This document shows positions 1 to 51,650 of a DNA stretch of 51,650 nt, piece after piece. The DNA comes from Fimbriiglobus sp. (GTDB lineage Bacteria; Planctomycetota; Planctomycetia; Gemmatales; Gemmataceae). A model generated the notes under the pieces. It worked only from the letters and a program-made list of their open reading frames with translations, had not been told where the DNA came from and searched no databases. The stretch is from NCBI GenBank assembly GCA_025362195.1, contig JANYHV010000204.1, positions 1-51,650 of the forward strand, in the 5' to 3' direction. Position 1 is the first letter of the stretch. Each line of letters opens with the position of its first letter. The position numbers were made by a program, and so were the translations under genes.

Positions 1-732
1 GCCCGCAAGTGCTTCTTCCGCGGCGAACTCAAGTCCACCCAGGTCGTCTGCGTCGGCGAGGCGTACGCGATGACCGTCAAGGGCGTCGGGTACTGGTTCT
101 ACGCGTGGGCCGCCGAGACCGACGGGGCGGCGCTGGCCGGCGAGTTCGACGCCATGCGCGGCCGCTTCCGCACCCTCGACCAGCGGGAGAAGTGGGTCGG
201 GGCCGTCGTCCCGGAGACGACTTTTCGCAGCGTCAAGCCGGCCAGCCGGTTCCGACTGACCAGCCCCGAGAAAATCTGGGCCGCGCCGCAACTCGAACCG
301 ACCGACGAAGACCCGGCGGCGGAACTCCTCCTCAAGGGCGTCTTGAAGGGCCGCGGCCGCCGCGACTTCAACCCGGAAGCGCTCGCCGTCGTGGTGGTCG
401 TGCCCGGGACGGCCGAGGCTTACGACGTGGCCGAGGAGTACGTCCGCAAGCGGTTCACGCGCGACCCCAAGGTCTTCGGGCCGACGGCCATCACCGAAGT
501 CACCGGCGAACCGGTGGGGGACGCGCCGGCCGGTTCGGTCGGGATTCCGGCGCGGCGGTTGAAGGTCAGCCCCGGCGGGCCGGACGCCTCGAAGGTCGCG
601 GAAAAGTTGGTCGTGTTCGCGGCGATGAAGGCCGGCGACTCGGTCGTCGTCGCCGAAGCGTCTTGCCCGTGGAGCCAGAAAGAAGTCTGGGAGCGGCGGC
701 TGGTCCAATTCGTCGGCACCCTCCGCCCGTAA
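1..732 (+). CDS. Hypothetical protein, 3' part only
   Basis: The reading frame is open from the first base of the window, so the gene starts upstream; a downstream ATG at 70 is internal to the same frame and probably not the true start. The visible 243 residues include an alternating hydrophobic/charged segment (FRGELKSTQVVCVGEAYAM, then GYWFYAWAAETD), a central variable part and a C-terminal alpha/beta-looking stretch ending near VGTLRP. I recognise no catalytic motif, membrane segment or named domain. It ends 8 bp before the convergent stop of the PEGA lipoprotein. The reading frame itself is secure from codon use; the function is unknown. Confidence 0.7.
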   Translation, partial: ARKCFFRGELKSTQVVCVGEAYAMTVKGVGYWFYAWAAETDGAALAGEFDAMRGRFRTLDQREKWVGAVVPETTFRSVKPASRFRLTSPEKIWAAPQLEPTDEDPAAELLLKGVLKGRGRRDFNPEALAVVVVVPGTAEAYDVAEEYVRKRFTRDPKVFGPTAITEVTGEPVGDAPAGSVGIPARRLKVSPGGPDASKVAEKLVVFAAMKAGDSVVVAEASCPWSQKEVWERRLVQFVGTLRP

Positions 733-739
733 TCCCGGG

Positions 740-1306
740 TCACCGGTCGAGTCGGTCGGGCGGCAAGATGCCGCCGCCGTAGGGCAACCCCGGCCCGATC
801 GACGGCACGACCGGGTTCGTCGGCCCGGGCGTCGTACTCGGCAGGGGCGCGGCCGGTGCCCCGGCGGGCCGCGGGGCGGCGTCCTTCTTGTCCGGGAAGC
901 GCGACGGCGGCAGGGCCTTGCCCTCCGCGCGGATGCGCTCGGCGTTGGCGAGCAACTCGGCGTCCGACAGCGGCTGCAACGGTTGCAACGTCAAGTCGAT
1001 GCGCCGAACGTCTTCGATGCGGCCCGGGTACAGGGTCTCGGTGATCAGGTCGAACGGCGGGTACATGTACCACTTGGGGGCGAGCCGGACCGTCTGGGTG
1101 AGCGGCTCGTACCCCGGGGCGAGGGCCGAGACGGTGTAGTTCCCGGCGTACTCCCACCGCGAATCGACCGGGCTGGGGCCGAGCGGCTTGCCCTCCCAGG
1201 CGACTTGCGCCCCGGGCACGTTGGTCGTGACGACGAACCGGCGGTCCACGCACCCGCCGACCAGGGGCACGACCGCCGCCGCCATCAGTCCGTACCAGCG
1301 AGCCAT
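740..1306 (-). CDS. PEGA-domain lipoprotein
   Basis: A 188-residue envelope protein. The N-terminus (MARWYGLMAAAVVPLVGGC) is a short lipoprotein signal with a VGGC lipobox. Residues about 24-70 match the PEGA pattern: FVVTTNVPGAQVAWEGKPLG, then SPVDSRW and a tyrosine/glycine-rich strand (NYTVSALAPGYEPL). The C-terminal third is Pro/Ala-rich and low in complexity. PEGA domains are beta-sandwich modules found in surface proteins; no enzymatic role is implied. A GGGAGG ribosome-binding site lies just upstream of the start. It diverges from the secreted-protein gene at 1459. Family assignment is from motif reading; the cellular role is unknown. Confidence 0.75.
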   Translation of the reverse strand: MARWYGLMAAAVVPLVGGCVDRRFVVTTNVPGAQVAWEGKPLGPSPVDSRWEYAGNYTVSALAPGYEPLTQTVRLAPKWYMYPPFDLITETLYPGRIEDVRRIDLTLQPLQPLSDAELLANAERIRAEGKALPPSRFPDKKDAAPRPAGAPAAPLPSTTPGPTNPVVPSIGPGLPYGGGILPPDRLDR

Positions 1307-1387
1307 ACCGGCCTCCCCCGTCGCAGCAGTTCCGAACCGGCCCGCCCATACCCGCCCGGCAACCGCGAATCAACCGCAAGACTCGCC

Positions 1388-1415
1388 TGGACAGCCCCGC
1401 CGGGCACGCTATTCT
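1388..1415 (+). promoter_or_regulatory. Candidate sigma70-type promoter for the gene at 1459
   Basis: TGGACA at 1388-1393 and TATTCT at 1410-1415 are separated by 16 bp. This lies in the 152-bp divergent gap about 45 bp upstream of the ATG at 1459, which also has a good AGGAGG ribosome-binding site. Assigned by consensus only. Confidence 0.4.
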
Positions 1416-1458
1416 CCCGCGACTTGTAGACCCGGCGCGCATCCCAGGAGGGCGGACG

Positions 1459-2073
1459 ATGACACTCACGAAGCACCTACTCACACTGGCCGCCGGCGGG
1501 GCGCTGGCCGTCCTCGGCGTCGGCGCGGGCCTGTTCCTCGGGAGTTCGCCGCAGCCGGTCAAGGCCGGCGGCATCGACCGCTTCCAGGACTACGTCATGA
1601 CGACCGGGGCCGTGAGCTTGAGCGCCCGGTCGCAGGTGGACGGCGTCTGGATGCTCGACTACCGGTCGGGCAAGTTGCTCGGCACGTGCATCGACAAGAC
1701 GCAGGGCAAGATCGTCGGCTGGTCCGAGGTCGATCTGGTCAGCGAGTTCGACGTGCAACCCCGGCAGGACGTTCACTTCATGATGGTGACCGGGTACATC
1801 TCGGCCGGCCAGTCCGCGCTGTACGTCGCCGAGACGGTGACCGGCAAGTTCGGCGTGTACACGATGGCGGCCGGGCCGAACGGCCAGGGCGTGGCCATCC
1901 GCCGGCACGACCTGACGACGTTCCGCAAGATCGCCGACCCGGTCGCCGCCAAACCGGCCCCGGCGGCCCAGGGCGAAGTCGCACCGGCCGGCCGCGTTGC
2001 CCCGGCGAACGTCCCCGGCGAGCCGGTCACCCCGGCGGTGCCGGCCCCGGTGCTCGCGCCGGTCAAGAAATGA
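1459..2073 (+). CDS. Secreted or membrane-anchored hypothetical protein
   Basis: A 204-residue protein. Residues 1-35 form a hydrophobic export signal or anchor (LLTLAAGGALAVLGVGAGLF). A compact domain of about 110 residues follows, beginning IDRFQDYVMTTGAV; it holds several beta-strand-like segments (GVWMLDYRSGKLLGTCID, and KFGVYTMAAG). The last 45 residues are an Ala/Pro/Val linker. The central part reads like a small beta-propeller-like or lipocalin-like sensor domain, but I recognise no named family. The start is supported by AGGAGG seven bases upstream and a plausible promoter at 1388. The next gene, the antitoxin, begins 56 bp downstream behind its own putative promoter. Function unknown. 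Confidence 0.75.
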   Translation: MTLTKHLLTLAAGGALAVLGVGAGLFLGSSPQPVKAGGIDRFQDYVMTTGAVSLSARSQVDGVWMLDYRSGKLLGTCIDKTQGKIVGWSEVDLVSEFDVQPRQDVHFMMVTGYISAGQSALYVAETVTGKFGVYTMAAGPNGQGVAIRRHDLTTFRKIADPVAAKPAPAAQGEVAPAGRVAPANVPGEPVTPAVPAPVLAPVKK

Positions 2074-2100
2074 CACGCGCGAGCTTGTCCCCGGTACAAT
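2070..2100 (+). promoter_or_regulatory. Candidate promoter of the toxin-antitoxin pair
   Basis: ATGACA (2070-2075), or TGACAC one base later, precedes a near-consensus -10 TACAAT (2095-2100) by 18-19 bp. The antitoxin ATG follows 29 bp downstream of the -10. The -35 part overlaps the stop codon of the preceding gene. Confidence 0.4.
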
Positions 2101-2129
2101 GGCACGATTCGGACATCAGGGGCAAAGCC

Positions 2130-2414
2130 ATGAGTGCGTTGTTGAAGGGCGTCGTCCGTAACGGCCGCGTCGAACTTGACGGCCCGATCGACTGGCCTGA
2201 CGGGACCGAAGTCGTTGTCGCCTCCTCGGGGGAGACTCAGGGTGACGGCGTCATGACGCCCGCCGAAATCGAACGCCTCTTGAAAGCAATGCAGCTGCTT
2301 GAACCGCTTGAAATTCCCGACGATGTCGCGGCCGACCTGGACGCCTGGGAAAGGCAACTCGACCGCTACAGCGTAGACCACGCCGACGCCGAGAGCCACA
2401 ACGTGCCTAAGTGA
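2130..2414 (+). CDS. Putative antitoxin of a VapBC-like pair
   Basis: A 94-residue protein whose N-terminal 30 residues (KGVVRNGRVELDGPIDWPDG then TEVVV) follow the beta-hairpin pattern of AF2212/DUF104-type antitoxins, commonly paired with PIN toxins. The middle is predicted helical (MTPAEIERLLKAMQLLEPL), and the acidic C-terminal tail (DDVAADLDAWERQLDRY) would suit insertion into the toxin active-site groove. It overlaps the toxin by 4 bp (GTGA), so translation is probably coupled. The frame stays open far upstream, but the ATG at 2130 follows the TACAAT promoter and gives the usual antitoxin size. Antitoxin function rests on size, position and motif rather than on a search. Confidence 0.75.
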   Translation: MSALLKGVVRNGRVELDGPIDWPDGTEVVVASSGETQGDGVMTPAEIERLLKAMQLLEPLEIPDDVAADLDAWERQLDRYSVDHADAESHNVPK

Positions 2415-2827
2415 CCCGGTACATTCTCGACACCGGAATTGCCCGGTTGTACCTTGACCGCAAACGTGGGGTGTTCGAGCGGGCAGCGGCTGAGCTCGCC
2501 ATCGGCAACCGCGTGGGCGTCGCCGTACCGGTGTTGGCGGAATTAGCGTTCCGAGCTGAAGGCAGCCCGCACCGAGACCGGAACATTTTGCGTCTCCGTC
2601 AAGCGCTCGATGTTTGGAAACTGTGGTTGGTAGATGCTGCGGCGGCGTTCGAGTACGGCAGGATTGCGTTCTTACTGAAACGGATTGGTCGCCCAATAGG
2701 GCGGAACGACATCTTGATCGCGGCCGTAGCAATGTCACTCGGAGACACCACGGTCGTGACGATGGACGGCGATTTTGCTAATGTCCCCGGTCTAAGTGTT
2801 GAGAACTGGGCTTTGGACAACAAGTGA
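2411..2827 (+). CDS. PIN-domain ribonuclease toxin (VapC-like)
   Basis: A 138-residue single PIN domain. Acidic residues sit where the family coordinates Mg2+: D7 in YILDTGIA, a conserved Glu in VPVLAELAF, an Asp in GRPIGRNDILIAAVA, and the TMDGDF motif near the C-terminus. VapC toxins cleave tRNA or rRNA at specific sites and are held inactive by the upstream antitoxin. The start is a GTG that overlaps the antitoxin stop. A/T at third codon positions is more common than in neighbouring genes, consistent with acquisition by transfer. All four acidic positions appear intact, so the toxin may be active. Confidence 0.85.
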   Translation: MTRYILDTGIARLYLDRKRGVFERAAAELAIGNRVGVAVPVLAELAFRAEGSPHRDRNILRLRQALDVWKLWLVDAAAAFEYGRIAFLLKRIGRPIGRNDILIAAVAMSLGDTTVVTMDGDFANVPGLSVENWALDNK

Positions 2828-2862
2828 GTCGCGCGGCGGGCGGGATTCCGTAACATGCCCGC

Positions 2863-3717
2863 ATGGTCGATACGCACATCCACGTCGTGCCGCCGAACCT
2901 GCCCGGGGTGGGGTCGCTGAGCCGCGTGTTGCGCGACCCGGCCGACGACGTGGCCGCCAAACTCCGGGCCGAGATGCGGGCGGCCGGCGTCCACACCGTC
3001 CTGGCGATGGGCGAGTGGAACTGCCCGCCCGAAGACCCCCTCGGCGTCCGCTCGACGCTCCTGCTCGCGGACAAGGTCCCGGGGTTGAAGGCGATCGGCG
3101 TGATGGACCCGGTGCGGGGTGCCGACCGCGACCACGTGCGCGCCGTCGAGGCCGAGTTGAAGTTGGGCCGCGTCGTCGCCCTCAAGGGCTACCTCGGCTA
3201 CCTGCACTACGAACCGGCGCACGCCGGGTACCGGCCGTACTACGAACTCGCGGCCCGGTACAAGCTGCCGGTCGTCTTCCACACCGGCGACACTTACTCC
3301 CCGTATGCGAAGTTGAAGTTCGCCCACCCGCTCGGCGTCGATGAGGTGGCGGTCGATCACCCCGAGACGAAGTTCGTGCTGGCCCACCTCGGTAATCCGT
3401 GGCTGACCGACGCGGCCGAAGTCGTCTACAAGAACCTGAACGTCTGGGCCGACCTGTCGGGCCTCGTCGTCGGCGACGGCTCGCAGTTCATCGAGCCGGA
3501 GTTCAAGGACATGCTGACCGACCTGGGCCACGCGATCCGGCGGGCGTTTCGGTACGCCGAGCGGCCGACGCGGTTCTTGTTCGGTAGCGACTGGCCGCTC
3601 GTACCGATCGCGCCGTACCGGCAGTACATCGCGTCCTTGATCCCGAGCGAGTTCCACACCGAAGTGTTCGCGGAGAACGCGCAAAACCTCTTCCGCCTGG
3701 GCGATTCCCGGCCATAA
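2863..3717 (+). CDS. Amidohydrolase family 2 metal-dependent hydrolase (COG2159-like)
   Basis: A 284-residue TIM-barrel hydrolase. The metal-binding HxH is at residues 5-7 (MVDTHIHVVP). Further expected ligands appear as the His in VVFHTGDTY, the His in FVLAHLGNPW and the Asp in FLFGSDWPLVP. This is the layout of the aminocarboxymuconate-semialdehyde decarboxylase/uracil-hydrolase-like branch, in which a mononuclear metal centre drives hydrolysis or decarboxylation. There is no signal peptide, so it is cytoplasmic. The ATG at 2863 places HxH at the N-terminus as usual. It is followed after 35 bp by the radical SAM gene. The substrate cannot be deduced from sequence. Confidence 0.85.
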   Translation: MVDTHIHVVPPNLPGVGSLSRVLRDPADDVAAKLRAEMRAAGVHTVLAMGEWNCPPEDPLGVRSTLLLADKVPGLKAIGVMDPVRGADRDHVRAVEAELKLGRVVALKGYLGYLHYEPAHAGYRPYYELAARYKLPVVFHTGDTYSPYAKLKFAHPLGVDEVAVDHPETKFVLAHLGNPWLTDAAEVVYKNLNVWADLSGLVVGDGSQFIEPEFKDMLTDLGHAIRRAFRYAERPTRFLFGSDWPLVPIAPYRQYIASLIPSEFHTEVFAENAQNLFRLGDSRP

Positions 3718-3752
3718 TAGGGCGTCCCGTTTCGCCGGCCGTGGTCCCCGTC

Positions 3753-5606
3753 ATGCTCAACACCGCCCTGCAAGAAGCCGTCCTGCGCGTCCTGCCCCGC
3801 GTCCTCACCCCGGCGCAGTACGCCGGCGGCGAGTTGAACGCCGTGCGCAAGGACCACTCGCAGGTCCGCGGAAAGCTCTGCCTCTGCTTCCCGGACACCT
3901 ACGTGCTGGGCATGAGCCACCACGGCTTCCAGGTGCTGTACACGATCGTCAACGCCGACCCGCAGTGGGCGTGCGAACGCGCCTTCGCGCCGTGGCTCGA
4001 CTTCGAGCGCGAGTTGCGCGGCGAGAAGTTGCCGCTGTACGGCCTCGAAACCTTCACCCCGCTGCACCAGTTCGACGTGCTCGGGTTCAGCCTCCAGTAC
4101 GAGGTCGCGTACACCAACGTGCTGACCATGCTGGACCTCGGCCGCGTGCCGCACTTCAGCGACCAGCGCCGGGTCGGCGACCCGCTCGTCATCGCCGGCG
4201 GGCCGGGCGCGCAGAACCCCGAAATGCTCGCCCCGTTCGTCGATCTGTTCGTCATCGGCGACGGCGAAGAGTCCTTGCCGTGGGTCATGGACCAGTGGGT
4301 GACGCTGAAAGAGCGGGCGCTCCGCGACGGGGACAACTCGTTCGCCCGCCGCCAGGAGATGCTCGCCGAACTCGCCGGCCGGACGACTTGGGCCTACGCG
4401 CCGATGTTCTACGAACACGAGTACCACGCCGACGGTTCCATCGCGGCGGTGAACCGCACCCGCTCCGAAGTGCCGACCGAGATCACGTCGTGTACGATTA
4501 CGCAAGACTTCGACGACATCCCCCTGCCGACGAAGCCGGTCGTGTCGTTCGTCCGCACGCCGCACGACCGCATCGCCATCGAGATCATGCGCGGCTGCCC
4601 GCACCAGTGCCGCTTCTGCCAGTCGACGGTCATCAAGCGGCCGATGCGCTTCCGCAGCGTCGAGACGATCGTCGCCGCGGCCCTGGAGAGCTACCGCAAC
4701 ACGGGCATGAACGAGATCAGCCTGCTGTCGCTCTCGACGAGCGATTACCCGTACTTCGAGGAACTCGTCAAGCGGATGCACGAGGTCTTCACGCCGCTCG
4801 GGGTCAACGTCTCGCTGCCGAGTTTGCGGATCAACCACCAGCTGCGGACGCTCCCCGAATTGATGCAGGGCGTCCGCAAGTCGGGGCTGACGCTCGCCCC
4901 GGAGGTCGCGCGGGACGACATGCGCGAGCAGATCCGCAAGAAGATCTAGAACGAGGACCTGTACGTCGGCTGCCGCGAGGCGTTCAAGCACGGCTGGCAA
5001 AAGGTCAAGTTGTACTTCCTGATCGGCCTGCCCGGCGAGCGGCCGGTGGACCTCGACGGCATCGTCGAGATGGCCGACACGATCGTGCAGATCAGCAAGG
5101 AGGCGACCGGCCGGTACAAGGAGGTGACGGCGAGCGTGTCGAACTTCGTGCCGAAGCCGCACACGCCGTACCAGTGGAACGGGATGCAGACCCGCGACTA
5201 CTTCAAGTGGGCGGGCCAGTACATGCGGAGCCGGGTCCGCGAGCGCAGCGTCCGGTTGCGGCAGCACGACATCGAGACCAGTATGCTCGAAGGCATCCTG
5301 ACCCGCGGCGACCGCCGCGTCTCCCCAGGGTTGTACGAAGCCTGGCGGCGTGGGGCGCGGCTCGACAGTTGGCAGGAGTGCTTCAAGCCGGCCGTCTGGT
5401 GGGGCGCGTTCAAAGACCTGGGCATCGACGTGGATTGGTACACGCACCGACCGCGGCCCGTCGGCGAGCGGTTGCCGTGGGACCACGTGAACGTCAAGAA
5501 GGGGCGGGCGTACCTCGAAAAGGAGCAGGACCGCAGCCTGATCCAACTCGGCGTGATGGCCGAAGCGACCGGCCGCGAAGGGGCCACGGGGTCGTGCGGC
5601 GGGTGA
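3753..5606 (+). pseudogene. TIGR03960-like radical SAM protein interrupted by an in-frame TAG
   Basis: The frame from ATG 3753 (alternative GTG 3741) encodes a B12-binding-like N-terminal region (GKLCLCFPDTYVLGMSHHG, later VIAGGPGAQNPEML). The radical SAM core follows, with its CxxxCxxC cluster motif in RGCPHQCRFCQSTV, and then LAPEVARDDMREQIRKK. At 4947-4949 there is TAG. The same frame then resumes without any shift as NEDLYVGCREAFKHGW, KLYFLIGLPGERPVDLDGI and on to 5606, which is the expected continuation of the family. Relatives, as I recall them, carry Lys at this position (one change from AAG). Total length, about 618 codons, is normal for the domain. It is either a recent nonsense mutation, a sequencing error or a read-through codon. 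No separate DUF2344 partner follows. Confidence 0.8.
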
Positions 5607-5647
5607 CGTGCGGCATCTCACCGCAAGTGAATTCGCGTTGACGAACG

Positions 5648-5680
5648 AAGGGCGGCCGAGTGGCCGCCCTTCCCTGGTTT
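5648..5680 (+). terminator. Rho-independent terminator between convergent genes
   Basis: A perfect 10-bp stem (AAGGGCGGCC at 5648-5657, GGCCGCCCTT at 5662-5671) closes a GAGT tetraloop and is followed by CCCTGGTTTT on the plus strand. It sits between the radical SAM gene (plus) and the protease gene (minus). The T tract favours termination of plus-strand transcripts, though the stem could act both ways. Confidence 0.75.
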
Positions 5681-5700
5681 TCACGACGGCTCGGGCCGTG

Positions 5701-8700
5701 TTACGGCTTGGCCCGCGTCGGGTAGGCCGGCCGCTTGACCTCGGCCTTCGGCTGCTTCTTCAGGGCTTCGAGCGCGAGCGCGATCGCCTTCTCCAGTTGC
5801 GGGTCACGGCCGGCGATCACGTCCTTCGGCCACATGTCCACGTCGTAGTCCGGGGCGACGCCCTCGTTCTCGACCGTGAACCCCTCCTCCGGCGTCCAGA
5901 TGGCGAAGCTCGGGGCGGTCACCGTGCCGCCGTCCATCAAAACCGGGTAGCCGCTGATACCGACCAGGCCGCCCCACGTCCGCTTGCCGACGACCGGCCC
6001 GACCTTGAACTTCTTGAACATGTACGGCAGCATGTCCCCGCCCGACCCGGCCCCCTCGTCGGCGATCATCACCTTCGGCCCGAACACGGCCGCACTCGGG
6101 CTACGCCACTCGGCCCCGTACCGCGGTGCCCAGTAGCTGGCGAACGGCCGGGTCAGCGCCTCGATGTAGTAGTCGGCGATCTGCCCGCCGCTGTTAAACC
6201 GCTCGTCGATGACGAGCGCTTCCTTGTCCACCTGGGAGTAGAAGTAGCGCTTGAAGTACGCCACGCCTTGGGCGGCCGTGTCCGGGACGTAGACGTACCC
6301 GACCCGCCCGCCGGTCGCCGCCTCGACCTTGCGCAGGTTGCCCTCGACCCACTCGCGGGTCCGCAGCGGCAACTCGGTGGCCAGCGGCTCGACGGTCACC
6401 GTGCGGCTACCCTTGCCGTCCGCGGTCGGCCCGACGGTCAGTTCGACGGTCTTGCCGGCGGTGCTTTCGAACAGGCTGTACACGTCGGTCGGCGGCTTCA
6501 AGTCGATGCCGCGGACGGCGAGCAGGTAGTCGCCCTCCTTCACGTCCACGCCCGGGGCGGTGAGCGGCGACCGGAACTCGGCCGTGAAGTTCAGCCCGCG
6601 GAGGATCGTCTTGAACCGGTACCGGCCGTCGGCGACCTCGTAGTCGGCCCCGAGCAGCCCGCCGCCGACCAGCTTCTTCTCGACGGCCCGTTCGCCGGGC
6701 GTCGTGTAACTGTGGCCGACGGCGAGTTCGCTGAGCATCCAGCGGATGACCTTGTACAGGTCGCCGCCGTTGTTGACGTGGTCGAGCATCGGCTCGTACT
6801 TCTTCTCGACGGCCGGCCAGTCGGCCCCGTGCATGTTCGGGTCGTAGAAGTAGTCGCGGTTGACCCGCCAGGCCTCGTGGAAGATCTGCCGCCACTCGGC
6901 CCGCGGGTCCACGCGGACCTCGATGGCGTCGAGGTTCAGCTTGCCGCTGCCGGCCGGCCCGGCCGGGGCCGCCGCCGCACCCCGGCCGCGTCCGCCGGGG
7001 GGAGCCGCCGCCGCACTCGGCTCGCCGCCGCTGCCGGTGGCACTGCCGACGAACCAGTCGCCGGCCTGCGAGTAGAGAACCTTCTTGCCGTCCGCGGTCA
7101 ACTCGTAGGTGCCGACGCCGGGCTGCACGGTCGTGACCTTGCGGGACTCCACGTCAAACCGGAGCAGCGTCGAGCCACCGCCCTGGCCGCCGTCCGGGCG
7201 GGAGAGCATGAACACCTGGCCGGCGGCCCCGGCGTGCAGGCGGGCGTAGCTGCCGGCCGGGGCGGGCAGGGCGATGATCCGCTGGTCGATGCCGTCGAAG
7301 TCGATGGCGAATTTGACGGGGGGACCGGCCGGGGCCTTCTTGGGGGCGTCGGGCTTCGCGTCGTCGGCCTTCTTGTCCTCGCCTTCGGGCTTCGGGTCGT
7401 CGAGGCGCGGCTCGTCCTGCTTCGGGTCGGGGACCGGCCGGCCGTTGGCGGGCAGGCCCTTCTCCTCGTCGCTCTCCTTCAAGAACGGCGACGCCGTGCC
7501 CTTGCGCAAGACCGCCATGTAGACGGCGAACTGCGGCGGGCGGGCGTCGGCCGACGACTGCGAGAAGCCGTGCTTGCTCAGCCCGGTGCTGTCGGACGAC
7601 AGGAAGTACAGGTACTTGCCGCCGGCGTCGAAGGCCGGGTCGGTCGCCTCGCTCTTGCCGTCGGTCACGGGGAACGACTTGGCCTGGTCCAGCGAGTAGG
7701 CGTACACGCGGGCGATGTGCGCCGGGGTCTCGGCGGTGTACGTGACCCACTTGCCGTCGGGCGACCAGGCCGACGCCTTCGCGCCGCGGGTGCGGCCGTA
7801 CTCGTCGGTGGCGATCTTGGTCACCTTCCCGGTGGCCACGTCCGCCCAGAACAGCGAGGCGGCGTTGTCGGCGAACAGGAGTTTCTTCGAGTCCCGGGAC
7901 CAGGCGGCGTCGGAGTAGAAGCCGCCGCCGCTCAGCGCGATCGTCTTCTTCTCGCCCTTGCCGTCTTGAGGCGCGAGGACGAGGTGGTACTCGCCGCCCG
8001 CGTCCGAGAAGTAGGCGACGGTCTTGCCGTCGGGGGACCAACTCGGCCCGCGCTCGTGGACGCCGGTCGTGTTCGTTAAATTGCGCGGGTCGCCCTTCTC
8101 GGCCGGGACGGTGACGATTTCGCCGCGGAACTCGATCGCGACCCGGCTACCACTCGGCGAGACGCCGGCGTCGCGGACGTACTTCGCCCCCTTGGCGAAC
8201 CGCGGCCGGGCCTCCGGAGCGTCGGTGGAGATGGCGATTTTGAGCCGCGTCGGCGTCTGCCCGATCTTCATCGTGTGCAGCCAGCCGGCCTGCTCCAGGA
8301 TCAGCGTCTCCTTGCCGTCGTGGTTGATGTCGAGGACCGGGAAGTCCTTGAACGCGGTGACCGGCTTGACCCCGTCGATCGGCAGGCTCTCCCCGGTCGG
8401 CTTGACGGCGAAGACGTTGTACTCGCCGGCGCGGTCCGACCGAAAGTAGACGGTGTCGCCGACCCAGTTCGGGTCGAGGTCGTTGCACCGGCCCTTCGGC
8501 TGTGGGACTTCGACGACCTCGTGGGTCTTCACGTCGTACAGCCAGATGCGGCTGTTCGTGCCGCCGCGGTAGTGCTTCCACTGGGCCGTGGCGTCCCGGA
8601 CCGGGGTGTACGCGACGTACTTGCCGTCCGGCGAGTAGCACGCCTCGAAGCCCCACGGGATCGGCAGTTGCGTCGGCATCCCGCCGGCCAGGGGCACGGT

Positions 8701-9123
8701 GAACAGTTGGGCGTGCCGGCTGCTGTGCGCGTTCCGATTGGACGCGAACAGCACCGACCGACCGTCGGGCGTGAACCCGCGGACCACGTCGGCCGCGGGG
8801 TGGGTAGTGAGCCGCGTGGGGGTGCCGCCGGCCGCCGGCATGGTGTACGCGTCGGTGTTGCCGTCGTACTGCGCGCTGAACGCGAGGAGCGACCCGTCCG
8901 GGCTGAAGACCGGGTTCGACTCGACCCCGAGGTCGGACGTCAGCCGCCGCGGGTTCTTGCCGTCGGTGTCCGCCGTCCACAAGTCCTCGCCGTAGACGAA
9001 GGCGATCGCCTTCGCACTGATCGCGGGCATCGACAGCAACCGGGTGTCGTCACCGGCCGCGACCGGCGGGCCGACCGCCGCCAGACAGGCGACGGTGAAG
9101 GAAAGGTAGCCGAGCGTTCTCAT
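5701..9123 (-). CDS. Tricorn-like S41 family periplasmic protease
   Basis: A 1140-residue exported protease. The signal peptide is MRTLGYLSFTVACLAAVGPP followed by VAAGDD. The N-terminal two thirds are repeated PD40/WD40-like blades (FSPDGSLLAFSAQYDG, YSPDGKYVAY, SWSPDGKTVAYFSDAGGE, WSRDSKKLLF), forming two propellers. A charged low-complexity insert (about residues 540-600) separates them from the catalytic part. That part contains VGHSYT, a PDZ-like segment (VDVKEGDYLLAVRGIDLK), and the nucleophile motif ADEGAGSGGDML with Ser near 1027. The family Glu lies in VENEGVAPD near 1085. Tricorn-like enzymes degrade peptides, with the propeller acting as a filter. The longer open frame upstream of 9123 lacks a signal and is unlikely to be used. 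It stands alone, convergent with the radical SAM gene. Confidence 0.9.
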   Translation of the reverse strand: MRTLGYLSFTVACLAAVGPPVAAGDDTRLLSMPAISAKAIAFVYGEDLWTADTDGKNPRRLTSDLGVESNPVFSPDGSLLAFSAQYDGNTDAYTMPAAGGTPTRLTTHPAADVVRGFTPDGRSVLFASNRNAHSSRHAQLFTVPLAGGMPTQLPIPWGFEACYSPDGKYVAYTPVRDATAQWKHYRGGTNSRIWLYDVKTHEVVEVPQPKGRCNDLDPNWVGDTVYFRSDRAGEYNVFAVKPTGESLPIDGVKPVTAFKDFPVLDINHDGKETLILEQAGWLHTMKIGQTPTRLKIAISTDAPEARPRFAKGAKYVRDAGVSPSGSRVAIEFRGEIVTVPAEKGDPRNLTNTTGVHERGPSWSPDGKTVAYFSDAGGEYHLVLAPQDGKGEKKTIALSGGGFYSDAAWSRDSKKLLFADNAASLFWADVATGKVTKIATDEYGRTRGAKASAWSPDGKWVTYTAETPAHIARVYAYSLDQAKSFPVTDGKSEATDPAFDAGGKYLYFLSSDSTGLSKHGFSQSSADARPPQFAVYMAVLRKGTASPFLKESDEEKGLPANGRPVPDPKQDEPRLDDPKPEGEDKKADDAKPDAPKKAPAGPPVKFAIDFDGIDQRIIALPAPAGSYARLHAGAAGQVFMLSRPDGGQGGGSTLLRFDVESRKVTTVQPGVGTYELTADGKKVLYSQAGDWFVGSATGSGGEPSAAAAPPGGRGRGAAAAPAGPAGSGKLNLDAIEVRVDPRAEWRQIFHEAWRVNRDYFYDPNMHGADWPAVEKKYEPMLDHVNNGGDLYKVIRWMLSELAVGHSYTTPGERAVEKKLVGGGLLGADYEVADGRYRFKTILRGLNFTAEFRSPLTAPGVDVKEGDYLLAVRGIDLKPPTDVYSLFESTAGKTVELTVGPTADGKGSRTVTVEPLATELPLRTREWVEGNLRKVEAATGGRVGYVYVPDTAAQGVAYFKRYFYSQVDKEALVIDERFNSGGQIADYYIEALTRPFASYWAPRYGAEWRSPSAAVFGPKVMIADEGAGSGGDMLPYMFKKFKVGPVVGKRTWGGLVGISGYPVLMDGGTVTAPSFAIWTPEEGFTVENEGVAPDYDVDMWPKDVIAGRDPQLEKAIALALEALKKQPKAEVKRPAYPTRAKP

Positions 9124-9325
9124 CGGGAATCTGCTCCGCGGATCGAGGGGGTGGGCCGAGAGGTGAGGGCATGATAGGCGGGCACGCCGCGCGGCACCAG
9201 ATGTCGAAGGCGCGCGAAGCGTTGGACTTGACCGCCCCCCGCGAAATGGCATAAGCCCGGTCTCACGGCGTGCCGGTCGGGGGATCAGGCGCGCGGGATG
9301 GACTCGCTTCCACGGGGGGATTTCG

Positions 9326-9811
9326 ATGCGACGCTCCGCACTTCTGGGTGCGCTCGGGGCGGCGACGGTTTTGGGCGCACTCGCCCACGCCGCCGAACCG
9401 CTGCCGCGCGACAAGGCCGAGACTCAACCCTGGTACGCCCGGCTCACGCCGAAACTGCCGGGGGACAAGAAGCCCGACCCGGACAAGACGTTCGCCGCGA
9501 CCCCGGCCCGGCCGCCGGTCGCCGTCGCCCCGCTCGAACCGGTCGTGCTGGCCGAGGCTCTGAAGGCCGAGCAGGACGCCTGGGACCGCCGGCTCGACGT
9601 GTGCCACAAGCTGCGCGTCGTCGGCAACGAGACGAACGACGAGGCGCTCTTGAAGCAGGCCAACGACCTCGAAAAGCAGGCGACGGCGCTGTACCACAGC
9701 CGGGCCGCGCGGCTCGGCGTCAAGGCCCCGCTCCGCGGCAAGCCCGAGGCGGCGACGCCCGAACCGGTCGCCGCAACCCCGGCCCGCTCGTTCAAGGTGG
9801 TGACGCCGTGA
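9326..9811 (+). CDS. Secreted hypothetical protein
   Basis: A 161-residue protein with a clear Sec signal (MRRSALLGALGAATVLGALA then HAAEPL). The mature part has a Pro/Ala-rich linker followed by a predicted helical segment (ALKAEQDAWDRRLDVCHKLR to LEKQATALYHSRAARLG) and a low-complexity tail. No named domain is seen. It is translationally coupled to the following lipoprotein by a 4-bp GTGA overlap. The pair (a helical periplasmic protein plus a small lipoprotein) is probably an envelope component of unknown role. The start codon has GGGGGG upstream and fits the signal peptide. Confidence 0.75.
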   Translation: MRRSALLGALGAATVLGALAHAAEPLPRDKAETQPWYARLTPKLPGDKKPDPDKTFAATPARPPVAVAPLEPVVLAEALKAEQDAWDRRLDVCHKLRVVGNETNDEALLKQANDLEKQATALYHSRAARLGVKAPLRGKPEAATPEPVAATPARSFKVVTP

Positions 9812-10152
9812 AAAAGCTGCTCCTGCTCGCGGCGTTCGGGGCCAGTCTTGGTTCGACCGGGTGCCTGTCGCTGCAACCCGTCGGCCTCATGGCCAAGCAC
9901 CTCGGCACCAAGCCGGCCGCGACGAAGACCGCCGACGGCGTGACCGTCCTGCCGGCGACCGACGCGCCGGCCGGGCCGCTGCTGCAAAAGGCCCCGCCCC
10001 CGCCGACGCCGTCGTTCCTGATCACCCCGGGGGAAGTGTCCGCGGCCACCGCCCCGGACGCCGTCGCCCGCCTGCTCAAGGAAATGGACGCCGACCGCCA
10101 GGCCCTCGCCACCTTCCCGAACTACGCCGAAGTCTCGACCGTCGGCCGGTAA
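9808..10152 (+). CDS. Small lipoprotein
   Basis: A 114-residue lipoprotein starting at GTG 9808, which overlaps the stop of the preceding gene. MKKLLLLAAFGASLGSTGC is a textbook lipoprotein signal with lipobox GSTGC. The mature part is Pro/Ala-rich and ends with a short amphipathic helix (AVARLLKEMDADRQALATF). No enzymatic motif is visible. It probably anchors or partners the coupled secreted protein upstream. The 3' flank contains a decayed gene tail and the palindromic repeat. Confidence 0.75.
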   Translation: MKKLLLLAAFGASLGSTGCLSLQPVGLMAKHLGTKPAATKTADGVTVLPATDAPAGPLLQKAPPPPTPSFLITPGEVSAATAPDAVARLLKEMDADRQALATFPNYAEVSTVGR

Positions 10153-10186
10153 CGTCGGCACCCCCCCTCAACGTTCAACGGCAAGC

Positions 10187-10291
10187 GTGGAAATGATCCG
10201 CATGGACCAGATCAACGACGCCTGCGAGCGGCTGCTGAAGGGCGACGTGTAGTACCGCGTAGTCATCGACATGGCGTCGCTCAAGTCGTAG
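10187..10291 (+). pseudogene. C-terminal remnant of a zinc-type alcohol dehydrogenase
   Basis: Translation from 10187 gives VEMIRMDQINDACERLLKGD then V, a TAG at 10250-10252, then YRVVIDMASLKS and a final TAG at 10289. The pattern (hydrophobic + MDQINDAxERLLKGDV + R/Y-VVIDM) is the usual C-terminus of YahK/AdhA-type NAD(P)-dependent alcohol dehydrogenases, where an Arg normally stands at the TAG. The rest of the gene is absent. It does not match the tail of the intact alcohol dehydrogenase at 18181, so it is not a fragment of that gene. It lies 44 bp before the inverted repeat. Confidence 0.65.
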
Positions 10292-10335
10292 TGGCTGAGC
10301 GACTCTTCTCGGTGGTCCAGTCGTACGCCGCGGAT

Positions 10336-10509
10336 TTCGGCTCCGCCGCAGGCGACTCTTGTTAGCCCGACGCGCTAGCGAGGGTCGATGGGTCGTAGAC
10401 GGTGTTGGCAGGCGACGACCCTACCGACACCGACCCCGAACATTACCAACGACCCATCGACCCTCGCTAGCGCGTCGGGCTAACAAGAGTCGCCTGCGGC
10501 GGAGCCGAA
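10336..10509. repeat. Palindromic dispersed repeat, copy 1 (61-bp perfect arms)
   Basis: Left arm 10336-10396 and right arm 10449-10509 are exact reverse complements over 61 bp, separated by 52 bp. The spacer holds a further stem (GGTGTTGG/CCGACACC), so an RNA copy would form one long hairpin. The core of each arm (CTAGCGCGTCGGGCTAACAA on the right) recurs at 42201-42364. It lies between convergent transcription units in a 406-bp gap (10153-10558) that otherwise holds only the alcohol dehydrogenase remnant. Confidence 0.9.
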
Positions 10510-10558
10510 GCGTGAGACGTTCGGCGGCGAATGCTCGAACGGCATCCCGTTCCGCGGA

Positions 10559-10936
10559 TTACACCGCCGGCCGCGCCTTCAGGATCGCCTCGATTTGTTC
10601 GAGCAGTTTCGGCAGCTCGACCGGTTTGGTGTGGTAGTCGGTGCAGCCGGCGGCCAGGGCGCGTTCCTTGTCGCCGGCCAGCGCGTGGGCGGTCAGCGCG
10701 ATGACGGGAACGTTCTTGGTCTCCTCGGCGGCCTTCACCTGCCGGGTCGCCTCCCAGCCGTCGAGTTCGGGCAGGTTCATGTCCATCAGGATCAGGTCCG
10801 GTTTCTCGCTCTTGGCCATCGCCACGCCCTGCAGGCCGTCCACCGCGATGACGACGTCGAAGCCGCGGCGCTTGAGGCGGCGGGACAGGGCGTCGCGGTT
10901 CTCTTCGTTATCCTCGACGATCAGAATCCGTGGCAC
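10559..10936 (-). CDS. Single-domain response regulator (CheY-like)
   Basis: A 125-residue receiver domain with no output domain. The acidic pocket is E8/D9 (LIVEDNEENRD), the phospho-acceptor is D52 (LILMDMNLPELDG), the switch Thr is T82 (VIALTAHA) and the Lys is K104 (DYHTKPVEL). It is the last gene of a three-gene minus-strand unit and overlaps the upstream hybrid kinase by 29 bp. Single-domain regulators of this kind usually relay phosphate or bind a partner protein rather than DNA. The TAHALAGD segment resembles the receivers that follow hybrid kinases. Partnership with the adjacent kinase is an inference from position. Confidence 0.92.
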   Translation of the reverse strand: MPRILIVEDNEENRDALSRRLKRRGFDVVIAVDGLQGVAMAKSEKPDLILMDMNLPELDGWEATRQVKAAEETKNVPVIALTAHALAGDKERALAAGCTDYHTKPVELPKLLEQIEAILKARPAV

Positions 10937-13595
10937 GGGCGTCCTCCTTGTGTTCGGCGTTACCGTTCTGGGTCGGGTCGTAAATCTTGCGGCCGTCGGA
11001 CGGGGCGACTGCGGGCGACTGGCGGGCGTGGACGGCGACCAGCCGGCGGACTTCGTTCAGGATGTCCTCCTGGCCGACGGCCCCCTTGCGGATCACCTTC
11101 TCGACGTGCCCGTTGAGCCGCGCCCGCTCCTCGTTCGTCAACTCCTTGGCGGTCAGCACCACGACCGGCACGTCGGCCCAGTCGGGGTTCTTCCGCATCT
11201 CGTCGAGGAACTCGAACCCGTCCATCTCGGGCATCGTCAGGTCAAGGATGACCGCCGCCGGCTTGACCTCGGCCAACCGGGTCAAGGCGACGCGGCCGTT
11301 GTTCGCCTCGGCCACCTGCCAGCCGCCGTGGGCCAGCGCCCGGTGGACCGCTTCCCGAGTGTCGTCGTCGTCTTCGACCACCAGCACCGGGCCGGCCGCG
11401 GACATCGCCCGGTACTTGTTCAACACCGTTACGAGGCGGTCCCGGTCCACCGGCTTGGTCAGGTAGTCGGACGCGCCGAGGGCGTAACCCAGGTTCCGGT
11501 CGTCCACCATCGTGTGCATGACGACCGGCACGTCGTCCAACGTCGGGTCGGCTTTCAGCGCGCTGAGCACGGCCCACCCGTCCATCTTGGGCATCATCAC
11601 GTCGAGGACGATCAGGTCCGGGCGTTCGGCGGCGGCCTCCTCCAGGCCGGCCTTGCCGTCGGCCGCGGTGCGGACCCGGTAGCCCTCTTTGATGAGCACG
11701 CGGCTCAACACCTCACGGGCCGCGGGGTCGTCGTCGATGACCAGCACCGTCAACCCGCCGGCCTTGCCGCCGACGGTCGGCAGGTCGATCTCGGCCATCG
11801 AGTCGGTCGGCGTCGGGGCCACGTCGGCCGGCAGCCGGACGGTGAACGTCGTCCCCTTCCCGGCCTCACTGGCCACGTCGATGCTCCCGCCCATGAGTTC
11901 GCAGAACCGCTTGACGATGGTCAGCCCGAGGCCGGTGCCGCCGAACTTTCGCGTGGTCGAAACGTCGGCCTGGGTGAACGGCTGGAACAGCTTGCCGACC
12001 TGCTCGGGGGTCATGCCGATGCCACTGTCCGCGACGCTCATGGTAATCCCGTCGCGGCCGGCTTCGACGCTCCGGGTTACCTTCAGTGAGATCGTGCCGT
12101 TCTCGGTGAACTTCGAGGCGTTCGAGAGCAGGTTGAAGAGGATTTGCCGCACCTTGGTCTGGTCGGCGTTGACCGCCCCGGCGTCGTCGGCGACGGCCAG
12201 GGTGAGCGCATTGTGCCGCTTCTCGAACAGGGGTTTCGAGGTCGTCGCCACGTCGTTCACGACTTCTCGGAGGTCGAACCGTTCGAGGTACAGGTCCATC
12301 TTCCCGGCCTCGATCTTCGACAGGTCGAGGATGTTGTTGATGAGACCGAGCAAGTGCCGGCCGGCCGAGCGGATCTTTTCGAGGTCGGGCAAGAACGCGT
12401 CCAGCCCCTGGTCTTCGGCCTCTTCCTGGAGCAGTTCGCTGTACAGGATCACGGCGTTCAGCGGGGTGCGGAGTTCGTGGCTCATGTTCGCCAGGAAGGT
12501 GCTCTTGGCCTGGTTGGCCGCTTCCGCCGCTTCGGTGGCGAGCTTCAAGTCTTCTTCGGCCCGCTTGCGGGCGGTGATGTTGCTGAACGACACGACGGCC
12601 CCCATCGACTCGCCGTCCTCGCGCATCGGGGCGGACGCGTACTCGACCGGGAACGACGTGCCGTCCTTGCGCCAGAAGACTTCGGTGTCGAGCCGGACGC
12701 TCCGCCGGCGGGCCTTCAAGCCCTGGTAGATCGGGCACTCGGTCGCCGGGTACGGGCTGCCGTCCGGGTGCGTGTGGTGGGCGACGGCGTGCAGGTTCTT
12801 GCCCATCAGATCGGCCGGGTCGTGCCCGAGCATCCTGGCCCCGGCGGCGTTGATGAAGGTGCAATTGCCGTCGGGGTTGACCCCGTAAATGCCTTCGGCG
12901 GTCGATTCGAGGATCATCCGCGAGAACCGGGCGGCTTCGCGGGCGGCCTCCTCCTCGGCCTGGCGGGCGGCAAGGTCGCGGCGAATCAGCAGGAAGGCCG
13001 CGACAAGGACGCCGGCCGCGAACAGGCTGGCCAGTGCGAAGGCGATGTTCGTCCGCCGGTAGCTGAGCCGCGTCTGCTCGGCGCGGGCGGCGAGCAGCGC
13101 GCGCTCGTCGGATTCCATCGCGGCAATCGCGTCCCGGACGACGCTCATGGCCTGCCGGCCGCGATCGATCCGCTTCGCGTCGACGACCCCCTGAGTCGCG
13201 CGGCGGGCGACGTTCTCGTTCATGAGGAGGAACTTGGCGGCGACCGCTTCGCGCAGCGTCTGCGTCCGGTCCTGTTGTGACGGGTTGTCGGCCGTCAGTG
13301 CGGCGACGGCGTCGATTTGCTTCGCCACTTCGGCCGAGGCGGCGAGGTAAGACGCGCGTAACGACTCGTCGCCGGCGATAACGTAGCCGCGCTGGTTGGA
13401 CTCGGCTTCGAGGGTGACCGCGTACACGTCCCCCAGGCCGTGCAAGACCTGGTGCGTGTGGTCCACCCAGCCCGCGTCGTCGTAGAGTTGCCGCGTGTTG
13501 CGGTGCGCGACCAGGGCGTTGACCGCGAGTACCGCGAGGGCCAACGCCAGGCCGATCCAGGCGGCCCGCGCGATCAGTTTGCGAATGGCAGTCAC
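10908..13595 (-). CDS. Hybrid sensor histidine kinase with CHASE3, PAS and two receiver domains
   Basis: An 895-residue inner-membrane kinase. TM1 is at about residues 13-31, a CHASE3-like periplasmic domain at 35-180 (ESNQRGYVIAGDESLR is typical), and TM2 at 184-204. A PAS domain spans about 222-342 (ILESTAEGIYGVNPDG). HisKA has its phospho-accepting H373 in MSHELRTPLN. The HATPase region follows (N box near NLLSNASKF; G boxes ADSGIGM and GGTGLGL). Two receivers have acceptors D665 (LIVLDVMMPKMDG) and D785 (AVILDLTMPEMDG). In the second receiver the usual KP pair reads RKG. The GTG at 13595 overlaps the permease stop by 4 bp, and this start leaves room for TM1. Confidence 0.92.
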   Translation of the reverse strand: MTAIRKLIARAAWIGLALALAVLAVNALVAHRNTRQLYDDAGWVDHTHQVLHGLGDVYAVTLEAESNQRGYVIAGDESLRASYLAASAEVAKQIDAVAALTADNPSQQDRTQTLREAVAAKFLLMNENVARRATQGVVDAKRIDRGRQAMSVVRDAIAAMESDERALLAARAEQTRLSYRRTNIAFALASLFAAGVLVAAFLLIRRDLAARQAEEEAAREAARFSRMILESTAEGIYGVNPDGNCTFINAAGARMLGHDPADLMGKNLHAVAHHTHPDGSPYPATECPIYQGLKARRRSVRLDTEVFWRKDGTSFPVEYASAPMREDGESMGAVVSFSNITARKRAEEDLKLATEAAEAANQAKSTFLANMSHELRTPLNAVILYSELLQEEAEDQGLDAFLPDLEKIRSAGRHLLGLINNILDLSKIEAGKMDLYLERFDLREVVNDVATTSKPLFEKRHNALTLAVADDAGAVNADQTKVRQILFNLLSNASKFTENGTISLKVTRSVEAGRDGITMSVADSGIGMTPEQVGKLFQPFTQADVSTTRKFGGTGLGLTIVKRFCELMGGSIDVASEAGKGTTFTVRLPADVAPTPTDSMAEIDLPTVGGKAGGLTVLVIDDDPAAREVLSRVLIKEGYRVRTAADGKAGLEEAAAERPDLIVLDVMMPKMDGWAVLSALKADPTLDDVPVVMHTMVDDRNLGYALGASDYLTKPVDRDRLVTVLNKYRAMSAAGPVLVVEDDDDTREAVHRALAHGGWQVAEANNGRVALTRLAEVKPAAVILDLTMPEMDGFEFLDEMRKNPDWADVPVVVLTAKELTNEERARLNGHVEKVIRKGAVGQEDILNEVRRLVAVHARQSPAVAPSDGRKIYDPTQNGNAEHKEDARATDSDRRG

Positions 13596-15544
13596 GACTT
13601 CCCCCTCACGGCCTTGGCCTTCAACTGCGACTTGCGACCCGCCGGCACCGGGACGACCGCCGGCACCGCGGCCGGCACCGCGGCCGGCACTGGGGCCGGC
13701 ACCGGGGCCGGAGGCACGGCGACGACCGGGGGCGGGTTGGGGACGTCGGCGACGTGCCGCAACTGGGTGCGGCTCTGCTGCAGTGTCGTGGTCACGTAGC
13801 TCGCCCCGGCCTTGCGCATCTTGACGAGCAGCTTGTCGTAGCTCCGCTCCGGCCCCCACCACCCGACGACGATCTTGAGCGCGGGAAACTTTTTGCGCAG
13901 GACCCGGCACAGGTACGCCGCCTGGCTCAACCCGCCCGGGGGTAACACCGCGACGAACACCGCCTCGGGCTTGAGCCGTTCGACGTGCTCGACCACGTCG
14001 GACGGCAGGGACCGGGCGGTCAGGGCGTCCACCCGCACGCCGTCCGGGCCGAGCAGCGCGGCGAGCATGTCGAGGGTCGGTTCCTCGGCCGCGTGGTGGG
14101 CCGGGCAGGCGACGACCACGGCCAACGGCGGGGGCACGGGCAGCCCGTGTTTGGCCACCACCTCGGCGATGATCTCGCGCGTCGTCGTCAGCGCGAACTC
14201 CTCGCCGTCCGGCGTCAGCCCGCCCTGGGCCCGGTCGCGGCGGGCGATGACGAGCGCCGGAATGACCATGTCGTCGAAGGCCCCTTCCAGCCCTTCGAGC
14301 GCGGCGTACTCCGCGACCCGCTCGCCGGCCTCGCGCTTGTCCCGGGCGAACAGCCGCTGGTACAGGCGGGCCGGCGGCGGCAGGGCCGGGGCGTTGCCGA
14401 GGAGGAGCGTCAGGAAGCCGAGCCGCGGGACGTACTGGCCGAGGACGACGAGGCAGACCGTCAGCGGGGTGGCCAGCAACAGCCCGATCGGCCCCCAGAC
14501 CCACGCCCAAAAAGCGGCCGCGACGAGCAGCGCGATCGGCGACACTCCGGTGCCGTGCCCGAACACGATCGGCTCGACGACGTTCGCCGTCACCAGATCG
14601 AGGACGACGAAGAAGCCGAACACTGTCAGCGGTTGCGCCCACCCGGGGGACATGGCGAAGCTCAGCAAGATCGGGAACGACGCCGCGGCCCACGTGCCGA
14701 CGAACGGGATGAACCGCAGAATCGCCGCCAGGAAGCCCCACAGGAACGCGAACTGCACCCCGATCAGCCACAGCCCGGCGGCGAACAACACGCCGAAGAC
14801 GATGTTGACCGCCAGGACCGACAGCAGGTACCTGCCGACCCGCCCGGTGGCGTCCTCCATCGCGCGAGTCGTGCTCGACAGTCGGCTCTGACCGACGAGG
14901 CCGATCAGGCGGTCGCGCAAGTCCTCCTGGTTGATCAGCATGAAGAGGACGAGGATGACCACGAGTGCCGCCGCCGCCAGCGGTTCGACGACCGGCACGA
15001 CCGACTCGATGAGGGTCGAAAGCCCGGACTCCTTCGGCTGCGTCAGCACGACCGGCCGGACCGGGGCTTCGGAAGGCTTTTCGGAGCCGGGCGGGTCGCC
15101 CTCGGGGGCCTTCGTAGCGGGGGCCGAAGGGGTGCCGTCCGGGGCCGTCGGGGCCGGCCCTTCAGTGAGGTCGCGGACCATTTTGAGGAGTTCGCTGAAC
15201 GGCCCCGCCCCAGTCCCCCGGAGGTCTTCGATCTTGCCCCGAATCCGCCCCTTGTGCAGGGGTAATTCGACGGCCAGGCCGGTGATTTGCCGGGCGACGA
15301 CGTACCCGACGCCGCCCATGGCCGAAAACGTCAGAAGGGCCGTGAGGCCCACGGCGTAGACGCGCTTGGTGCCGATCCGCTGTTGCAACCCGGCGACGAC
15401 CGGCGACAGCACGAACGTCAGGAGCAAGGCGAGCGCGAGCGGGACGATGACCGGCTTGGCCACGACCAGTACGGCGGTCACGATGACCGCGCCCACGGCG
15501 ACCGCGGGGAGGGTTCGGTGCCAGGCGGGAGAACGCATCGTCAT
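13592..15544 (-). CDS. AI-2E-family transporter with C-terminal Rossmann-like domain
   Basis: A 650-residue protein. The N-terminal half has the AI-2E/PerM pattern: paired TMs (AVIVTAVLVVAKPVIVPLAL, then FVLSPVVAGLQQRIG), a charged loop expanded by a Gly/Pro/Ala-rich insert (about residues 125-170), and a cluster of TMs around FAFLWGFLAAILRFIPFVGT. A soluble C-terminal domain follows, with cobalamin-binding-like strands (LAVVVACPAHHAAEEPTLDM, EAVFVAVLPPGG, LKIVVGWWGPE), and then a Pro/Ala/Val repeat tail. This family exports or imports varied small molecules; the AI-2 label should not be taken literally. It is the first gene of the coupled unit with the hybrid kinase. ATG 15538 is an alternative start. 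Confidence 0.85.
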   Translation of the reverse strand: MTMRSPAWHRTLPAVAVGAVIVTAVLVVAKPVIVPLALALLLTFVLSPVVAGLQQRIGTKRVYAVGLTALLTFSAMGGVGYVVARQITGLAVELPLHKGRIRGKIEDLRGTGAGPFSELLKMVRDLTEGPAPTAPDGTPSAPATKAPEGDPPGSEKPSEAPVRPVVLTQPKESGLSTLIESVVPVVEPLAAAALVVILVLFMLINQEDLRDRLIGLVGQSRLSSTTRAMEDATGRVGRYLLSVLAVNIVFGVLFAAGLWLIGVQFAFLWGFLAAILRFIPFVGTWAAASFPILLSFAMSPGWAQPLTVFGFFVVLDLVTANVVEPIVFGHGTGVSPIALLVAAAFWAWVWGPIGLLLATPLTVCLVVLGQYVPRLGFLTLLLGNAPALPPPARLYQRLFARDKREAGERVAEYAALEGLEGAFDDMVIPALVIARRDRAQGGLTPDGEEFALTTTREIIAEVVAKHGLPVPPPLAVVVACPAHHAAEEPTLDMLAALLGPDGVRVDALTARSLPSDVVEHVERLKPEAVFVAVLPPGGLSQAAYLCRVLRKKFPALKIVVGWWGPERSYDKLLVKMRKAGASYVTTTLQQSRTQLRHVADVPNPPPVVAVPPAPVPAPVPAAVPAAVPAVVPVPAGRKSQLKAKAVRGKS

Positions 15545-15624
15545 GGGGGCGAAACCAAGGGGCCGGAAAACCGCAACAGGATTTCCAGCGTAACAGCAAG
15601 CGGCGTGCCGGCCGGCCAGTCCGG

Positions 15625-17007
15625 TCAGCGGCGAATCCGGTTGCCGACGACGAAGCCCAGCAACCCGGTCAACGAAATGCCGAACAGTGCCTGAATGCCA
15701 GTCAGGAAGTGGACGAACTGGTCACGCGGTTGGAGCGCGACGACCGGCGAGCCGGACGTGGTGAGTGCCAACAAACTGAAGATCGCCAGGTCGGACGGGG
15801 AGGTCGTGACCTGGCGGACCTCGCCGCCGTTCGGCCCCGGCCCGACGCGGACGACACTCTCGGTGACGCCGTACAGTGCGGCGAAGGCGACGAAGACGAC
15901 GCCGAGGGACAGGAGCACGCGGCCGATGCTCTCGCCGTAGTCGCACAGCCACTCGATGCCCTGGTCGCCGGCGGCCGCGGTCGCCGCCTTGAAGCCGGAC
16001 CAGGGGCGGCCCTGGGTCCAGCGGAGGCGGGCGAACTGCCAGGCGAGCCGCTTCTGCATCCGCCGCCGGCGGAGATACGCCCAACTCGCGGCCGCCGAGT
16101 CGCCGAGGGCGATGAAGACGCGCTCCAGGGCCAGGTACCCGCCCCGCGCGCCCTCGGTGTCGCCGGCCACTTCCTCGCCCAATCGCTCGCCGAACTGGTG
16201 CCATTCGAGCCGCGTCCCGTCCAGCCGCGCGCCGGACAGGCGGACGCCGTCGAGGGCCACCGCGGTCAAGTCGAGGCCGTCGAGCCGGGCGTGCTGCAGG
16301 TTGGCCCCGCGCAGGTCAGCTCCGACGACGTGCGCCCCCCGCAGGTCGGCCCGCGTCAGGTCGGCCCCGCACAGGTCGGTACGGGTCAAGTCGGCCCCGC
16401 GCAGGTCGGCCCCGCGGAAGTCGGACCCGCGGGCCGTGGCCTCGGTGAGGACCGCGCGGCGGAAGTCGGCCCGGCCGCACTCGGCCCCGGTCAGGTCGGC
16501 CCCCCACAGGTCGGCCCGTGGGAACTTCGCCTGCTCGCACGCCGCCCCTCGCAAGTCGGCGAACCGCAACTTGGCCCGGGCGAACGTCGCCTCTTCGCAC
16601 AACGCTTTCGCCAGGTTGGCCTTGCTCAAGTCGGCCCCGGTCAGGTCGGTCGCGGCCAACTCCGCCCCGCCCAGGTCAGCCGTCGCCAGGCCGGCCCGCC
16701 CGAGCCGCGCCCCTCCGAGGTCGGCCCCGCGCAAGTCCGCCCCGTCCAGAACGGCCCGCCGCAAGTCCGCCCGCCGGGCCTTCGCCCCCGACAAGTCGGC
16801 CGACGGCATCCGCACCCCCGGTAACACCACGTCGTCGAGCACGGCGTACGCGTCGCCGGTCGCGCCGAGGGCGAGCCGGGCATCCGCCGGCAGGGCTTCG
16901 AGCCACTGCAGGACGGCGGTCGTCCGGCCGGCCGGGGACGCCGCGGCGAGGATCGCCAGCGGGTCGGCGGGCAAGAAGTTCGGTGCGGGGGAATGAGTTG
17001 GTTCCAT
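15625..17007 (-). CDS. Pentapeptide-repeat protein fused to a two-TM channel-like domain
   Basis: A 460-residue protein (ATG 17007; an in-frame ATG at 17037 adds 10 residues). Residues about 65-265 are continuous A(D/N)LxX pentapeptides (ADLRGADLTRTDLCGADLTR), expected to fold as a right-handed quadrilateral beta-helix. A linker rich in Arg and Trp follows. The C-terminus has two hydrophobic helices (VLLSLGVVFVAFAALYGVTE, and ALFGISLTGLLGFVVGN) flanking FSLLALTTSGSPVV, which lies where two-TM ion channels have pore helix and filter. The filter reads TTSGSP rather than TVGYG. Known proteins with this layout are usually annotated as pentapeptide plus ion_trans_2. The ligand or ion is unknown. 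Upstream lies the esterase gene, same strand, 97 bp away. Confidence 0.85.
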   Translation of the reverse strand: MEPTHSPAPNFLPADPLAILAAASPAGRTTAVLQWLEALPADARLALGATGDAYAVLDDVVLPGVRMPSADLSGAKARRADLRRAVLDGADLRGADLGGARLGRAGLATADLGGAELAATDLTGADLSKANLAKALCEEATFARAKLRFADLRGAACEQAKFPRADLWGADLTGAECGRADFRRAVLTEATARGSDFRGADLRGADLTRTDLCGADLTRADLRGAHVVGADLRGANLQHARLDGLDLTAVALDGVRLSGARLDGTRLEWHQFGERLGEEVAGDTEGARGGYLALERVFIALGDSAAASWAYLRRRRMQKRLAWQFARLRWTQGRPWSGFKAATAAAGDQGIEWLCDYGESIGRVLLSLGVVFVAFAALYGVTESVVRVGPGPNGGEVRQVTTSPSDLAIFSLLALTTSGSPVVALQPRDQFVHFLTGIQALFGISLTGLLGFVVGNRIRR

Positions 17008-17103
17008 CACCGCACCATAGTGTTCGGGTGGCCGCACGCAGTCCGACCGATGAAGGGCGAGTCCGCCGCGACCAGTTCGCGTTCGCCGTCTTGCGAACGA
17101 CCC

Positions 17104-18141
17104 TTACTTGGCGAAGGCGGTCTTCAGCGCGTCGGCGGCGACCTTCACGGCCTCCTTCGACTTGTCCACGACCGCGCCCATGCCGAAGAACTCGTGCGTC
17201 ACACCGGGGAAGGTCTGCTGGGTGACCGGGACGCCGGCCGCCTTGAGCTTCGCGGCGTACTTGACGCCGTCGTCGAGGAGCGGGTCGATCTCGGCGTTCA
17301 GGACCGTCGCCGGCGGCAACTTCGCCAGTTGCGCTCGCATCGGGAAGGCGTAGGGGTTGATCGCGGCGCTGGAGTTGTTGTTGACGGCGTGCGCGAAGAA
17401 CCACTTCATCATCGGCTTGTCCAGCGGCTTGGCGGCGGCGTTCTTGACGTAGGACGGCGTCTCCAGGTTGTTGTCCGTCACCGGGTAAACGAGCAGTTGG
17501 TGGACCGGCAGGACCAGGCCCTTGTCGCGGGCGCGGAGGGTCGTCACGGCGGCCAGGTTGCCGCCGGCACTCTCGCCCCCGACGGCGACGCGCTCGGGGT
17601 CGCCGTTCCACGTCGCCGCGTTCTTGAGCACCCAATGGTAGCCGGCGAAGGCGTCGTCCGCGGCGGCCGGGAACGGGTGCTCCGGGGCGCGGCGGTAGTC
17701 CATCGACGCGACGATACAGTTCGCGGCGTTGCACAGCGCGCGGCACGAGGAGTCGTACGTGTCCAGGTCGGCGATGACCCAGCCGCCGCCGTGCCAGTAC
17801 GCGAGGACGGGAAACGGGCCGTCGCCCTTCGGGGTGTAAACGCGGACCGGCTGATTGCCCATCGCGGCGGGGTACATCGCGTCCTTCACCGACCCGACCG
17901 GCTCGGGGTCGAGGCTCTTGCCCTGCTTCTTCAGCAACGCCGTGACGGCGTCCGTCGGCGTCGGCTGCTTGCGGGCTTCCTCGGGCGTACACTGCGGGAT
18001 CGGCTTGCCGTTGAGCGCCGCGAGTTGGTCGAGGACCGCCTGCATTTGTGCGTCCGGCTTGGCCGGCGCTTTGTCCTGGGCGGTGGCAGTTAGCGCGGCC
18101 GTCAGGCCGAAGCCGACGGCGAACGTGAGTCGGGAAATCAT
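17104..18141 (-). CDS. Exported alpha/beta hydrolase of the hormone-sensitive lipase type
   Basis: A 345-residue esterase with a Sec signal (MISRLTFAVGFGLTAALTAT then AQ). The hormone-sensitive-lipase signature is present: oxyanion-hole HGGG in AYWHGGGWVIAD, nucleophile Ser in VGGESAGGNLAAV, catalytic Asp in EIDPLLDDG and His in GVTHEFFGM. The set is complete, so an active carboxylesterase acting in the periplasm on short-chain or acetylated substrates is likely. Its start lies 40 bp from the stop of the upstream alcohol dehydrogenase gene, with which it may be co-transcribed. The specific substrate is unknown. Confidence 0.92.
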   Translation of the reverse strand: MISRLTFAVGFGLTAALTATAQDKAPAKPDAQMQAVLDQLAALNGKPIPQCTPEEARKQPTPTDAVTALLKKQGKSLDPEPVGSVKDAMYPAAMGNQPVRVYTPKGDGPFPVLAYWHGGGWVIADLDTYDSSCRALCNAANCIVASMDYRRAPEHPFPAAADDAFAGYHWVLKNAATWNGDPERVAVGGESAGGNLAAVTTLRARDKGLVLPVHQLLVYPVTDNNLETPSYVKNAAAKPLDKPMMKWFFAHAVNNNSSAAINPYAFPMRAQLAKLPPATVLNAEIDPLLDDGVKYAAKLKAAGVPVTQQTFPGVTHEFFGMGAVVDKSKEAVKVAADALKTAFAK

Positions 18142-18180
18142 AGTGCAAATCCTCGGAGTTGGGGGTTCAAGGGTCGAGAA

Positions 18181-19353
18181 TCACGGAGTCAGGACGACCT
18201 TGATGCAGCCGTCTTTCTTGTCGCGGAAAGTGGCATACAACTTCGGCGCGTCGGCGAGTTTCGCGCGGTGCGTGATGACGCCCGACGGGTCGATCTCGCC
18301 GTTGACGATGCGGTCCATGAGCGGCTTCATGTACCGGTGGACGTGCGTCTGGCCGCTCTTCATCGTCAGCCCTTTGTTGACGAACGCGCCCATCGGCACC
18401 TTGTCGAGCAGACCGACGTAGACGCCGGGCACCGACACCGTCCCCGCCTTCCGGCACGCCATGATCGCCTGGCGGAGCGCGGTCGGCCGGTCGGTCCCCA
18501 GGCCGATGGTCGTCTTGACGGCATCGACCACCGCGCCGAGGCTGTCCCCGCCGTGCGCTTCCGCGCCGACGGAGTCGATGCACCGGTCCGGGCCGCGGCC
18601 GTGGGTCAGCTCCTGGAGTTCGTCGAAGACGGTCTTCTTCGAGAAGTCGATCGCCTCGGCTTTCCCGTACTCCCGCGCCATCTTCAGCCGCTCGGGCACG
18701 CGGTCGATGGCGATCACCCGACCGGCCCCGAACATCCAGGCGCTGCGGATGGCGAACTGGCCGACGGGGCCGCAGCCCCACACGGCGACCGTGTCGCCCG
18801 GCTCGATCCCGGCGTTCTCGGCGGCCATGTACCCGGTCGGGAAGATGTCGCTCAGGAACAGCACCTTCTCGTCCGGGATGCCGGCGGGCACCTTGAACCC
18901 GCCGACGTCGGCGAACGGCACGCGGACGTACTCGGCCTGGCCGCCGGCGAACCCGCCCATCATGTGCGAGTAGCCGAACAGGCCGGACGGCGAGTGGCCC
19001 ATCGCCTCCTCGGCGATCTTCTTGTTCGGGTTCGAGTTGTCGCAGCACGAGTAAAGGGTTTTCTGGCAGAAGAAGCAGTTCCCGCAGGCCATCGTGAACG
19101 GGACGACGATGCGGTCGCCCTTCTTCAGGTTTGTGATCGCCTTGCCCGTCTCGACGACCTCGCCCATGAACTCGTGGCCGAGGATGTCGCCCGACTCCAT
19201 CGTCGGCATGTAGCCGTCGAAGAGGTGCAAGTCACTGCCGCAAATGGCGGTCGAGGTGACCTTCACGATCACGTCGCGGGGGTCAATGATTTTGGGGTCC
19301 GGGACGGTGTCCACGCGGACATCGCCCTTGCCGTGCCAACACAAGGCCTGCAT
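18181..19353 (-). CDS. Zinc-dependent alcohol/formaldehyde dehydrogenase
   Basis: A 390-residue medium-chain dehydrogenase. Catalytic zinc ligands appear as C38 in [14 protein letters not shown] and the HE pair in GHEFMGEVV. The structural-zinc cysteines cluster in [15 protein letters not shown]. The Rossmann glycine motif is [15 protein letters not shown], and AIDRVPERL suggests NAD(H) binding. The length and the [20 protein letters not shown] segment place it with glutathione-independent formaldehyde dehydrogenase/threonine-dehydrogenase-like enzymes, as often annotated in planctomycetes. It is cytoplasmic. It is co-directional with the esterase (40 bp downstream) and with the propeller gene 100 bp upstream. 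The exact substrate is not readable from sequence. Confidence 0.92.
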
Positions 19354-19453
19354 CGAAATGCTCCGAAAGTGGTGCGGGGAAAAGCTCCCCCGGGGGTACG
19401 CCGACGCGACCCGCCTAGCACACCGCGCGCCGAAAAATCCGACCCGACGGGTG

Positions 19454-20596
19454 TCATTTCGCCCGCCCGGGCGGAAGCGCGACCGGCGTGCCGTCGATCT
19501 TGACGCGGAAGAGTGTGTACGGCTTTTGCCGCACGTCTTTGCCCGAATGGAACTGCTTCTGGCGGTGCAATTGATTGGCGATGAAGTACAGGTACCCGTC
19601 GGCGGCGACCGAGAGCGTGTCCGGCCACAACGCCCGCGGGTCGCAGACGATCGTGTCGTAGCTGCCGTCGGCGTTGCGGCGCATGACGGCGTTGTGTTCG
19701 TAGTTCGTCAGGTACAGCCGGCCCTGGGCGTCGGACTCCAATCCGTCCGAGGCGAACGGTCGGGCGCCCAGGTCTTCGACCGCCTTCGGGTCGATTTCCC
19801 CGTCGGCGAGTAGGGCAGCGGTCGGAACGCGGTACAGCCGGCGGCTCGACAGCGGACAGTAGTAAAGGTGTTTGCCGTCGCTCGAAATGGCGATCCCGTC
19901 CGCCCCGAAGGTCATCGCCTTCGGGGCCTGGCCGGGCTTGCGCTGCAGGAGCGGCCGGCCTTCGACGAGGGGCAGGAAGTTCCCGTCCGCCTTCGTCGAG
20001 GGGTGGTCGTTCAACCGGCGGCGGCACGCGCCACTGTCGAGGTCGATGACGATGATCGCGTTCGGCCCGTCGGTGCTGGAGTCGGTCACGTAGGCGACCC
20101 CCGCCTTGCCGCGGGTTAGGTCGAACCGCACGTCGTTCAGGTACGTCGTCGGCAAGGCCACGTCGGCCGGCACGGGGATCGACTTGAACACCTTGTTCGT
20201 GGTCAAATCGACGCCGACGAGCTTCGCCCCGCCGGGGACGACGGGGCCGAACACGACGCTGCCCGTGTCGAGGACCCACAACCGGTCCGCCGAATCGACG
20301 ACGACGCTTTGCACCGAGACGAACGTCTCGCCCGGCCTGGCCTCGTCGGAGACGTTGACGGCGGCGTCCGGGTAGGCGGTCGCGACCCCGGCTTTGACCT
20401 CGGCGACGGTGAACGTGACGGCGTCGCCCCACCGCGGGTAGTTGACGAAGACGCGGCCCGCTTTCGACACCGCGACCCCGGTCGGCATCGGCCCGTCGAA
20501 CGTCGCCACGACTTCCAGGTTCCCGACCGGCGTCGCCACGGGCAAGGCCGGCGCGGGCGGTTGCAGGAGTAGCGCGAGGGCGAGGAACGGTCCCAT
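19454..20596 (-). CDS. Exported major royal jelly/yellow-type propeller protein
   Basis: A 380-residue protein with a signal peptide ([19 protein letters not shown]). The mature part has features of the MRJP/yellow family: [19 protein letters not shown] near the N-terminus, [50 protein letters not shown] and [19 protein letters not shown]. These repeats form a six-bladed propeller similar to strictosidine-synthase/SMP-30 lactonase folds, so it may bind or hydrolyse a small molecule such as a lactone. The frame stays open upstream to 20881, but only the ATG at 20596 gives a signal peptide at the N-terminus. Enzyme activity in bacterial members is not established. Confidence 0.85.
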
Positions 20597-20901
20597 GAAA
20601 CGGACTCCGAAGGGTTTGACGATGCGCGGCACGAGCCGGGCAACCGGCAAACATCGTGCCAGCGGCGGGGCGACGACGTTCAAAATCAGGACGGGTTTGC
20701 CGCGGGTGCCGAACGACGGCCGCGTGCGACAATTCGTGCGCGGCGGCGTATTCTCTCCGGTTGCAATTGCCGATAGAATGTCGTTGTCGAACCGTTGAGC
20801 TGTTTCCAGCGTTCGGTTCATGGGGTCGCACTCGTGCGGTCTCAAGTTTCGCGCGAGATTTCGCGCCAGGAATTCCTCCACCCTTTTATTTCGAGGGAAT
20901 C
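20597..20901. other. 305-bp divergent intergenic region
   Basis: The gap lies between the propeller gene (minus) and the DUF1559 gene (plus). I find no convincing promoter hexamer pair on either strand; the best -10 candidates (TATTCT near 20750 and TAGAAT near 20776) lack suitable -35 partners. A short palindrome GCAATTGC and two direct TTTCGCGC copies are present. No gene or RNA is recognised. Confidence 0.5.
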
Positions 20902-21939
20902 ATGGTCCGCTCTCCCCGCAAGTCGGGATTCACGCTGATCGAGTTGTTGGTGGTGATCGCCATCATTGCGATCCTGATCGGCCTGCTCCTGCCCGCCGTC
21001 CAAAAGGTCCGCGAGGCCGCCGCGCGGATGAAGTGCCAGAACAACTTGAAGCAGTTGGGCCTAGCCCTTCACGGCTTCCACGACGTGAACAAGAGCTTCC
21101 CGCAGGGTAAAAGCCCGTCGTTCCCCGCCCCCGCGCCGGTCTACGCCCGCTGGTCGATCCACAGCCAACTGCTGCCGTACATCGAACAGGACAACCTGTT
21201 CAAAAGCATCGACTTCACCCGCCCGCCCGAGACCCCGGGGATGCAGGGCGTGATCAACTTCATGCCGGCCTACCAGAACCCGGGCCGGGAGAACGCGGCC
21301 GCGTGCCGGACGTCCGTGACGACCTTCCTGTGCCCGTCCGACCCGGCCCCGCAGCCGGGCGATTGGCCGGGCCAGAACAACTACTTGGCCAGCCAAGGGG
21401 TGCAGTTCTTGTGCGACCTGACCGAGTCGCAGGCGAGCACTATCGCGCCGAACGAACGGCCGGACGGCCCGCTGTATTTCTTGAGCAAAGTGAAGATGAC
21501 CGACCTGTCCGACGGCACGAGCAACACGGCCGTCTTCAGCGAGAAGCGGCGCGGCCAGGGCAACCCCGACCCGAAGACGGACCAGAAGGTGATGCCGGTG
21601 CAATCGACCCTGGACGCCGCTTACAACACGTGCAAGGGACTCAACCCGTTGACCGCGACCCCGCTGACCAGCAAGCAGGGGTACAGTTGGGTCATGGGCG
21701 AGATGTGCTGCACGACCTACAACCACGTCTCGACCCCGAACACGACGACTTGCGCCAGTACCGGGTTCCCCGGCAACATGTCGAACATGGCGATGGTGGT
21801 GCCGCCGTCGAGTGCGCACACCGGCGGGGTCAACGTGGTCTACGGGGACGGTTCGGTGCGGTTCATCCAGGACGCGATTAGCCTCGCCGGGTGGCGGGCG
21901 ATGGGAACGATCAAGGGCGGCGAGGTGATCAGCGAATGA
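20902..21939 (+). CDS. DUF1559 prepilin-like protein
   Basis: A 345-residue protein of the large planctomycete DUF1559 family. The N-terminus carries a type IV prepilin signal ([20 protein letters not shown], then [16 protein letters not shown]), cleaved before Phe. The family continuation is [17 protein letters not shown]. The C-terminus has the family's H-x9-DG motif, seen as [17 protein letters not shown]. These proteins are thought to be pseudopilin-like surface or secretion components; individual roles are unknown. The ATG at 20902 sits directly before the prepilin leader with GAGGGAA upstream. It overlaps the next gene by 4 bp (ATGA) and heads the run leading to the metal-efflux genes. 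Confidence 0.93.
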
Positions 21940-22343
21940 CGCGCCACCACTTGCGACAACTCGCCTTGATCCTGGCGCTGGCCGCCGCCGGCTGTTCGCG
22001 CGGCGGCAAGGTCGAAGACTTCACCCCGGCCACGGCCAACGCGCGTCGAGCGCTGGAGGCGGCCCTGGGGCACTGGCAAGGCGGCGGCCAACCCGGGGCC
22101 GTGCCGGGCACGTCGCCGGCCGTCGAGGTGGCGGACGCGAAGTGGAAAGCCGGCGTGAAGCTCAAGGCGTACGAGATTATCGCCGAAGAGCCGCTCGACG
22201 GCGTCGGCCCGCGGTTCTTCAAAGTCCGCCTGACCCCACCGACCGGGCCGGCGGTCGAGACCCGGTACGCCGTGCTGGGCATCGACCCGCTCCTGGTCTA
22301 CCGCGACGAGGACTACCAGAAGTTGTCCGGGACCGGCAAATGA
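21936..22343 (+). CDS. Small lipoprotein (paralogue A)
   Basis: A 135-residue lipoprotein starting at the ATG that overlaps the DUF1559 stop. The signal ends in the lipobox LAAAGC. The mature domain follows the pattern of [20 protein letters not shown], then [19 protein letters not shown] and a hydrophobic strand [17 protein letters not shown]. The same order of motifs occurs in the next gene, so the two are tandem paralogues. Small lipoproteins of this type regularly follow DUF1559 genes in planctomycetes. It overlaps the next gene by 4 bp (ATGA). I infer an outer-membrane or periplasmic accessory role for the pseudopilin. Confidence 0.82.
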
Positions 22344-22786
22344 GACGGCTCCGTTGGGCGGCGGTGATCGTCGCGGTTTCCGCCGGCTGCTCCGAGCGAA
22401 CCCCGCGGGCGGCCGACTTCGTGCCGACCGAAGCCGCGGCCCGGGCGGCCCTCGACGCCTCGCTGAACGCCTGGGCGACCGGGGACGCGGGGTCGGTCGC
22501 GACGGGCACCCCGGTTCCGGTCGAGGTGGCCGACGGCTTGCGGACCAAAGGCCGCACCCTCGTGAAGTACGAAATCCTCGGCCCGGTCCCGGCCGACGCC
22601 CCGCGCTGCTTCGCCGTGCGGATGACCCTCGGCAACCCGGCCCAGGACGTGCGCGAGCGGTACGTCGTCCTCGGCCTCGACCCGGTCTGGGTCTGGCGGC
22701 ACGACGACTACGTGATGCTCACGCACTGGGACCACACCATGACTGCCGACAAGTCCAAGCCGGCCGGCCCTCCCCCGAAACGGTGA
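22340..22786 (+). CDS. Small lipoprotein (paralogue B)
   Basis: A 148-residue lipoprotein with lipobox VSAGC. It mirrors the preceding protein: FVPTEAAARAALDASLNAWA corresponds to [39 protein letters not shown] to [20 protein letters not shown], and YVVLGLDPVWVWRHDDYVM to [18 protein letters not shown]. The tail is Pro/Lys-rich. It starts at the ATG overlapping the stop of paralogue A and ends 4 bp before the efflux adaptor gene. Tandem duplication followed by divergence is the simplest origin. The molecular function is not known. Confidence 0.82.
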   Translation: MRRLRWAAVIVAVSAGCSERTPRAADFVPTEAAARAALDASLNAWATGDAGSVATGTPVPVEVADGLRTKGRTLVKYEILGPVPADAPRCFAVRMTLGNPAQDVRERYVVLGLDPVWVWRHDDYVMLTHWDHTMTADKSKPAGPPPKR

Positions 22787-22790
22787 CCCC

Positions 22791-24092
22791 ATGTCCGACG
22801 ACCCGCCGCGAGGGACCGGGTGGCGCTTCGCCCGCCGGGCGACGGCGATTGCCGCCGCCCGCTTGCGCTTCCCGCTGCTCATCGGCGGCGTGCTCGCCTT
22901 CCTGGCCGGGTGGCCGTACCTCAAGAACGCCTTCGAGAAGCTGACGGTCACCGGTTCGAGCGGCGGGCCGGTCTCGGGCGACACCGAGTACTGGTGCCCG
23001 ATGTGCCCGGGAGTGCTGTCCGACTGGCCGACCAAGTGCCCGGTCTGCAGCATGGCCCTCGTCCGCCGGCAGAAGGGCGACATGACGCCGCTGCCCGACG
23101 GCGTCGTCGCGCGGGTGCAACTCTCCCCGTACCGCGTCCAACTCGCCGGCCTGCGGACCGCCCCGGTCGAGTTCCGCCGGCTGGAAAGCGAGGCCGTCGT
23201 CGGCGGCCTGCTCGAAGCCGCGGCCGGGTCGCAAGCCCCGCTCACCCTGACCGCCGACGTGTTCGAGCCGGCCGCGTCCGGGTTGAGTCTGGGTCAAATT
23301 GGTACGGTCTCGTCGGACGCCTTCCCCGACGAACTGACCACCGGCCGCGTCGTCGAGATCGCGCCGTCGGCTACAGCTGCGGCCGGGCTGCGGGTGCGGG
23401 TGCGACTCGACAACCCGCGCACCGACCTGCGTCCCGGCACCTACGCGGCGGCCAAGTTCCGCACGCCAGTCGCCGCACTCGAATCGTCCCGCCGGGTCGA
23501 GCGGGCACGCTGGGGCGAGTACGCCGCCCTCGGGTTGATCGCCGGGCCGGACGGCGCGCTCGTGGTCTTGGGCGAAGCGGCCGTCCGACAGGCCGCGGCG
23601 GCGGCGGGGCTGACCCTCTGCGTGCCGGAGGCGGCGGTCATCGACACGGGGCCGCGGCGGGTCGTTTACGTCGAGACGATGCCGGGCGTGTACGACGCGG
23701 TCGAAGTGCGGCTCGGCCGGCGCTGCGGCGACTATTACCCGGTCCGCGGGGGGTTGGAGCCGGGCCAGAAGGTCGCCACCGCCGGGGCGATCCTCCTCGA
23801 CGCCGAGACGCGGTTGAACCCGAGTGTCGCCGCGAGCTACTTCGGGGCCGGCAGTCGCCCGAGCGTCGCCCCCACGACTGCGGTGACCCCGCATCCCGGG
23901 GCGACTGCGGCCGACGACGGCTTGCTCATCGCGGCGCAAAAAATCTGCCCGGTGACCGGCGAGCCGCTCGGGTCGATGGGCGCGCCGGTGCGGGTGGCGG
24001 TCGCGGGCAAGGCCGTGTTCGTCTGCTGCAAGGGGTGCGAAAAGCCGCTCCTGCGCAGCCCCGCCGAGTACCTGGCGAAGCTCCCGAAGTGA
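22791..24092 (+). CDS. RND metal-efflux periplasmic adaptor (CusB-like) with metal-binding modules at both ends
   Basis: A 433-residue adaptor. An N-terminal TM (PLLIGGVLAFLAGWPYL) anchors it. A heavy-metal-binding domain follows, with two CxxC pairs (C69/C72 in EYWCPMCPG and C83/C86 in KCPVCSMAL), as in CusB-type adaptors. The central part has the membrane-fusion-protein folds (VVARVQLSPYRVQLAGLRT, TLTADVFEP, LRPGTYAAAKFRTPV, RRVVYVETMPGVYDAVEV, GLEPGQKVATAGAILLDAE). The last 50 residues hold another cysteine motif (KICPVTGEPL and VFVCCKGCEKPL), resembling YHS-type metal domains. It would link the pump encoded next to an outer-membrane channel; no TolC/CusC-type gene is in the window. The coiled-coil hairpin is short or absent. 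Confidence 0.88.
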   Translation: MSDDPPRGTGWRFARRATAIAAARLRFPLLIGGVLAFLAGWPYLKNAFEKLTVTGSSGGPVSGDTEYWCPMCPGVLSDWPTKCPVCSMALVRRQKGDMTPLPDGVVARVQLSPYRVQLAGLRTAPVEFRRLESEAVVGGLLEAAAGSQAPLTLTADVFEPAASGLSLGQIGTVSSDAFPDELTTGRVVEIAPSATAAAGLRVRVRLDNPRTDLRPGTYAAAKFRTPVAALESSRRVERARWGEYAALGLIAGPDGALVVLGEAAVRQAAAAAGLTLCVPEAAVIDTGPRRVVYVETMPGVYDAVEVRLGRRCGDYYPVRGGLEPGQKVATAGAILLDAETRLNPSVAASYFGAGSRPSVAPTTAVTPHPGATAADDGLLIAAQKICPVTGEPLGSMGAPVRVAVAGKAVFVCCKGCEKPLLRSPAEYLAKLPK

Positions 24093-24112
24093 CCGCCCCG
24101 CCTGGACTCGGC

Positions 24113-27100
24113 ATGATCGACCGCGTCATCACGTTCTCGGTCCGCCGCCGCTGGGTCGTCGTCGCCGCGGCGGTCGTGCTCGCGGTCTGGGGGGCGTACT
24201 CGGCGGCCCGCACGCCGGTCGATGCGATCCCCGACCTGTCCGAAAACCAGGTCGTCGTGTTCACCGAATGGCCCGGCCACGGCCCGGCGGAAATCGAGGA
24301 CCAGATCTCGTACCCGTTGGCGCTCGAACTCAAGGGCCTCGACGGCGTCCGCGTCGTGCGGTCGTCGAGCGACGTGGGCTTTTCGACCGTGAGCGTCGTC
24401 TTCGAGGACCGCGTCGGCTGGGACGCCGGCCGGCGGCAGGTCGGCGACGCGCTGGCCCGGTCGGCCGCCCGGTGGCCGGCCGGCGCGACCCCCCGGCTCG
24501 CCCCGGACGCCGCCGCGACGGGCCAAATCTTCTGGTACACTGTCGAGGGCAAGGGGTACGACCCCGGCCGGCTGCGCGCGGTCCAGGACTGGTTCGTCCG
24601 CCCGCAACTCGCCGCCGTGCCGGGGGTCGCCGAGGTCGCCAGCGTCGGCGGGCTGCAGCTCGAGTACCAGGTCGAACTCGACCCGCACCGCCTCCGCGCC
24701 CGCGGGGTATCGGCCGGGCAGGTGGTCGAGGCCGTCCGCCGGGCGAACGCCGCGGTCGGCGGCGACGTGGTCGTCAAGGGCAGCGCCGAGTACGTCGCCC
24801 GCGCCGCCGGCTGGCTCGGCGCGCGGCCGGGCCGACCGGACGCCCCGCCCGACCCGCAGCGGGTGGTGCGCGACCTGGAGGACGTGACCGTCGCCGCCGC
24901 GGACGGCACGCCGGTCCCGCTCGCCGACCTGGGGACGGTCGCGCTCGGCAGCGCCCCGCGGCGTGGCATTCTCGAGAAGGACGGGAGTGAGGCGACCGGC
25001 GGCGTCGTCCTCTTGCGGCACGGCGAGAACCCGCTCGAAGTCACCCGCGCACTGCGGGCGAAGGTCCGGGGGCTGCGCCCCGGCCTGCCGCCGGGCGTGC
25101 GGATCGTGGTCGCTTACGACCGCACCCCGCTCATCGAGGGCACCGTCGGCACGGTCACCGGCACGCTACTCGAAGCGATCCTGACGGCGACCGTTTGCAT
25201 CGTCGTCGTGCTGCGGCACCTGCGGACGGCCTTCGTCGTCGCCCTCACGCTGCCCCTCGCCGTGCTGTTCTCGTTCGGCGTCATCGACCTGCTCCGCCGC
25301 ACGGGTGTCGTCGCCGTCGAGACCAACCTGATGTCGCTGGCCGGGCTGACGATCTCGATCGGGGTGCTGGTCGATTCGTCCATCGTGACGGCCGAGAATG
25401 TCGTGCACCGCTTGAAGACGCGGTACGGCGAGCAGCCCGTCCGCGGCGACACCCGGGACGACGTGATCGCCGCGTGCCGGGAGGTCGGCCGGCCGATCGT
25501 CTTCTCCGTGCTCGTCGTGCTCGTGTCGTTCCTGCCGGTGTTCGCGCTGGGCGGGCTGGAGGGCAAGATGTTCCACCCGCTCGCGTACACCAAGTCGTTC
25601 GCCCTGGTCGGGGTCGGGCTGCTGTCCCTGACCCTCGTCCCGGCCCTGTGTAGCTTCTTCGTCAAGGGGCGGCTGCGGTCCGAAGAGCAGGTCGGGATCG
25701 TCCGCGGGTTGGTGCGGGTTTACCGCCCGGTGCTGGCGTACTTGATCGACCGGCCGGCGGGCATCGTCGCCTTCGTCGGGCTGACCTTCGTCCTCGGGGC
25801 CGCCCCGTTCGGCGCGCCGGGGTTGATGCCGGTCGTGGTCGCCGTCGCCGTCGCCGGGAGCGTCTGGGCGGCGTCCCGCACGCGGACGAAGTTCGCCGTC
25901 GCCGGCGGGTTGGTCGTCGTCGGGCTGGCGGCCGGGCAGTGGGTGACGCCGCTGCCGCGCGAGTTCTTGACCCCGCTCGACGAGGGCACAGCGATGGACA
26001 TGCCGATCACCGTCCCGCGCATGTCGGCGGCGCAGGCGGGGGACGACTTGCGCGCCCGGGACATGATCCTGTGCCGCTTCCCGGAAGTCGAGATGGTCGT
26101 CGGCAAGGCCGGGCGGGCCGAGACGGCGAGCGACCCGGCCCCGCTCGACATGATCGAGACGATGATCGGCTTCCGGCCGCGCGAGTTCTGGCCCCGCCGC
26201 TGCCTCCGCCCGGCCGACGCCGAACGGCACGCGGCCGACGTTTTGGACGCACTCATCGCCGCCGGGCTGGTCCGCGACCCCGGCGACCGCCGCGACCCGG
26301 CCGCCGCCGCCGCGATGGCCGCGGTGCCCCTGTTCGACGCCCAAATCCGCGAAGCGGCGTACCAGCGGAACAAGGAGTTCGAGCGCGACCTGGGGCTGCG
26401 ACTGGCCCGGTTCGCCGGCGAAGAATTGGTCGCCCGACTCGGCCGCGACGGCGCGCTCGCGGCCGGCACCGCGGCCGGCGGACTGGTCGCGTTGACCGAC
26501 TCGGTCCTCCCGGCACACGCCGCGCACCTGGGCATGGAGCCGACGCCGGAAGCGGTCGCGGCGCTGGTCGACGACGTGCTCCGCAAGCTCACCGACCTCG
26601 GGGCGGTCGCGCCCCGGGCGGCCCCCGACCGGCGGCCCGCGGAGTGGCTCGGTCGGCTGCTCCCGCTCGGCGATTCGACGCTCGCCGGGCAGGTGTTCGC
26701 CGCCGTGAAGGCCCGGCACCGCGAGCAGTGGCAGGCGCACGCGACCCGGTTGAACGCGGAACTCCTCGACCGCGCCGCCGGGCTGTACACCCGGCTGGCC
26801 CTCGAAGCCCTGCTCGGCGCGTGCGAAATCACCGACCCCCGCGTCGCCGCAGCGGTCCGGCAGTGGCACCAGGTGCGGTCCGCCGTCCCGGCCGCCGGCG
26901 GGCACCACCACGGCAGTGCCCTGCCCTTCCTCGACCCGGTCCCGGGACTCGACGCCGTGCAGGCCGAGCAGACGCGGCGGCTGGCCCGCCGGCTGCTCCT
27001 GTGGCCGCGCGGCCGGGTCGAACTGGCCGGGTCCGGCGGGGAGATGGACCGCGCGCTCCAGGTGCCCGGGTGGACCAACGTCTGGACCATGCCGATCCAG

Positions 27101-28264
27101 AACCGCGTCGACATGCTCTCGACCGGCGTGAACACCACCGTCGGGGTGCGGGTGCTCGGCCGCCGGGCCGAGGACGTGGTCCGCGCGTCCGAGGAGATCG
27201 CGGCCCTGTTGAAGACGATCCCCGGGGCGGCCGACGTGATCGCCGACCCGGTCCGCGGCAAGGGCACCCTCGAAGTCGTCCCCGACCGGGCCAAGGCGGC
27301 GCGGCTCGGGGTCGAGCCGGGGGCGGTCACCGACCTCGTCGAAATCGCCCTCGGCGGCCGCGTCGCCACGACCACCGTCGAGGGCCGGGAGCGCTACCCC
27401 GTCCGCGTCCGCTTCGCCCGCGCGTACCGCGAGGACGAGGAGTCGGTCCGGTCCCTGCCGGTCCCCGTGCGGACCCGGGCCGGGGCCGCGCACGTCCCGC
27501 TCGCGGCCGTCGCCGACGTCCGCGTCGCCGAGGGGCCGGCGTCCATCAAGGGGGAGAACGGCCTGGCCCGGAACTACGTCCGGCTCAACGTCCGCGGCCG
27601 GGACGCGACCGAGTTCGTCGCCGCCGCCCGCCAGGCCGTCGCCGCCGGCGTCCGTTTGCCCGACGGCGTCCACGTCGAGTGGACCGGCCAGTTCGAGCAC
27701 GAGGCGCACGCCCGGCGGACCCTGGTGGTCGCCGTCCCGGTCGTCGTCGGGCTGATCTTCCTCATCCTCTGGTGGACGTACCGCGACGCGGCCGACGCCG
27801 CCTTGCTGCTCGTCGCCGTGCCCGGGGCGTTGGCCGGGGGGGTCATCTTCCAGTGGCTGTTCGGGTACCCATTGTCGGTCGCCGCGTGGGTCGGGTTCAT
27901 CGCCTGCTTCGGCATGGCGACCTCGACCGGCGTCGTCATGCTCCTGTACCTGCGGCTCGCGGTCGAGAACGCCGGCGGGCTGGGGGTACTCACGCCGGAG
28001 ACGTTGCGCGAGGTCGTGTTGAACGGGGCCGCGCACCGCCTCCGGCCCAAGCTCCTGACCGAAGCGACGACGCTCCTCGGGCTGGCCCCGATCCTGCTCG
28101 CCACGGGCACCGGGTCGGAAGTCCTCCGGCCGATGGTCCTGCCCGTCTTCGGCGGCCTGTTGATCGCCGACGAAGTCATCGACCTGTTCCTGCCGGTCCT
28201 CTTCTACCGGGTCCGCCTCCGCCGCTTGCGCGCGGCCCGGCCCCGAAGCCCGGTCGGCGACTAG
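24113..28264 (+). CDS. CusA/CzcA-type heavy-metal RND efflux pump with a large inserted domain
   Basis: A 1383-residue pump from ATG 24113 (MIDRVITFSVRRRWVVV, the usual N-terminus). GTG 24089, overlapping the adaptor stop, would add 8 residues. TM1 is followed by periplasmic porter motifs (DAIPDLSENQVVVFTEWPG). The TM2-6 block contains GLTISIGVLVDSSIVTAENV, which lacks the first Asp of CzcA and so resembles the monovalent (Cu+/Ag+) group. The second half keeps VVGKAGRAETASDPAPLDMI, WTMPIQNRVDMLSTGVN and a TM7-12 block. Family members are about 1040 residues. The excess is a roughly 275-residue insert (about 701-975) between REFWPR and EMDRALQVPGWTN, mostly helical, with a HHHG cluster near 930. 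Metal specificity is an inference. Confidence 0.9.
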   Translation: MIDRVITFSVRRRWVVVAAAVVLAVWGAYSAARTPVDAIPDLSENQVVVFTEWPGHGPAEIEDQISYPLALELKGLDGVRVVRSSSDVGFSTVSVVFEDRVGWDAGRRQVGDALARSAARWPAGATPRLAPDAAATGQIFWYTVEGKGYDPGRLRAVQDWFVRPQLAAVPGVAEVASVGGLQLEYQVELDPHRLRARGVSAGQVVEAVRRANAAVGGDVVVKGSAEYVARAAGWLGARPGRPDAPPDPQRVVRDLEDVTVAAADGTPVPLADLGTVALGSAPRRGILEKDGSEATGGVVLLRHGENPLEVTRALRAKVRGLRPGLPPGVRIVVAYDRTPLIEGTVGTVTGTLLEAILTATVCIVVVLRHLRTAFVVALTLPLAVLFSFGVIDLLRRTGVVAVETNLMSLAGLTISIGVLVDSSIVTAENVVHRLKTRYGEQPVRGDTRDDVIAACREVGRPIVFSVLVVLVSFLPVFALGGLEGKMFHPLAYTKSFALVGVGLLSLTLVPALCSFFVKGRLRSEEQVGIVRGLVRVYRPVLAYLIDRPAGIVAFVGLTFVLGAAPFGAPGLMPVVVAVAVAGSVWAASRTRTKFAVAGGLVVVGLAAGQWVTPLPREFLTPLDEGTAMDMPITVPRMSAAQAGDDLRARDMILCRFPEVEMVVGKAGRAETASDPAPLDMIETMIGFRPREFWPRRCLRPADAERHAADVLDALIAAGLVRDPGDRRDPAAAAAMAAVPLFDAQIREAAYQRNKEFERDLGLRLARFAGEELVARLGRDGALAAGTAAGGLVALTDSVLPAHAAHLGMEPTPEAVAALVDDVLRKLTDLGAVAPRAAPDRRPAEWLGRLLPLGDSTLAGQVFAAVKARHREQWQAHATRLNAELLDRAAGLYTRLALEALLGACEITDPRVAAAVRQWHQVRSAVPAAGGHHHGSALPFLDPVPGLDAVQAEQTRRLARRLLLWPRGRVELAGSGGEMDRALQVPGWTNVWTMPIQNRVDMLSTGVNTTVGVRVLGRRAEDVVRASEEIAALLKTIPGAADVIADPVRGKGTLEVVPDRAKAARLGVEPGAVTDLVEIALGGRVATTTVEGRERYPVRVRFARAYREDEESVRSLPVPVRTRAGAAHVPLAAVADVRVAEGPASIKGENGLARNYVRLNVRGRDATEFVAAARQAVAAGVRLPDGVHVEWTGQFEHEAHARRTLVVAVPVVVGLIFLILWWTYRDAADAALLLVAVPGALAGGVIFQWLFGYPLSVAAWVGFIACFGMATSTGVVMLLYLRLAVENAGGLGVLTPETLREVVLNGAAHRLRPKLLTEATTLLGLAPILLATGTGSEVLRPMVLPVFGGLLIADEVIDLFLPVLFYRVRLRRLRAARPRSPVGD

Positions 28265-28305
28265 AACAATCCGTCCCGCCCACGCGCCCCCGCCGAGTGC
28301 CCCCG

Positions 28306-28983
28306 ATGCCGCTGACCGTCCCCCTGTTCGTCGCCAAGTGGAAGGCCGCCAGCCTGTCCGAGCGGTCGTCGTACCAGCAGCACTTCCTCGACTTGTGTAG
28401 CCTGCTCGACGTGACGCCGCCGGCCGAGGAGGACCCGACCGGGGCGTCGTTCACCTTCGAGAAGGGCGTGACCAAGGCCGACGGCGGCAAGGGCTTCGCC
28501 GACGTCTGGCGGCGCGGCTGCTTCGGCTGGGAGTACAAGGGCAAGCACAAGGACCTCGACGCCGCCTACCGCCAACTGCAGAACTACCGCGAGGCCCTCG
28601 AGAACCCGCCGCTGTTGGTCGTGTGCGACCTCGAAACCTTCGTCGTCCGCACCAACTTCACCGGCACCCCGACCGAGCGGCACGAATTCCACCTCGACGA
28701 CCTGGCCGACACCAAGACCTTTGGCCTGCTCCGCAACCTCTTCCACGCCCCCTACGAGTTGCGGCCGGGCAAGACGCAGAAGGAGATCACTGAGAAGGTC
28801 GCGGCCAAGTTCGCCAAGCTCGCCGACGGCCTGCGCGGCCGGGGGGTCGAGCCCGAGCCGGCGGCCAGTGCTGCCGTCGTAAGGCAATTGAGGTCAAGAG
28901 CCGACCGGTGGCCGGTCCGTTACTATAACAAGATGGCCACTTTTGACTTCTGCAGGACTGCCGAAAGGCTTCGTTCGTGTTAA
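28306..28983 (+). pseudogene. MmeI-like restriction-modification enzyme, N-terminal nuclease fragment
   Basis: A 225-codon ORF whose first about 187 residues match the N-terminus of MmeI-like type IIL enzymes: FVAKWKAASLSERSSYQQHF, LDAAYRQLQNYREALENPP, LLVVCDLETFVVRTNFTG and LRPGKTQKEITEKVAAKFAK. The nuclease motif D-x9-E-x-K is intact (D66, E76, K78 in ADVWRRGCFGWEYKGK). Homology stops abruptly at about 28866 (GVEPEPAA), where relatives continue into the helical spacer and methyltransferase. The last about 38 residues are unrelated. The stop TAA overlaps the ATG of the next gene (TAATG). It could still make a small nuclease-domain protein, but as a restriction enzyme it is broken. The C-terminus survives at 30177-30641. 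Confidence 0.8.
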
Positions 28984-29993
28984 TGCAGCAATACGCCCTC
29001 GTGGCGACATCCGCCGGGCTCGTCGTCGGCGTCGTAGGCTTAGTGCTCGTCGGAGTCTACCGGAGGGATCTCGGTCGGTCATTCAACGGGTTCTGGTCGA
29101 AGTGGATTTCGGTGCCGATGCAGGTCTTGAGCCTGCTGTCTTCAGCGGGCGCGGCGTTCGACCGACCGGAGGCAAAGGCGGACTGGGTGGCGAACGTCGT
29201 GGTCGGGATTGCCGCGTTCGCCGTCTGGACTACGCTCCAAATCTTAGTCGATTACTACTTCAAGGAAGGCGAGCGCTTCGACTTCGAGCGGCTCGAAGAT
29301 TCCCAGAGCCGGAACGATGCTTACATCTGGCTGTTCGGTTCGATGCGTAAGCTCGTCGATTTCAAACTGAGTCACATTCGGGGCGAGTTGGATTCCAGTA
29401 AGGGCAAGCCAACGGTCAAGAGCATCCGCGAATGCCTCCGCACGGGTGACGAGTTAGACGGCTTCCTGACCGCGGTGTGCCAATTTTACATCGGTTTAGT
29501 TTCGGGCCAGTCCCCCAAGCCCCCGAACTTCCGGGCCGTTTTGTACGTCAGTCAAGGCGGGTACATGACGCCGATCCGCGGCAGCAGTCACAACGACAAT
29601 TTGTGGGAGCCGTCGCCGTCCTTCGAGGCTAACCACGCGGCTTTCGCACTCACTGGCTGTCAAAATCCGGCACTAGTCACAGTCTGCATCAACCGACAAG
29701 CAACAATAATGTTCGGGGATACTTTAGCCGCCTCTGACCGTGGAGAGTTCGAATTTCTCCACGCCGATCAGCGGAGCTACTTGCGGTCGATTATTGCGTG
29801 CCCGCTGGGTAAAGTCTGGCGACCCGACCGCAAGTTGGCCCAGTGCGCGTTGGTCGTTGACACCAACGTGCCGGACTTTTTCCTCGAAAGCGACCGGCCA
29901 TTTTTAGAATTCTGCCTGCGCGAGTTCGCCAGCCGAATTAAACTGGAACTGATGCTCGAAGCCATGCTCACCAGCGGGGAGGGTTCGCCATGA
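28983..29993 (+). CDS. Two-TM protein with possible GAF-like domain, on lower-G+C insert
   Basis: A 336-residue protein (ATG 28983; GTG 28977 adds two residues). One hydrophobic helix lies near the N-terminus (LVATSAGLVVGVVGLVLVGV) and another at about residues 70-93 (VANVVVGIAAFAVWTTLQIL). A soluble C-terminal part of about 240 residues follows. Its second half (NFRAVLYVSQGGYMTPIRG, YLRSIIACPLGKVW, AQCALVVDTNVPDFFLESDR, and a closing helix) has the strand order of a GAF-type sensor domain; this is a weak, fold-level impression. I recognise no family name. Base composition is clearly lower in G+C than its flanks, with TTA and ATA codons that neighbours avoid, indicating transfer. It overlaps the next small gene by 4 bp. 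Confidence 0.75.
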   Translation: MQQYALVATSAGLVVGVVGLVLVGVYRRDLGRSFNGFWSKWISVPMQVLSLLSSAGAAFDRPEAKADWVANVVVGIAAFAVWTTLQILVDYYFKEGERFDFERLEDSQSRNDAYIWLFGSMRKLVDFKLSHIRGELDSSKGKPTVKSIRECLRTGDELDGFLTAVCQFYIGLVSGQSPKPPNFRAVLYVSQGGYMTPIRGSSHNDNLWEPSPSFEANHAAFALTGCQNPALVTVCINRQATIMFGDTLAASDRGEFEFLHADQRSYLRSIIACPLGKVWRPDRKLAQCALVVDTNVPDFFLESDRPFLEFCLREFASRIKLELMLEAMLTSGEGSP

Positions 29994-30133
29994 AGACGGC
30001 CGAAGACCAACGGCGAGCAGCCGAGGCACGAGTCGCGCGTAAGGAAGCGCTCAAGAAACAAATCACGGAGAGCGTGCGAAAGGATTTGGCGGCACTCCGG
30101 GAACACGACGCTCGACTGCATCGCAAAAAATAA
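29990..30133 (+). CDS. 47-residue charged helical protein coupled to the membrane gene
   Basis: A small ORF starting at the ATG that overlaps the preceding stop (ATGA) and ending at TAA 30131-30133. The product is almost entirely helical and charged (MKTAEDQRRAAEARVARKEA, then LKKQITESVRKDLAALREHD and ARLHRKK), with basic residues dominating. It could form a short coiled coil or bind nucleic acid or acidic lipid. No domain is recognised. Strict coupling to the two-TM gene argues that it is real and works with it. It lies inside the same lower-G+C segment that replaced the middle of the restriction gene. Confidence 0.6.
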   Translation: MKTAEDQRRAAEARVARKEALKKQITESVRKDLAALREHDARLHRKK

Positions 30134-30176
30134 CTGACTTGATCTGACTCCGGGGTGTCGCTCCGAGTCTCTGTGA

Positions 30177-30641
30177 ACTGTTTTCGGGATTCGGCCGGAC
30201 TGGGTAGCCGATCCGACGGACGCCCAGCGCGAGGCGGTCGCGGCGGCGGCGAAGGAACTCGACGGCTTGCGGAGCAACTGGCTCAACCCGCCGGAGTGGA
30301 CCGCCACCGAAACCCTCACCTTCCCCGGCAGCGTCGGCGGGCCGTGGCGGCGCTACGTCACCGAACCGGACGCCCGCGGCGTCGGCACGGTCCGCTACCC
30401 GCGCACGGTGCCGAAGTCGCCCGAGTTCGCCGCGAAGCTTAAGGACCGCACGCTGACGAAGCTCTACAACGAGCGGCCGGCGTGGCTGGCGAACGCGCAC
30501 ACGAAGCTCGACGCCGCCGTGTGTGCCGCCTACGGCTGGCCGGCGACCGTCGCCGCCGACGACTTGCTAGCGAAGCTGCTCGCGCTCAACCTGTCCCGTG
30601 CCGGCAGCGCCGCCCCCGCCGCGACCGACGACCCGGAGTGA
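30177..30641 (+). pseudogene. MmeI-like restriction-modification enzyme, C-terminal fragment
   Basis: The frame opens after a TGA at 30174-30176 and has no ATG or GTG near its beginning (TTG 30267 is internal). From about 30183 it reads FGIRPDWVADPTDAQREAV, LRSNWLNPPEWTATETLTFP, ARGVGTVRYPRTVPKSPEF and LTKLYNERPAWLANAHTKLD, then AAYGWPATVAADDLLAKLLA LNLSR. This is the standard C-terminus of MmeI-like DNA methyltransferase/restriction proteins. The methyltransferase catalytic motifs (FxGxG and NPPY) that should precede it are absent. It is the distal remnant of the gene that begins at 28306. It converges with the sigma54 activator gene. Confidence 0.8.
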
Positions 30642-30690
30642 CGGCGCTCATCGCCTTCGCCTGCGGCGGAGCCACGAACCGGATGGCCGG

Positions 30691-30716
30691 GGCGAAGTGT
30701 GGGGACACTTGTCGCC
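30691..30716. terminator. Hairpin between convergent genes
   Basis: GGCGAAGTGT (30691-30700), a GGGG loop and ACACTT-GT-CGCC form a stem with a 2-nt bulge. It lies between the restriction-gene remnant and the stop of the sigma54 activator. There is no T tract on either side, so a role in termination is only likely from its position. Confidence 0.35.
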
Positions 30717-30730
30717 GGGAAATCGACCGC

Positions 30731-32206
30731 CTACCCGACGCGACCCTGGCGCTCTTCTTCGTACTTGTGCAGCTTGTTGTACAGCGTCTTCAGGCTGATG
30801 CCGAGTTCGGTCGCCGTCGCCTGCTTGTTGCCCGTGTTCTTGGCGTACACGTGCAGGATGTAGTCCATCTCCACGTCGGACAGCGTCTTCGCGGACGCGC
30901 TCGGGTCGGGCTGAGTGGCCGGCGGCGGGATGTACGTCGTCGGGGCGGTCGCCGGGGTCGGGGCGTAGGACGGCATCGACAGCGTGGCCGGGCCGGTGTG
31001 CGGGGCCAGGCGGGGGGCGCGCACGTCGTAGGGCAGGTGGTGCGTCAGGATCGGCTGGCCGGCGGCGACGATCCAGGCGTACTCCATCGCGTTCGCCAAC
31101 TCGCGGACGTTGCCCTGCCAGTGGTAGTTCAAAATCACCCGCATCGCCTCGTCGGTCAGCAACTCGACGACGGCGGCGTACGGCTTCTTCGCCGCCCGCG
31201 CGAGCAGGTGCCGGGCGAGTTCGGGGATGTCCTCGCGGCGCTCCCGGAGCGGCGGCAGGTGGATGTGGAACATGTTCAGGCGGAACAACAAGTCTTCGCG
31301 GAAGGTGCCCTCGACGACCATCTGCCGCAAGTCGCGGTTGGTCGCCGAGATGACGCGGACGTCGACGATGGTCGCCTCGTTGGCCCCGACCGGGCGGATC
31401 TCGCCGGCCTCCAGGAAGCGGAGGAGTTTGACCTGCGTCTGCTTGTCGAGTTCGGCCAGTTCGTCGAGGAGCAGCGTGCCGCCGTTGGCGACCTCGAACA
31501 TGCCCTTGCGGTCGGCCTGGGCACCGGTGAAGGCGTTCTTCTTGTGCCCGAACAGTTCGCTCTCGACGAGTTGCGGACTCAGCGCCCCGCAGTTCACCGG
31601 GATGAACGGCATGTCGGCCCGGCGTGACTTCGAGTACAGGGCGCGGGCGACGACTTCTTTGCCAGTCCCCGTTTCGCCGGTGATGAGCACGCGGGCGTCG
31701 GTCCCGGCGATCTGATCGACGAGCCGCTGAACGGGCAGCATCGCCGGGCTGGCCCCGATCAAGAACCCCGGCCCCTCGGCCGCTTGCACCCGCGACTCCA
31801 GAGCGACGGCCTTGTTCTTGAGCCGCTTCTTGTCCTGGATGCGCAGGAAAACGGCCTCGATCTCGGCGAGTTGGCACGGCTTGCGGAGGTAGTCGCACGC
31901 CCCGAGGCGCATGGCCTGGACCATGCTCTCTTCGCTGGCGTACCCGGTCATCATGATCGCTTCGGTGTCCGGGCTGACCTGCTTGAGCCGCTGGAGCACG
32001 TCGATCCCGGACAGGCCGGGCATGCGGATGTCGAGCAGGGCCACGTCGAAGCTCTGGGCGGCGATGGCCTGGAGGGCCTGCTCGCCGTTGGCGCACACGA
32101 CCACGTCGTGGCCGAGGGCTTTCAGCTCGATGCGCATGAACTCTTGGAGTTGACGCTCGTCGTCCACGAAGAGGATGCGGAGCCGGTTGTGCGGTTGCGT
32201 GGCCAA
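30731..32206 (-). CDS. NtrC-family sigma54-dependent response regulator
   Basis: A 491-residue activator. The receiver domain (residues 10-125) has D59 as phospho-acceptor (VALLDIRMPGLSG) and a KP pair at 109-110. The AAA+ domain has Walker A GETGTGKE (177-184) and Walker B TLLLDELAELD (244-254). The sigma54-contacting loop reads NAFTGA (224-229) instead of GAFTGA. The arginine-finger region is NYHWQGNVRELANAME. A Pro/Thr-rich linker precedes the Fis-type helix-turn-helix (ATATELGISLKTLYNKLHKY). It activates sigma54 promoters after phosphorylation, probably by the kinase encoded 88 bp upstream on the same strand. Targets are not evident in the window. Confidence 0.93.
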   Translation of the reverse strand: MATQPHNRLRILFVDDERQLQEFMRIELKALGHDVVVCANGEQALQAIAAQSFDVALLDIRMPGLSGIDVLQRLKQVSPDTEAIMMTGYASEESMVQAMRLGACDYLRKPCQLAEIEAVFLRIQDKKRLKNKAVALESRVQAAEGPGFLIGASPAMLPVQRLVDQIAGTDARVLITGETGTGKEVVARALYSKSRRADMPFIPVNCGALSPQLVESELFGHKKNAFTGAQADRKGMFEVANGGTLLLDELAELDKQTQVKLLRFLEAGEIRPVGANEATIVDVRVISATNRDLRQMVVEGTFREDLLFRLNMFHIHLPPLRERREDIPELARHLLARAAKKPYAAVVELLTDEAMRVILNYHWQGNVRELANAMEYAWIVAAGQPILTHHLPYDVRAPRLAPHTGPATLSMPSYAPTPATAPTTYIPPPATQPDPSASAKTLSDVEMDYILHVYAKNTGNKQATATELGISLKTLYNKLHKYEEERQGRVG

Positions 32207-32294
32207 AGTCTCTCCCGTCGCCCTGGGGGCGTCCGTCGTGCGTCACTCGTGCGTCGTCCCGGTGCGGAATCCGTTCCGCGGCCGGTGGGCGGGC

Positions 32295-33914
32295 TCACGC
32301 CACCGCCGCCGCCCGGCCGGGGAACGGCAGGACGATGTGCGGGTGGGACGCGGGCGTAGGTTCGGCTTTTTCGGCCGCGGTCGTCAAGGGCAGTCGGACC
32401 ACGAAGGTACTCCCCTGCCCGGGGCCGGCACTCGTCGCACGAATGGTGCCGCCGTGCTGGTCGATGATCTGGTGGCTAATCGACAGGCCAAGTCCGGTCC
32501 CGTTGCCGGTCCGGCTGCGGGTGAAGAACGGCTCGAAAATGTGCTGGAGGGTGTCCGGGGCCATGCCGCACCCCGAGTCCGCGAAGCAGAGTTCGGCGTG
32601 CGTCGCGTCCGCCGTCAGGGTGACCTCGACGCCCCCGCCCTCCTCCATGCTGTCCAGGGCGTTGACGATCAAGTTGAGCACCACCCCCTTCACGTCCGGC
32701 ACGCTCAGCGCGGCCGTGGCCGTCGCGGCCGGGGCGAAGTGGATGAGCTTGTTGCGAGCGTTCGGCAGGACCCGGGCGACCTCGATCACGTCGGCCACGA
32801 GTTGGGACACCTCGGCCCGCTCGCGCTTGCCCCCGCTGCGGCTGAAGTCGAGCAGCTTCTGGGTGATCTGCTTGCACCGCTGGGACTCTTCCTGGATCAT
32901 CCGCAGGTACTTTTGCACCACCTCGCCCTCGGCCCCGAGCCGCGGCAGGACCGCTTGCAGCCGGCGCTCGAGGGCCTCGGCGCAGAAGGCGATCGAGGCG
33001 AGCGGGTTGTTGATCTCGTGGGCCACGCCGGCGGCCAGGAAGCCGACGCTGACCATGCGCTCGGACCGCACGAGTTGCAGCGTCCGGTCGTTGACCTGGG
33101 CTTCGAGGTCCCGGTACGTGTCGCGCATCCGGCCGGTCATGGCGTTGAACTCGTCGGCGAGTTCCTGCAACTCGTCGCCCGAGTCGAGCCGGATCGGCCG
33201 GTCGAAGTACCCGTTGTGGACCTCGTGGACGCCGGCCTGGAGGAGTTGGATCGGCGTGAACACCCAGACGCGGAAGTAGTACAGCAGCGCCCCGACCAGC
33301 ACCACGGCGAGCGCCGTGGCGAACCCGGACACGAGCAGGCTGCGGCGGTGGTTGGCCTCGCTCTGCTTCGACGAGTGCTGCACGTCGTCCACCAGGTTCG
33401 TGAACAGTTCCTTGGCCAGGCGTTCGCACTCGGCGTGGGCGCTGACCACCTGCGGGTCGTTGACCAGCCCCCCGCCGGCGACGTTCTGCGTCTTCGACCG
33501 CTCGAGAGCGTCGCCCAGCGCGGCGAACCGTTTGGGCAGGTCGGCCAGTTGAGTGTAGTCGTGCAGGGAGCCGTCGGTGCCGGTCGGGTACGCGGCCCGC
33601 ATGAGCGTCTGGTACCGGGTCAGGGTCTCGCCGGCGGCGGCGATGCGGCCGCGGATCCGCGCGTACTCCTGGTTGATGCCGAAGACAGCGGGATCGGCCG
33701 AGACCGCGTCGCCGTCGGAATTGCGGACCCGCTGGGTGTCGGTCAACAACTGGACCACGAGCCGCATCTCTTCGAGCTTGCGGCCGGTGACGCGCTGGGT
33801 TTCGAGGTACGAGGACAAACCGAACAGTGCCCCGCCGAGGAGCAGGGCCACGCTCCCGATGACGAGGGCCAGGCCGAGACTCAGTTTGTGCCGTAGCCGC
33901 CAGGGACGGGCCAC
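32295..33914 (-). CDS. Sensor histidine kinase, NtrB-like
   Basis: A 539-residue membrane kinase. TM1 is at about 12-33 and TM2 at about 193-213, with a helical periplasmic sensor between them. A HAMP domain (about 213-265, FTPIQLLQAGVHEVHNG) connects to a coiled coil. HisKA has H299 in GVAHEINNPLASIAF, the NtrB-like variant. The HATPase boxes are NLIVNALDSM, FADSGCGMAP and GNGTGLGLSI. The GTG start at 33914 is fixed by an excellent AAGGAGG five bases upstream. It is transcribed just ahead of the NtrC-type regulator, its probable partner. The input signal is unknown. Confidence 0.93.
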   Translation of the reverse strand: MARPWRLRHKLSLGLALVIGSVALLLGGALFGLSSYLETQRVTGRKLEEMRLVVQLLTDTQRVRNSDGDAVSADPAVFGINQEYARIRGRIAAAGETLTRYQTLMRAAYPTGTDGSLHDYTQLADLPKRFAALGDALERSKTQNVAGGGLVNDPQVVSAHAECERLAKELFTNLVDDVQHSSKQSEANHRRSLLVSGFATALAVVLVGALLYYFRVWVFTPIQLLQAGVHEVHNGYFDRPIRLDSGDELQELADEFNAMTGRMRDTYRDLEAQVNDRTLQLVRSERMVSVGFLAAGVAHEINNPLASIAFCAEALERRLQAVLPRLGAEGEVVQKYLRMIQEESQRCKQITQKLLDFSRSGGKRERAEVSQLVADVIEVARVLPNARNKLIHFAPAATATAALSVPDVKGVVLNLIVNALDSMEEGGGVEVTLTADATHAELCFADSGCGMAPDTLQHIFEPFFTRSRTGNGTGLGLSISHQIIDQHGGTIRATSAGPGQGSTFVVRLPLTTAAEKAEPTPASHPHIVLPFPGRAAAVA

Positions 33915-34154
33915 GGGTACCTCCTTGTTCAGCGGTCGAGCGGCCGGGCGGACCCGGCCCGTCCGCCGTGCGGCCCCTCCTCCGTGAGGGGGAATCGCCG
34001 GCGGAGCGGGGGGACTCTACCAGAAGTTTTTTCGCGGCGGGAGGGCAACTTTTACCGCCGGCCGGACTTTTTTACCGGCCACACGACCCACCCCGCCGCG
34101 GCCCCGCCGTCCTCCCTATCTTGACAGCGTGTCGCAACTCGCGGGGTGATTCGC

Positions 34155-34982
34155 ATGGTCGGCCGTCGCGTCCGGGTCGGGTCTTACGAGGTCGGCGGGG
34201 GCGCACCCCTGCTCCTGATCGCCGGGCCGTGCGTGATCGAGACCGAAGCGTTCACGCTCCGCCTCGCCGACGACCTGCACGCCGTCGCCGACAAACTCGG
34301 CGTCAACCTGGTCTTCAAGGCGTCGTTCGACAAGGCGAACCGCAGCTCGGGCAAGTCCTTCCGCGGCGTCGGGTTGGAGGAAGGCTTGCGCGTCCTCGAC
34401 AAGGTCCGGGCCGCCACCGGCCGGCCGGTGACGACGGACGTTCACGAAGTCGCGCACGCCGCGCCGGCCGCCGAAGTGTGCGAAATCCTGCAAATCCCGG
34501 CGTTCTTGGCCCGGCAAACCGACCTGCTCGTCGCCGCCGGGCGGACCGGCCGAGTGGTGAACGTCAAGAAGGGGCAGTTCATGGCCCCGTGGGACATGAA
34601 GAACGTCGTCTCGAAGTTGCACGAGGCCGGCAACGACCGGTGCCTGCTGACCGAGCGGGGCACGACCTTCGGGTACGGGCTGCTCGTGAACGACATGCGG
34701 GCGATCCCGTGGATGCAGGAAACCGGCGCGCCGGTGATCTTTGACGCGACGCACAGCGTACAAACCCCGGGGGCACTGGGCGACCGCACCGGGGGCGACC
34801 GCGCGATGGTGCCGACGCTCGCGCGGGCGGCCGTGGCGGCGGGGTGCGACGGGTTATTCCTCGAAACGCACCCCGACCCCGACCGCGCCCCGAGCGACGG
34901 GCCGAACATGATCCCGCTCGCGGAGTTCCCCGCCCTCGTCGAGCGCTGCCTGCGGATGCGGGCCGCCTTCCTCGCCGGCTGA
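34155..34982 (+). CDS. kdsA: 3-deoxy-8-phosphooctulonate synthase
   Basis: A 275-residue enzyme that condenses phosphoenolpyruvate with arabinose 5-phosphate to make KDO8P for lipopolysaccharide inner core. Family motifs are present: [113 protein letters not shown] and [20 protein letters not shown]. The Cys/His/Glu/Asp set (C in AGPC) resembles the metal-dependent class, to be tested. ATG 34155 is preferred because GGGGTGA lies at ribosome-binding distance; GTG 34146 is an alternative. It is followed by a lipoprotein and an FHA gene. Confidence 0.96.
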
Positions 34983-35023
34983 CCCCGACGCACCCCCCGC
35001 CCCACTCCTTGCGAGAGTCCCCG

Positions 35024-36922
35024 ATGCCGTCGCCCCGCCCCGCCGTCTTGCTCCGCCTGTTCGCCGTCCCGCTCGGCATCGCGGCGGCGGTCGCGGCCGC
35101 GGCCGGGTGCTCGACCAAGCCTCCGGTCGTCGCCATAACGGCGGGCGAAAAGAAGAGCGAGGACCCGTGGCCGCGGGCCGCCAGCGAGTTGCGCCGCGAG
35201 TCCGAACTCGTCGCCAGCCGCCGCGTCCTGGAACAACTCCGCACCGACCTCGTGACCAACGGCGACTCTAAGTTCCAGCCGGTCTCCCTGAGCGCCGACC
35301 AGGAAAAGGCCGTGCAACGGCTGCTCGGCCTCACCGAGCGCGAGGTCGGCGAGATCCGCCCCGCGGCGTACTCGGCCCTCGACGCCCACCACCTGGCCGA
35401 GTGCTACTACTTGCGCGACGTGGTGCGGTCGCTGGGCGTCGCCGGGCTGCCGCCGGAGCGCCAGGCGCGGGTCGCCTTCGACTGGCTGACCCGGCAGATG
35501 AACCTCCTGCCATGGATCACGACGTTCAACGGCCAGCGGCAGGTCATGCCCCCCGCCCCGCCGGTGCTCGCGCTCAGTCGCGGCGCGGGCAGTGGCCTCG
35601 AACGGGCTTACCTGTTCCTGGGACTCTTGAACCAACTCGGCCTGGACGGCTGTCTGATCGGCCCGCCGGAAGCGGCACAACGGGCCTGGTCCTACGCCGC
35701 CCAGCCGAACCCGGCCGTCGCCCCGCGCGGGCCGTTCTGGGCCGTCGGCGTGCGCGTCGGCCGGCACGTTTACGTCTACGACCCGTGGCGCGGCGAACCG
35801 GTCCCCGGCCCGGCGTCGAACACCGGCGGGGTGGCGACCCTGGCGCAACTCCAGGCCGACCCGAGCTTCCTCAAAGCCTGGCGGGACGACCCGCTCGACC
35901 CGTGGGCGGTGCCCGCGGCGGACGTAGCCCGCGCCGTGCCGTTCCTCGCGGTGCCGCTCAGCGGTCTGGCCCCGCGCTTCCAGCGGCTCGAATCCGAACT
36001 GCGGAACGACGCGCCGGGGGTGCGACTGTTCACCGACGCCGTCGCGTTGCAAACTCGCTTTGCGGAAGAAACCAAACTGCCCGTCGTCGCCTTCTGGAAC
36101 CCCGCCGCCGAGAACTTCAGCCCGACGCGGTCGCTCGCTTCCTACGTGCCCCAAACGGAAGGGGGCTTCGAGGTCGTGAAACAACTGTACGCGAAGTTCC
36201 GGGCCGACTTGATCCCGCTCGACCTGTTCACGGCCTCCGACGCCCTCCGGCCGCGGCCGGCGACCGGGCCGGACGACGCGGGCGACCCGGGGGTGCCCGA
36301 GGCCGTCGAGCGGATCCAGATCCTGTGCATCAACACTTACGCGGCCAGCTTTCTGGTCTCGCCGTCGCCGTTGGAGCGGATCCAGCGCGGCCAGTTCGCC
36401 GAGGTCACGCCACTGCTCATTCAGCGCCGCACCGGCTTCCTGGCCGGCGTCGAACGCCTCCGCACCGACCGCGGCCGGGACGACGCCCTGGCCAAGTGGG
36501 TGGCGACGGCGAAGGAGTTGTACACGAAACTCCTCCGCGCCCGGGACCGCGACCCGGCCGGGGCGGCCGCCGCCGGTGCGGCCGTCGAAGAGTTCTGGAA
36601 GCGGGAGCTGGGCGTGGTGACGGCGCTGGCCGACATTTCGGCGAGCGAGGCCGGCGCGGCCGAGGCGACGTTCCTCCTCGCCTTGTGCCGGCACGAGCAG
36701 GCCGAGCGGGCGCAACTCGCTTACGAACAGGCCAAGGCGGCCGGCAAGCCGGGGCCGGGGGCCGAGCGGGCGCGGGAAAAAGCGGTCGCCGAGTGGGCCG
36801 AAGCGGCCGGCTGGTGGCAGCGGTACGAGCCGTACTCCGCCGTCCAGGGCCGGCACTACCCGGCCCGCCCGGCCCAGGCCGCCCGCCTCGCCGCCGCGGC
36901 CCGAACGCGGCTCGCACAGTAG
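35024..36922 (+). CDS. Large lipoprotein with transglutaminase-like N-terminal region
   Basis: A 632-residue envelope protein. The signal ends in lipobox AAAGC after a long hydrophobic stretch (AVPLGIAAAVAAAAGCSTKP). Residues about 110-280 read like a transglutaminase-like or peptidase C39-like domain (AAYSALDAHHLAECYYLRD, ARVAFDWLTRQMNLL, SGLERAYLFLGLLNQLGLDG, WAVGVRVGRHVYVYDPWRG), with possible Cys/His/Asp residues in that order. The C-terminal half is mainly helical, with a charged segment (ERAREKAVAEWAEAAGWWQR) and no recognised domain. The frame is open upstream, but the signal peptide fixes ATG 35024. It sits between kdsA and the FHA gene. Whether it has activity is unclear. Confidence 0.8.
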   Translation: MPSPRPAVLLRLFAVPLGIAAAVAAAAGCSTKPPVVAITAGEKKSEDPWPRAASELRRESELVASRRVLEQLRTDLVTNGDSKFQPVSLSADQEKAVQRLLGLTEREVGEIRPAAYSALDAHHLAECYYLRDVVRSLGVAGLPPERQARVAFDWLTRQMNLLPWITTFNGQRQVMPPAPPVLALSRGAGSGLERAYLFLGLLNQLGLDGCLIGPPEAAQRAWSYAAQPNPAVAPRGPFWAVGVRVGRHVYVYDPWRGEPVPGPASNTGGVATLAQLQADPSFLKAWRDDPLDPWAVPAADVARAVPFLAVPLSGLAPRFQRLESELRNDAPGVRLFTDAVALQTRFAEETKLPVVAFWNPAAENFSPTRSLASYVPQTEGGFEVVKQLYAKFRADLIPLDLFTASDALRPRPATGPDDAGDPGVPEAVERIQILCINTYAASFLVSPSPLERIQRGQFAEVTPLLIQRRTGFLAGVERLRTDRGRDDALAKWVATAKELYTKLLRARDRDPAGAAAAGAAVEEFWKRELGVVTALADISASEAGAAEATFLLALCRHEQAERAQLAYEQAKAAGKPGPGAERAREKAVAEWAEAAGWWQRYEPYSAVQGRHYPARPAQAARLAAAARTRLAQ

Positions 36923-36954
36923 GCACCGCCGGTCACCGCCTTGGGGAGATTCCG

Positions 36955-37401
36955 ATGCACGCCCGCCTCGTCCCGATCGCCAACGCCCCGCCCGTCGAGT
37001 TGACGAAAGACCTCACGCTGGTCGGCCGGACCGAAGATTGCGACGTTCGGTTCGAGCACAAGAGCGTGTCGAAACTGCACTGCGTCCTGGTCAAGACCGA
37101 CGGCCTGGTCCTGCTCCGCGACCTGGGCAGCACGAACGGCACGCGGGTGAACGGCCAGCGGGTCCGCCGGGCGGCGCTGCTCCCGAACGACCACCTGGCG
37201 ATCGCGGCGTTCCGGTACCAGGTGAAGTTCGGGGACGTGCCGGACGACTCGGACGAGCGGGCCGACGCCGACCCGGGGGACGGGGCCGCGGACGCCGTGG
37301 ACGACGGCCCGGACGAAAAGCCGCTCGACCCGAAAAGCCCGCCGCTCCGCCGCAACGCCCTGCCCGACTCGTACCCCGACAAGCCGAAGCCGGCGAAGTA
37401 A
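36955..37401 (+). CDS. FHA-domain protein
   Basis: A 148-residue protein. Residues about 14-95 form an FHA domain with the conserved GR (TLVGRTEDCDVRF), SxxH (KSVSKLHCVLV) and STNGTRVNG motifs, which bind phosphothreonine peptides. The C-terminal 50 residues are acidic then Pro/Lys-rich and probably disordered. There is no signal, so it acts in the cytoplasm. ATG 36955 is preceded by GGGGAG. It follows the lipoprotein gene by 32 bp. No Ser/Thr kinase gene is nearby, so its partner is elsewhere. Confidence 0.92.
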   Translation: MHARLVPIANAPPVELTKDLTLVGRTEDCDVRFEHKSVSKLHCVLVKTDGLVLLRDLGSTNGTRVNGQRVRRAALLPNDHLAIAAFRYQVKFGDVPDDSDERADADPGDGAADAVDDGPDEKPLDPKSPPLRRNALPDSYPDKPKPAK

Positions 37402-37442
37402 CCGCGCCCGGGGGCGGTCGAAGTCGCCGGGACGAGAATTAC

Positions 37443-37455
37443 TTTGCGTCGCAAA
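37443..37455. promoter_or_regulatory. Palindromic operator-like site 1
   Basis: TTTGCG-T-CGCAAA is a perfect 13-bp palindrome 88 bp upstream of the membrane-protein gene at 37531. A second palindrome of the same pattern (TTTGCRTYGCAAA) lies 23 bp away, centre to centre, close to two helical turns. Confidence 0.55.
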
Positions 37456-37465
37456 ACAAATTGAC

Positions 37466-37494
37466 TTTGCATTGCAAACTGATGCCGCTACACT
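37466..37494 (+). promoter_or_regulatory. Operator-like site 2 overlapping a promoter
   Basis: TTTGCA-T-TGCAAA (37466-37478) is a perfect 13-bp palindrome. It covers the -35 of a candidate promoter, TTGCAT (37467-37472), 16 bp before TACACT (37489-37494). A dimeric repressor bound here would block RNA polymerase. The ribosome-binding site GAGGAG and GTG 37531 follow. The regulator is not identified in the window. Confidence 0.5.
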
Positions 37495-37530
37495 GCCCAC
37501 TCCCCGCCCCATCGCTGAGGAGTGTGACCG

Positions 37531-38247
37531 GTGCAAGCGTTTCGAGAACTCGACCGGGTGTTGCGCGGGGAAGCCCGCTTCGGCGACCTCGGCGTCGTCA
37601 TCCCGCTGGGGCCACTGCTCCGGGTCAACGTCCTGTTGGCCGCGACCTACGGCGTCTGCATGGGCGTCTACGGCCTGCTCTGGCCGGACGGCCCGGAGTG
37701 GCGGCAGATGGTCGCCGGGGCCGTCAAAGTCCCGGCGCTCTTCCTGCTCACGCTGCTCGTCACCTTCCCGTCGCTGTACGTCTTCAACACGCTCCTCGGG
37801 CCGCGCCTGCAACTCGGCGTCTTCCTGCGGCTCGGCGTCACCGCCCTGTCGGTCCTGACGGCGGTGTTGTCCGCGTTCGGCCCGATCACCGCGTTCTTCT
37901 CCGTGACGACGGCCAACTACGCGTTCGTCGTCCTGCTCAACGTCGCCGTGTTCGCCCTGGCCGGCGTGTTCGGCCTCGGCTGCCTGCGGAATCTGTTGGT
38001 CGAACTCGCCCGACCGCGGGCCGCGGACGAGGACTTCGTCGTCCTGGAGCCGGCCAAGTCGGGCCGGAAGTTCGGGGTGATTTACGCCTGGATGTTCGTG
38101 TTCGCCCTGGTCGGCGGGCAGATGTCGTGGCTGTTGCGGCCGTTCATCGGCTCGCCGGACCTGCCGTTCGCCTGGCTGCGGCCGCGGGACGGGTCGTTCT
38201 TCGAGGGCGTCCTGCACGCCGCCAAACTCTTGCTCGGGGCGGGCTGA
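37531..38247 (+). CDS. Multi-spanning membrane protein (pair member 1)
   Basis: A 238-residue protein with about five TM helices: VNVLLAATYGVCMGVYGLLW, ALFLLTLLVTFPSLYVFN, LGVTALSVLTAVLSAFGPIT, FVVLLNVAVFALAGVFGLG and IYAWMFVFALVGGQMSWLL. The last is followed by RPFIGSPDLPF. The next gene encodes a protein with the same topology and the same closing motif (LRPFIG-P-LP), so they are tandem paralogues. I recognise no transporter signature. It starts at GTG with GAGGAG upstream, behind a promoter overlapped by paired palindromes. The two may form a heteromeric membrane complex. Confidence 0.82.
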   Translation: MQAFRELDRVLRGEARFGDLGVVIPLGPLLRVNVLLAATYGVCMGVYGLLWPDGPEWRQMVAGAVKVPALFLLTLLVTFPSLYVFNTLLGPRLQLGVFLRLGVTALSVLTAVLSAFGPITAFFSVTTANYAFVVLLNVAVFALAGVFGLGCLRNLLVELARPRAADEDFVVLEPAKSGRKFGVIYAWMFVFALVGGQMSWLLRPFIGSPDLPFAWLRPRDGSFFEGVLHAAKLLLGAG

Positions 38248-38250
38248 CCG

Positions 38251-38910
38251 GTGCGCGCGCTCGACGCCATTCTCCGCCCGACCGCCGGCGGCGCGCGACT
38301 CGGCCCGGCGGTCGTGGCCGTCGTGCTGGGCGGCGGCGGCTACGGGGCGGTCATGGGCAGTTTCGGCGGACTCGCCGGGGACCGCGGCCTGCAAATCGTC
38401 TTCTCGGCCGTGAAAGTGCCGCTGTTGCTGCTGCTGACGACGGGGTTGGCCCTGCCGAGTTTCTTCGTCCTGAACACCGTCCTGGGCTTGCGGCGGGACT
38501 GGCCGACGGCCCTCCGCGCGGTCCTCGGGGCGCAAGGGGCGGTCGCCATCGTCCTGGCGGCGCTGGCCCCGTACACGGCGGTGTGGTACGCCTCGTCGGG
38601 CAATTACCACCGCGCGACGACCGTCAACGGCGGCATGTTCCTGATCGCCGCCGTCGCCGCGCAGTGGGTCCTCCGGCAGTACTACGCGCCACTCGTCGCG
38701 GCGGATCGGCGGCACCGGGCGGTCATGCGCGGCTGGCTAATTCTCTACGCCTTCGTGGCGATTCAACTCGGCTGGGTGCTGCGGCCGTTCATCGGCGACC
38801 CGGCACTCCCGCCGACCTTTTTCCGCGCCGGGGCGTGGGGCAACGCCTACGTCGTCGTCGCGGACATCGTCTGGAAGGCGTTCGGCGGCACTGTCACTTG
38901 GAGCCGATGA
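38251..38910 (+). CDS. Multi-spanning membrane protein (pair member 2)
   Basis: A 219-residue protein with about five TM helices (VVAVVLGGGGYGAVMG; VPLLLLLTTGLALPSFFVLN; AVAIVLAALAPYTAVWYAS; MFLIAAVAAQWVL; GWLILYAFVAIQLGWVL). Motifs shared with the preceding protein are VKVPxLxLLT, LPSxxVxNTxLG and WVLRPFIGDPALP. It starts at GTG four bases after the upstream stop, so the two are co-translated. Its last 17 bp overlap the 3' end of the convergent PQQ-propeller gene. Function unknown. Confidence 0.82.
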   Translation: MRALDAILRPTAGGARLGPAVVAVVLGGGGYGAVMGSFGGLAGDRGLQIVFSAVKVPLLLLLTTGLALPSFFVLNTVLGLRRDWPTALRAVLGAQGAVAIVLAALAPYTAVWYASSGNYHRATTVNGGMFLIAAVAAQWVLRQYYAPLVAADRRHRAVMRGWLILYAFVAIQLGWVLRPFIGDPALPPTFFRAGAWGNAYVVVADIVWKAFGGTVTWSR

Positions 38911-40153
38911 CCCAGAGGGCGTTCCAGCCGCGGAGGTAAATCCGGCCGTCGGCCACGGCCGGGGACGCGGTGAACGTGTCGGGCAGCTTGTTCTTGGCGA
39001 CTTCCTCGAAGGTCGTCGTGCCGGACTTGACCACGCCGCACGTCCCCTCGCGGCCGAGCAGGTAGACTTTACCGTCGGCGGCGACGGGGTTGGCGCGGTG
39101 CCGTTCGTTCGTAATCCGCTGGTTGAAGTGCTCCTTGCCGGTCTTGGCGTCGAGGGCCGTGATCTGCCCGGCCGCGCCCATCAGGTAGACGATGTCTCCC
39201 ACTAACAGCGGGGACGGCACGTCGGGCGTCGTCTTGAACCGCCACGCCTCGCTGGGGCTACCGGGGGCGATCAGGCCCTTCGCGCCGTCCGGCCGGAGGG
39301 CGACCGTGGGGTGCTGCTTGCACGACGGGATGACGATCAAGTCGGGCGTCACCAGCGGCGACGAGACCGCCCGCCAGTTGCGGTTGTAGTTGGCCTTCGG
39401 GTTCAGCTCGTTGACCCGCCAGACCTCCGCGCCGTCGGCGAGTGTGTGGGCGGTGCAGTAGTCGTCGCCGTGGACTACGAGCAGCGCCTGCTCGCCCTTT
39501 TCCCACAGGAACGGCGAGCAGTAAACGTCGGGCGACTCGCCGGTGCCGTCGCTGACCCGCTTGGTCTGCCAGGCGACTTTCCCGGTCGTTTTCTCGAAGG
39601 CGATGATGAGTTGCGTGCCGCGGTGCATGAGCGTCACGTACAGCCGGTCCTTGTGCAGCAGCGGGGTCCAGTGGCCGCCGAACTGGATGTTGAACTTGCC
39701 GAACTCCTTCTGGCAATCGACCTGCCAGGCCGGCTTGCCGTCGAAGTCGTAGGCGGCGAGATTGCCCGAGCCGACGAACGCGAACACGAGCTTGCCGTCG
39801 GTGCTGCACGACGCCGAGGCCATGTTCCCCTCGTCGCCGCGGAACTTGCCCTCGCCGCGACCGAGCGTCCGCGTCCAGAGGGTCTTGCCGGCGGTGCTCA
39901 CGCAGAGCAGGTCGAGGTTCTCGCCGACCTGAGCGGTGAGGAAAATGTGGTCGCCCCAGACGCACGGGGTCGAGGCCCCCGGCCCGGGCATCGGCACTTT
40001 GAAGAGCACGTTCTTGGTCGCGTCCCACTCGGCGGGAAGATTCGTTTCGGGGCTGTGCCCGTCGTTGTGGACGCCGCGCCACTGCGGCCAGTTGCCGGCG
40101 ACGGCCGAACTCGCGGCGGCGAAGAACGCGAGGGAGGCGAGACAGGCACGCAT
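38894..40153 (-). CDS. Exported PQQ-like beta-propeller protein
   Basis: A 419-residue protein with signal peptide MRACLASLAFFAAASSAVAG. The mature protein begins NWPQWRGVHNDGHSPETNLP, the standard start of planctomycete PQQ-binding-like propellers. Repeats such as TAGKTLWTRTLG, FDGKPAWQVDC, TTGKVAWQTKR and DAKTGKEHFNQRI mark the blades. It closes with AVADGRIYLRGWNALWVIGS. Such proteins are structurally like quinoprotein dehydrogenases but mostly lack cofactor ligands; scaffolding or carbohydrate binding is possible. It is convergent with, and overlaps by 17 bp, the membrane-protein gene. It resembles the protein at 45231. Confidence 0.92.
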   Translation of the reverse strand: MRACLASLAFFAAASSAVAGNWPQWRGVHNDGHSPETNLPAEWDATKNVLFKVPMPGPGASTPCVWGDHIFLTAQVGENLDLLCVSTAGKTLWTRTLGRGEGKFRGDEGNMASASCSTDGKLVFAFVGSGNLAAYDFDGKPAWQVDCQKEFGKFNIQFGGHWTPLLHKDRLYVTLMHRGTQLIIAFEKTTGKVAWQTKRVSDGTGESPDVYCSPFLWEKGEQALLVVHGDDYCTAHTLADGAEVWRVNELNPKANYNRNWRAVSSPLVTPDLIVIPSCKQHPTVALRPDGAKGLIAPGSPSEAWRFKTTPDVPSPLLVGDIVYLMGAAGQITALDAKTGKEHFNQRITNERHRANPVAADGKVYLLGREGTCGVVKSGTTTFEEVAKNKLPDTFTASPAVADGRIYLRGWNALWVIGSK

Positions 40154-40299
40154 GGGGACAAGCCCTGGGGACGGAGGAGGAGTTGGGGTTTCGGCGGTTC
40201 AGCAAGCCTATCCGCCGGGCGACGGGTCCGCAAGCCGCCGCCGGGGTTCGCGCATAGGTTAATCGGGATTGTGGCGTCCGGTCCGACGGGGGGTTCAGC

Positions 40300-42174
40300 G
40301 TGGCTGTCGTGGTGCAAAAGTTCGGCGGGTCGAGTGTCGCCACGCCCCAGAAGATCCTCGCGGCGGCCCAGCGGGCCATCGACGCCCAAGCCGAGGGCAA
40401 CCAGGTCGTCGTCGTCGTCAGCGCGATCGGCAAGACGACCGACTCGCTCATCGCCCTGGCGGAGGAGATCAGCCGGAACCCGCCGGCCCGGGAAATGGAC
40501 ATGCTCCTGGCGACCGGCGAGCAGGTCTCCATCGCCTGCATGGCCATCGCCATCCACGCCCTCGGGGCGAAGGCGATCAGCTTCACCGGCCCGCAACTCG
40601 GCATCGTCACCGACAGTTCGCACCTGAAGGCCCGCATCAAGTCCATTGAAACGGCCAAGCTGCGCGAGGCCCTGGAGGCCGGGTCGATCGCGGTCGTGGC
40701 CGGGTTCCAGGGGATCGACGAGAAGTACGACATCACGACGCTGGGCCGCGGGGGGTCGGACACGACGGCGGTGGCCGTCGCGGCGGCCATCAAGCTCGCC
40801 GGGTACGACGTGCGGTGCGAGATCTACACGGACGTGAACGGCGTCTACACGACCGACCCGCGGATCGTCCGCAAGGCGATCAAGGTCGACGTCATCAGCT
40901 ACGACGAGATGCTCGAAATGGCGAGCATGGGCGCGGGCGTGATGCACTCGCGGTCGATCGAGTTCGCCAAGAAGTTCAACGTCCCGCTGATGGTCCGGCA
41001 CGCCGCGACTTCGGAGGTCGGCACGTGGGTCGTCGGCGAGGAGGCGTGGATGCGCGAGGTGCCGGTGTGCGGCGCGGCGCTGGCGGTGAACGAGGCGCGG
41101 ATCGTCCTGGACGCCCTGCCCGACCGGCCGGGCGTGAGCCGGGCCGTGTTCGCCGCGCTCGCGCACGTCAACGTGCCGGTGGACATGATCGCCCAGAACG
41201 TCGGCAGCGGCGGCAAGGCGTCGATCGGGTTCACGGTCATGCACGCCGACTTGAAGAAGGCGACCGAGACCCTCGACCCGATCGTCGCGGAGTTGGGCGC
41301 GACGATGACGGTAACCGAGCGGGTCAGCAAAGTGTCGGTCGTCGGGGCGGGGATGCGGCACGTCGCGGGGGTGGCCGAGAAAATGTTCGCGGCGCTCGCG
41401 GCCAACGGCATCAACATGAAGATGATCACGACCGGCGACATCAAAATCAGCGTGCTGATCGAAGAAGACGTGCCCCCGCCGGACGACGACGACGACGCCG
41501 GGACTAAAAAGTCCCACCTCGATGCCAAGCGGGCGGTCCGCGGCCGGCTCGCCCTGGAGGCGGTCCACGACGCCTTCGGCCTGCACATGCCGCGGACCGG
41601 GGCCGGCGTCGCCCCGTCCGGCTACCGGCCGCGCACCCTCTCGGCCGTCGTGCCCGAGGCCCGCGAGCGCGAGACGGCCGTGGCCAAGCTCGACGGCATG
41701 GAGGACATCCTGGTCAGCGGCGTCCACCTGAGCACCGACCAGAGCCGCGTCACGATTTTCGACCTGCCCGACCGGCCGGGCCACTGCTCGACGGTGTTCA
41801 ACGCCGTCGCCACCGGCGGCATCCTCGTGGACATGATCGTGCAGAACATCACCGCCCCGGGTAAGGCCGAGTTGTCGTTCACCGTGCCCCGCGGCGACCT
41901 GGCGCGGGCGTTGAAGCGGACCCAGGACGTGGCCCGGTCGATCGACCCGAACTGTCGGGTCGTGGGGGACGCGGACATCGCCGTGCTGTTCGTCCTGGGC
42001 GTCGGCATGCGGTCGCACACGGGCGTCGCGCGGACGATGTTCGGCGCGCTCGCGGCCAAGGGGATTAACATCAGCATGATCAACACGAGCGAAGTCTGCC
42101 TGGGCGTCGTCATCGAACGCACCCACGCCGAAGAAGCCCTCGCCGCGCTGAAAGAAGCGTTCAAACTGAGCTGA
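40300..42174 (+). CDS. lysC: Aspartate kinase with two pairs of ACT domains
   Basis: A 624-residue enzyme phosphorylating aspartate in the first step of Lys/Thr/Met synthesis. The kinase domain has VVQKFGGSSVATPQKI, the VVVSAIGKTTDSLI segment, TTLGRGGSDTTAVAVA and CEIYTDVNGVYTTDPRIV. Two ACT pairs follow: one at about residues 265-390 (VLDALPDRPGVSRAVFAAL; SVVGAGMRHVAGVAEKMF) and one at about 475-620 (TIFDLPDRPGHCSTVFNAV; FVLGVGMRSHTGVARTMF). An acidic linker (PPPDDDDD) joins them. Standard enzymes are near 400 residues with one pair; a duplicated regulatory region is known in cyanobacteria and occurs in planctomycetes. It is likely feedback-inhibited by Lys and/or Thr. It starts at GTG 40300. 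Confidence 0.95.
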   Translation: MAVVVQKFGGSSVATPQKILAAAQRAIDAQAEGNQVVVVVSAIGKTTDSLIALAEEISRNPPAREMDMLLATGEQVSIACMAIAIHALGAKAISFTGPQLGIVTDSSHLKARIKSIETAKLREALEAGSIAVVAGFQGIDEKYDITTLGRGGSDTTAVAVAAAIKLAGYDVRCEIYTDVNGVYTTDPRIVRKAIKVDVISYDEMLEMASMGAGVMHSRSIEFAKKFNVPLMVRHAATSEVGTWVVGEEAWMREVPVCGAALAVNEARIVLDALPDRPGVSRAVFAALAHVNVPVDMIAQNVGSGGKASIGFTVMHADLKKATETLDPIVAELGATMTVTERVSKVSVVGAGMRHVAGVAEKMFAALAANGINMKMITTGDIKISVLIEEDVPPPDDDDDAGTKKSHLDAKRAVRGRLALEAVHDAFGLHMPRTGAGVAPSGYRPRTLSAVVPEARERETAVAKLDGMEDILVSGVHLSTDQSRVTIFDLPDRPGHCSTVFNAVATGGILVDMIVQNITAPGKAELSFTVPRGDLARALKRTQDVARSIDPNCRVVGDADIAVLFVLGVGMRSHTGVARTMFGALAAKGINISMINTSEVCLGVVIERTHAEEALAALKEAFKLS

Positions 42175-42200
42175 CGTGGTCGATTCCCCGGCGGCTCGTT

Positions 42201-42364
42201 GCTCCGCCGCAGGCGACTTTTGTTAGCCCGACGCGCTAGCGAGGGTCGATGGGTCGTTGACGATGTTCGGGTCGTCGGCCGTGCGGTCATCGACAGTCAC
42301 CTTGCCTTCGACCGCTCGACCCTCGCTAGCGCGTCGGGCTAACAAAAGTCGCCTGCGGCGGAGC
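42201..42364. repeat. Palindromic dispersed repeat, copy 2 (49-bp perfect arms)
   Basis: Arms 42201-42249 and 42316-42364 are exact reverse complements over 49 bp with a 66-bp spacer. They match the outer and central part of the repeat at 10336-10509. One position differs between copies (GACTCTTG versus GACTTTTG), and the opposite arm carries the matching change (CAAGAGTC versus CAAAAGTC), so pairing is kept. It follows the aspartate kinase stop by 26 bp and occupies much of a 368-bp gap (42175-42542). The rest of the gap shows nothing recognisable. Confidence 0.88.
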
Positions 42365-42542
42365 CGAGAACCTGGCCGAAGCCCGTCGCGTTCGACGGGA
42401 TCAAGGACACGCTACGACAACTCGACCTACGGGCTATCAGGTATCGCCTGACGGCGTGGACAACCCGCGACAGTTTACCGGGAGTGCGTCTCGGCACCCA
42501 TTGCCATCTAGCTGACCCTTTGAATCTGAAAGGCACCAACCG

Positions 42543-43112
42543 ATGATCGTTGCCGTTGAGAGTCGCCGGAAGAAACTCGCCAGCGTCGAAAAGCTGTGGC
42601 CGGACTCGACCGTCATTGACGTGACCTCGAAGGGTGCCGAGCCGTGGGTACGGTTCAGCCCGTTCTATCCTCACGGCGACATCCCGATTCCGAACACGCC
42701 GGCCCAAACCTCCCAGTCGGTCGAGGGTCTGTGGCAAGGGCTGAAGGTTTTCGAGCGGGAGGACATCGAACCCCGTAAGTGGGGCATCACCAGCATGGCG
42801 GGCATCAAGCGCGGGGGCAAGAGCCGCGGGGCCGTTCGCGGACACCGGTTCGGCGTCGGGAGTGATACGCTATTGGGGTATCTCGACGCCCGGTTCGGCA
42901 TTTACCTACCGGCGTACAAGTGGGTTCTGGAGCGCCGACTGGTGTCGGAGGTCGAGCAGTTACGACGCCTGGCCGCCAACAAGCCGCTCGTCCTCCTCGA
43001 CTACGAGACCAACGCCGATGTCGAGGACGTGTCCAGTCCGCTGTCCCACGCGGCCCTCGTCGCGTATCACCTGCGGGGCACCTGGCCGACTCGGACAGTA
43101 CCGGCGGCCTGA
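42543..43112 (+). CDS. Conserved hypothetical protein
   Basis: A 189-residue cytoplasmic protein. It starts MIVAVESRRKKLASVEKLWP, continues with a hydrophobic strand and STVIDVTSKG, then EPWVRFSPFYPHGDIPIPNT and SVEGLWQGLKVFEREDIEPR. Basic segments (AGIKRGGKSRGAVRGHRFG) and a C-terminal helix plus LVLLDYETNADVEDVSSPLS follow. The PWVRFSPFYPHG segment is distinctive, and I believe it belongs to a DUF family of phage- and genome-encoded proteins, possibly DUF6939, though I am not sure of the name. No catalytic motif is recognised. Its codon use is less G+C-biased than its neighbours, and it follows the palindromic repeat, so it may be acquired. Confidence 0.7.
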   Translation: MIVAVESRRKKLASVEKLWPDSTVIDVTSKGAEPWVRFSPFYPHGDIPIPNTPAQTSQSVEGLWQGLKVFEREDIEPRKWGITSMAGIKRGGKSRGAVRGHRFGVGSDTLLGYLDARFGIYLPAYKWVLERRLVSEVEQLRRLAANKPLVLLDYETNADVEDVSSPLSHAALVAYHLRGTWPTRTVPAA

Positions 43113-43206
43113 TCGGGCACAAACCCGGCGGTTGCTTCGATCGGTTACACCCGAGTCGTTCGGTGCCACTCGGTCGAGAGTTCAGCGAAAGCAACTCGCA
43201 TTTCGT

Positions 43207-43234
43207 TTGACTTTGTTGCACGACAGGTTACAAA
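43207..43234 (+). promoter_or_regulatory. Candidate promoter of the second DUF1559 gene
   Basis: TTGACT (43207-43212) and TACAAA (43229-43234) are separated by 16 bp in the 203-bp gap before GTG 43316. The A/T-rich hexamers stand out in the high-G+C background. Confidence 0.5.
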
Positions 43235-43315
43235 TGACTGCGGGCGCGGGATTCCGCGAACGCCGTTCTCATTCCGTGTCGTGACCGACGCCGCTGCGTC
43301 GGGGGAGTCGCAACC

Positions 43316-44221
43316 GTGTCACACGTCCGTCGCCGGCGGGGCTTCACGCTCATCGAACTGCTGGTGGTCATCGCCATCATCGCCATCCTGATCGGCCTGC
43401 TCTTGCCGGCCGTGCAGAAGGTCCGGGAGGCGGCGGCGCGGCTGCAGTGTACGAACAACTTGAAACAAATCGGCCTGGCGATGCACAACTACCACGGGGC
43501 CAACGACCGCTTTCCGCCGGGGTTCACGTCGCGGACGCTGACCGTCAACGGCGACGGCCTCGGGCCGGGCTGGGGGTGGGCCGCGCTCATCTTGCCGTTC
43601 GTCGAGCAGGACAACCTGTTCAAGCAAATCGATCTGACCAAGGACATCACCGACCCGGTCCACGCCCAGGTCCGGGTGACGACGCTGAAAGTTTACCGCT
43701 GCCCGTCCGACGCCCCCTTGGGCGACACCTGCGACATCCCGACCGGGGCCGGGACCGTGAAAGTCGCGTTCGCCAACTACGTGGCGATGGGCGGCACGTT
43801 CGAGGTGACCGCCTTCCCGGACCAGGGCAACGGCTGCTTCTACCGGAACAGCCGCACCCGCGTGGCCGACATCCCGGACGGGACGAGCAACACCATCTTC
43901 GCCATCGAGCGCGAGAGCAAGCGGTCCCCGCGGACGACCTGGGTCGGGGCGGTGACCGGGTCGGTCAACCCCCCGATCAACCCGGCCTACGACGACGAAG
44001 GCCCGCCGACCTTGATCTTGACGAACACCGGGCCGGCCGGCGAAGGCCGCGTGCCGAACAACGCCCTGGACCACGTCGAGGACGCCAGTTCCCGGCACAC
44101 GGCCGGTGTGAACACGCTCCTCGGCGACGGCTCGGTGCGGATGATCCGCAACAGCATCAATCCCGCGACCTGGGAAGCCCTCGGCACCCGCGCGGGCGGC
44201 GAAGTCGTCGGCGATTACTAA
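43316..44221 (+). CDS. DUF1559 prepilin-like protein
   Basis: A 301-residue DUF1559 protein starting at GTG. It has the prepilin signal [20 protein letters not shown] then [17 protein letters not shown], followed by [20 protein letters not shown]. The C-terminal H-x9-DG motif reads [19 protein letters not shown], and it ends [14 protein letters not shown] prepilin peptidase would cleave before the Phe of FTLIE. It is followed 28 bp later by a membrane-anchored WD40 protein. It is shorter than, but clearly related to, the gene at 20902. The role of individual family members is unknown. Confidence 0.93.
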
Positions 44222-44249
44222 CCGGCACCCCACCTTCGGCGGACTTCAC

Positions 44250-45221
44250 GTGAACGCACGACGGCCCTGGAAACTTTACACGGTCGGCGCGGCGGCAGTC
44301 CTCGCAGTCGCCGCCGGCGTCGTCCTGCGGGTCACGCAGGGTGCCGAATTGGGGAGCGTGCGCGGGCACGGCGGGGTCGTCCGGGCGGTCGCGTTTTCGC
44401 CGGACGGGGCCGTCGTCGTTTCCGCCGGGGACGATAAGACCGTTTCCACCTGGGACGCCGCGACGTACCGGTCGCGGCACCGGCTCGACGGCCACACCGG
44501 GACGGTCAACGGCGTCGCCGTCAGCCCCGACTCGCGGTTGATCGCCTCGGCCAGCGCGGACCGCACGGTCCGGCTCTGGGACGCGGCCACCGGGGGCGAA
44601 ATTGCCACCCTGGCGACCTTGACCCACGCCGCGAACGCGGTCGCGTTCAGCCCGGACGGCGGCGTCCTGGCGACCGGCGGGGCCGACGGGAAACTCCGCC
44701 TGTGGGACGTTGCGAGCCGCCGGCAGGTCCGCTTACTCCACGGCCACGCCAAGCCCGTTCGCGTCGTCGCATTTTCCCCCGACGGCACGACGCTGGCGAC
44801 GGGCGGGGAAGATGGGGTGGTCGTGCTGTGGGACGCCAAGACGGGTAAGTCGCTGGCCCGCTTGACGACGACCGGCCGCGTCCACGCCCTGGCTTACGCG
44901 CCCGACGGCCGCACGGTGGCGACCGTCGCGTCGGGCCGCGGGGTGCAGGTGTGGGACGCGTCGTCGCACCAGGAACGGCCCCGACTCGCGGACGCGGGCG
45001 CGGCGATGAGCGTCGCCTTCAGCCCGGACGGCCGGCGGATGGCAACCGGCCACGAAGACGGTTCGTTCAAGGTCTGGGACGCCGCCGACGGTAAGTTATT
45101 GAGCACGACGGCGGCCCGGTCGGGGTCGCTGACGGGACTCGCGTTCACGCCCGACGGCCGGCGGGTGGCCACGGCCGGCGGCACCGGAACGATCAAGTTT
45201 TGGCCGGTCGCCGACCGGTAG
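44250..45221 (+). CDS. Membrane-anchored WD40-repeat protein
   Basis: A 323-residue protein with an N-terminal TM anchor (LYTVGAAAVLAVAAGVVL) and seven WD40 blades of about 40 residues. Each has the form GHxxxVxxVAFSPDG...LASGGxDxxVRLWDAxTG: examples are VRAVAFSPDGAVVVSAGDD, GVAVSPDSRLIASASADRTV and VVAFSPDGTTLATGGEDGVV. Seven blades make a complete propeller exposed to the periplasm, a typical protein-interaction platform. It starts at GTG and is probably co-transcribed with the DUF1559 gene upstream. It converges with the PQQ-propeller gene, with 9 bp between stops. No enzymatic domain is fused. Confidence 0.9.
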   Translation: MNARRPWKLYTVGAAAVLAVAAGVVLRVTQGAELGSVRGHGGVVRAVAFSPDGAVVVSAGDDKTVSTWDAATYRSRHRLDGHTGTVNGVAVSPDSRLIASASADRTVRLWDAATGGEIATLATLTHAANAVAFSPDGGVLATGGADGKLRLWDVASRRQVRLLHGHAKPVRVVAFSPDGTTLATGGEDGVVVLWDAKTGKSLARLTTTGRVHALAYAPDGRTVATVASGRGVQVWDASSHQERPRLADAGAAMSVAFSPDGRRMATGHEDGSFKVWDAADGKLLSTTAARSGSLTGLAFTPDGRRVATAGGTGTIKFWPVADR

Positions 45222-45230
45222 TTCGCCGCG

Positions 45231-46415
45231 TCACTTCGAGCCGACGCAGAACAGGGTTTTGTCGCCGCGGATGAAGATCGCGCCGCCGCTGACGGCCGGG
45301 GTCGCCTGGCCGCGCTCGCCGGTCTTGCTCTCGGCGATCAGTTCGGGTTCCGCGCCGAGTTTGACGGCGATCAGGTTGCCTTCCTCGCTGAACAGGTAGA
45401 GCTTGCCGTCGGCCGCGACCGGGGAGGCCGAGAACTTGCCCTTCACGCGGAAGTCCCAATCGACCTTGCCCGTCGCCGCGTCCACGCACAGCAGCACGCC
45501 GGCCGAGGTCACGCCGTAGACTTTGCCCTCGAACGCGACCGGCGACGACATGCCGGTTTGCAGCCGCGGGGACTTCCAGAGTTCTTTGACGCCGCCGGCC
45601 TCGAGTTTGGACGCGGTGACGCCGCCGCCGGGGGTGAGCAGGAGGTCGCCGGCGACGGTCGGCGAGGCGATGCCGCCGGGCACCTTCGCGGCCCACTTCT
45701 TGGCCCCGGTCTCGGCGTCGTACACGGCCAGGTCGCGGCCGGGGAAGAGCACTTCGCTCTTGCCGTCGGCCAGCGTCCGCACGGCCGGGGTCGCCCAGTT
45801 GGCCTCCTTGCTCCGCGGCGTTTTCCAGAGGTTCTGGCCGATCTTGCCGTCGAGGGCCGCCAGGAACGACTCGCCGTAGTTGTCCATCGGCACGATCAGT
45901 TTGCCCGCGGCCAACACCGGCGACGACGCCATGCCGACCTGGTTCGTGATCGTCGGGTAATCGCTAACCAGCGAGCGGTACCAGCGCAGGGTGCCGTCGG
46001 GGTCGAACGCGGCCACGTCGCCGCTGGCGAACAGGGCGTAAACCCCGCTCGCGTCGGCGACCGGCGTCGGGGCGGCCATGCACGTGTCGGGGTGCGCGGC
46101 GGTGCTACCGGTCGCGGCGAGTTGGCGGTGCCAGAGTTGCGCGCCGGTCGCCGCGTCGAAGGCGAGGACGTGCAGCCGGTCGTCGCGCTGGCCGCTGCTG
46201 GCGGTGACGTAAACGCGGCTGCCGTGAGTGACGACGCCGGACACGCCGCGGCCGGGGAGGGTCGCCTTCCAGCGGAGGCCGGAAGTCTCACTGAAGCCGG
46301 TGGGCAGGTTCTTTTCGGTGGACGCGCCGGTGCCGGTGCCGCGGAACCCGGGCCAGTCGGCGGCGACGCTCAGGACCGCCAGGAACGCGACCGTTGCGGG
46401 GAACGTGCGGGTCAT
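45231..46415 (-). CDS. Exported PQQ-like beta-propeller protein
   Basis: A 394-residue protein with signal peptide MTRTFPATVAFLAVLSVA and mature start ADWPGFRGTGTGASTEKNLP, the planctomycete PQQ-propeller pattern. Blade repeats include DAATGAQLWHRQL, DPDGTLRWYRSL, DAETGAKKWAAKV and DAATGKVDWDFRV. The closing motif SGGAIFIRGDKTLFCVGSK is like that of the propeller at 38894. It is the last gene of a minus-strand unit and overlaps the upstream gene by 4 bp (ATGA), which also fixes the start. Enzyme activity is not implied; it may act with the secreted partner upstream. Confidence 0.9.
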   Translation of the reverse strand: MTRTFPATVAFLAVLSVAADWPGFRGTGTGASTEKNLPTGFSETSGLRWKATLPGRGVSGVVTHGSRVYVTASSGQRDDRLHVLAFDAATGAQLWHRQLAATGSTAAHPDTCMAAPTPVADASGVYALFASGDVAAFDPDGTLRWYRSLVSDYPTITNQVGMASSPVLAAGKLIVPMDNYGESFLAALDGKIGQNLWKTPRSKEANWATPAVRTLADGKSEVLFPGRDLAVYDAETGAKKWAAKVPGGIASPTVAGDLLLTPGGGVTASKLEAGGVKELWKSPRLQTGMSSPVAFEGKVYGVTSAGVLLCVDAATGKVDWDFRVKGKFSASPVAADGKLYLFSEEGNLIAVKLGAEPELIAESKTGERGQATPAVSGGAIFIRGDKTLFCVGSK

Positions 46416-47590
46416 TTCTTCTCCGGGGCGGGTGCCGCTTTGAGGGTGCCGAGGGGGACGAGTTCGGTTTCGCCGGTCGGCGTCGTGAGGGCTTGTCGGA
46501 GCGGCACGCGGCCGCCGGTGGCGTCGCTGACGCGGGCGGCGAACTCCCACCCTTGCGTCCAGGGCTGCTTCTGGTCGTCCTGGCAGACTTTTAACAAGAC
46601 GGTGTTCCGCCCCGCCTTGAGCGTGCCCTTGGCGACGTGGGCGTCCGCCGCGCGGCCGTTGTGGTAGGCGTTGCGGTCGTAGATCTTCTCGCCGTTCAGG
46701 AAGATTTGCAGGGCGTTCGGGCTGGTCGCGCGGACCTCGACCGGGGTCGCGGCCGGGGCTTCGACGACGGCGTACGCGTAGGCGACGGCCGACTTCACCT
46801 TGCCGATTTCCTGGTTCAAATTGATCGTCCCGTACTCGTCCGCGCTCTGCATCGCCTTCCAGGAGACGGGGCCGAGTTTGCCGGGGTACTCGGCCTTCGC
46901 GTCGAACTGCGCTTCCGGCGGGTAGGCCTTGGCGTACCCGGCCTCGGCGGTGTTGTCGAACGGGCCGACGACGAGCCACTGCGTGACGTAGTTGAAGTGC
47001 GTCGTCTTGTTGAACGGCTCGCCCGCGGCGTCGAGGGCCTTGGCGAGTTGTTCGAGTTGGTCGCGGTCCCGGGCGAACGGGACGAGTTCCTTCTGCGCGG
47101 CCAACAGTGCGGCGGGACTGACCTTGGCGGCGCGGGCCAAGCGTTCGGCGATTGCGTCGCGGCGGAGGTCGGACTCGGAGTCGTTGACGAGTTCGGCGAG
47201 CAGGTTGGTCGCCTCGCCGGGCACGGCTGCGGCATAAAGCTCGTAGGCGATGCGGCGGGCCGCCGGATTCCGTTTGTCGTCTTTGACGAAGGCTTTCAAC
47301 GCCTCCGCGGGAAGTGGCCGCTTCGCCTTCTGCTCCGCGTCGGCGACGGCGCTGACGGCCGAGCGCAGCCAGTTGGCGGCGGCGGGCGAGGCCGTGTCGA
47401 AGGCGGTCAGGGTCGGGATGATGGTGTCGGGGCCGGCGGCGACGAGTTGCTTCCAGGCGGCGGCCGCGTCGGCGTTCCCGGCCCCTTCCTTGCCGACGGC
47501 GAGAATCGCTTGCAACGGCGGCGCGGGGTCGGCGGCGTGGGCCGGGGCGACCGCGACGAGGGCCAACAGCAGAACCAGGGACCGGGTCAT
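46412..47590 (-). CDS. Secreted protein with HEAT-like helices and jelly-roll-like C-terminus
   Basis: A 392-residue protein with signal peptide MTRSLVLLLALVAVAPAHA. The N-terminal half is all helical with repeated pairs resembling HEAT-type repeats (AAGPDTIIPTLTAFDTASPA; NPAARRIAYELYAAAVPGEA; ESDLRRDAIAERLARAAKV). The C-terminal half has beta-strand motifs of a carbohydrate-binding-like fold (TQWLVVGPFDN, AYAYAVVEAPAATPVEVRAT, NALQIFLNGEKIYDRNAYH, AGRNTVLLKVCQD). Similar modules accompany PQQ propellers in planctomycetes. It is coupled to the propeller gene downstream, and 27 bp separate it from the PSP1-like gene upstream. Function unknown. Confidence 0.8.
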   Translation of the reverse strand: MTRSLVLLLALVAVAPAHAADPAPPLQAILAVGKEGAGNADAAAAWKQLVAAGPDTIIPTLTAFDTASPAAANWLRSAVSAVADAEQKAKRPLPAEALKAFVKDDKRNPAARRIAYELYAAAVPGEATNLLAELVNDSESDLRRDAIAERLARAAKVSPAALLAAQKELVPFARDRDQLEQLAKALDAAGEPFNKTTHFNYVTQWLVVGPFDNTAEAGYAKAYPPEAQFDAKAEYPGKLGPVSWKAMQSADEYGTINLNQEIGKVKSAVAYAYAVVEAPAATPVEVRATSPNALQIFLNGEKIYDRNAYHNGRAADAHVAKGTLKAGRNTVLLKVCQDDQKQPWTQGWEFAARVSDATGGRVPLRQALTTPTGETELVPLGTLKAAPAPEKK

Positions 47591-47617
47591 CGAACGCCTC
47601 CGGGGTCGCGGGTCGGG

Positions 47618-48283
47618 TCAGTACAGAGGCCGGCGCGAGGCGGTTTCCGCCTCCATTTTTTGCCGCAGGTCGGCGAAGTAATCGGTCAGGTCGTCGGCCG
47701 TCTTGACCGCGCCGCGCGAACACCCGCCGGTGCTACAGCCGCTCTTTTCGGTGCCGCAACTCGAACATCCGCCGCCGGTTCCGCAACTCGAACAGCCGCT
47801 CTTCACTTCGACCGCCGGTTCTTCGACGACGGGCGTGCGGGCCACGTCGAGCATCCGCACGCTGAGGCCGAAGCGATCCGACCACGCGGCGAAGAGGTCG
47901 TCGGCGACGCACTCGCCCCACGGCAGGACGTGCAGCACCGCGGCGGACCGGTCGAGGGTGACTTCGACATCAAGGAAGGTCAACGGTAGGTGCCCGGCGT
48001 CGGCTTCGGCCGTGGCGAGCAGCGTGCGGCCGAGGCACTCGGCATCGGCGAGGTGCGCGACATCGGAGGCGGTCACGCGGCGCAAGAGTTCGCCCCCGGC
48101 CGTGGCGTCCCACGACGCCGGGAAGCGGTCGTCGGCCGGGCACAGGATCACGCCCGTTTCGAGGCCACGCGGCGACCGGACGACGACGGTATCGTCGCGG
48201 CCGAACGACTCGCCGGCCGGCGGGGTGAAGCGGCCGACGTAGGCGGTCCGGCCGTACTGCACGAGGTAGCCGGCGTCAGCCAT
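47618..48283 (-). CDS. PSP1-domain protein with cysteine-rich insert
   Basis: A 221-residue cytoplasmic protein. Residues 1-150 follow the PSP1/YaaT pattern: an N-terminal beta barrel (LVQYGRTAYVGRFTP, DTVVVRSPRGLETGVIL), a helical linker and the C-terminal PSP1 part (LPLTFLDVEVTLDRSAAVLH, FAAWSDRFGLSVRMLDV). About residues 157-190 form a cysteine-rich segment with CSSCG, CSSCG and CSTGGC, eight Cys in total, which could bind zinc or an iron-sulfur cluster. In YaaT the partner is a Y-complex affecting RNase Y and competence. It overlaps the upstream TPR-YggX gene by 8 bp, suggesting a joint metal- or redox-linked role. That link is an inference. Confidence 0.8.
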   Translation of the reverse strand: MADAGYLVQYGRTAYVGRFTPPAGESFGRDDTVVVRSPRGLETGVILCPADDRFPASWDATAGGELLRRVTASDVAHLADAECLGRTLLATAEADAGHLPLTFLDVEVTLDRSAAVLHVLPWGECVADDLFAAWSDRFGLSVRMLDVARTPVVEEPAVEVKSGCSSCGTGGGCSSCGTEKSGCSTGGCSRGAVKTADDLTDYFADLRQKMEAETASRRPLY

Positions 48284-48947
48284 GGGCGGCCCCGTTGGGC
48301 GTGCCCAGGGTCAGGGTGCCGCCAGTGGAGGACTCCTCGTCGAAGCCCATGAAGTCCTTCATGTTGCGGTCGTATTCGGCCGCCCCGGACTCGCTCGACA
48401 GGTCGAGCCGGAGTTCGTTGATGACCTTGATCGACTGGTCTTTCTTCCAGGCGTCCCAGCAGCCGGAACAGATCGTCGCGGCCATGCGCTCGCCGAGTTC
48501 GCCTTTGATCGGCGCGAAGATCAGGGGCTTGGCCCGCTTGCCGAAGGTACACATCGGCCGGGCGCACTTGAACCCCGTCTCGGGGCCGTCGTCCTCGACG
48601 ACGACTTCGGCCGCGGCCGGGACTGTGCCGCCGTACTGGAGCAGCAGCTTGCCCATCGCGTCGCGCGGCATCTTGTCCCCGCGCTTGTCGGCGACCTCGT
48701 ACCCGCGCGTCAAGACTTCGATCGCCTTGGCGGGGTCGCCGGCCTTGTAGTGGCACTCGCCGAGGAGTTGGAAGACCTTCGAGAACTCCGGGGAGAGTTG
48801 CAGCGTGCGGTCCAGGGACGCGACGGCGTCCGCGAACTGGCCGTCCTCCATGAGGAGTTGCCCCAGCCGGAAGTGCCCGAGTTCGTTGTCGGGGTCGTCG
48901 GTCGTCATCTTGCGGAACTGGGCGATGCGGTCGGCGGGTTCACTCAC
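48276..48947 (-). CDS. TPR protein fused to a YggX-like iron-trafficking domain
   Basis: A 223-residue protein. Residues 5-90 hold about two TPR units (DNELGHFRLGQLLMEDGQFA; VFQLLGECHYKAGDPAKAIE). Residues about 125-205 match the Fe(II)-trafficking protein YggX: CARPMCTFGKRAKPLIFAPI, GELGERMAATICSGCWDAWK, QSIKVINELRLDLS and YDRNMKDFM. These line up with the YggX elements C-x-R...GELGxRI...WxxWxxxQTMLINE...FL. Unlike single-domain YggX (about 90 residues, one Cys), this one has four cysteines, C128, C133, C160 and C163, in two close pairs. It is the first gene of a four-gene minus-strand unit. A role in iron or redox protection is likely but unproved for the fusion. Confidence 0.82.
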   Translation of the reverse strand: MSEPADRIAQFRKMTTDDPDNELGHFRLGQLLMEDGQFADAVASLDRTLQLSPEFSKVFQLLGECHYKAGDPAKAIEVLTRGYEVADKRGDKMPRDAMGKLLLQYGGTVPAAAEVVVEDDGPETGFKCARPMCTFGKRAKPLIFAPIKGELGERMAATICSGCWDAWKKDQSIKVINELRLDLSSESGAAEYDRNMKDFMGFDEESSTGGTLTLGTPNGAAHG

Positions 48948-49005
48948 GGCGGCGTCTCACGGGGTGTGGAAATCGGGGCTGATGCTGGCTCCGCCGCGGT
49001 CGGCA

Positions 49006-49842
49006 TTAGTTGTTGGCCAGGGCCGTGACCGGCAGTGTGAACGTGTGCGTCTTGTTGGTGACCTTGTCGGTCGCCTTGAGGCGGATCGTGAACTTGCCGG
49101 CGCGGGTCAGCGGCAACAAGTACCGGATGGTCACCCCGGCGTCTTTTTCATCGACGTTGTCCCGGATCGGCAGCAGGCTCGCCTTGCCGATGGTCGGGTC
49201 GCCCTTCTCGTCGAGGGGAATCATTTCGACCTCGACGTTCGGCTTCTTGTCCGGGCCGCGGCCGAAGCCGACGATGCCGAGTTGGATGAACAGCGGCTGG
49301 CCGACCATGCCGGTCGTCGGCATCGGGATTTGGCCGCGGTCGTCCACGCTCGTGTACACCGCGACGATGCCGAAGTCCTTGGCGGCGACGGCGAACTTCT
49401 GCTCGACCGTCTTGGTCGCCTTGTTGGCCAGGTCGGTGACGGTCACCTTGAGGACGTAGTTCCCGGGGGTCTGGTCGAGGCCGACGGTCGTGTACGCCCG
49501 GCCGGGGATTTTGTTCCCGCCCAGCGGCACGAAGTCGTTCTTGTTGGCCGGGTCGGTCTTGTACTTCGACGCACCGGCGCTGTCGAGCAACTCCATGAAC
49601 ATCGCGTACTGGACGCGGCCGTCGGCGTCGGTCGTGATCCCTTCGATGTCGAACCCGAGGAACATCACGTCCCCCGGCAGCAGCGGGGTCAGAGGCCGCG
49701 GGCCGCCGAGTTCGCCGAACGTGGTGCGGACGTTGGTCAGCGCCAGGGCACCGGCGGCCACCGGGGCGGCCGGGGCCGCGGGGGCAGGAGCTTGGCCGGG
49801 GGTGAAGGCCAACGCGGCGGCCAAGAGCAAGGGGGTCAGCAT
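49006..49842 (-). CDS. Secreted beta-sandwich hypothetical protein
   Basis: A 278-residue protein with signal peptide MLTPLLLAAALAFTPGQA and an Ala/Pro-rich linker. The mature part reads as two or three immunoglobulin-like beta domains: LTPLLPGDVMFLGFDIEGIT, TPGNYVLKVTVTDLANKATK, VGQPLFIQLGIVGFGRGPD and AGKFTIRLKATDKVTNKTHT. The last two strands resemble the classic beta-sandwich ending of extracellular adhesion modules. The frame is open upstream to 50022, but only ATG 49842 begins with a signal peptide. It lies 58 bp upstream of the TPR-YggX gene on the same strand. No family name is recognised. Confidence 0.8.
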   Translation of the reverse strand: MLTPLLLAAALAFTPGQAPAPAAPAAPVAAGALALTNVRTTFGELGGPRPLTPLLPGDVMFLGFDIEGITTDADGRVQYAMFMELLDSAGASKYKTDPANKNDFVPLGGNKIPGRAYTTVGLDQTPGNYVLKVTVTDLANKATKTVEQKFAVAAKDFGIVAVYTSVDDRGQIPMPTTGMVGQPLFIQLGIVGFGRGPDKKPNVEVEMIPLDEKGDPTIGKASLLPIRDNVDEKDAGVTIRYLLPLTRAGKFTIRLKATDKVTNKTHTFTLPVTALANN

Positions 49843-49974
49843 CGCCGGAGTCCTTCGGGGGCACGGGGGGACACGCATCCTGAGTCGCCATTGTGCGTCC
49901 CGCGCGAAATGCTGACTAGCCCGATTCAGCGGAGTTCGCCAAATGGCGCGAACCTCTTTCCCGCGGCAAAGCGC

Positions 49975-50004
49975 TTGCAACGCCGGCGACCGCGTGCGTA
50001 TAGT
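49975..50004 (+). promoter_or_regulatory. Strong sigma70-like promoter of an orphan transcript
   Basis: TTGCAA (49975-49980) and TATAGT (49999-50004) are 18 bp apart, giving a start near 50011. There is no conventional gene downstream on this strand before the convergent EVE gene; the next 240 bp hold structured sequence and a tiny ORF. Confidence 0.6.
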
Positions 50005-50111
50005 GTGGTGCGTGAGTTGCACTACCGTAGTGCAGTGGCAGAGGAGCCGGCGGGGTCACTATCTGTTTCTGGTGGACCGGCGGTAGGGCTTTGCAAAGAG
50101 GAGGTGATTCA

Positions 50112-50147
50112 GTGGTTGATGGTAAACAGGCGGGCGGCTGTTTCTAA
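50112..50147 (+). CDS. Possible 11-codon ORF behind a near-perfect ribosome-binding site
   Basis: GTG 50112 lies seven bases after AGGAGG in AGGAGGTGAT, a 10-base complement to the 3' end of 16S rRNA and the strongest such site seen in the window. The ORF reads MVDGKQAGGCF and stops at TAA 50145. Its last codons run into the nested hairpin. An alternative ATG at 50119 in another frame stays open past 50250, but its spacing is poor. Whether the short peptide, the longer frame or neither is made cannot be settled by reading. Confidence 0.3.
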   Translation: MVDGKQAGGCF

Positions 50148-50219
50148 CGGCTGCAGACGGGCTTGCCGTTTGCGATGGCCGCCCACGTTTGAGTTGAGTC
50201 TCATAGTCGAGTCGAACGG

Positions 50220-50246
50220 GCCGCCGGGGAAATCCTTCCCGGCGGC
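50220..50246 (+). terminator. GC-rich terminator hairpin
   Basis: GCCGCCGGG (50220-50228) and CCCGGCGGC (50238-50246) form a perfect 9-bp stem with a 9-nt loop, followed by TCTCGTCGTTTC. The T tract is weak. It lies 10 bp before the stop of the convergent EVE gene and could serve both transcripts. Confidence 0.6.
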
Positions 50247-50256
50247 TCTCGTCGTT

Positions 50257-50649
50257 TCAAGTCGTCGCCAGTGCCAGCACCTTGGCCCACACCTCGGCCG
50301 TTACCGGCACCACCGACAGCCGGGAGATGCGGACCAATTCCCAGTCCGCGAACGACCCGTCCGTCTTGATCGCGGCGAGCGTGACCGGCGCTTTCAGCAC
50401 CTGCTTCGGGGCGATGGTCACGACCGGCACGCCGGCGGCGTCGAGCGCGACCGCCGTCACGACCGCGACGCCGACGACCGCCTTGATTTTGCCGGTGTGG
50501 TAGAAGAACGCCGTGTCCCCCGCGGCGAACGCCCGCAGGTGCTTGACCGCCAAGGCGTTCGTGACGCCGTCCCAGACGGTCGCGCCGTCGCGGACGAGGT
50601 CGTCGTACCCGTAAACGTCCGGTTCGGATTTGAGCAGCCAGTGAGCCAT
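50257..50649 (-). CDS. EVE-domain protein
   Basis: A 130-residue single EVE domain (PUA-like fold; thymocyte nuclear protein 1 type). The signature start is MAHWLLKSEPDVYGYDDLVR, with WDGVTNALAVKHLRAFAAGD, AFFYHTGKIKAVVGVAVVT and the C-terminal FADWELVRISRLSVVPVTAE. EVE domains bind modified bases in RNA or DNA and often sit near restriction or stress genes. The usual LGWE-type aromatic cage residues appear as W and Y/F in similar places. ATG 50649 gives the standard N-terminus. It diverges from dcd across a 168-bp gap. Confidence 0.93.
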   Translation of the reverse strand: MAHWLLKSEPDVYGYDDLVRDGATVWDGVTNALAVKHLRAFAAGDTAFFYHTGKIKAVVGVAVVTAVALDAAGVPVVTIAPKQVLKAPVTLAAIKTDGSFADWELVRISRLSVVPVTAEVWAKVLALATT

Positions 50650-50817
50650 GTCGCGGTCCCTCGTCGCGGGGTGGTCGTGAGGATCGTAGCAGTTCGGCGA
50701 ATCCCGCACACCGGGGGTCTTACCGGGTCTTCGCACTTCGGGCATGGGCGGCGGGGCGGCCGGGGGATCGGCCGATGAACACCGGCCGACGGACCGCCCC
50801 CGCAGGAGACTGGTTTC

Positions 50818-51417
50818 ATGGGAGTTCTGCCCGACTGGATGATCGAACAGGGCGTCAAGATCGAACCGTTCGCCCCGCAACAACACCGCCCCGGCGTCAT
50901 CAGCTACGGCCTCACCTCCTACGGGTACGACGTGCGGGTGGACCGCCGGTTCAAGGTCTTCACCAACGTCTGGGGGTCCACCGTCGATCCCAAGCACTTC
51001 GATCCCAAGTCGTTCGTCGATGTCGAGGCCGACACCTGCCTCATCCCGCCGAACTCGTTCGCCCTGGCCGAGACGATCGAGTACCTCGAAATCCCCCGCA
51101 ACGTCATCGGCGTGTGCGTGGGCAAATCGACTTACGCCCGGTGCGGCATCATCGTCAACGTCACGCCGCTCGAACCCGAGTGGCGCGGCCGGGTGACCAT
51201 CGAGATCAGCAACACGACCCCCCTCCCGGCGAAAATCTACGCCGGCGAGGGGATCGCCCAGATGCTGTTCATCCAGGGCGTCGCCGTCTGCAAGGTGAGC
51301 TACGCGGACAAAAAGGGCAAGTACCAGGACCAGCAAGGTCTCACGCTACCGTTCGTGGCGACCGAAGACGCCGTCAAGCCTGGCAAGGCGTCGAAGCCGG
51401 GGCGCAAAAAGTCGTAG
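50818..51417 (+). CDS. dcd: dCTP deaminase
   Basis: A 199-residue enzyme converting dCTP to dUTP for thymidylate synthesis. Family motifs are [98 protein letters not shown] and GEGIAQMLF. The catalytic Glu is expected in LEPEWRG/VTIEISN. A basic Lys/Gly tail extends the C-terminus. AGGAG lies nine bases before ATG. The leader contains a 7-bp hairpin (50768-50774 with 50083-like complement at 50783-50789). Whether it also has dUTPase activity (bifunctional type) cannot be decided by eye. Confidence 0.96.
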
Positions 51418-51462
51418 TGGAGTCGTCTTCCGACGGACGCGAACTTCGGTTAGGCTAAGCGC

Positions 51463-51650
51463 ATGGACCCGTTACTCTCGCGCATCACGACGCACCCGCA
51501 CATCTGCCACGGCAAGCCCTGCATCCGGGGCCTCCGCTACCCCGTCGATGTCATGCTCGATGTCCTCGGCTCGGGCATGACCTGGCCCGAAATCCTCGAA
51601 GACTTCACCGACCTCGAACCCGACGACCTGCGGGCGGTGCTGGCCTACGC
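51463..51650 (+). CDS. DUF433 protein, 5' part only
   Basis: The frame from ATG 51463 runs off the window end after 62 codons. It begins MDPLLSRITTHPHICHGKPC, then IRGLRYPVDVMLDVLGSGMT, WPEILEDFTDLEPDDLRAVL, the DUF433 pattern (N-terminal ITxxPxxxxGKPxIRGxR followed by a winged-helix-like domain). DUF433 proteins are usually about 75-80 residues and act as antitoxins for a following PIN-domain (DUF5615) toxin. That partner would lie just outside the window. Nothing odd is seen in the visible part. Confidence 0.9.
   Translation, partial: MDPLLSRITTHPHICHGKPCIRGLRYPVDVMLDVLGSGMTWPEILEDFTDLEPDDLRAVLAY

Follow-up and report, generated by a model that had tools for sequence, protein, structure and literature searches.

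In Helicobacter pylori, hrgC, a putative membrane-associated toxin gene, has replaced part of the PabI restriction-modification (RM) system, and fragments of the RM genes have been left behind (PMC4615327). The same source cites an earlier report of hrgA replacing a restriction gene. A literature search that covered few subscription papers gave no account of such swaps in planctomycetes or in MmeI-like genes. The window analyzed here is the whole of contig C416 (51,650 bp), one of the 509 contigs that make up a 5.66-Mb draft genome, and it encodes the two ends of an MmeI-like gene with other DNA between them. The locus is akin to MmeI and the type IIL/IIG enzymes (PDB 5HR4; PMC4833311) in that it retains, as scars, the nuclease domain and C-terminal bundle typical of that family, but unlike them it lacks a methyltransferase and has hardly any target-recognition domain.

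An MmeI-like gene that has lost its core

The locus at 28306 to 30641 is made up of the following parts, given with the evidence for each.

28306 to 28866, plus strand: N scar, the MmeI-like nuclease domain and the start of the helical spacer (Pfam MmeI_N, PADLOC IIG, aligned intact relatives)
28867 to 28982, plus strand: 5′ junction region (end of homology; sequence)
28977 to 29993, plus strand: gene for a 338-aa protein, GTG start with ATG 28983 as an alternative (Gemmataceae relatives, structure, GAF_2 in two of seven members)
29990 to 30133, plus strand: 47-aa basic peptide, probably helical (similar short charged ORF after the GAF gene in all readable copies)
30134 to 30209, plus strand: 3′ junction region without enzyme homology (aligned relatives)
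30210 to 30641, plus strand: C scar, the C-terminal helical bundle of the same enzyme (PADLOC IIG, 61–73% identity to intact relatives)

The N part matches Pfam MmeI_N (E=1.2e-15), its residues 5–187 match PADLOC type IIG (E=5.9e-45), and in alignment it is 54–64% identical to intact 1006–1017-aa relatives from other planctomycetes (L031/G037, L032/G062 and L033/G141). The N-terminal PD-(D/E)XK nuclease domain is present, with the catalytic-type residues D66, E76 and K78 kept. The C part matches PADLOC type IIG at E=2.6e-18 over profile positions 923–1027 and is 61–73% identical to relatives that also match the N part; its Pfam MmeI_C score of 23.2 bits is under the cut-off of 27. The original prediction, made from the sequence alone, that the 28306 ORF and a downstream frame are the N and C ends of one MmeI-like enzyme, in order and on the same strand, is borne out by these profiles and shared relatives. 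When the ends were aligned with the possibility of two different parent proteins in view, the same intact relatives matched both, in order. The predicted C-terminal frame of 30183 to 30641 does hold the C end, but its start was placed too early, homology beginning near 30210.

In L032 numbering the window gene retains residues 1–185 and 842–974, and the gap between the two ends is about 655 residues, from 185 to 842. Aligned to MmeI and read against the published domain map (PMC4833311), the gene still encodes the nuclease domain, the beginning of the helical spacer and the C-terminal bundle; the remainder of the spacer has been lost together with the methyltransferase and nearly the whole target-recognition domain (TRD). 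This loss relative to intact relatives agrees with the prediction, which had the helical spacer and methyltransferase missing along with most of the target-recognition part. Homology resumes at residue 842, which is the border between the TRD and the C bundle, and no gamma-class N6-adenine methyltransferase domain is present at the locus. Since it has no methyltransferase and hardly any TRD, the window gene cannot act as a type IIL/IIG enzyme; with its DNA-reading and methylation parts all lost, the enzyme is dead.

In place of the core lies 1.34 kb of different sequence (approximately 28867–30209), close to the 1.3 kb first estimated. It is poorer in G+C, as had also been noticed, with 58% in the GAF ORF against 69% in the contig. 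A repeat search at the junctions likewise matched expectation in finding no terminal inverted repeats or target duplications, only short chance repeats. The insert contains just two ORFs, neither of which matches transposase or recombinase families, and there is no second copy of it in its own genome. The insert was considered as a repeat element and rejected: it has one genomic copy, and its sole paralogue, on contig C90, is 28% identical. Replacement of the core by a different cassette is supported over a simple insertion; the original reading had preferred replacement to simple transposition.

It is extremely unlikely that the ends and the insert were misjoined in a metagenome-type assembly. 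The 509-contig draft is 87% complete and 4.3% contaminated and the insert differs in G+C, which would be in keeping with a chimera; however, both ends belong to one gene with the right order and strand, the junctions are without a repeat, and like architecture is found in independent assemblies. A whole-protein search for the missing core elsewhere in the same assembly returned only the two ends and, elsewhere in the contigs, one distant match of 24% identity, and thus the core was not misplaced by assembly.

The insert as a conserved two-gene operon

The frame of the N scar stays open for 225 codons and runs to a TAA at 28981–28983, which overlaps the ATG at 28983 (TAATG), and the 47-aa gene overlaps the GAF gene via ATGA. 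Because of these overlaps the N-scar frame, the GAF gene and the peptide could be translated as one overlapping chain. A scan for promoters and terminators returned no promoter-like site, and terminators at chance level.

Pfam, NCBIfam and PADLOC contain no match to the 338-aa protein and PHROGs none of significance, and a sequence-profile search against solved structures returned nothing significant. Eight further matches, at 23–41% identity, are all encoded by Gemmataceae and include the C90 paralogue (28%). Among 343 genomes drawn from the phylum the insert was detected in its own genome only, in a search that scored at most six candidates per genome and may therefore miss distant relatives. 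The cassette family is so far restricted to Gemmataceae, and so the cassette, originally called foreign, is not foreign at the family level. The structure predicted from seven sequences (pLDDT 78) has helices at its N end, then a helix of 74 residues, and a GAF fold at the C terminus. The GAF fold has a VIA Z of up to 14.3 over 157 residues (rmsd 3.0) with many GAF entries and a Foldseek E of 3e-4; by sequence, Pfam GAF_2 is recognized in only two of seven family members. Hydrophobic stretches suggest that the protein has two N-terminal membrane helices.

In every copy with a readable downstream end (8/8, the window included), all of them from Gemmataceae, the GAF gene is followed by a similar short, charged ORF. 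Since this ORF accompanies the GAF gene in all eight, the insert is not random DNA but an operon, conserved and complete. The two-gene family, a putative 2TM-GAF protein and a small basic peptide, is previously undescribed, conserved, and intact in the window. What is known of the GAF cassette with regard to a possible toxin-antitoxin role is its conserved two-gene arrangement.

The other copies of the cassette sit amid ordinary genes and not defense genes. In the window the locus is flanked by genes for RND efflux and for a sigma-54 response regulator, neighbors that lend no support to its description as a defense locus. The insert has no sequence match among known plasmids and phages, and a viral fold library gave low-identity matches only; exchange with phage, which had also been proposed, is thus hinted at by fold but not by any sequence match in phage records. 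In the empty-site comparison for the C90 paralogue, one flank only was matched. The operon may encode a membrane sensor or an exclusion-type module with the basic peptide as partner. A defense role would be in keeping with the company of the other cargo described below and with the fold likeness to phage membrane-GAF proteins.

Codon constraint in the two scars

Window-specific changes were counted at sites conserved in three other relatives and compared between codon positions 1+2 and position 3. In the N scar the 1+2/3 ratio is 0.75–0.91, against 0.23–0.51 in intact lineages (p=0.003). Because the two classes of position change almost equally, the N scar, which is evolving as if without constraint, is most likely dead. 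The C scar shows normal codon constraint, with no difference from other lineages (p=0.54), and it may be younger than the N scar or have been exchanged separately.

The scars might instead still work, with a free nuclease domain and the membrane GAF protein forming a new split effector. The retention of D66, E76 and K78, the 225-codon open frame with its TAATG overlap with the next gene, and the normal constraint on the C scar would all be consistent with such an effector. It is nevertheless a very improbable reading: positions 1+2 of the N scar change nearly as fast as position 3, elsewhere the GAF operon does not have a neighbor of this kind, and the scar at another hollow locus (L036) is frameshifted.

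Hollow and cut MmeI-like genes in relatives

Further hollow genes (L034 and L036) were found by mapping an intact protein onto other Gemmataceae loci, another (L052) came from a contig scan, and one-ended scars lie beside other genes.

Hollow gene L034 (G035): cargo an HTH_66-like gene (HTH_66 under the Pfam cut-off) and a PIN_10 gene
Hollow gene L036 (G029): cargo GmrSD, 705 aa; scar frameshifted
Hollow gene L052 (MAG RI_301), 8020 to 9154: cargo a 235-aa membrane protein and a 149-aa protein
One-ended scar in G053: beside a PLD nuclease
One-ended scar in G006:C193: beside a methyltransferase-like fragment, judged by eye from its motif
One-ended scar L074: N end kept, then a type II methyltransferase (MTase_II)
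One-ended scar in G080: beside a type II methyltransferase (MTase_II)
One-ended C scar in G063: beside a 250-aa ORF (L173, 4399 to 5148, minus strand) upstream of the scar

The two-gene cargo of L052 has no match in Pfam or PADLOC and is a second candidate module revealed by an MmeI-like scar. Its membrane protein was compared with the 338-aa protein of the window as a possible relative and has no similarity to it. The 250-aa ORF beside the G063 scar has no family match.

The contig scan, made with the N-end profile, kept 80 loci of 574 N-end relatives, most of them intact or full-length with a frame break; L052 and L074 are among the 80. L054, L065, L084 and L108 are truncated genes that keep an N end but no C scar, and unrelated genes come next (in L108 a PDDEXK_3 protein lies further downstream), and G071 has a decayed MmeI-like copy. 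Hollow or cut genes make up five of eight strong N-end matches in Gemmataceae against about one of 20 in other planctomycetes (Fisher p=0.003), a small and partly hand-classified sample. Nine loci have cargo beside a scar, and at every one of them it is codirectional with the dead gene (two-sided p=0.004). Because similar core swaps with different cargo each time are found in several relatives, the gene for the MmeI-like enzyme seems to be a place where defense-type genes are exchanged repeatedly.

The 5′ junctions of the window, L034, L036 and L074 all fall within L032 residues 185–202, about 18 residues around AAHFLMKLMFCMFAED. The 3′ junctions of the window (842) and L034 (836) are within six residues of each other in L032 numbering, at TFPFPEPTDAQR, on the TRD/C-bundle border. 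G053 breaks at 112 and G006:C193 at 117, around RFEIHTNFT; short N scars are under-represented because the search began from the N end. The junctions of L034 are sharp relative to the intact G062 allele. The conserved stretches at the junctions would suit short-homology recombination; neither microhomology nor a recombinase was identified for the swap.

A history in two steps, in which the core was first deleted by decay, or the cassette was inserted and the core was lost afterward, with no exchange of core for cassette, is possible but rather unlikely. Truncated genes that keep the N end but have no C scar occur fairly often (L054, L065, L084, L108), decayed copies such as that of G071 exist, and codon constraint differs between the N and C scars, all of which such a history would accommodate. 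It fits less well with the complete absence of core from every hollow case, with cargo that always runs along the direction of the dead gene, with the sharp junctions of L034, and with the fact that a cassette plus leftover core was seen at no locus.

Position of the gene unit in close relatives

The G035 and G062 genomes permit an empty-site comparison. Their flanking DNA is approximately 92–94% identical, and where the hollow gene of G035 occupies approximately 3.0 kb the matching G062 site has approximately 0.2 kb. The intact G062 gene is at a different site, at which G035 has a Ser/Thr kinase-WD40 gene (L203, G035:C1, approximately 6853–9939). Since the sites differ, MmeI-like units, hollow ones included, do not have the same positions in close species, whether through gain, through loss or through movement. 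L034, the hollow G035 gene, is mosaic relative to L032, with 80% nucleotide identity on the N side and 94% on the C side. Because the scars differ in constraint in the window and in identity in G035, a one-step swap is not proven and the two ends may differ in history.

Several short sequences were also seen. A flank piece of approximately 98 bp is present twice at the site of the kinase-WD40 gene. A 32-bp inverted repeat, GGCGAGCGGGGGGCGTCAGCCCCC, lies directly after the MmeI-like stop in G035 (L034, approximately 6742–6825), with a half copy in G062 (L032, near 9721). A sequence of approximately 90 bp just upstream of the intact G062 gene (L032, approximately 6573–6669) recurs in at least nine other places of the G062 genome at 80–95% identity, so that one end of the variable unit carries a dispersed repeat. 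Another, of approximately 155 bp, is found twice in the window (20926–21078 and 43336–43490), matches L032 at 12387–12541, and recurs at a great number of sites in the genomes of four members of another genus; it is probably the DNA-conserved N-terminus of DUF1559 genes.

In the empty-site comparison for the window's own locus, the same-genus genomes G001 and G002 have no MmeI-like gene, and to the left of 30731 their DNA is unlike that of the window. The response-regulator gene (window 30731–32206) is common to three same-genus genomes, and the DNA past its stop (window 30642–30731) is different in each; this stretch is a variable junction.

Discussion

We consider it probable that an intact MmeI-like gene lost its core to a complete two-gene operon, inserted on the same strand, by recombination at two junctions. 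The spacer, methyltransferase and target-recognition region would have been exchanged for the operon, and both junctions may have formed in one step, by a homology-assisted or illegitimate double crossover. Through the TAATG and ATGA overlaps, the operon could then be coexpressed from the promoter of the old enzyme. On this reading the window event is one instance of a recurrent process in Gemmataceae, in which MmeI-like shells trade their core for other, often defense-type, cargo, and the gene unit itself also shifts its genomic position. Of this, the anatomy of the locus, its recurrence, the conserved operon and the empty-site comparison for the G035 gene are observed; the one-step crossover and the role of the operon are inferred. 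An extended form of this model, in which the MmeI-like ends act as homology arms of docking shells for one-step cassette swaps, the cassettes travel with the shell, and the GAF/47-aa unit is an anti-phage module, is conjectural and we regard it as unlikely.

If exchange of this kind has occurred, dead restriction genes are not mere debris, and their ends mark, and may help, the exchange of defense-type genes. MmeI-like N and C scars would then be a simple search handle for new candidate defense modules. The analysis brings out an undescribed family of 2TM-GAF proteins with a small basic peptide, and a recurrent replacement of gene cores at domain borders outside Helicobacter.

The predicted overall fold of the 338-aa protein resembles that of a membrane-anchored GAF phage protein, A0A9E7NJ10 of Gordonia phage Finkle (Foldseek E=1.7e-6), although sequence identity is only about 13%. 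As in defense islands and other cases of cargo exchange, variable and often defense-type cargo lies between conserved sequences; the flanks here, however, are the two ends of a dead restriction gene and not core genes, and the neighborhood is not an island. A further likeness is to the hrgC/PabI locus, where part of an RM locus has similarly been replaced by a segment with another gene and short RM remnants flank both sides. In H. pylori it is one locus and one cargo that has spread in the population, and hrgC runs in the opposite direction from the RM genes, whereas here a single bifunctional gene has lost its core, the cargo is varied and always codirectional, and the junctions are near domain borders. 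Replacement of an RM gene that leaves remnants is already known from Helicobacter; its recurrence in one bifunctional family with varied cargo is new.

Follow-up and report, generated by a model that had tools for sequence, protein, structure and literature searches.

The window, the whole 51,650-nucleotide stretch of DNA analysed here, comes from a 5.66 Mb draft genome in 509 contigs that is 87% complete. At the locus of interest, a large gene with an ATG start (336 aa) is followed by a small gene (47 aa), and the two share the four bases ATGA, a 4 bp overlap (Table 1). The open reading frames that we re-derived match exactly the coordinates and the overlap given in an earlier note on this DNA. 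The lower G+C content claimed there was also recovered: the pair has a value of 0.582, compared with 0.692 for the whole window, and the restriction-gene pieces on either side have 0.683 and 0.737. The small protein carries a net charge of +7, in agreement with its earlier description as basic, and, judged by eye, is probably helical.

The wider surroundings look ordinary by eye, consisting upstream (22791-28264) of what we take to be efflux membrane-fusion and CusA/CzcA-like genes and downstream, on the other strand (30731-33914), presumably of genes for an NtrC-like regulator and a histidine kinase.

Table 1. Features of the window locus and occupants of broken MmeI-type genes at related loci
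Feature	Position	Strand	Basis or content
N-terminal remnant, MmeI-type (Type IIG) restriction-methylase gene	28318..28866	+	Pfam MmeI_N 1.3e-15; L040 alignment
Stretch from left break to large gene, without MmeI homology	28867..28982	+	Junction alignment with L040, L041, L042; tblastn ends
Large gene: two predicted membrane helices, long helical linker, putative GAF domain	28983..29993	+	Family alignment A1, profile search
Predicted membrane helix 1, aa 5-23	28995..29051	+	Kyte-Doolittle 2.49
Predicted membrane helix 2, aa 71-89	29193..29249	+	Kyte-Doolittle 1.90
Putative GAF domain, ~aa 158-331	29454..29975	+	Pfam GAF_2 in L007; AF2 model; Foldseek, VIA-align
Small gene, basic product, ATGA overlap with large gene	29990..30133	+	Alignment A2, profile search
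C-terminal remnant, same MmeI-type gene	30210..30641	+	L040 alignment; Pfam MmeI_C 7.5e-5, below cut-off
L042 (G035) occupant	L042:2606-5230		HTH_66 + PIN_10 pair, 4 bp overlap
L044 occupant	L044:2297-5214		GmrSD-type enzyme, PADLOC 1.8e-200
L046 occupant			PLD/NgoFVII-like nuclease
L045 occupant			Type II methylase fragment
L081 occupant	L081:1473-5184		C5 methylase + EcoO109I-like endonuclease
L079 occupant	Broken gene L079:1460-4034, pair L079:2575-3646		Overlapping 213 aa + 145 aa proteins
L080 occupant	Broken gene L080:1597-3582, ORF L080:2311-2901	-	196 aa protein

The Pair Lies in a Broken MmeI-Type Gene

Both flanks of the pair derive from one MmeI-type gene, the left being its N-terminal domain and the right a C-terminal piece whose Pfam match falls below the curated cut-off. 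As the reference for the breaks we used L040, a full-length relative of 1017 aa that carries all five parts (MmeI_N, spacer, methylase, TRD, and C) and in which Pfam places MmeI_N at residues 43-219, MmeI_hel at 224-295, and MmeI_TRD at 810-884. An intact MmeI-type relative matches the PADLOC family REase_MTase_IIG at 2.4e-285.

L040 residues 48-226 are retained at window positions 28327-28863 and residues 884-1016 at 30210-30608 (71%), and about 650 codons are missing. The left break lies just beyond MmeI_N and the right one where the recognition domain ends, leaving the N and C pieces with the spacer, methylase, and recognition domains gone. The reading frame of the N-terminal remnant continues to 28983. 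The claim that the pair sits in the ruins of a restriction gene is thus borne out by the flanking pieces and their alignment with L040.

The Large Protein Combines Predicted Membrane Helices with a Putative GAF Domain

Hydropathy predicts two strong membrane stretches near the N-terminus of the large protein, as had been proposed from the sequence; a weaker hydrophobic stretch at residues 41-59 of the window copy is stronger in some relatives. A long helical segment follows the membrane stretches, as read from the secondary structure of both our models or by eye.

The C-terminal half had been guessed to be a GAF-type sensor. Pfam GAF_2 matches two of seven family members (5e-4 in L007 and 0.057 in the other), both under the 28.6-bit cut-off, and the window copy has no Pfam GAF match. 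A profile-profile alignment to five GAF domains encoded in the same genome brought the GAF end motifs into register (P 7e-4, probability 27%), and searching PDB sequences with the profile of the family gave a best E of 0.4. We modeled the domain alone with AF2 from an alignment of the window copy, L030, and L031, obtaining a pLDDT of 69.5 and a pTM of 0.71, with model residues 100-122 below 50; the full-length model and its Foldseek search were too poor in quality for use. Foldseek placed GAF-containing and GAF-like ligand-binding domains at the top for the domain model, one of them with E below 1e-3 (6g20, 5.5e-4). With VIA-align, 5hl6_A was matched at Z 9.8 and rmsd 3.4 over 137 aligned residues, and the top rows were GAF and phytochrome domains, the best including a putative GAF sensor and PtsP GAF domains. 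That GAF domains are the best PDB matches of the domain-only model supports a GAF fold for this half of the protein. Matches to HATPase_c_5 and BrkB, below cut-off in one and two members, respectively, were rejected as identities.

These findings could also describe an ordinary signaling pair, a membrane GAF sensor working with a small helical adaptor, whose location in the ruin would be a recombination accident. GAF is a general ligand sensor, and the matches include a putative sensor, phytochromes, and PtsP. Pfam searches of the window copy and the family members found no output, toxic, or enzymatic domain in the large protein; the lack of a toxic or enzymatic domain suits such a pair, but the lack of an output domain does not.

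The Pair Is Rare, Kept Together, and under Purifying Selection

Relatives of the large gene occur in 7 of the 95 genomes of the host's family, the protein search and a seven-member profile returning the same genomes. There are eight copies in total, counting once a copy split over two G454 contigs, and two of them belong to the window's own genome. The second pair of that genome (L002:1306-2556, G000:C90) encodes a large protein about 24% identical to that of the window and adjoins a gene that we take to be deoC-like. Identity between the window protein and the six other copies aligned in full ranges from 22 to 31%.

A small ORF of 46-58 codons follows the large gene in all eight copies, so the conserved co-occurrence that the earlier note had suggested looking for does exist. 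The genes overlap in four copies (window, L003, L004, and L006); in L005 a few bases lie between them, and in L002, L007, and L008 the spacing is greater. The net charge of the small protein is +5 to +9 in seven copies and -3 in L006. A small-protein profile built from the eight loci recovers all of them and one further locus, in genome G485.

Codon-position counts and dN/dS show that both genes are protein-coding and under purifying selection among the closest copies (L002, L007, L008, and L017; NG86 dN 0.25-0.44 versus dS 1.2-2.8, with dS computable in five of six cases). Chance ORFs are ruled out by the codon-position counts and by dN versus dS. The pair consists of real, previously undescribed genes in a real restriction-gene ruin. 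GC3 of the large gene is 0.52-0.77 at the seven other loci, below that of most neighbors except at L017.

An order-level profile search of 102 genomes found no further large-gene copies, and a phylum-level search of 392 genomes returned the window's own genome and three partial matches (E 6e-5 to 5e-4), which we excluded from the copy count. Scanning genome contigs with the window protein gave no match; the same scan with A3 gave two loci, both from genomes already among the seven. At the sensitivity used, the pair is absent from the phage, plasmid, and viral-contig collections. No PADLOC v2.0.0 family matches either window protein, NCBIfam has no match to the pair (a QatB match of the small protein, 0.073, is nonsignificant), and Pfam gives the window pair no toxin or antitoxin match, the best for the small protein being DUF5771 at 0.018, below cut-off. 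None of the searched libraries names the family, and neither protein had been recognised in the earlier note. Our searches of the open-licence PMC literature turned up no paper that treats this gene pair or presents the MmeI gene as a slot.

Eight scattered sites and a base composition unlike that of most neighbors would be expected if the pair were a passenger of an unrecognized small mobile element, with neither a host nor a defense function. We noticed no integrase or transposase beside the copies, however, nucleotide matches between modules are confined to or near the genes, and both genes are under purifying selection, so that this explanation appears very improbable. A shared mobile element was ruled out, as the copies have no common flanking DNA.

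Ordinary Genes Surround the Other Copies

The seven other large-gene copies are single and, as read from translations, lie amid ordinary genes, with no credible MmeI remnant nearby. Near the L011 copy, at a distance of about 4 kb, lies a gene for a D12 DNA methylase, the one PADLOC match among nine neighbor proteins from L010, L011, L012, and L015. The proximity to defense genes that the earlier note had suggested looking for is seen at the window and beside the small gene of G485, weakly at L011, and was not seen at the other six large-gene copies. Of the two findings that the note had set against its own proposal, a lack of homologues does not apply, and a confinement of homologues to housekeeping contexts applies halfway, the seven other copies having ordinary neighbors, with the methylase near one of them.

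Ordinary genes around seven of the eight copies are also what a signaling pair would lead one to expect. Against it stand the very patchy distribution (7 of 95 genomes), the strong divergence from the window copy, the atypical GC3 at most loci, and the defense-type neighbors at the window and G485, and we consider a signaling pair unlikely.

Broken MmeI-Type Genes Hold Other Cassettes in Relatives

A census with the window's MmeI_N piece as the query yielded 19 distinct loci in 17 of the 397 genomes of the class. The MmeI interior is present at 11 of these loci (two with frame breaks and three cut by contig ends) and missing at eight, the window included. Recognizable restriction, nuclease, or toxin-antitoxin genes fill five of the seven broken loci besides the window (Table 1). 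The earlier note had called the site a place where defense modules swap, and this replacement of the same MmeI interior in relatives agrees with that view.

Both MmeI ends persist at L042, L044, L079, L080, and L081, the C part of L044 being a 39-residue match (5e-7). At L045 the contig ends about 1.4 kb past the methylase fragment, and the C part may be off the contig. The breaks of L042 fall within about 10 codons of those of the window on both sides, and the right breaks of L042, L079, L080, L081, and the window all fall within L040 residues 868-903. Two C-terminal-only MmeI remnants lie outside the 19-locus census: that of L055 adjoins an N6_N4 methylase, and that of L054 adjoins a 229 aa ORF.

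The 213 aa protein of L079 has, by eye, two N-terminal hydrophobic stretches, and its 145 aa partner is weakly FlgT_C-like (0.055). No defense match was found for these two proteins, which form a candidate defense pair by position. The 196 aa protein of L080 has no Pfam or PADLOC match.

Ten genes just outside seven of the eight broken sites gave no strong PADLOC match (two were weak, near 1e-5). Occupants and neighbors differ in PADLOC matches by 4 of 10 versus 0 of 10 (p 0.087), a post hoc and small comparison; adding Pfam nuclease and PIN calls for the occupants gives 6 of 10 versus 0 of 10 (p 0.011), with Pfam run on only 2 of the 10 neighbors. The difference in defense content is suggestive only.

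In G485 a Small Gene Follows a TIR Gene

The ninth small-gene locus, in G485 (profile E 3.1e-8), encodes an intact small protein identical to that of L003 at 27 of 46 positions, with changes mostly at third positions. Its gene is preceded by a 327 aa TIR-domain gene (TIR_2 2e-16; L099:1393-2563). Between the two lies a scrap resembling the C-terminus of the L003 large protein (10 of 13 residues), whose frame ends at the ATGA overlap of the small gene. The scrap alone has an E of 1.2, and we accepted it because of the frame it lies in, its place immediately ahead of the small gene, and the shared ATGA. Because this scrap precedes the small gene in frame, the large gene has probably been cut away, the TIR gene now standing in its place. 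The small protein may be a relic, or it may function alongside the TIR protein. Upstream of the two genes lies a restriction gene whose specificity domain is TaqI-like (TaqI_C), and a HigB toxin gene and an HTH gene lie downstream.

Survival of the small gene after loss of the large one would also be compatible with an antitoxin. In a toxin-antitoxin-like module, the large membrane protein would be toxic, the small basic protein would neutralize it, and the pair would be kept by addiction rather than for defense. The overlap of the genes in four of eight copies, the low-GC character of the cassette, and the HTH and PIN pair in the equivalent G035 slot are in line with such a module. Yet the small protein has no match to a DNA-binding domain, the large gene comes first, no toxin family is matched, and the surviving G485 gene adjoins a TIR gene; this makes a toxin-antitoxin pair quite unlikely.

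A Possible Defense Module

A conflict or defense function is the leading candidate reading of these results, and the interpretation offered in the earlier note is supported in part. Specifically, the pair would be an accessory conflict module, probably anti-phage, of a membrane-plus-GAF type that has replaced the catalytic middle of an MmeI-type gene, a proposal that we hold tentatively, with doubt slightly outweighing belief. It is favored by the patchy spread (7 of 95), the pairing in eight of eight copies, the low GC3 at most loci, and the GAF fold indicated by the model. It is strengthened by the restriction, nuclease, or toxin-antitoxin genes at five of seven other interior-less MmeI loci and by the small gene that follows a TIR gene behind a restriction gene at G485. 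Weighing against it are the ordinary neighbors at the seven other loci and the absence of the pair from the phage, plasmid, and viral-contig collections, PADLOC, and NCBIfam. GAF proteins are mostly ordinary sensors, which likewise counts against a defense role. Given the ordinary setting of the seven other copies, the defense reading draws on two loci and the positional pattern rather than on the family as a whole.

The exact mechanism is a guess. The scheme that we infer takes in the defense role and its trigger, the effect on the membrane, and the function of the small protein. In it, the two helices would anchor the large protein in the membrane, with the GAF domain carried by the long helical linker. 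Translated from the same mRNA, the small basic protein would be a constant partner, either restraining the large protein or aiding its assembly. The GAF domain would sense a small molecule or another signal made or changed during infection, and the linker would then alter the packing of the membrane helices. The cell membrane could thereby be damaged, permeabilized, or depolarized, and phage growth would stop.

A bolder extension would make the MmeI-type gene of Planctomycetes a docking slot whose middle is repeatedly swapped for defense cassettes as its ends persist, and the small basic protein a shared adaptor for interchangeable effectors, membrane-GAF in most genomes and TIR in another. 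We regard this extension as improbable at present.

If the defense reading is true, a defense module with a GAF sensor would be added from a phylum in which phages have been little studied. The broken MmeI gene would offer a searchable slot, and unassigned genes inside it, those of L079 and L080 among them, would become defense candidates by position. The small gene beside the TIR gene is a testable hint of a shared adaptor.

Comparison with Known Systems

GAF-domain sensors (Pfam GAF and GAF_2; PDB 5hl6, 1f5m, and 3ci6) share the fold predicted for the C-terminal half of the large protein, with the end motifs in register. The large protein differs from them in lacking an output domain, be it kinase, cyclase, HD, or another, in its two predicted membrane helices and its small gene partner, and in a sequence match below the Pfam cut-off. 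We know of no GAF domain that acts as the gate of a defense membrane effector.

Among membrane effectors gated by a signal molecule, Cap1 of type III CRISPR depolarizes the membrane upon cA4 binding (PMC12642688). It has a pair of membrane helices and a soluble sensor domain (PMC12642688), the layout predicted for the large protein. In Cap1, which acts together with Cas10, the domain that detects cA4 is CARF-like (PMC12642688), whereas the sensor of the large protein would be GAF. Cap1 is a tested analogue of the proposed layout with another sensor. Next to the large-gene copies, neither a cyclase nor a Cas gene was noticed.

MmeI-type Type IIG restriction-methylases correspond to the flanking remnants of the window, which differ from the intact enzymes by the loss of the spacer, methylase, and recognition domains. 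Furuta et al. reportedly dealt in 2010 with mobile restriction systems and rearrangements connected with them.

That restriction genes can replace one another within a single region is well known. The broken MmeI-type gene recalls defense hotspots such as the enteric immigration control region, where restriction and defense genes are interchangeable at one site and a GmrSD homologue replaces McrBC in some genomes (PMC12707154). The anchors differ: the enteric region lies between the genes yjiA and yjiN (PMC12707154), and here both anchors belong to one MmeI-type gene, as its two ends, in several genera of the class.
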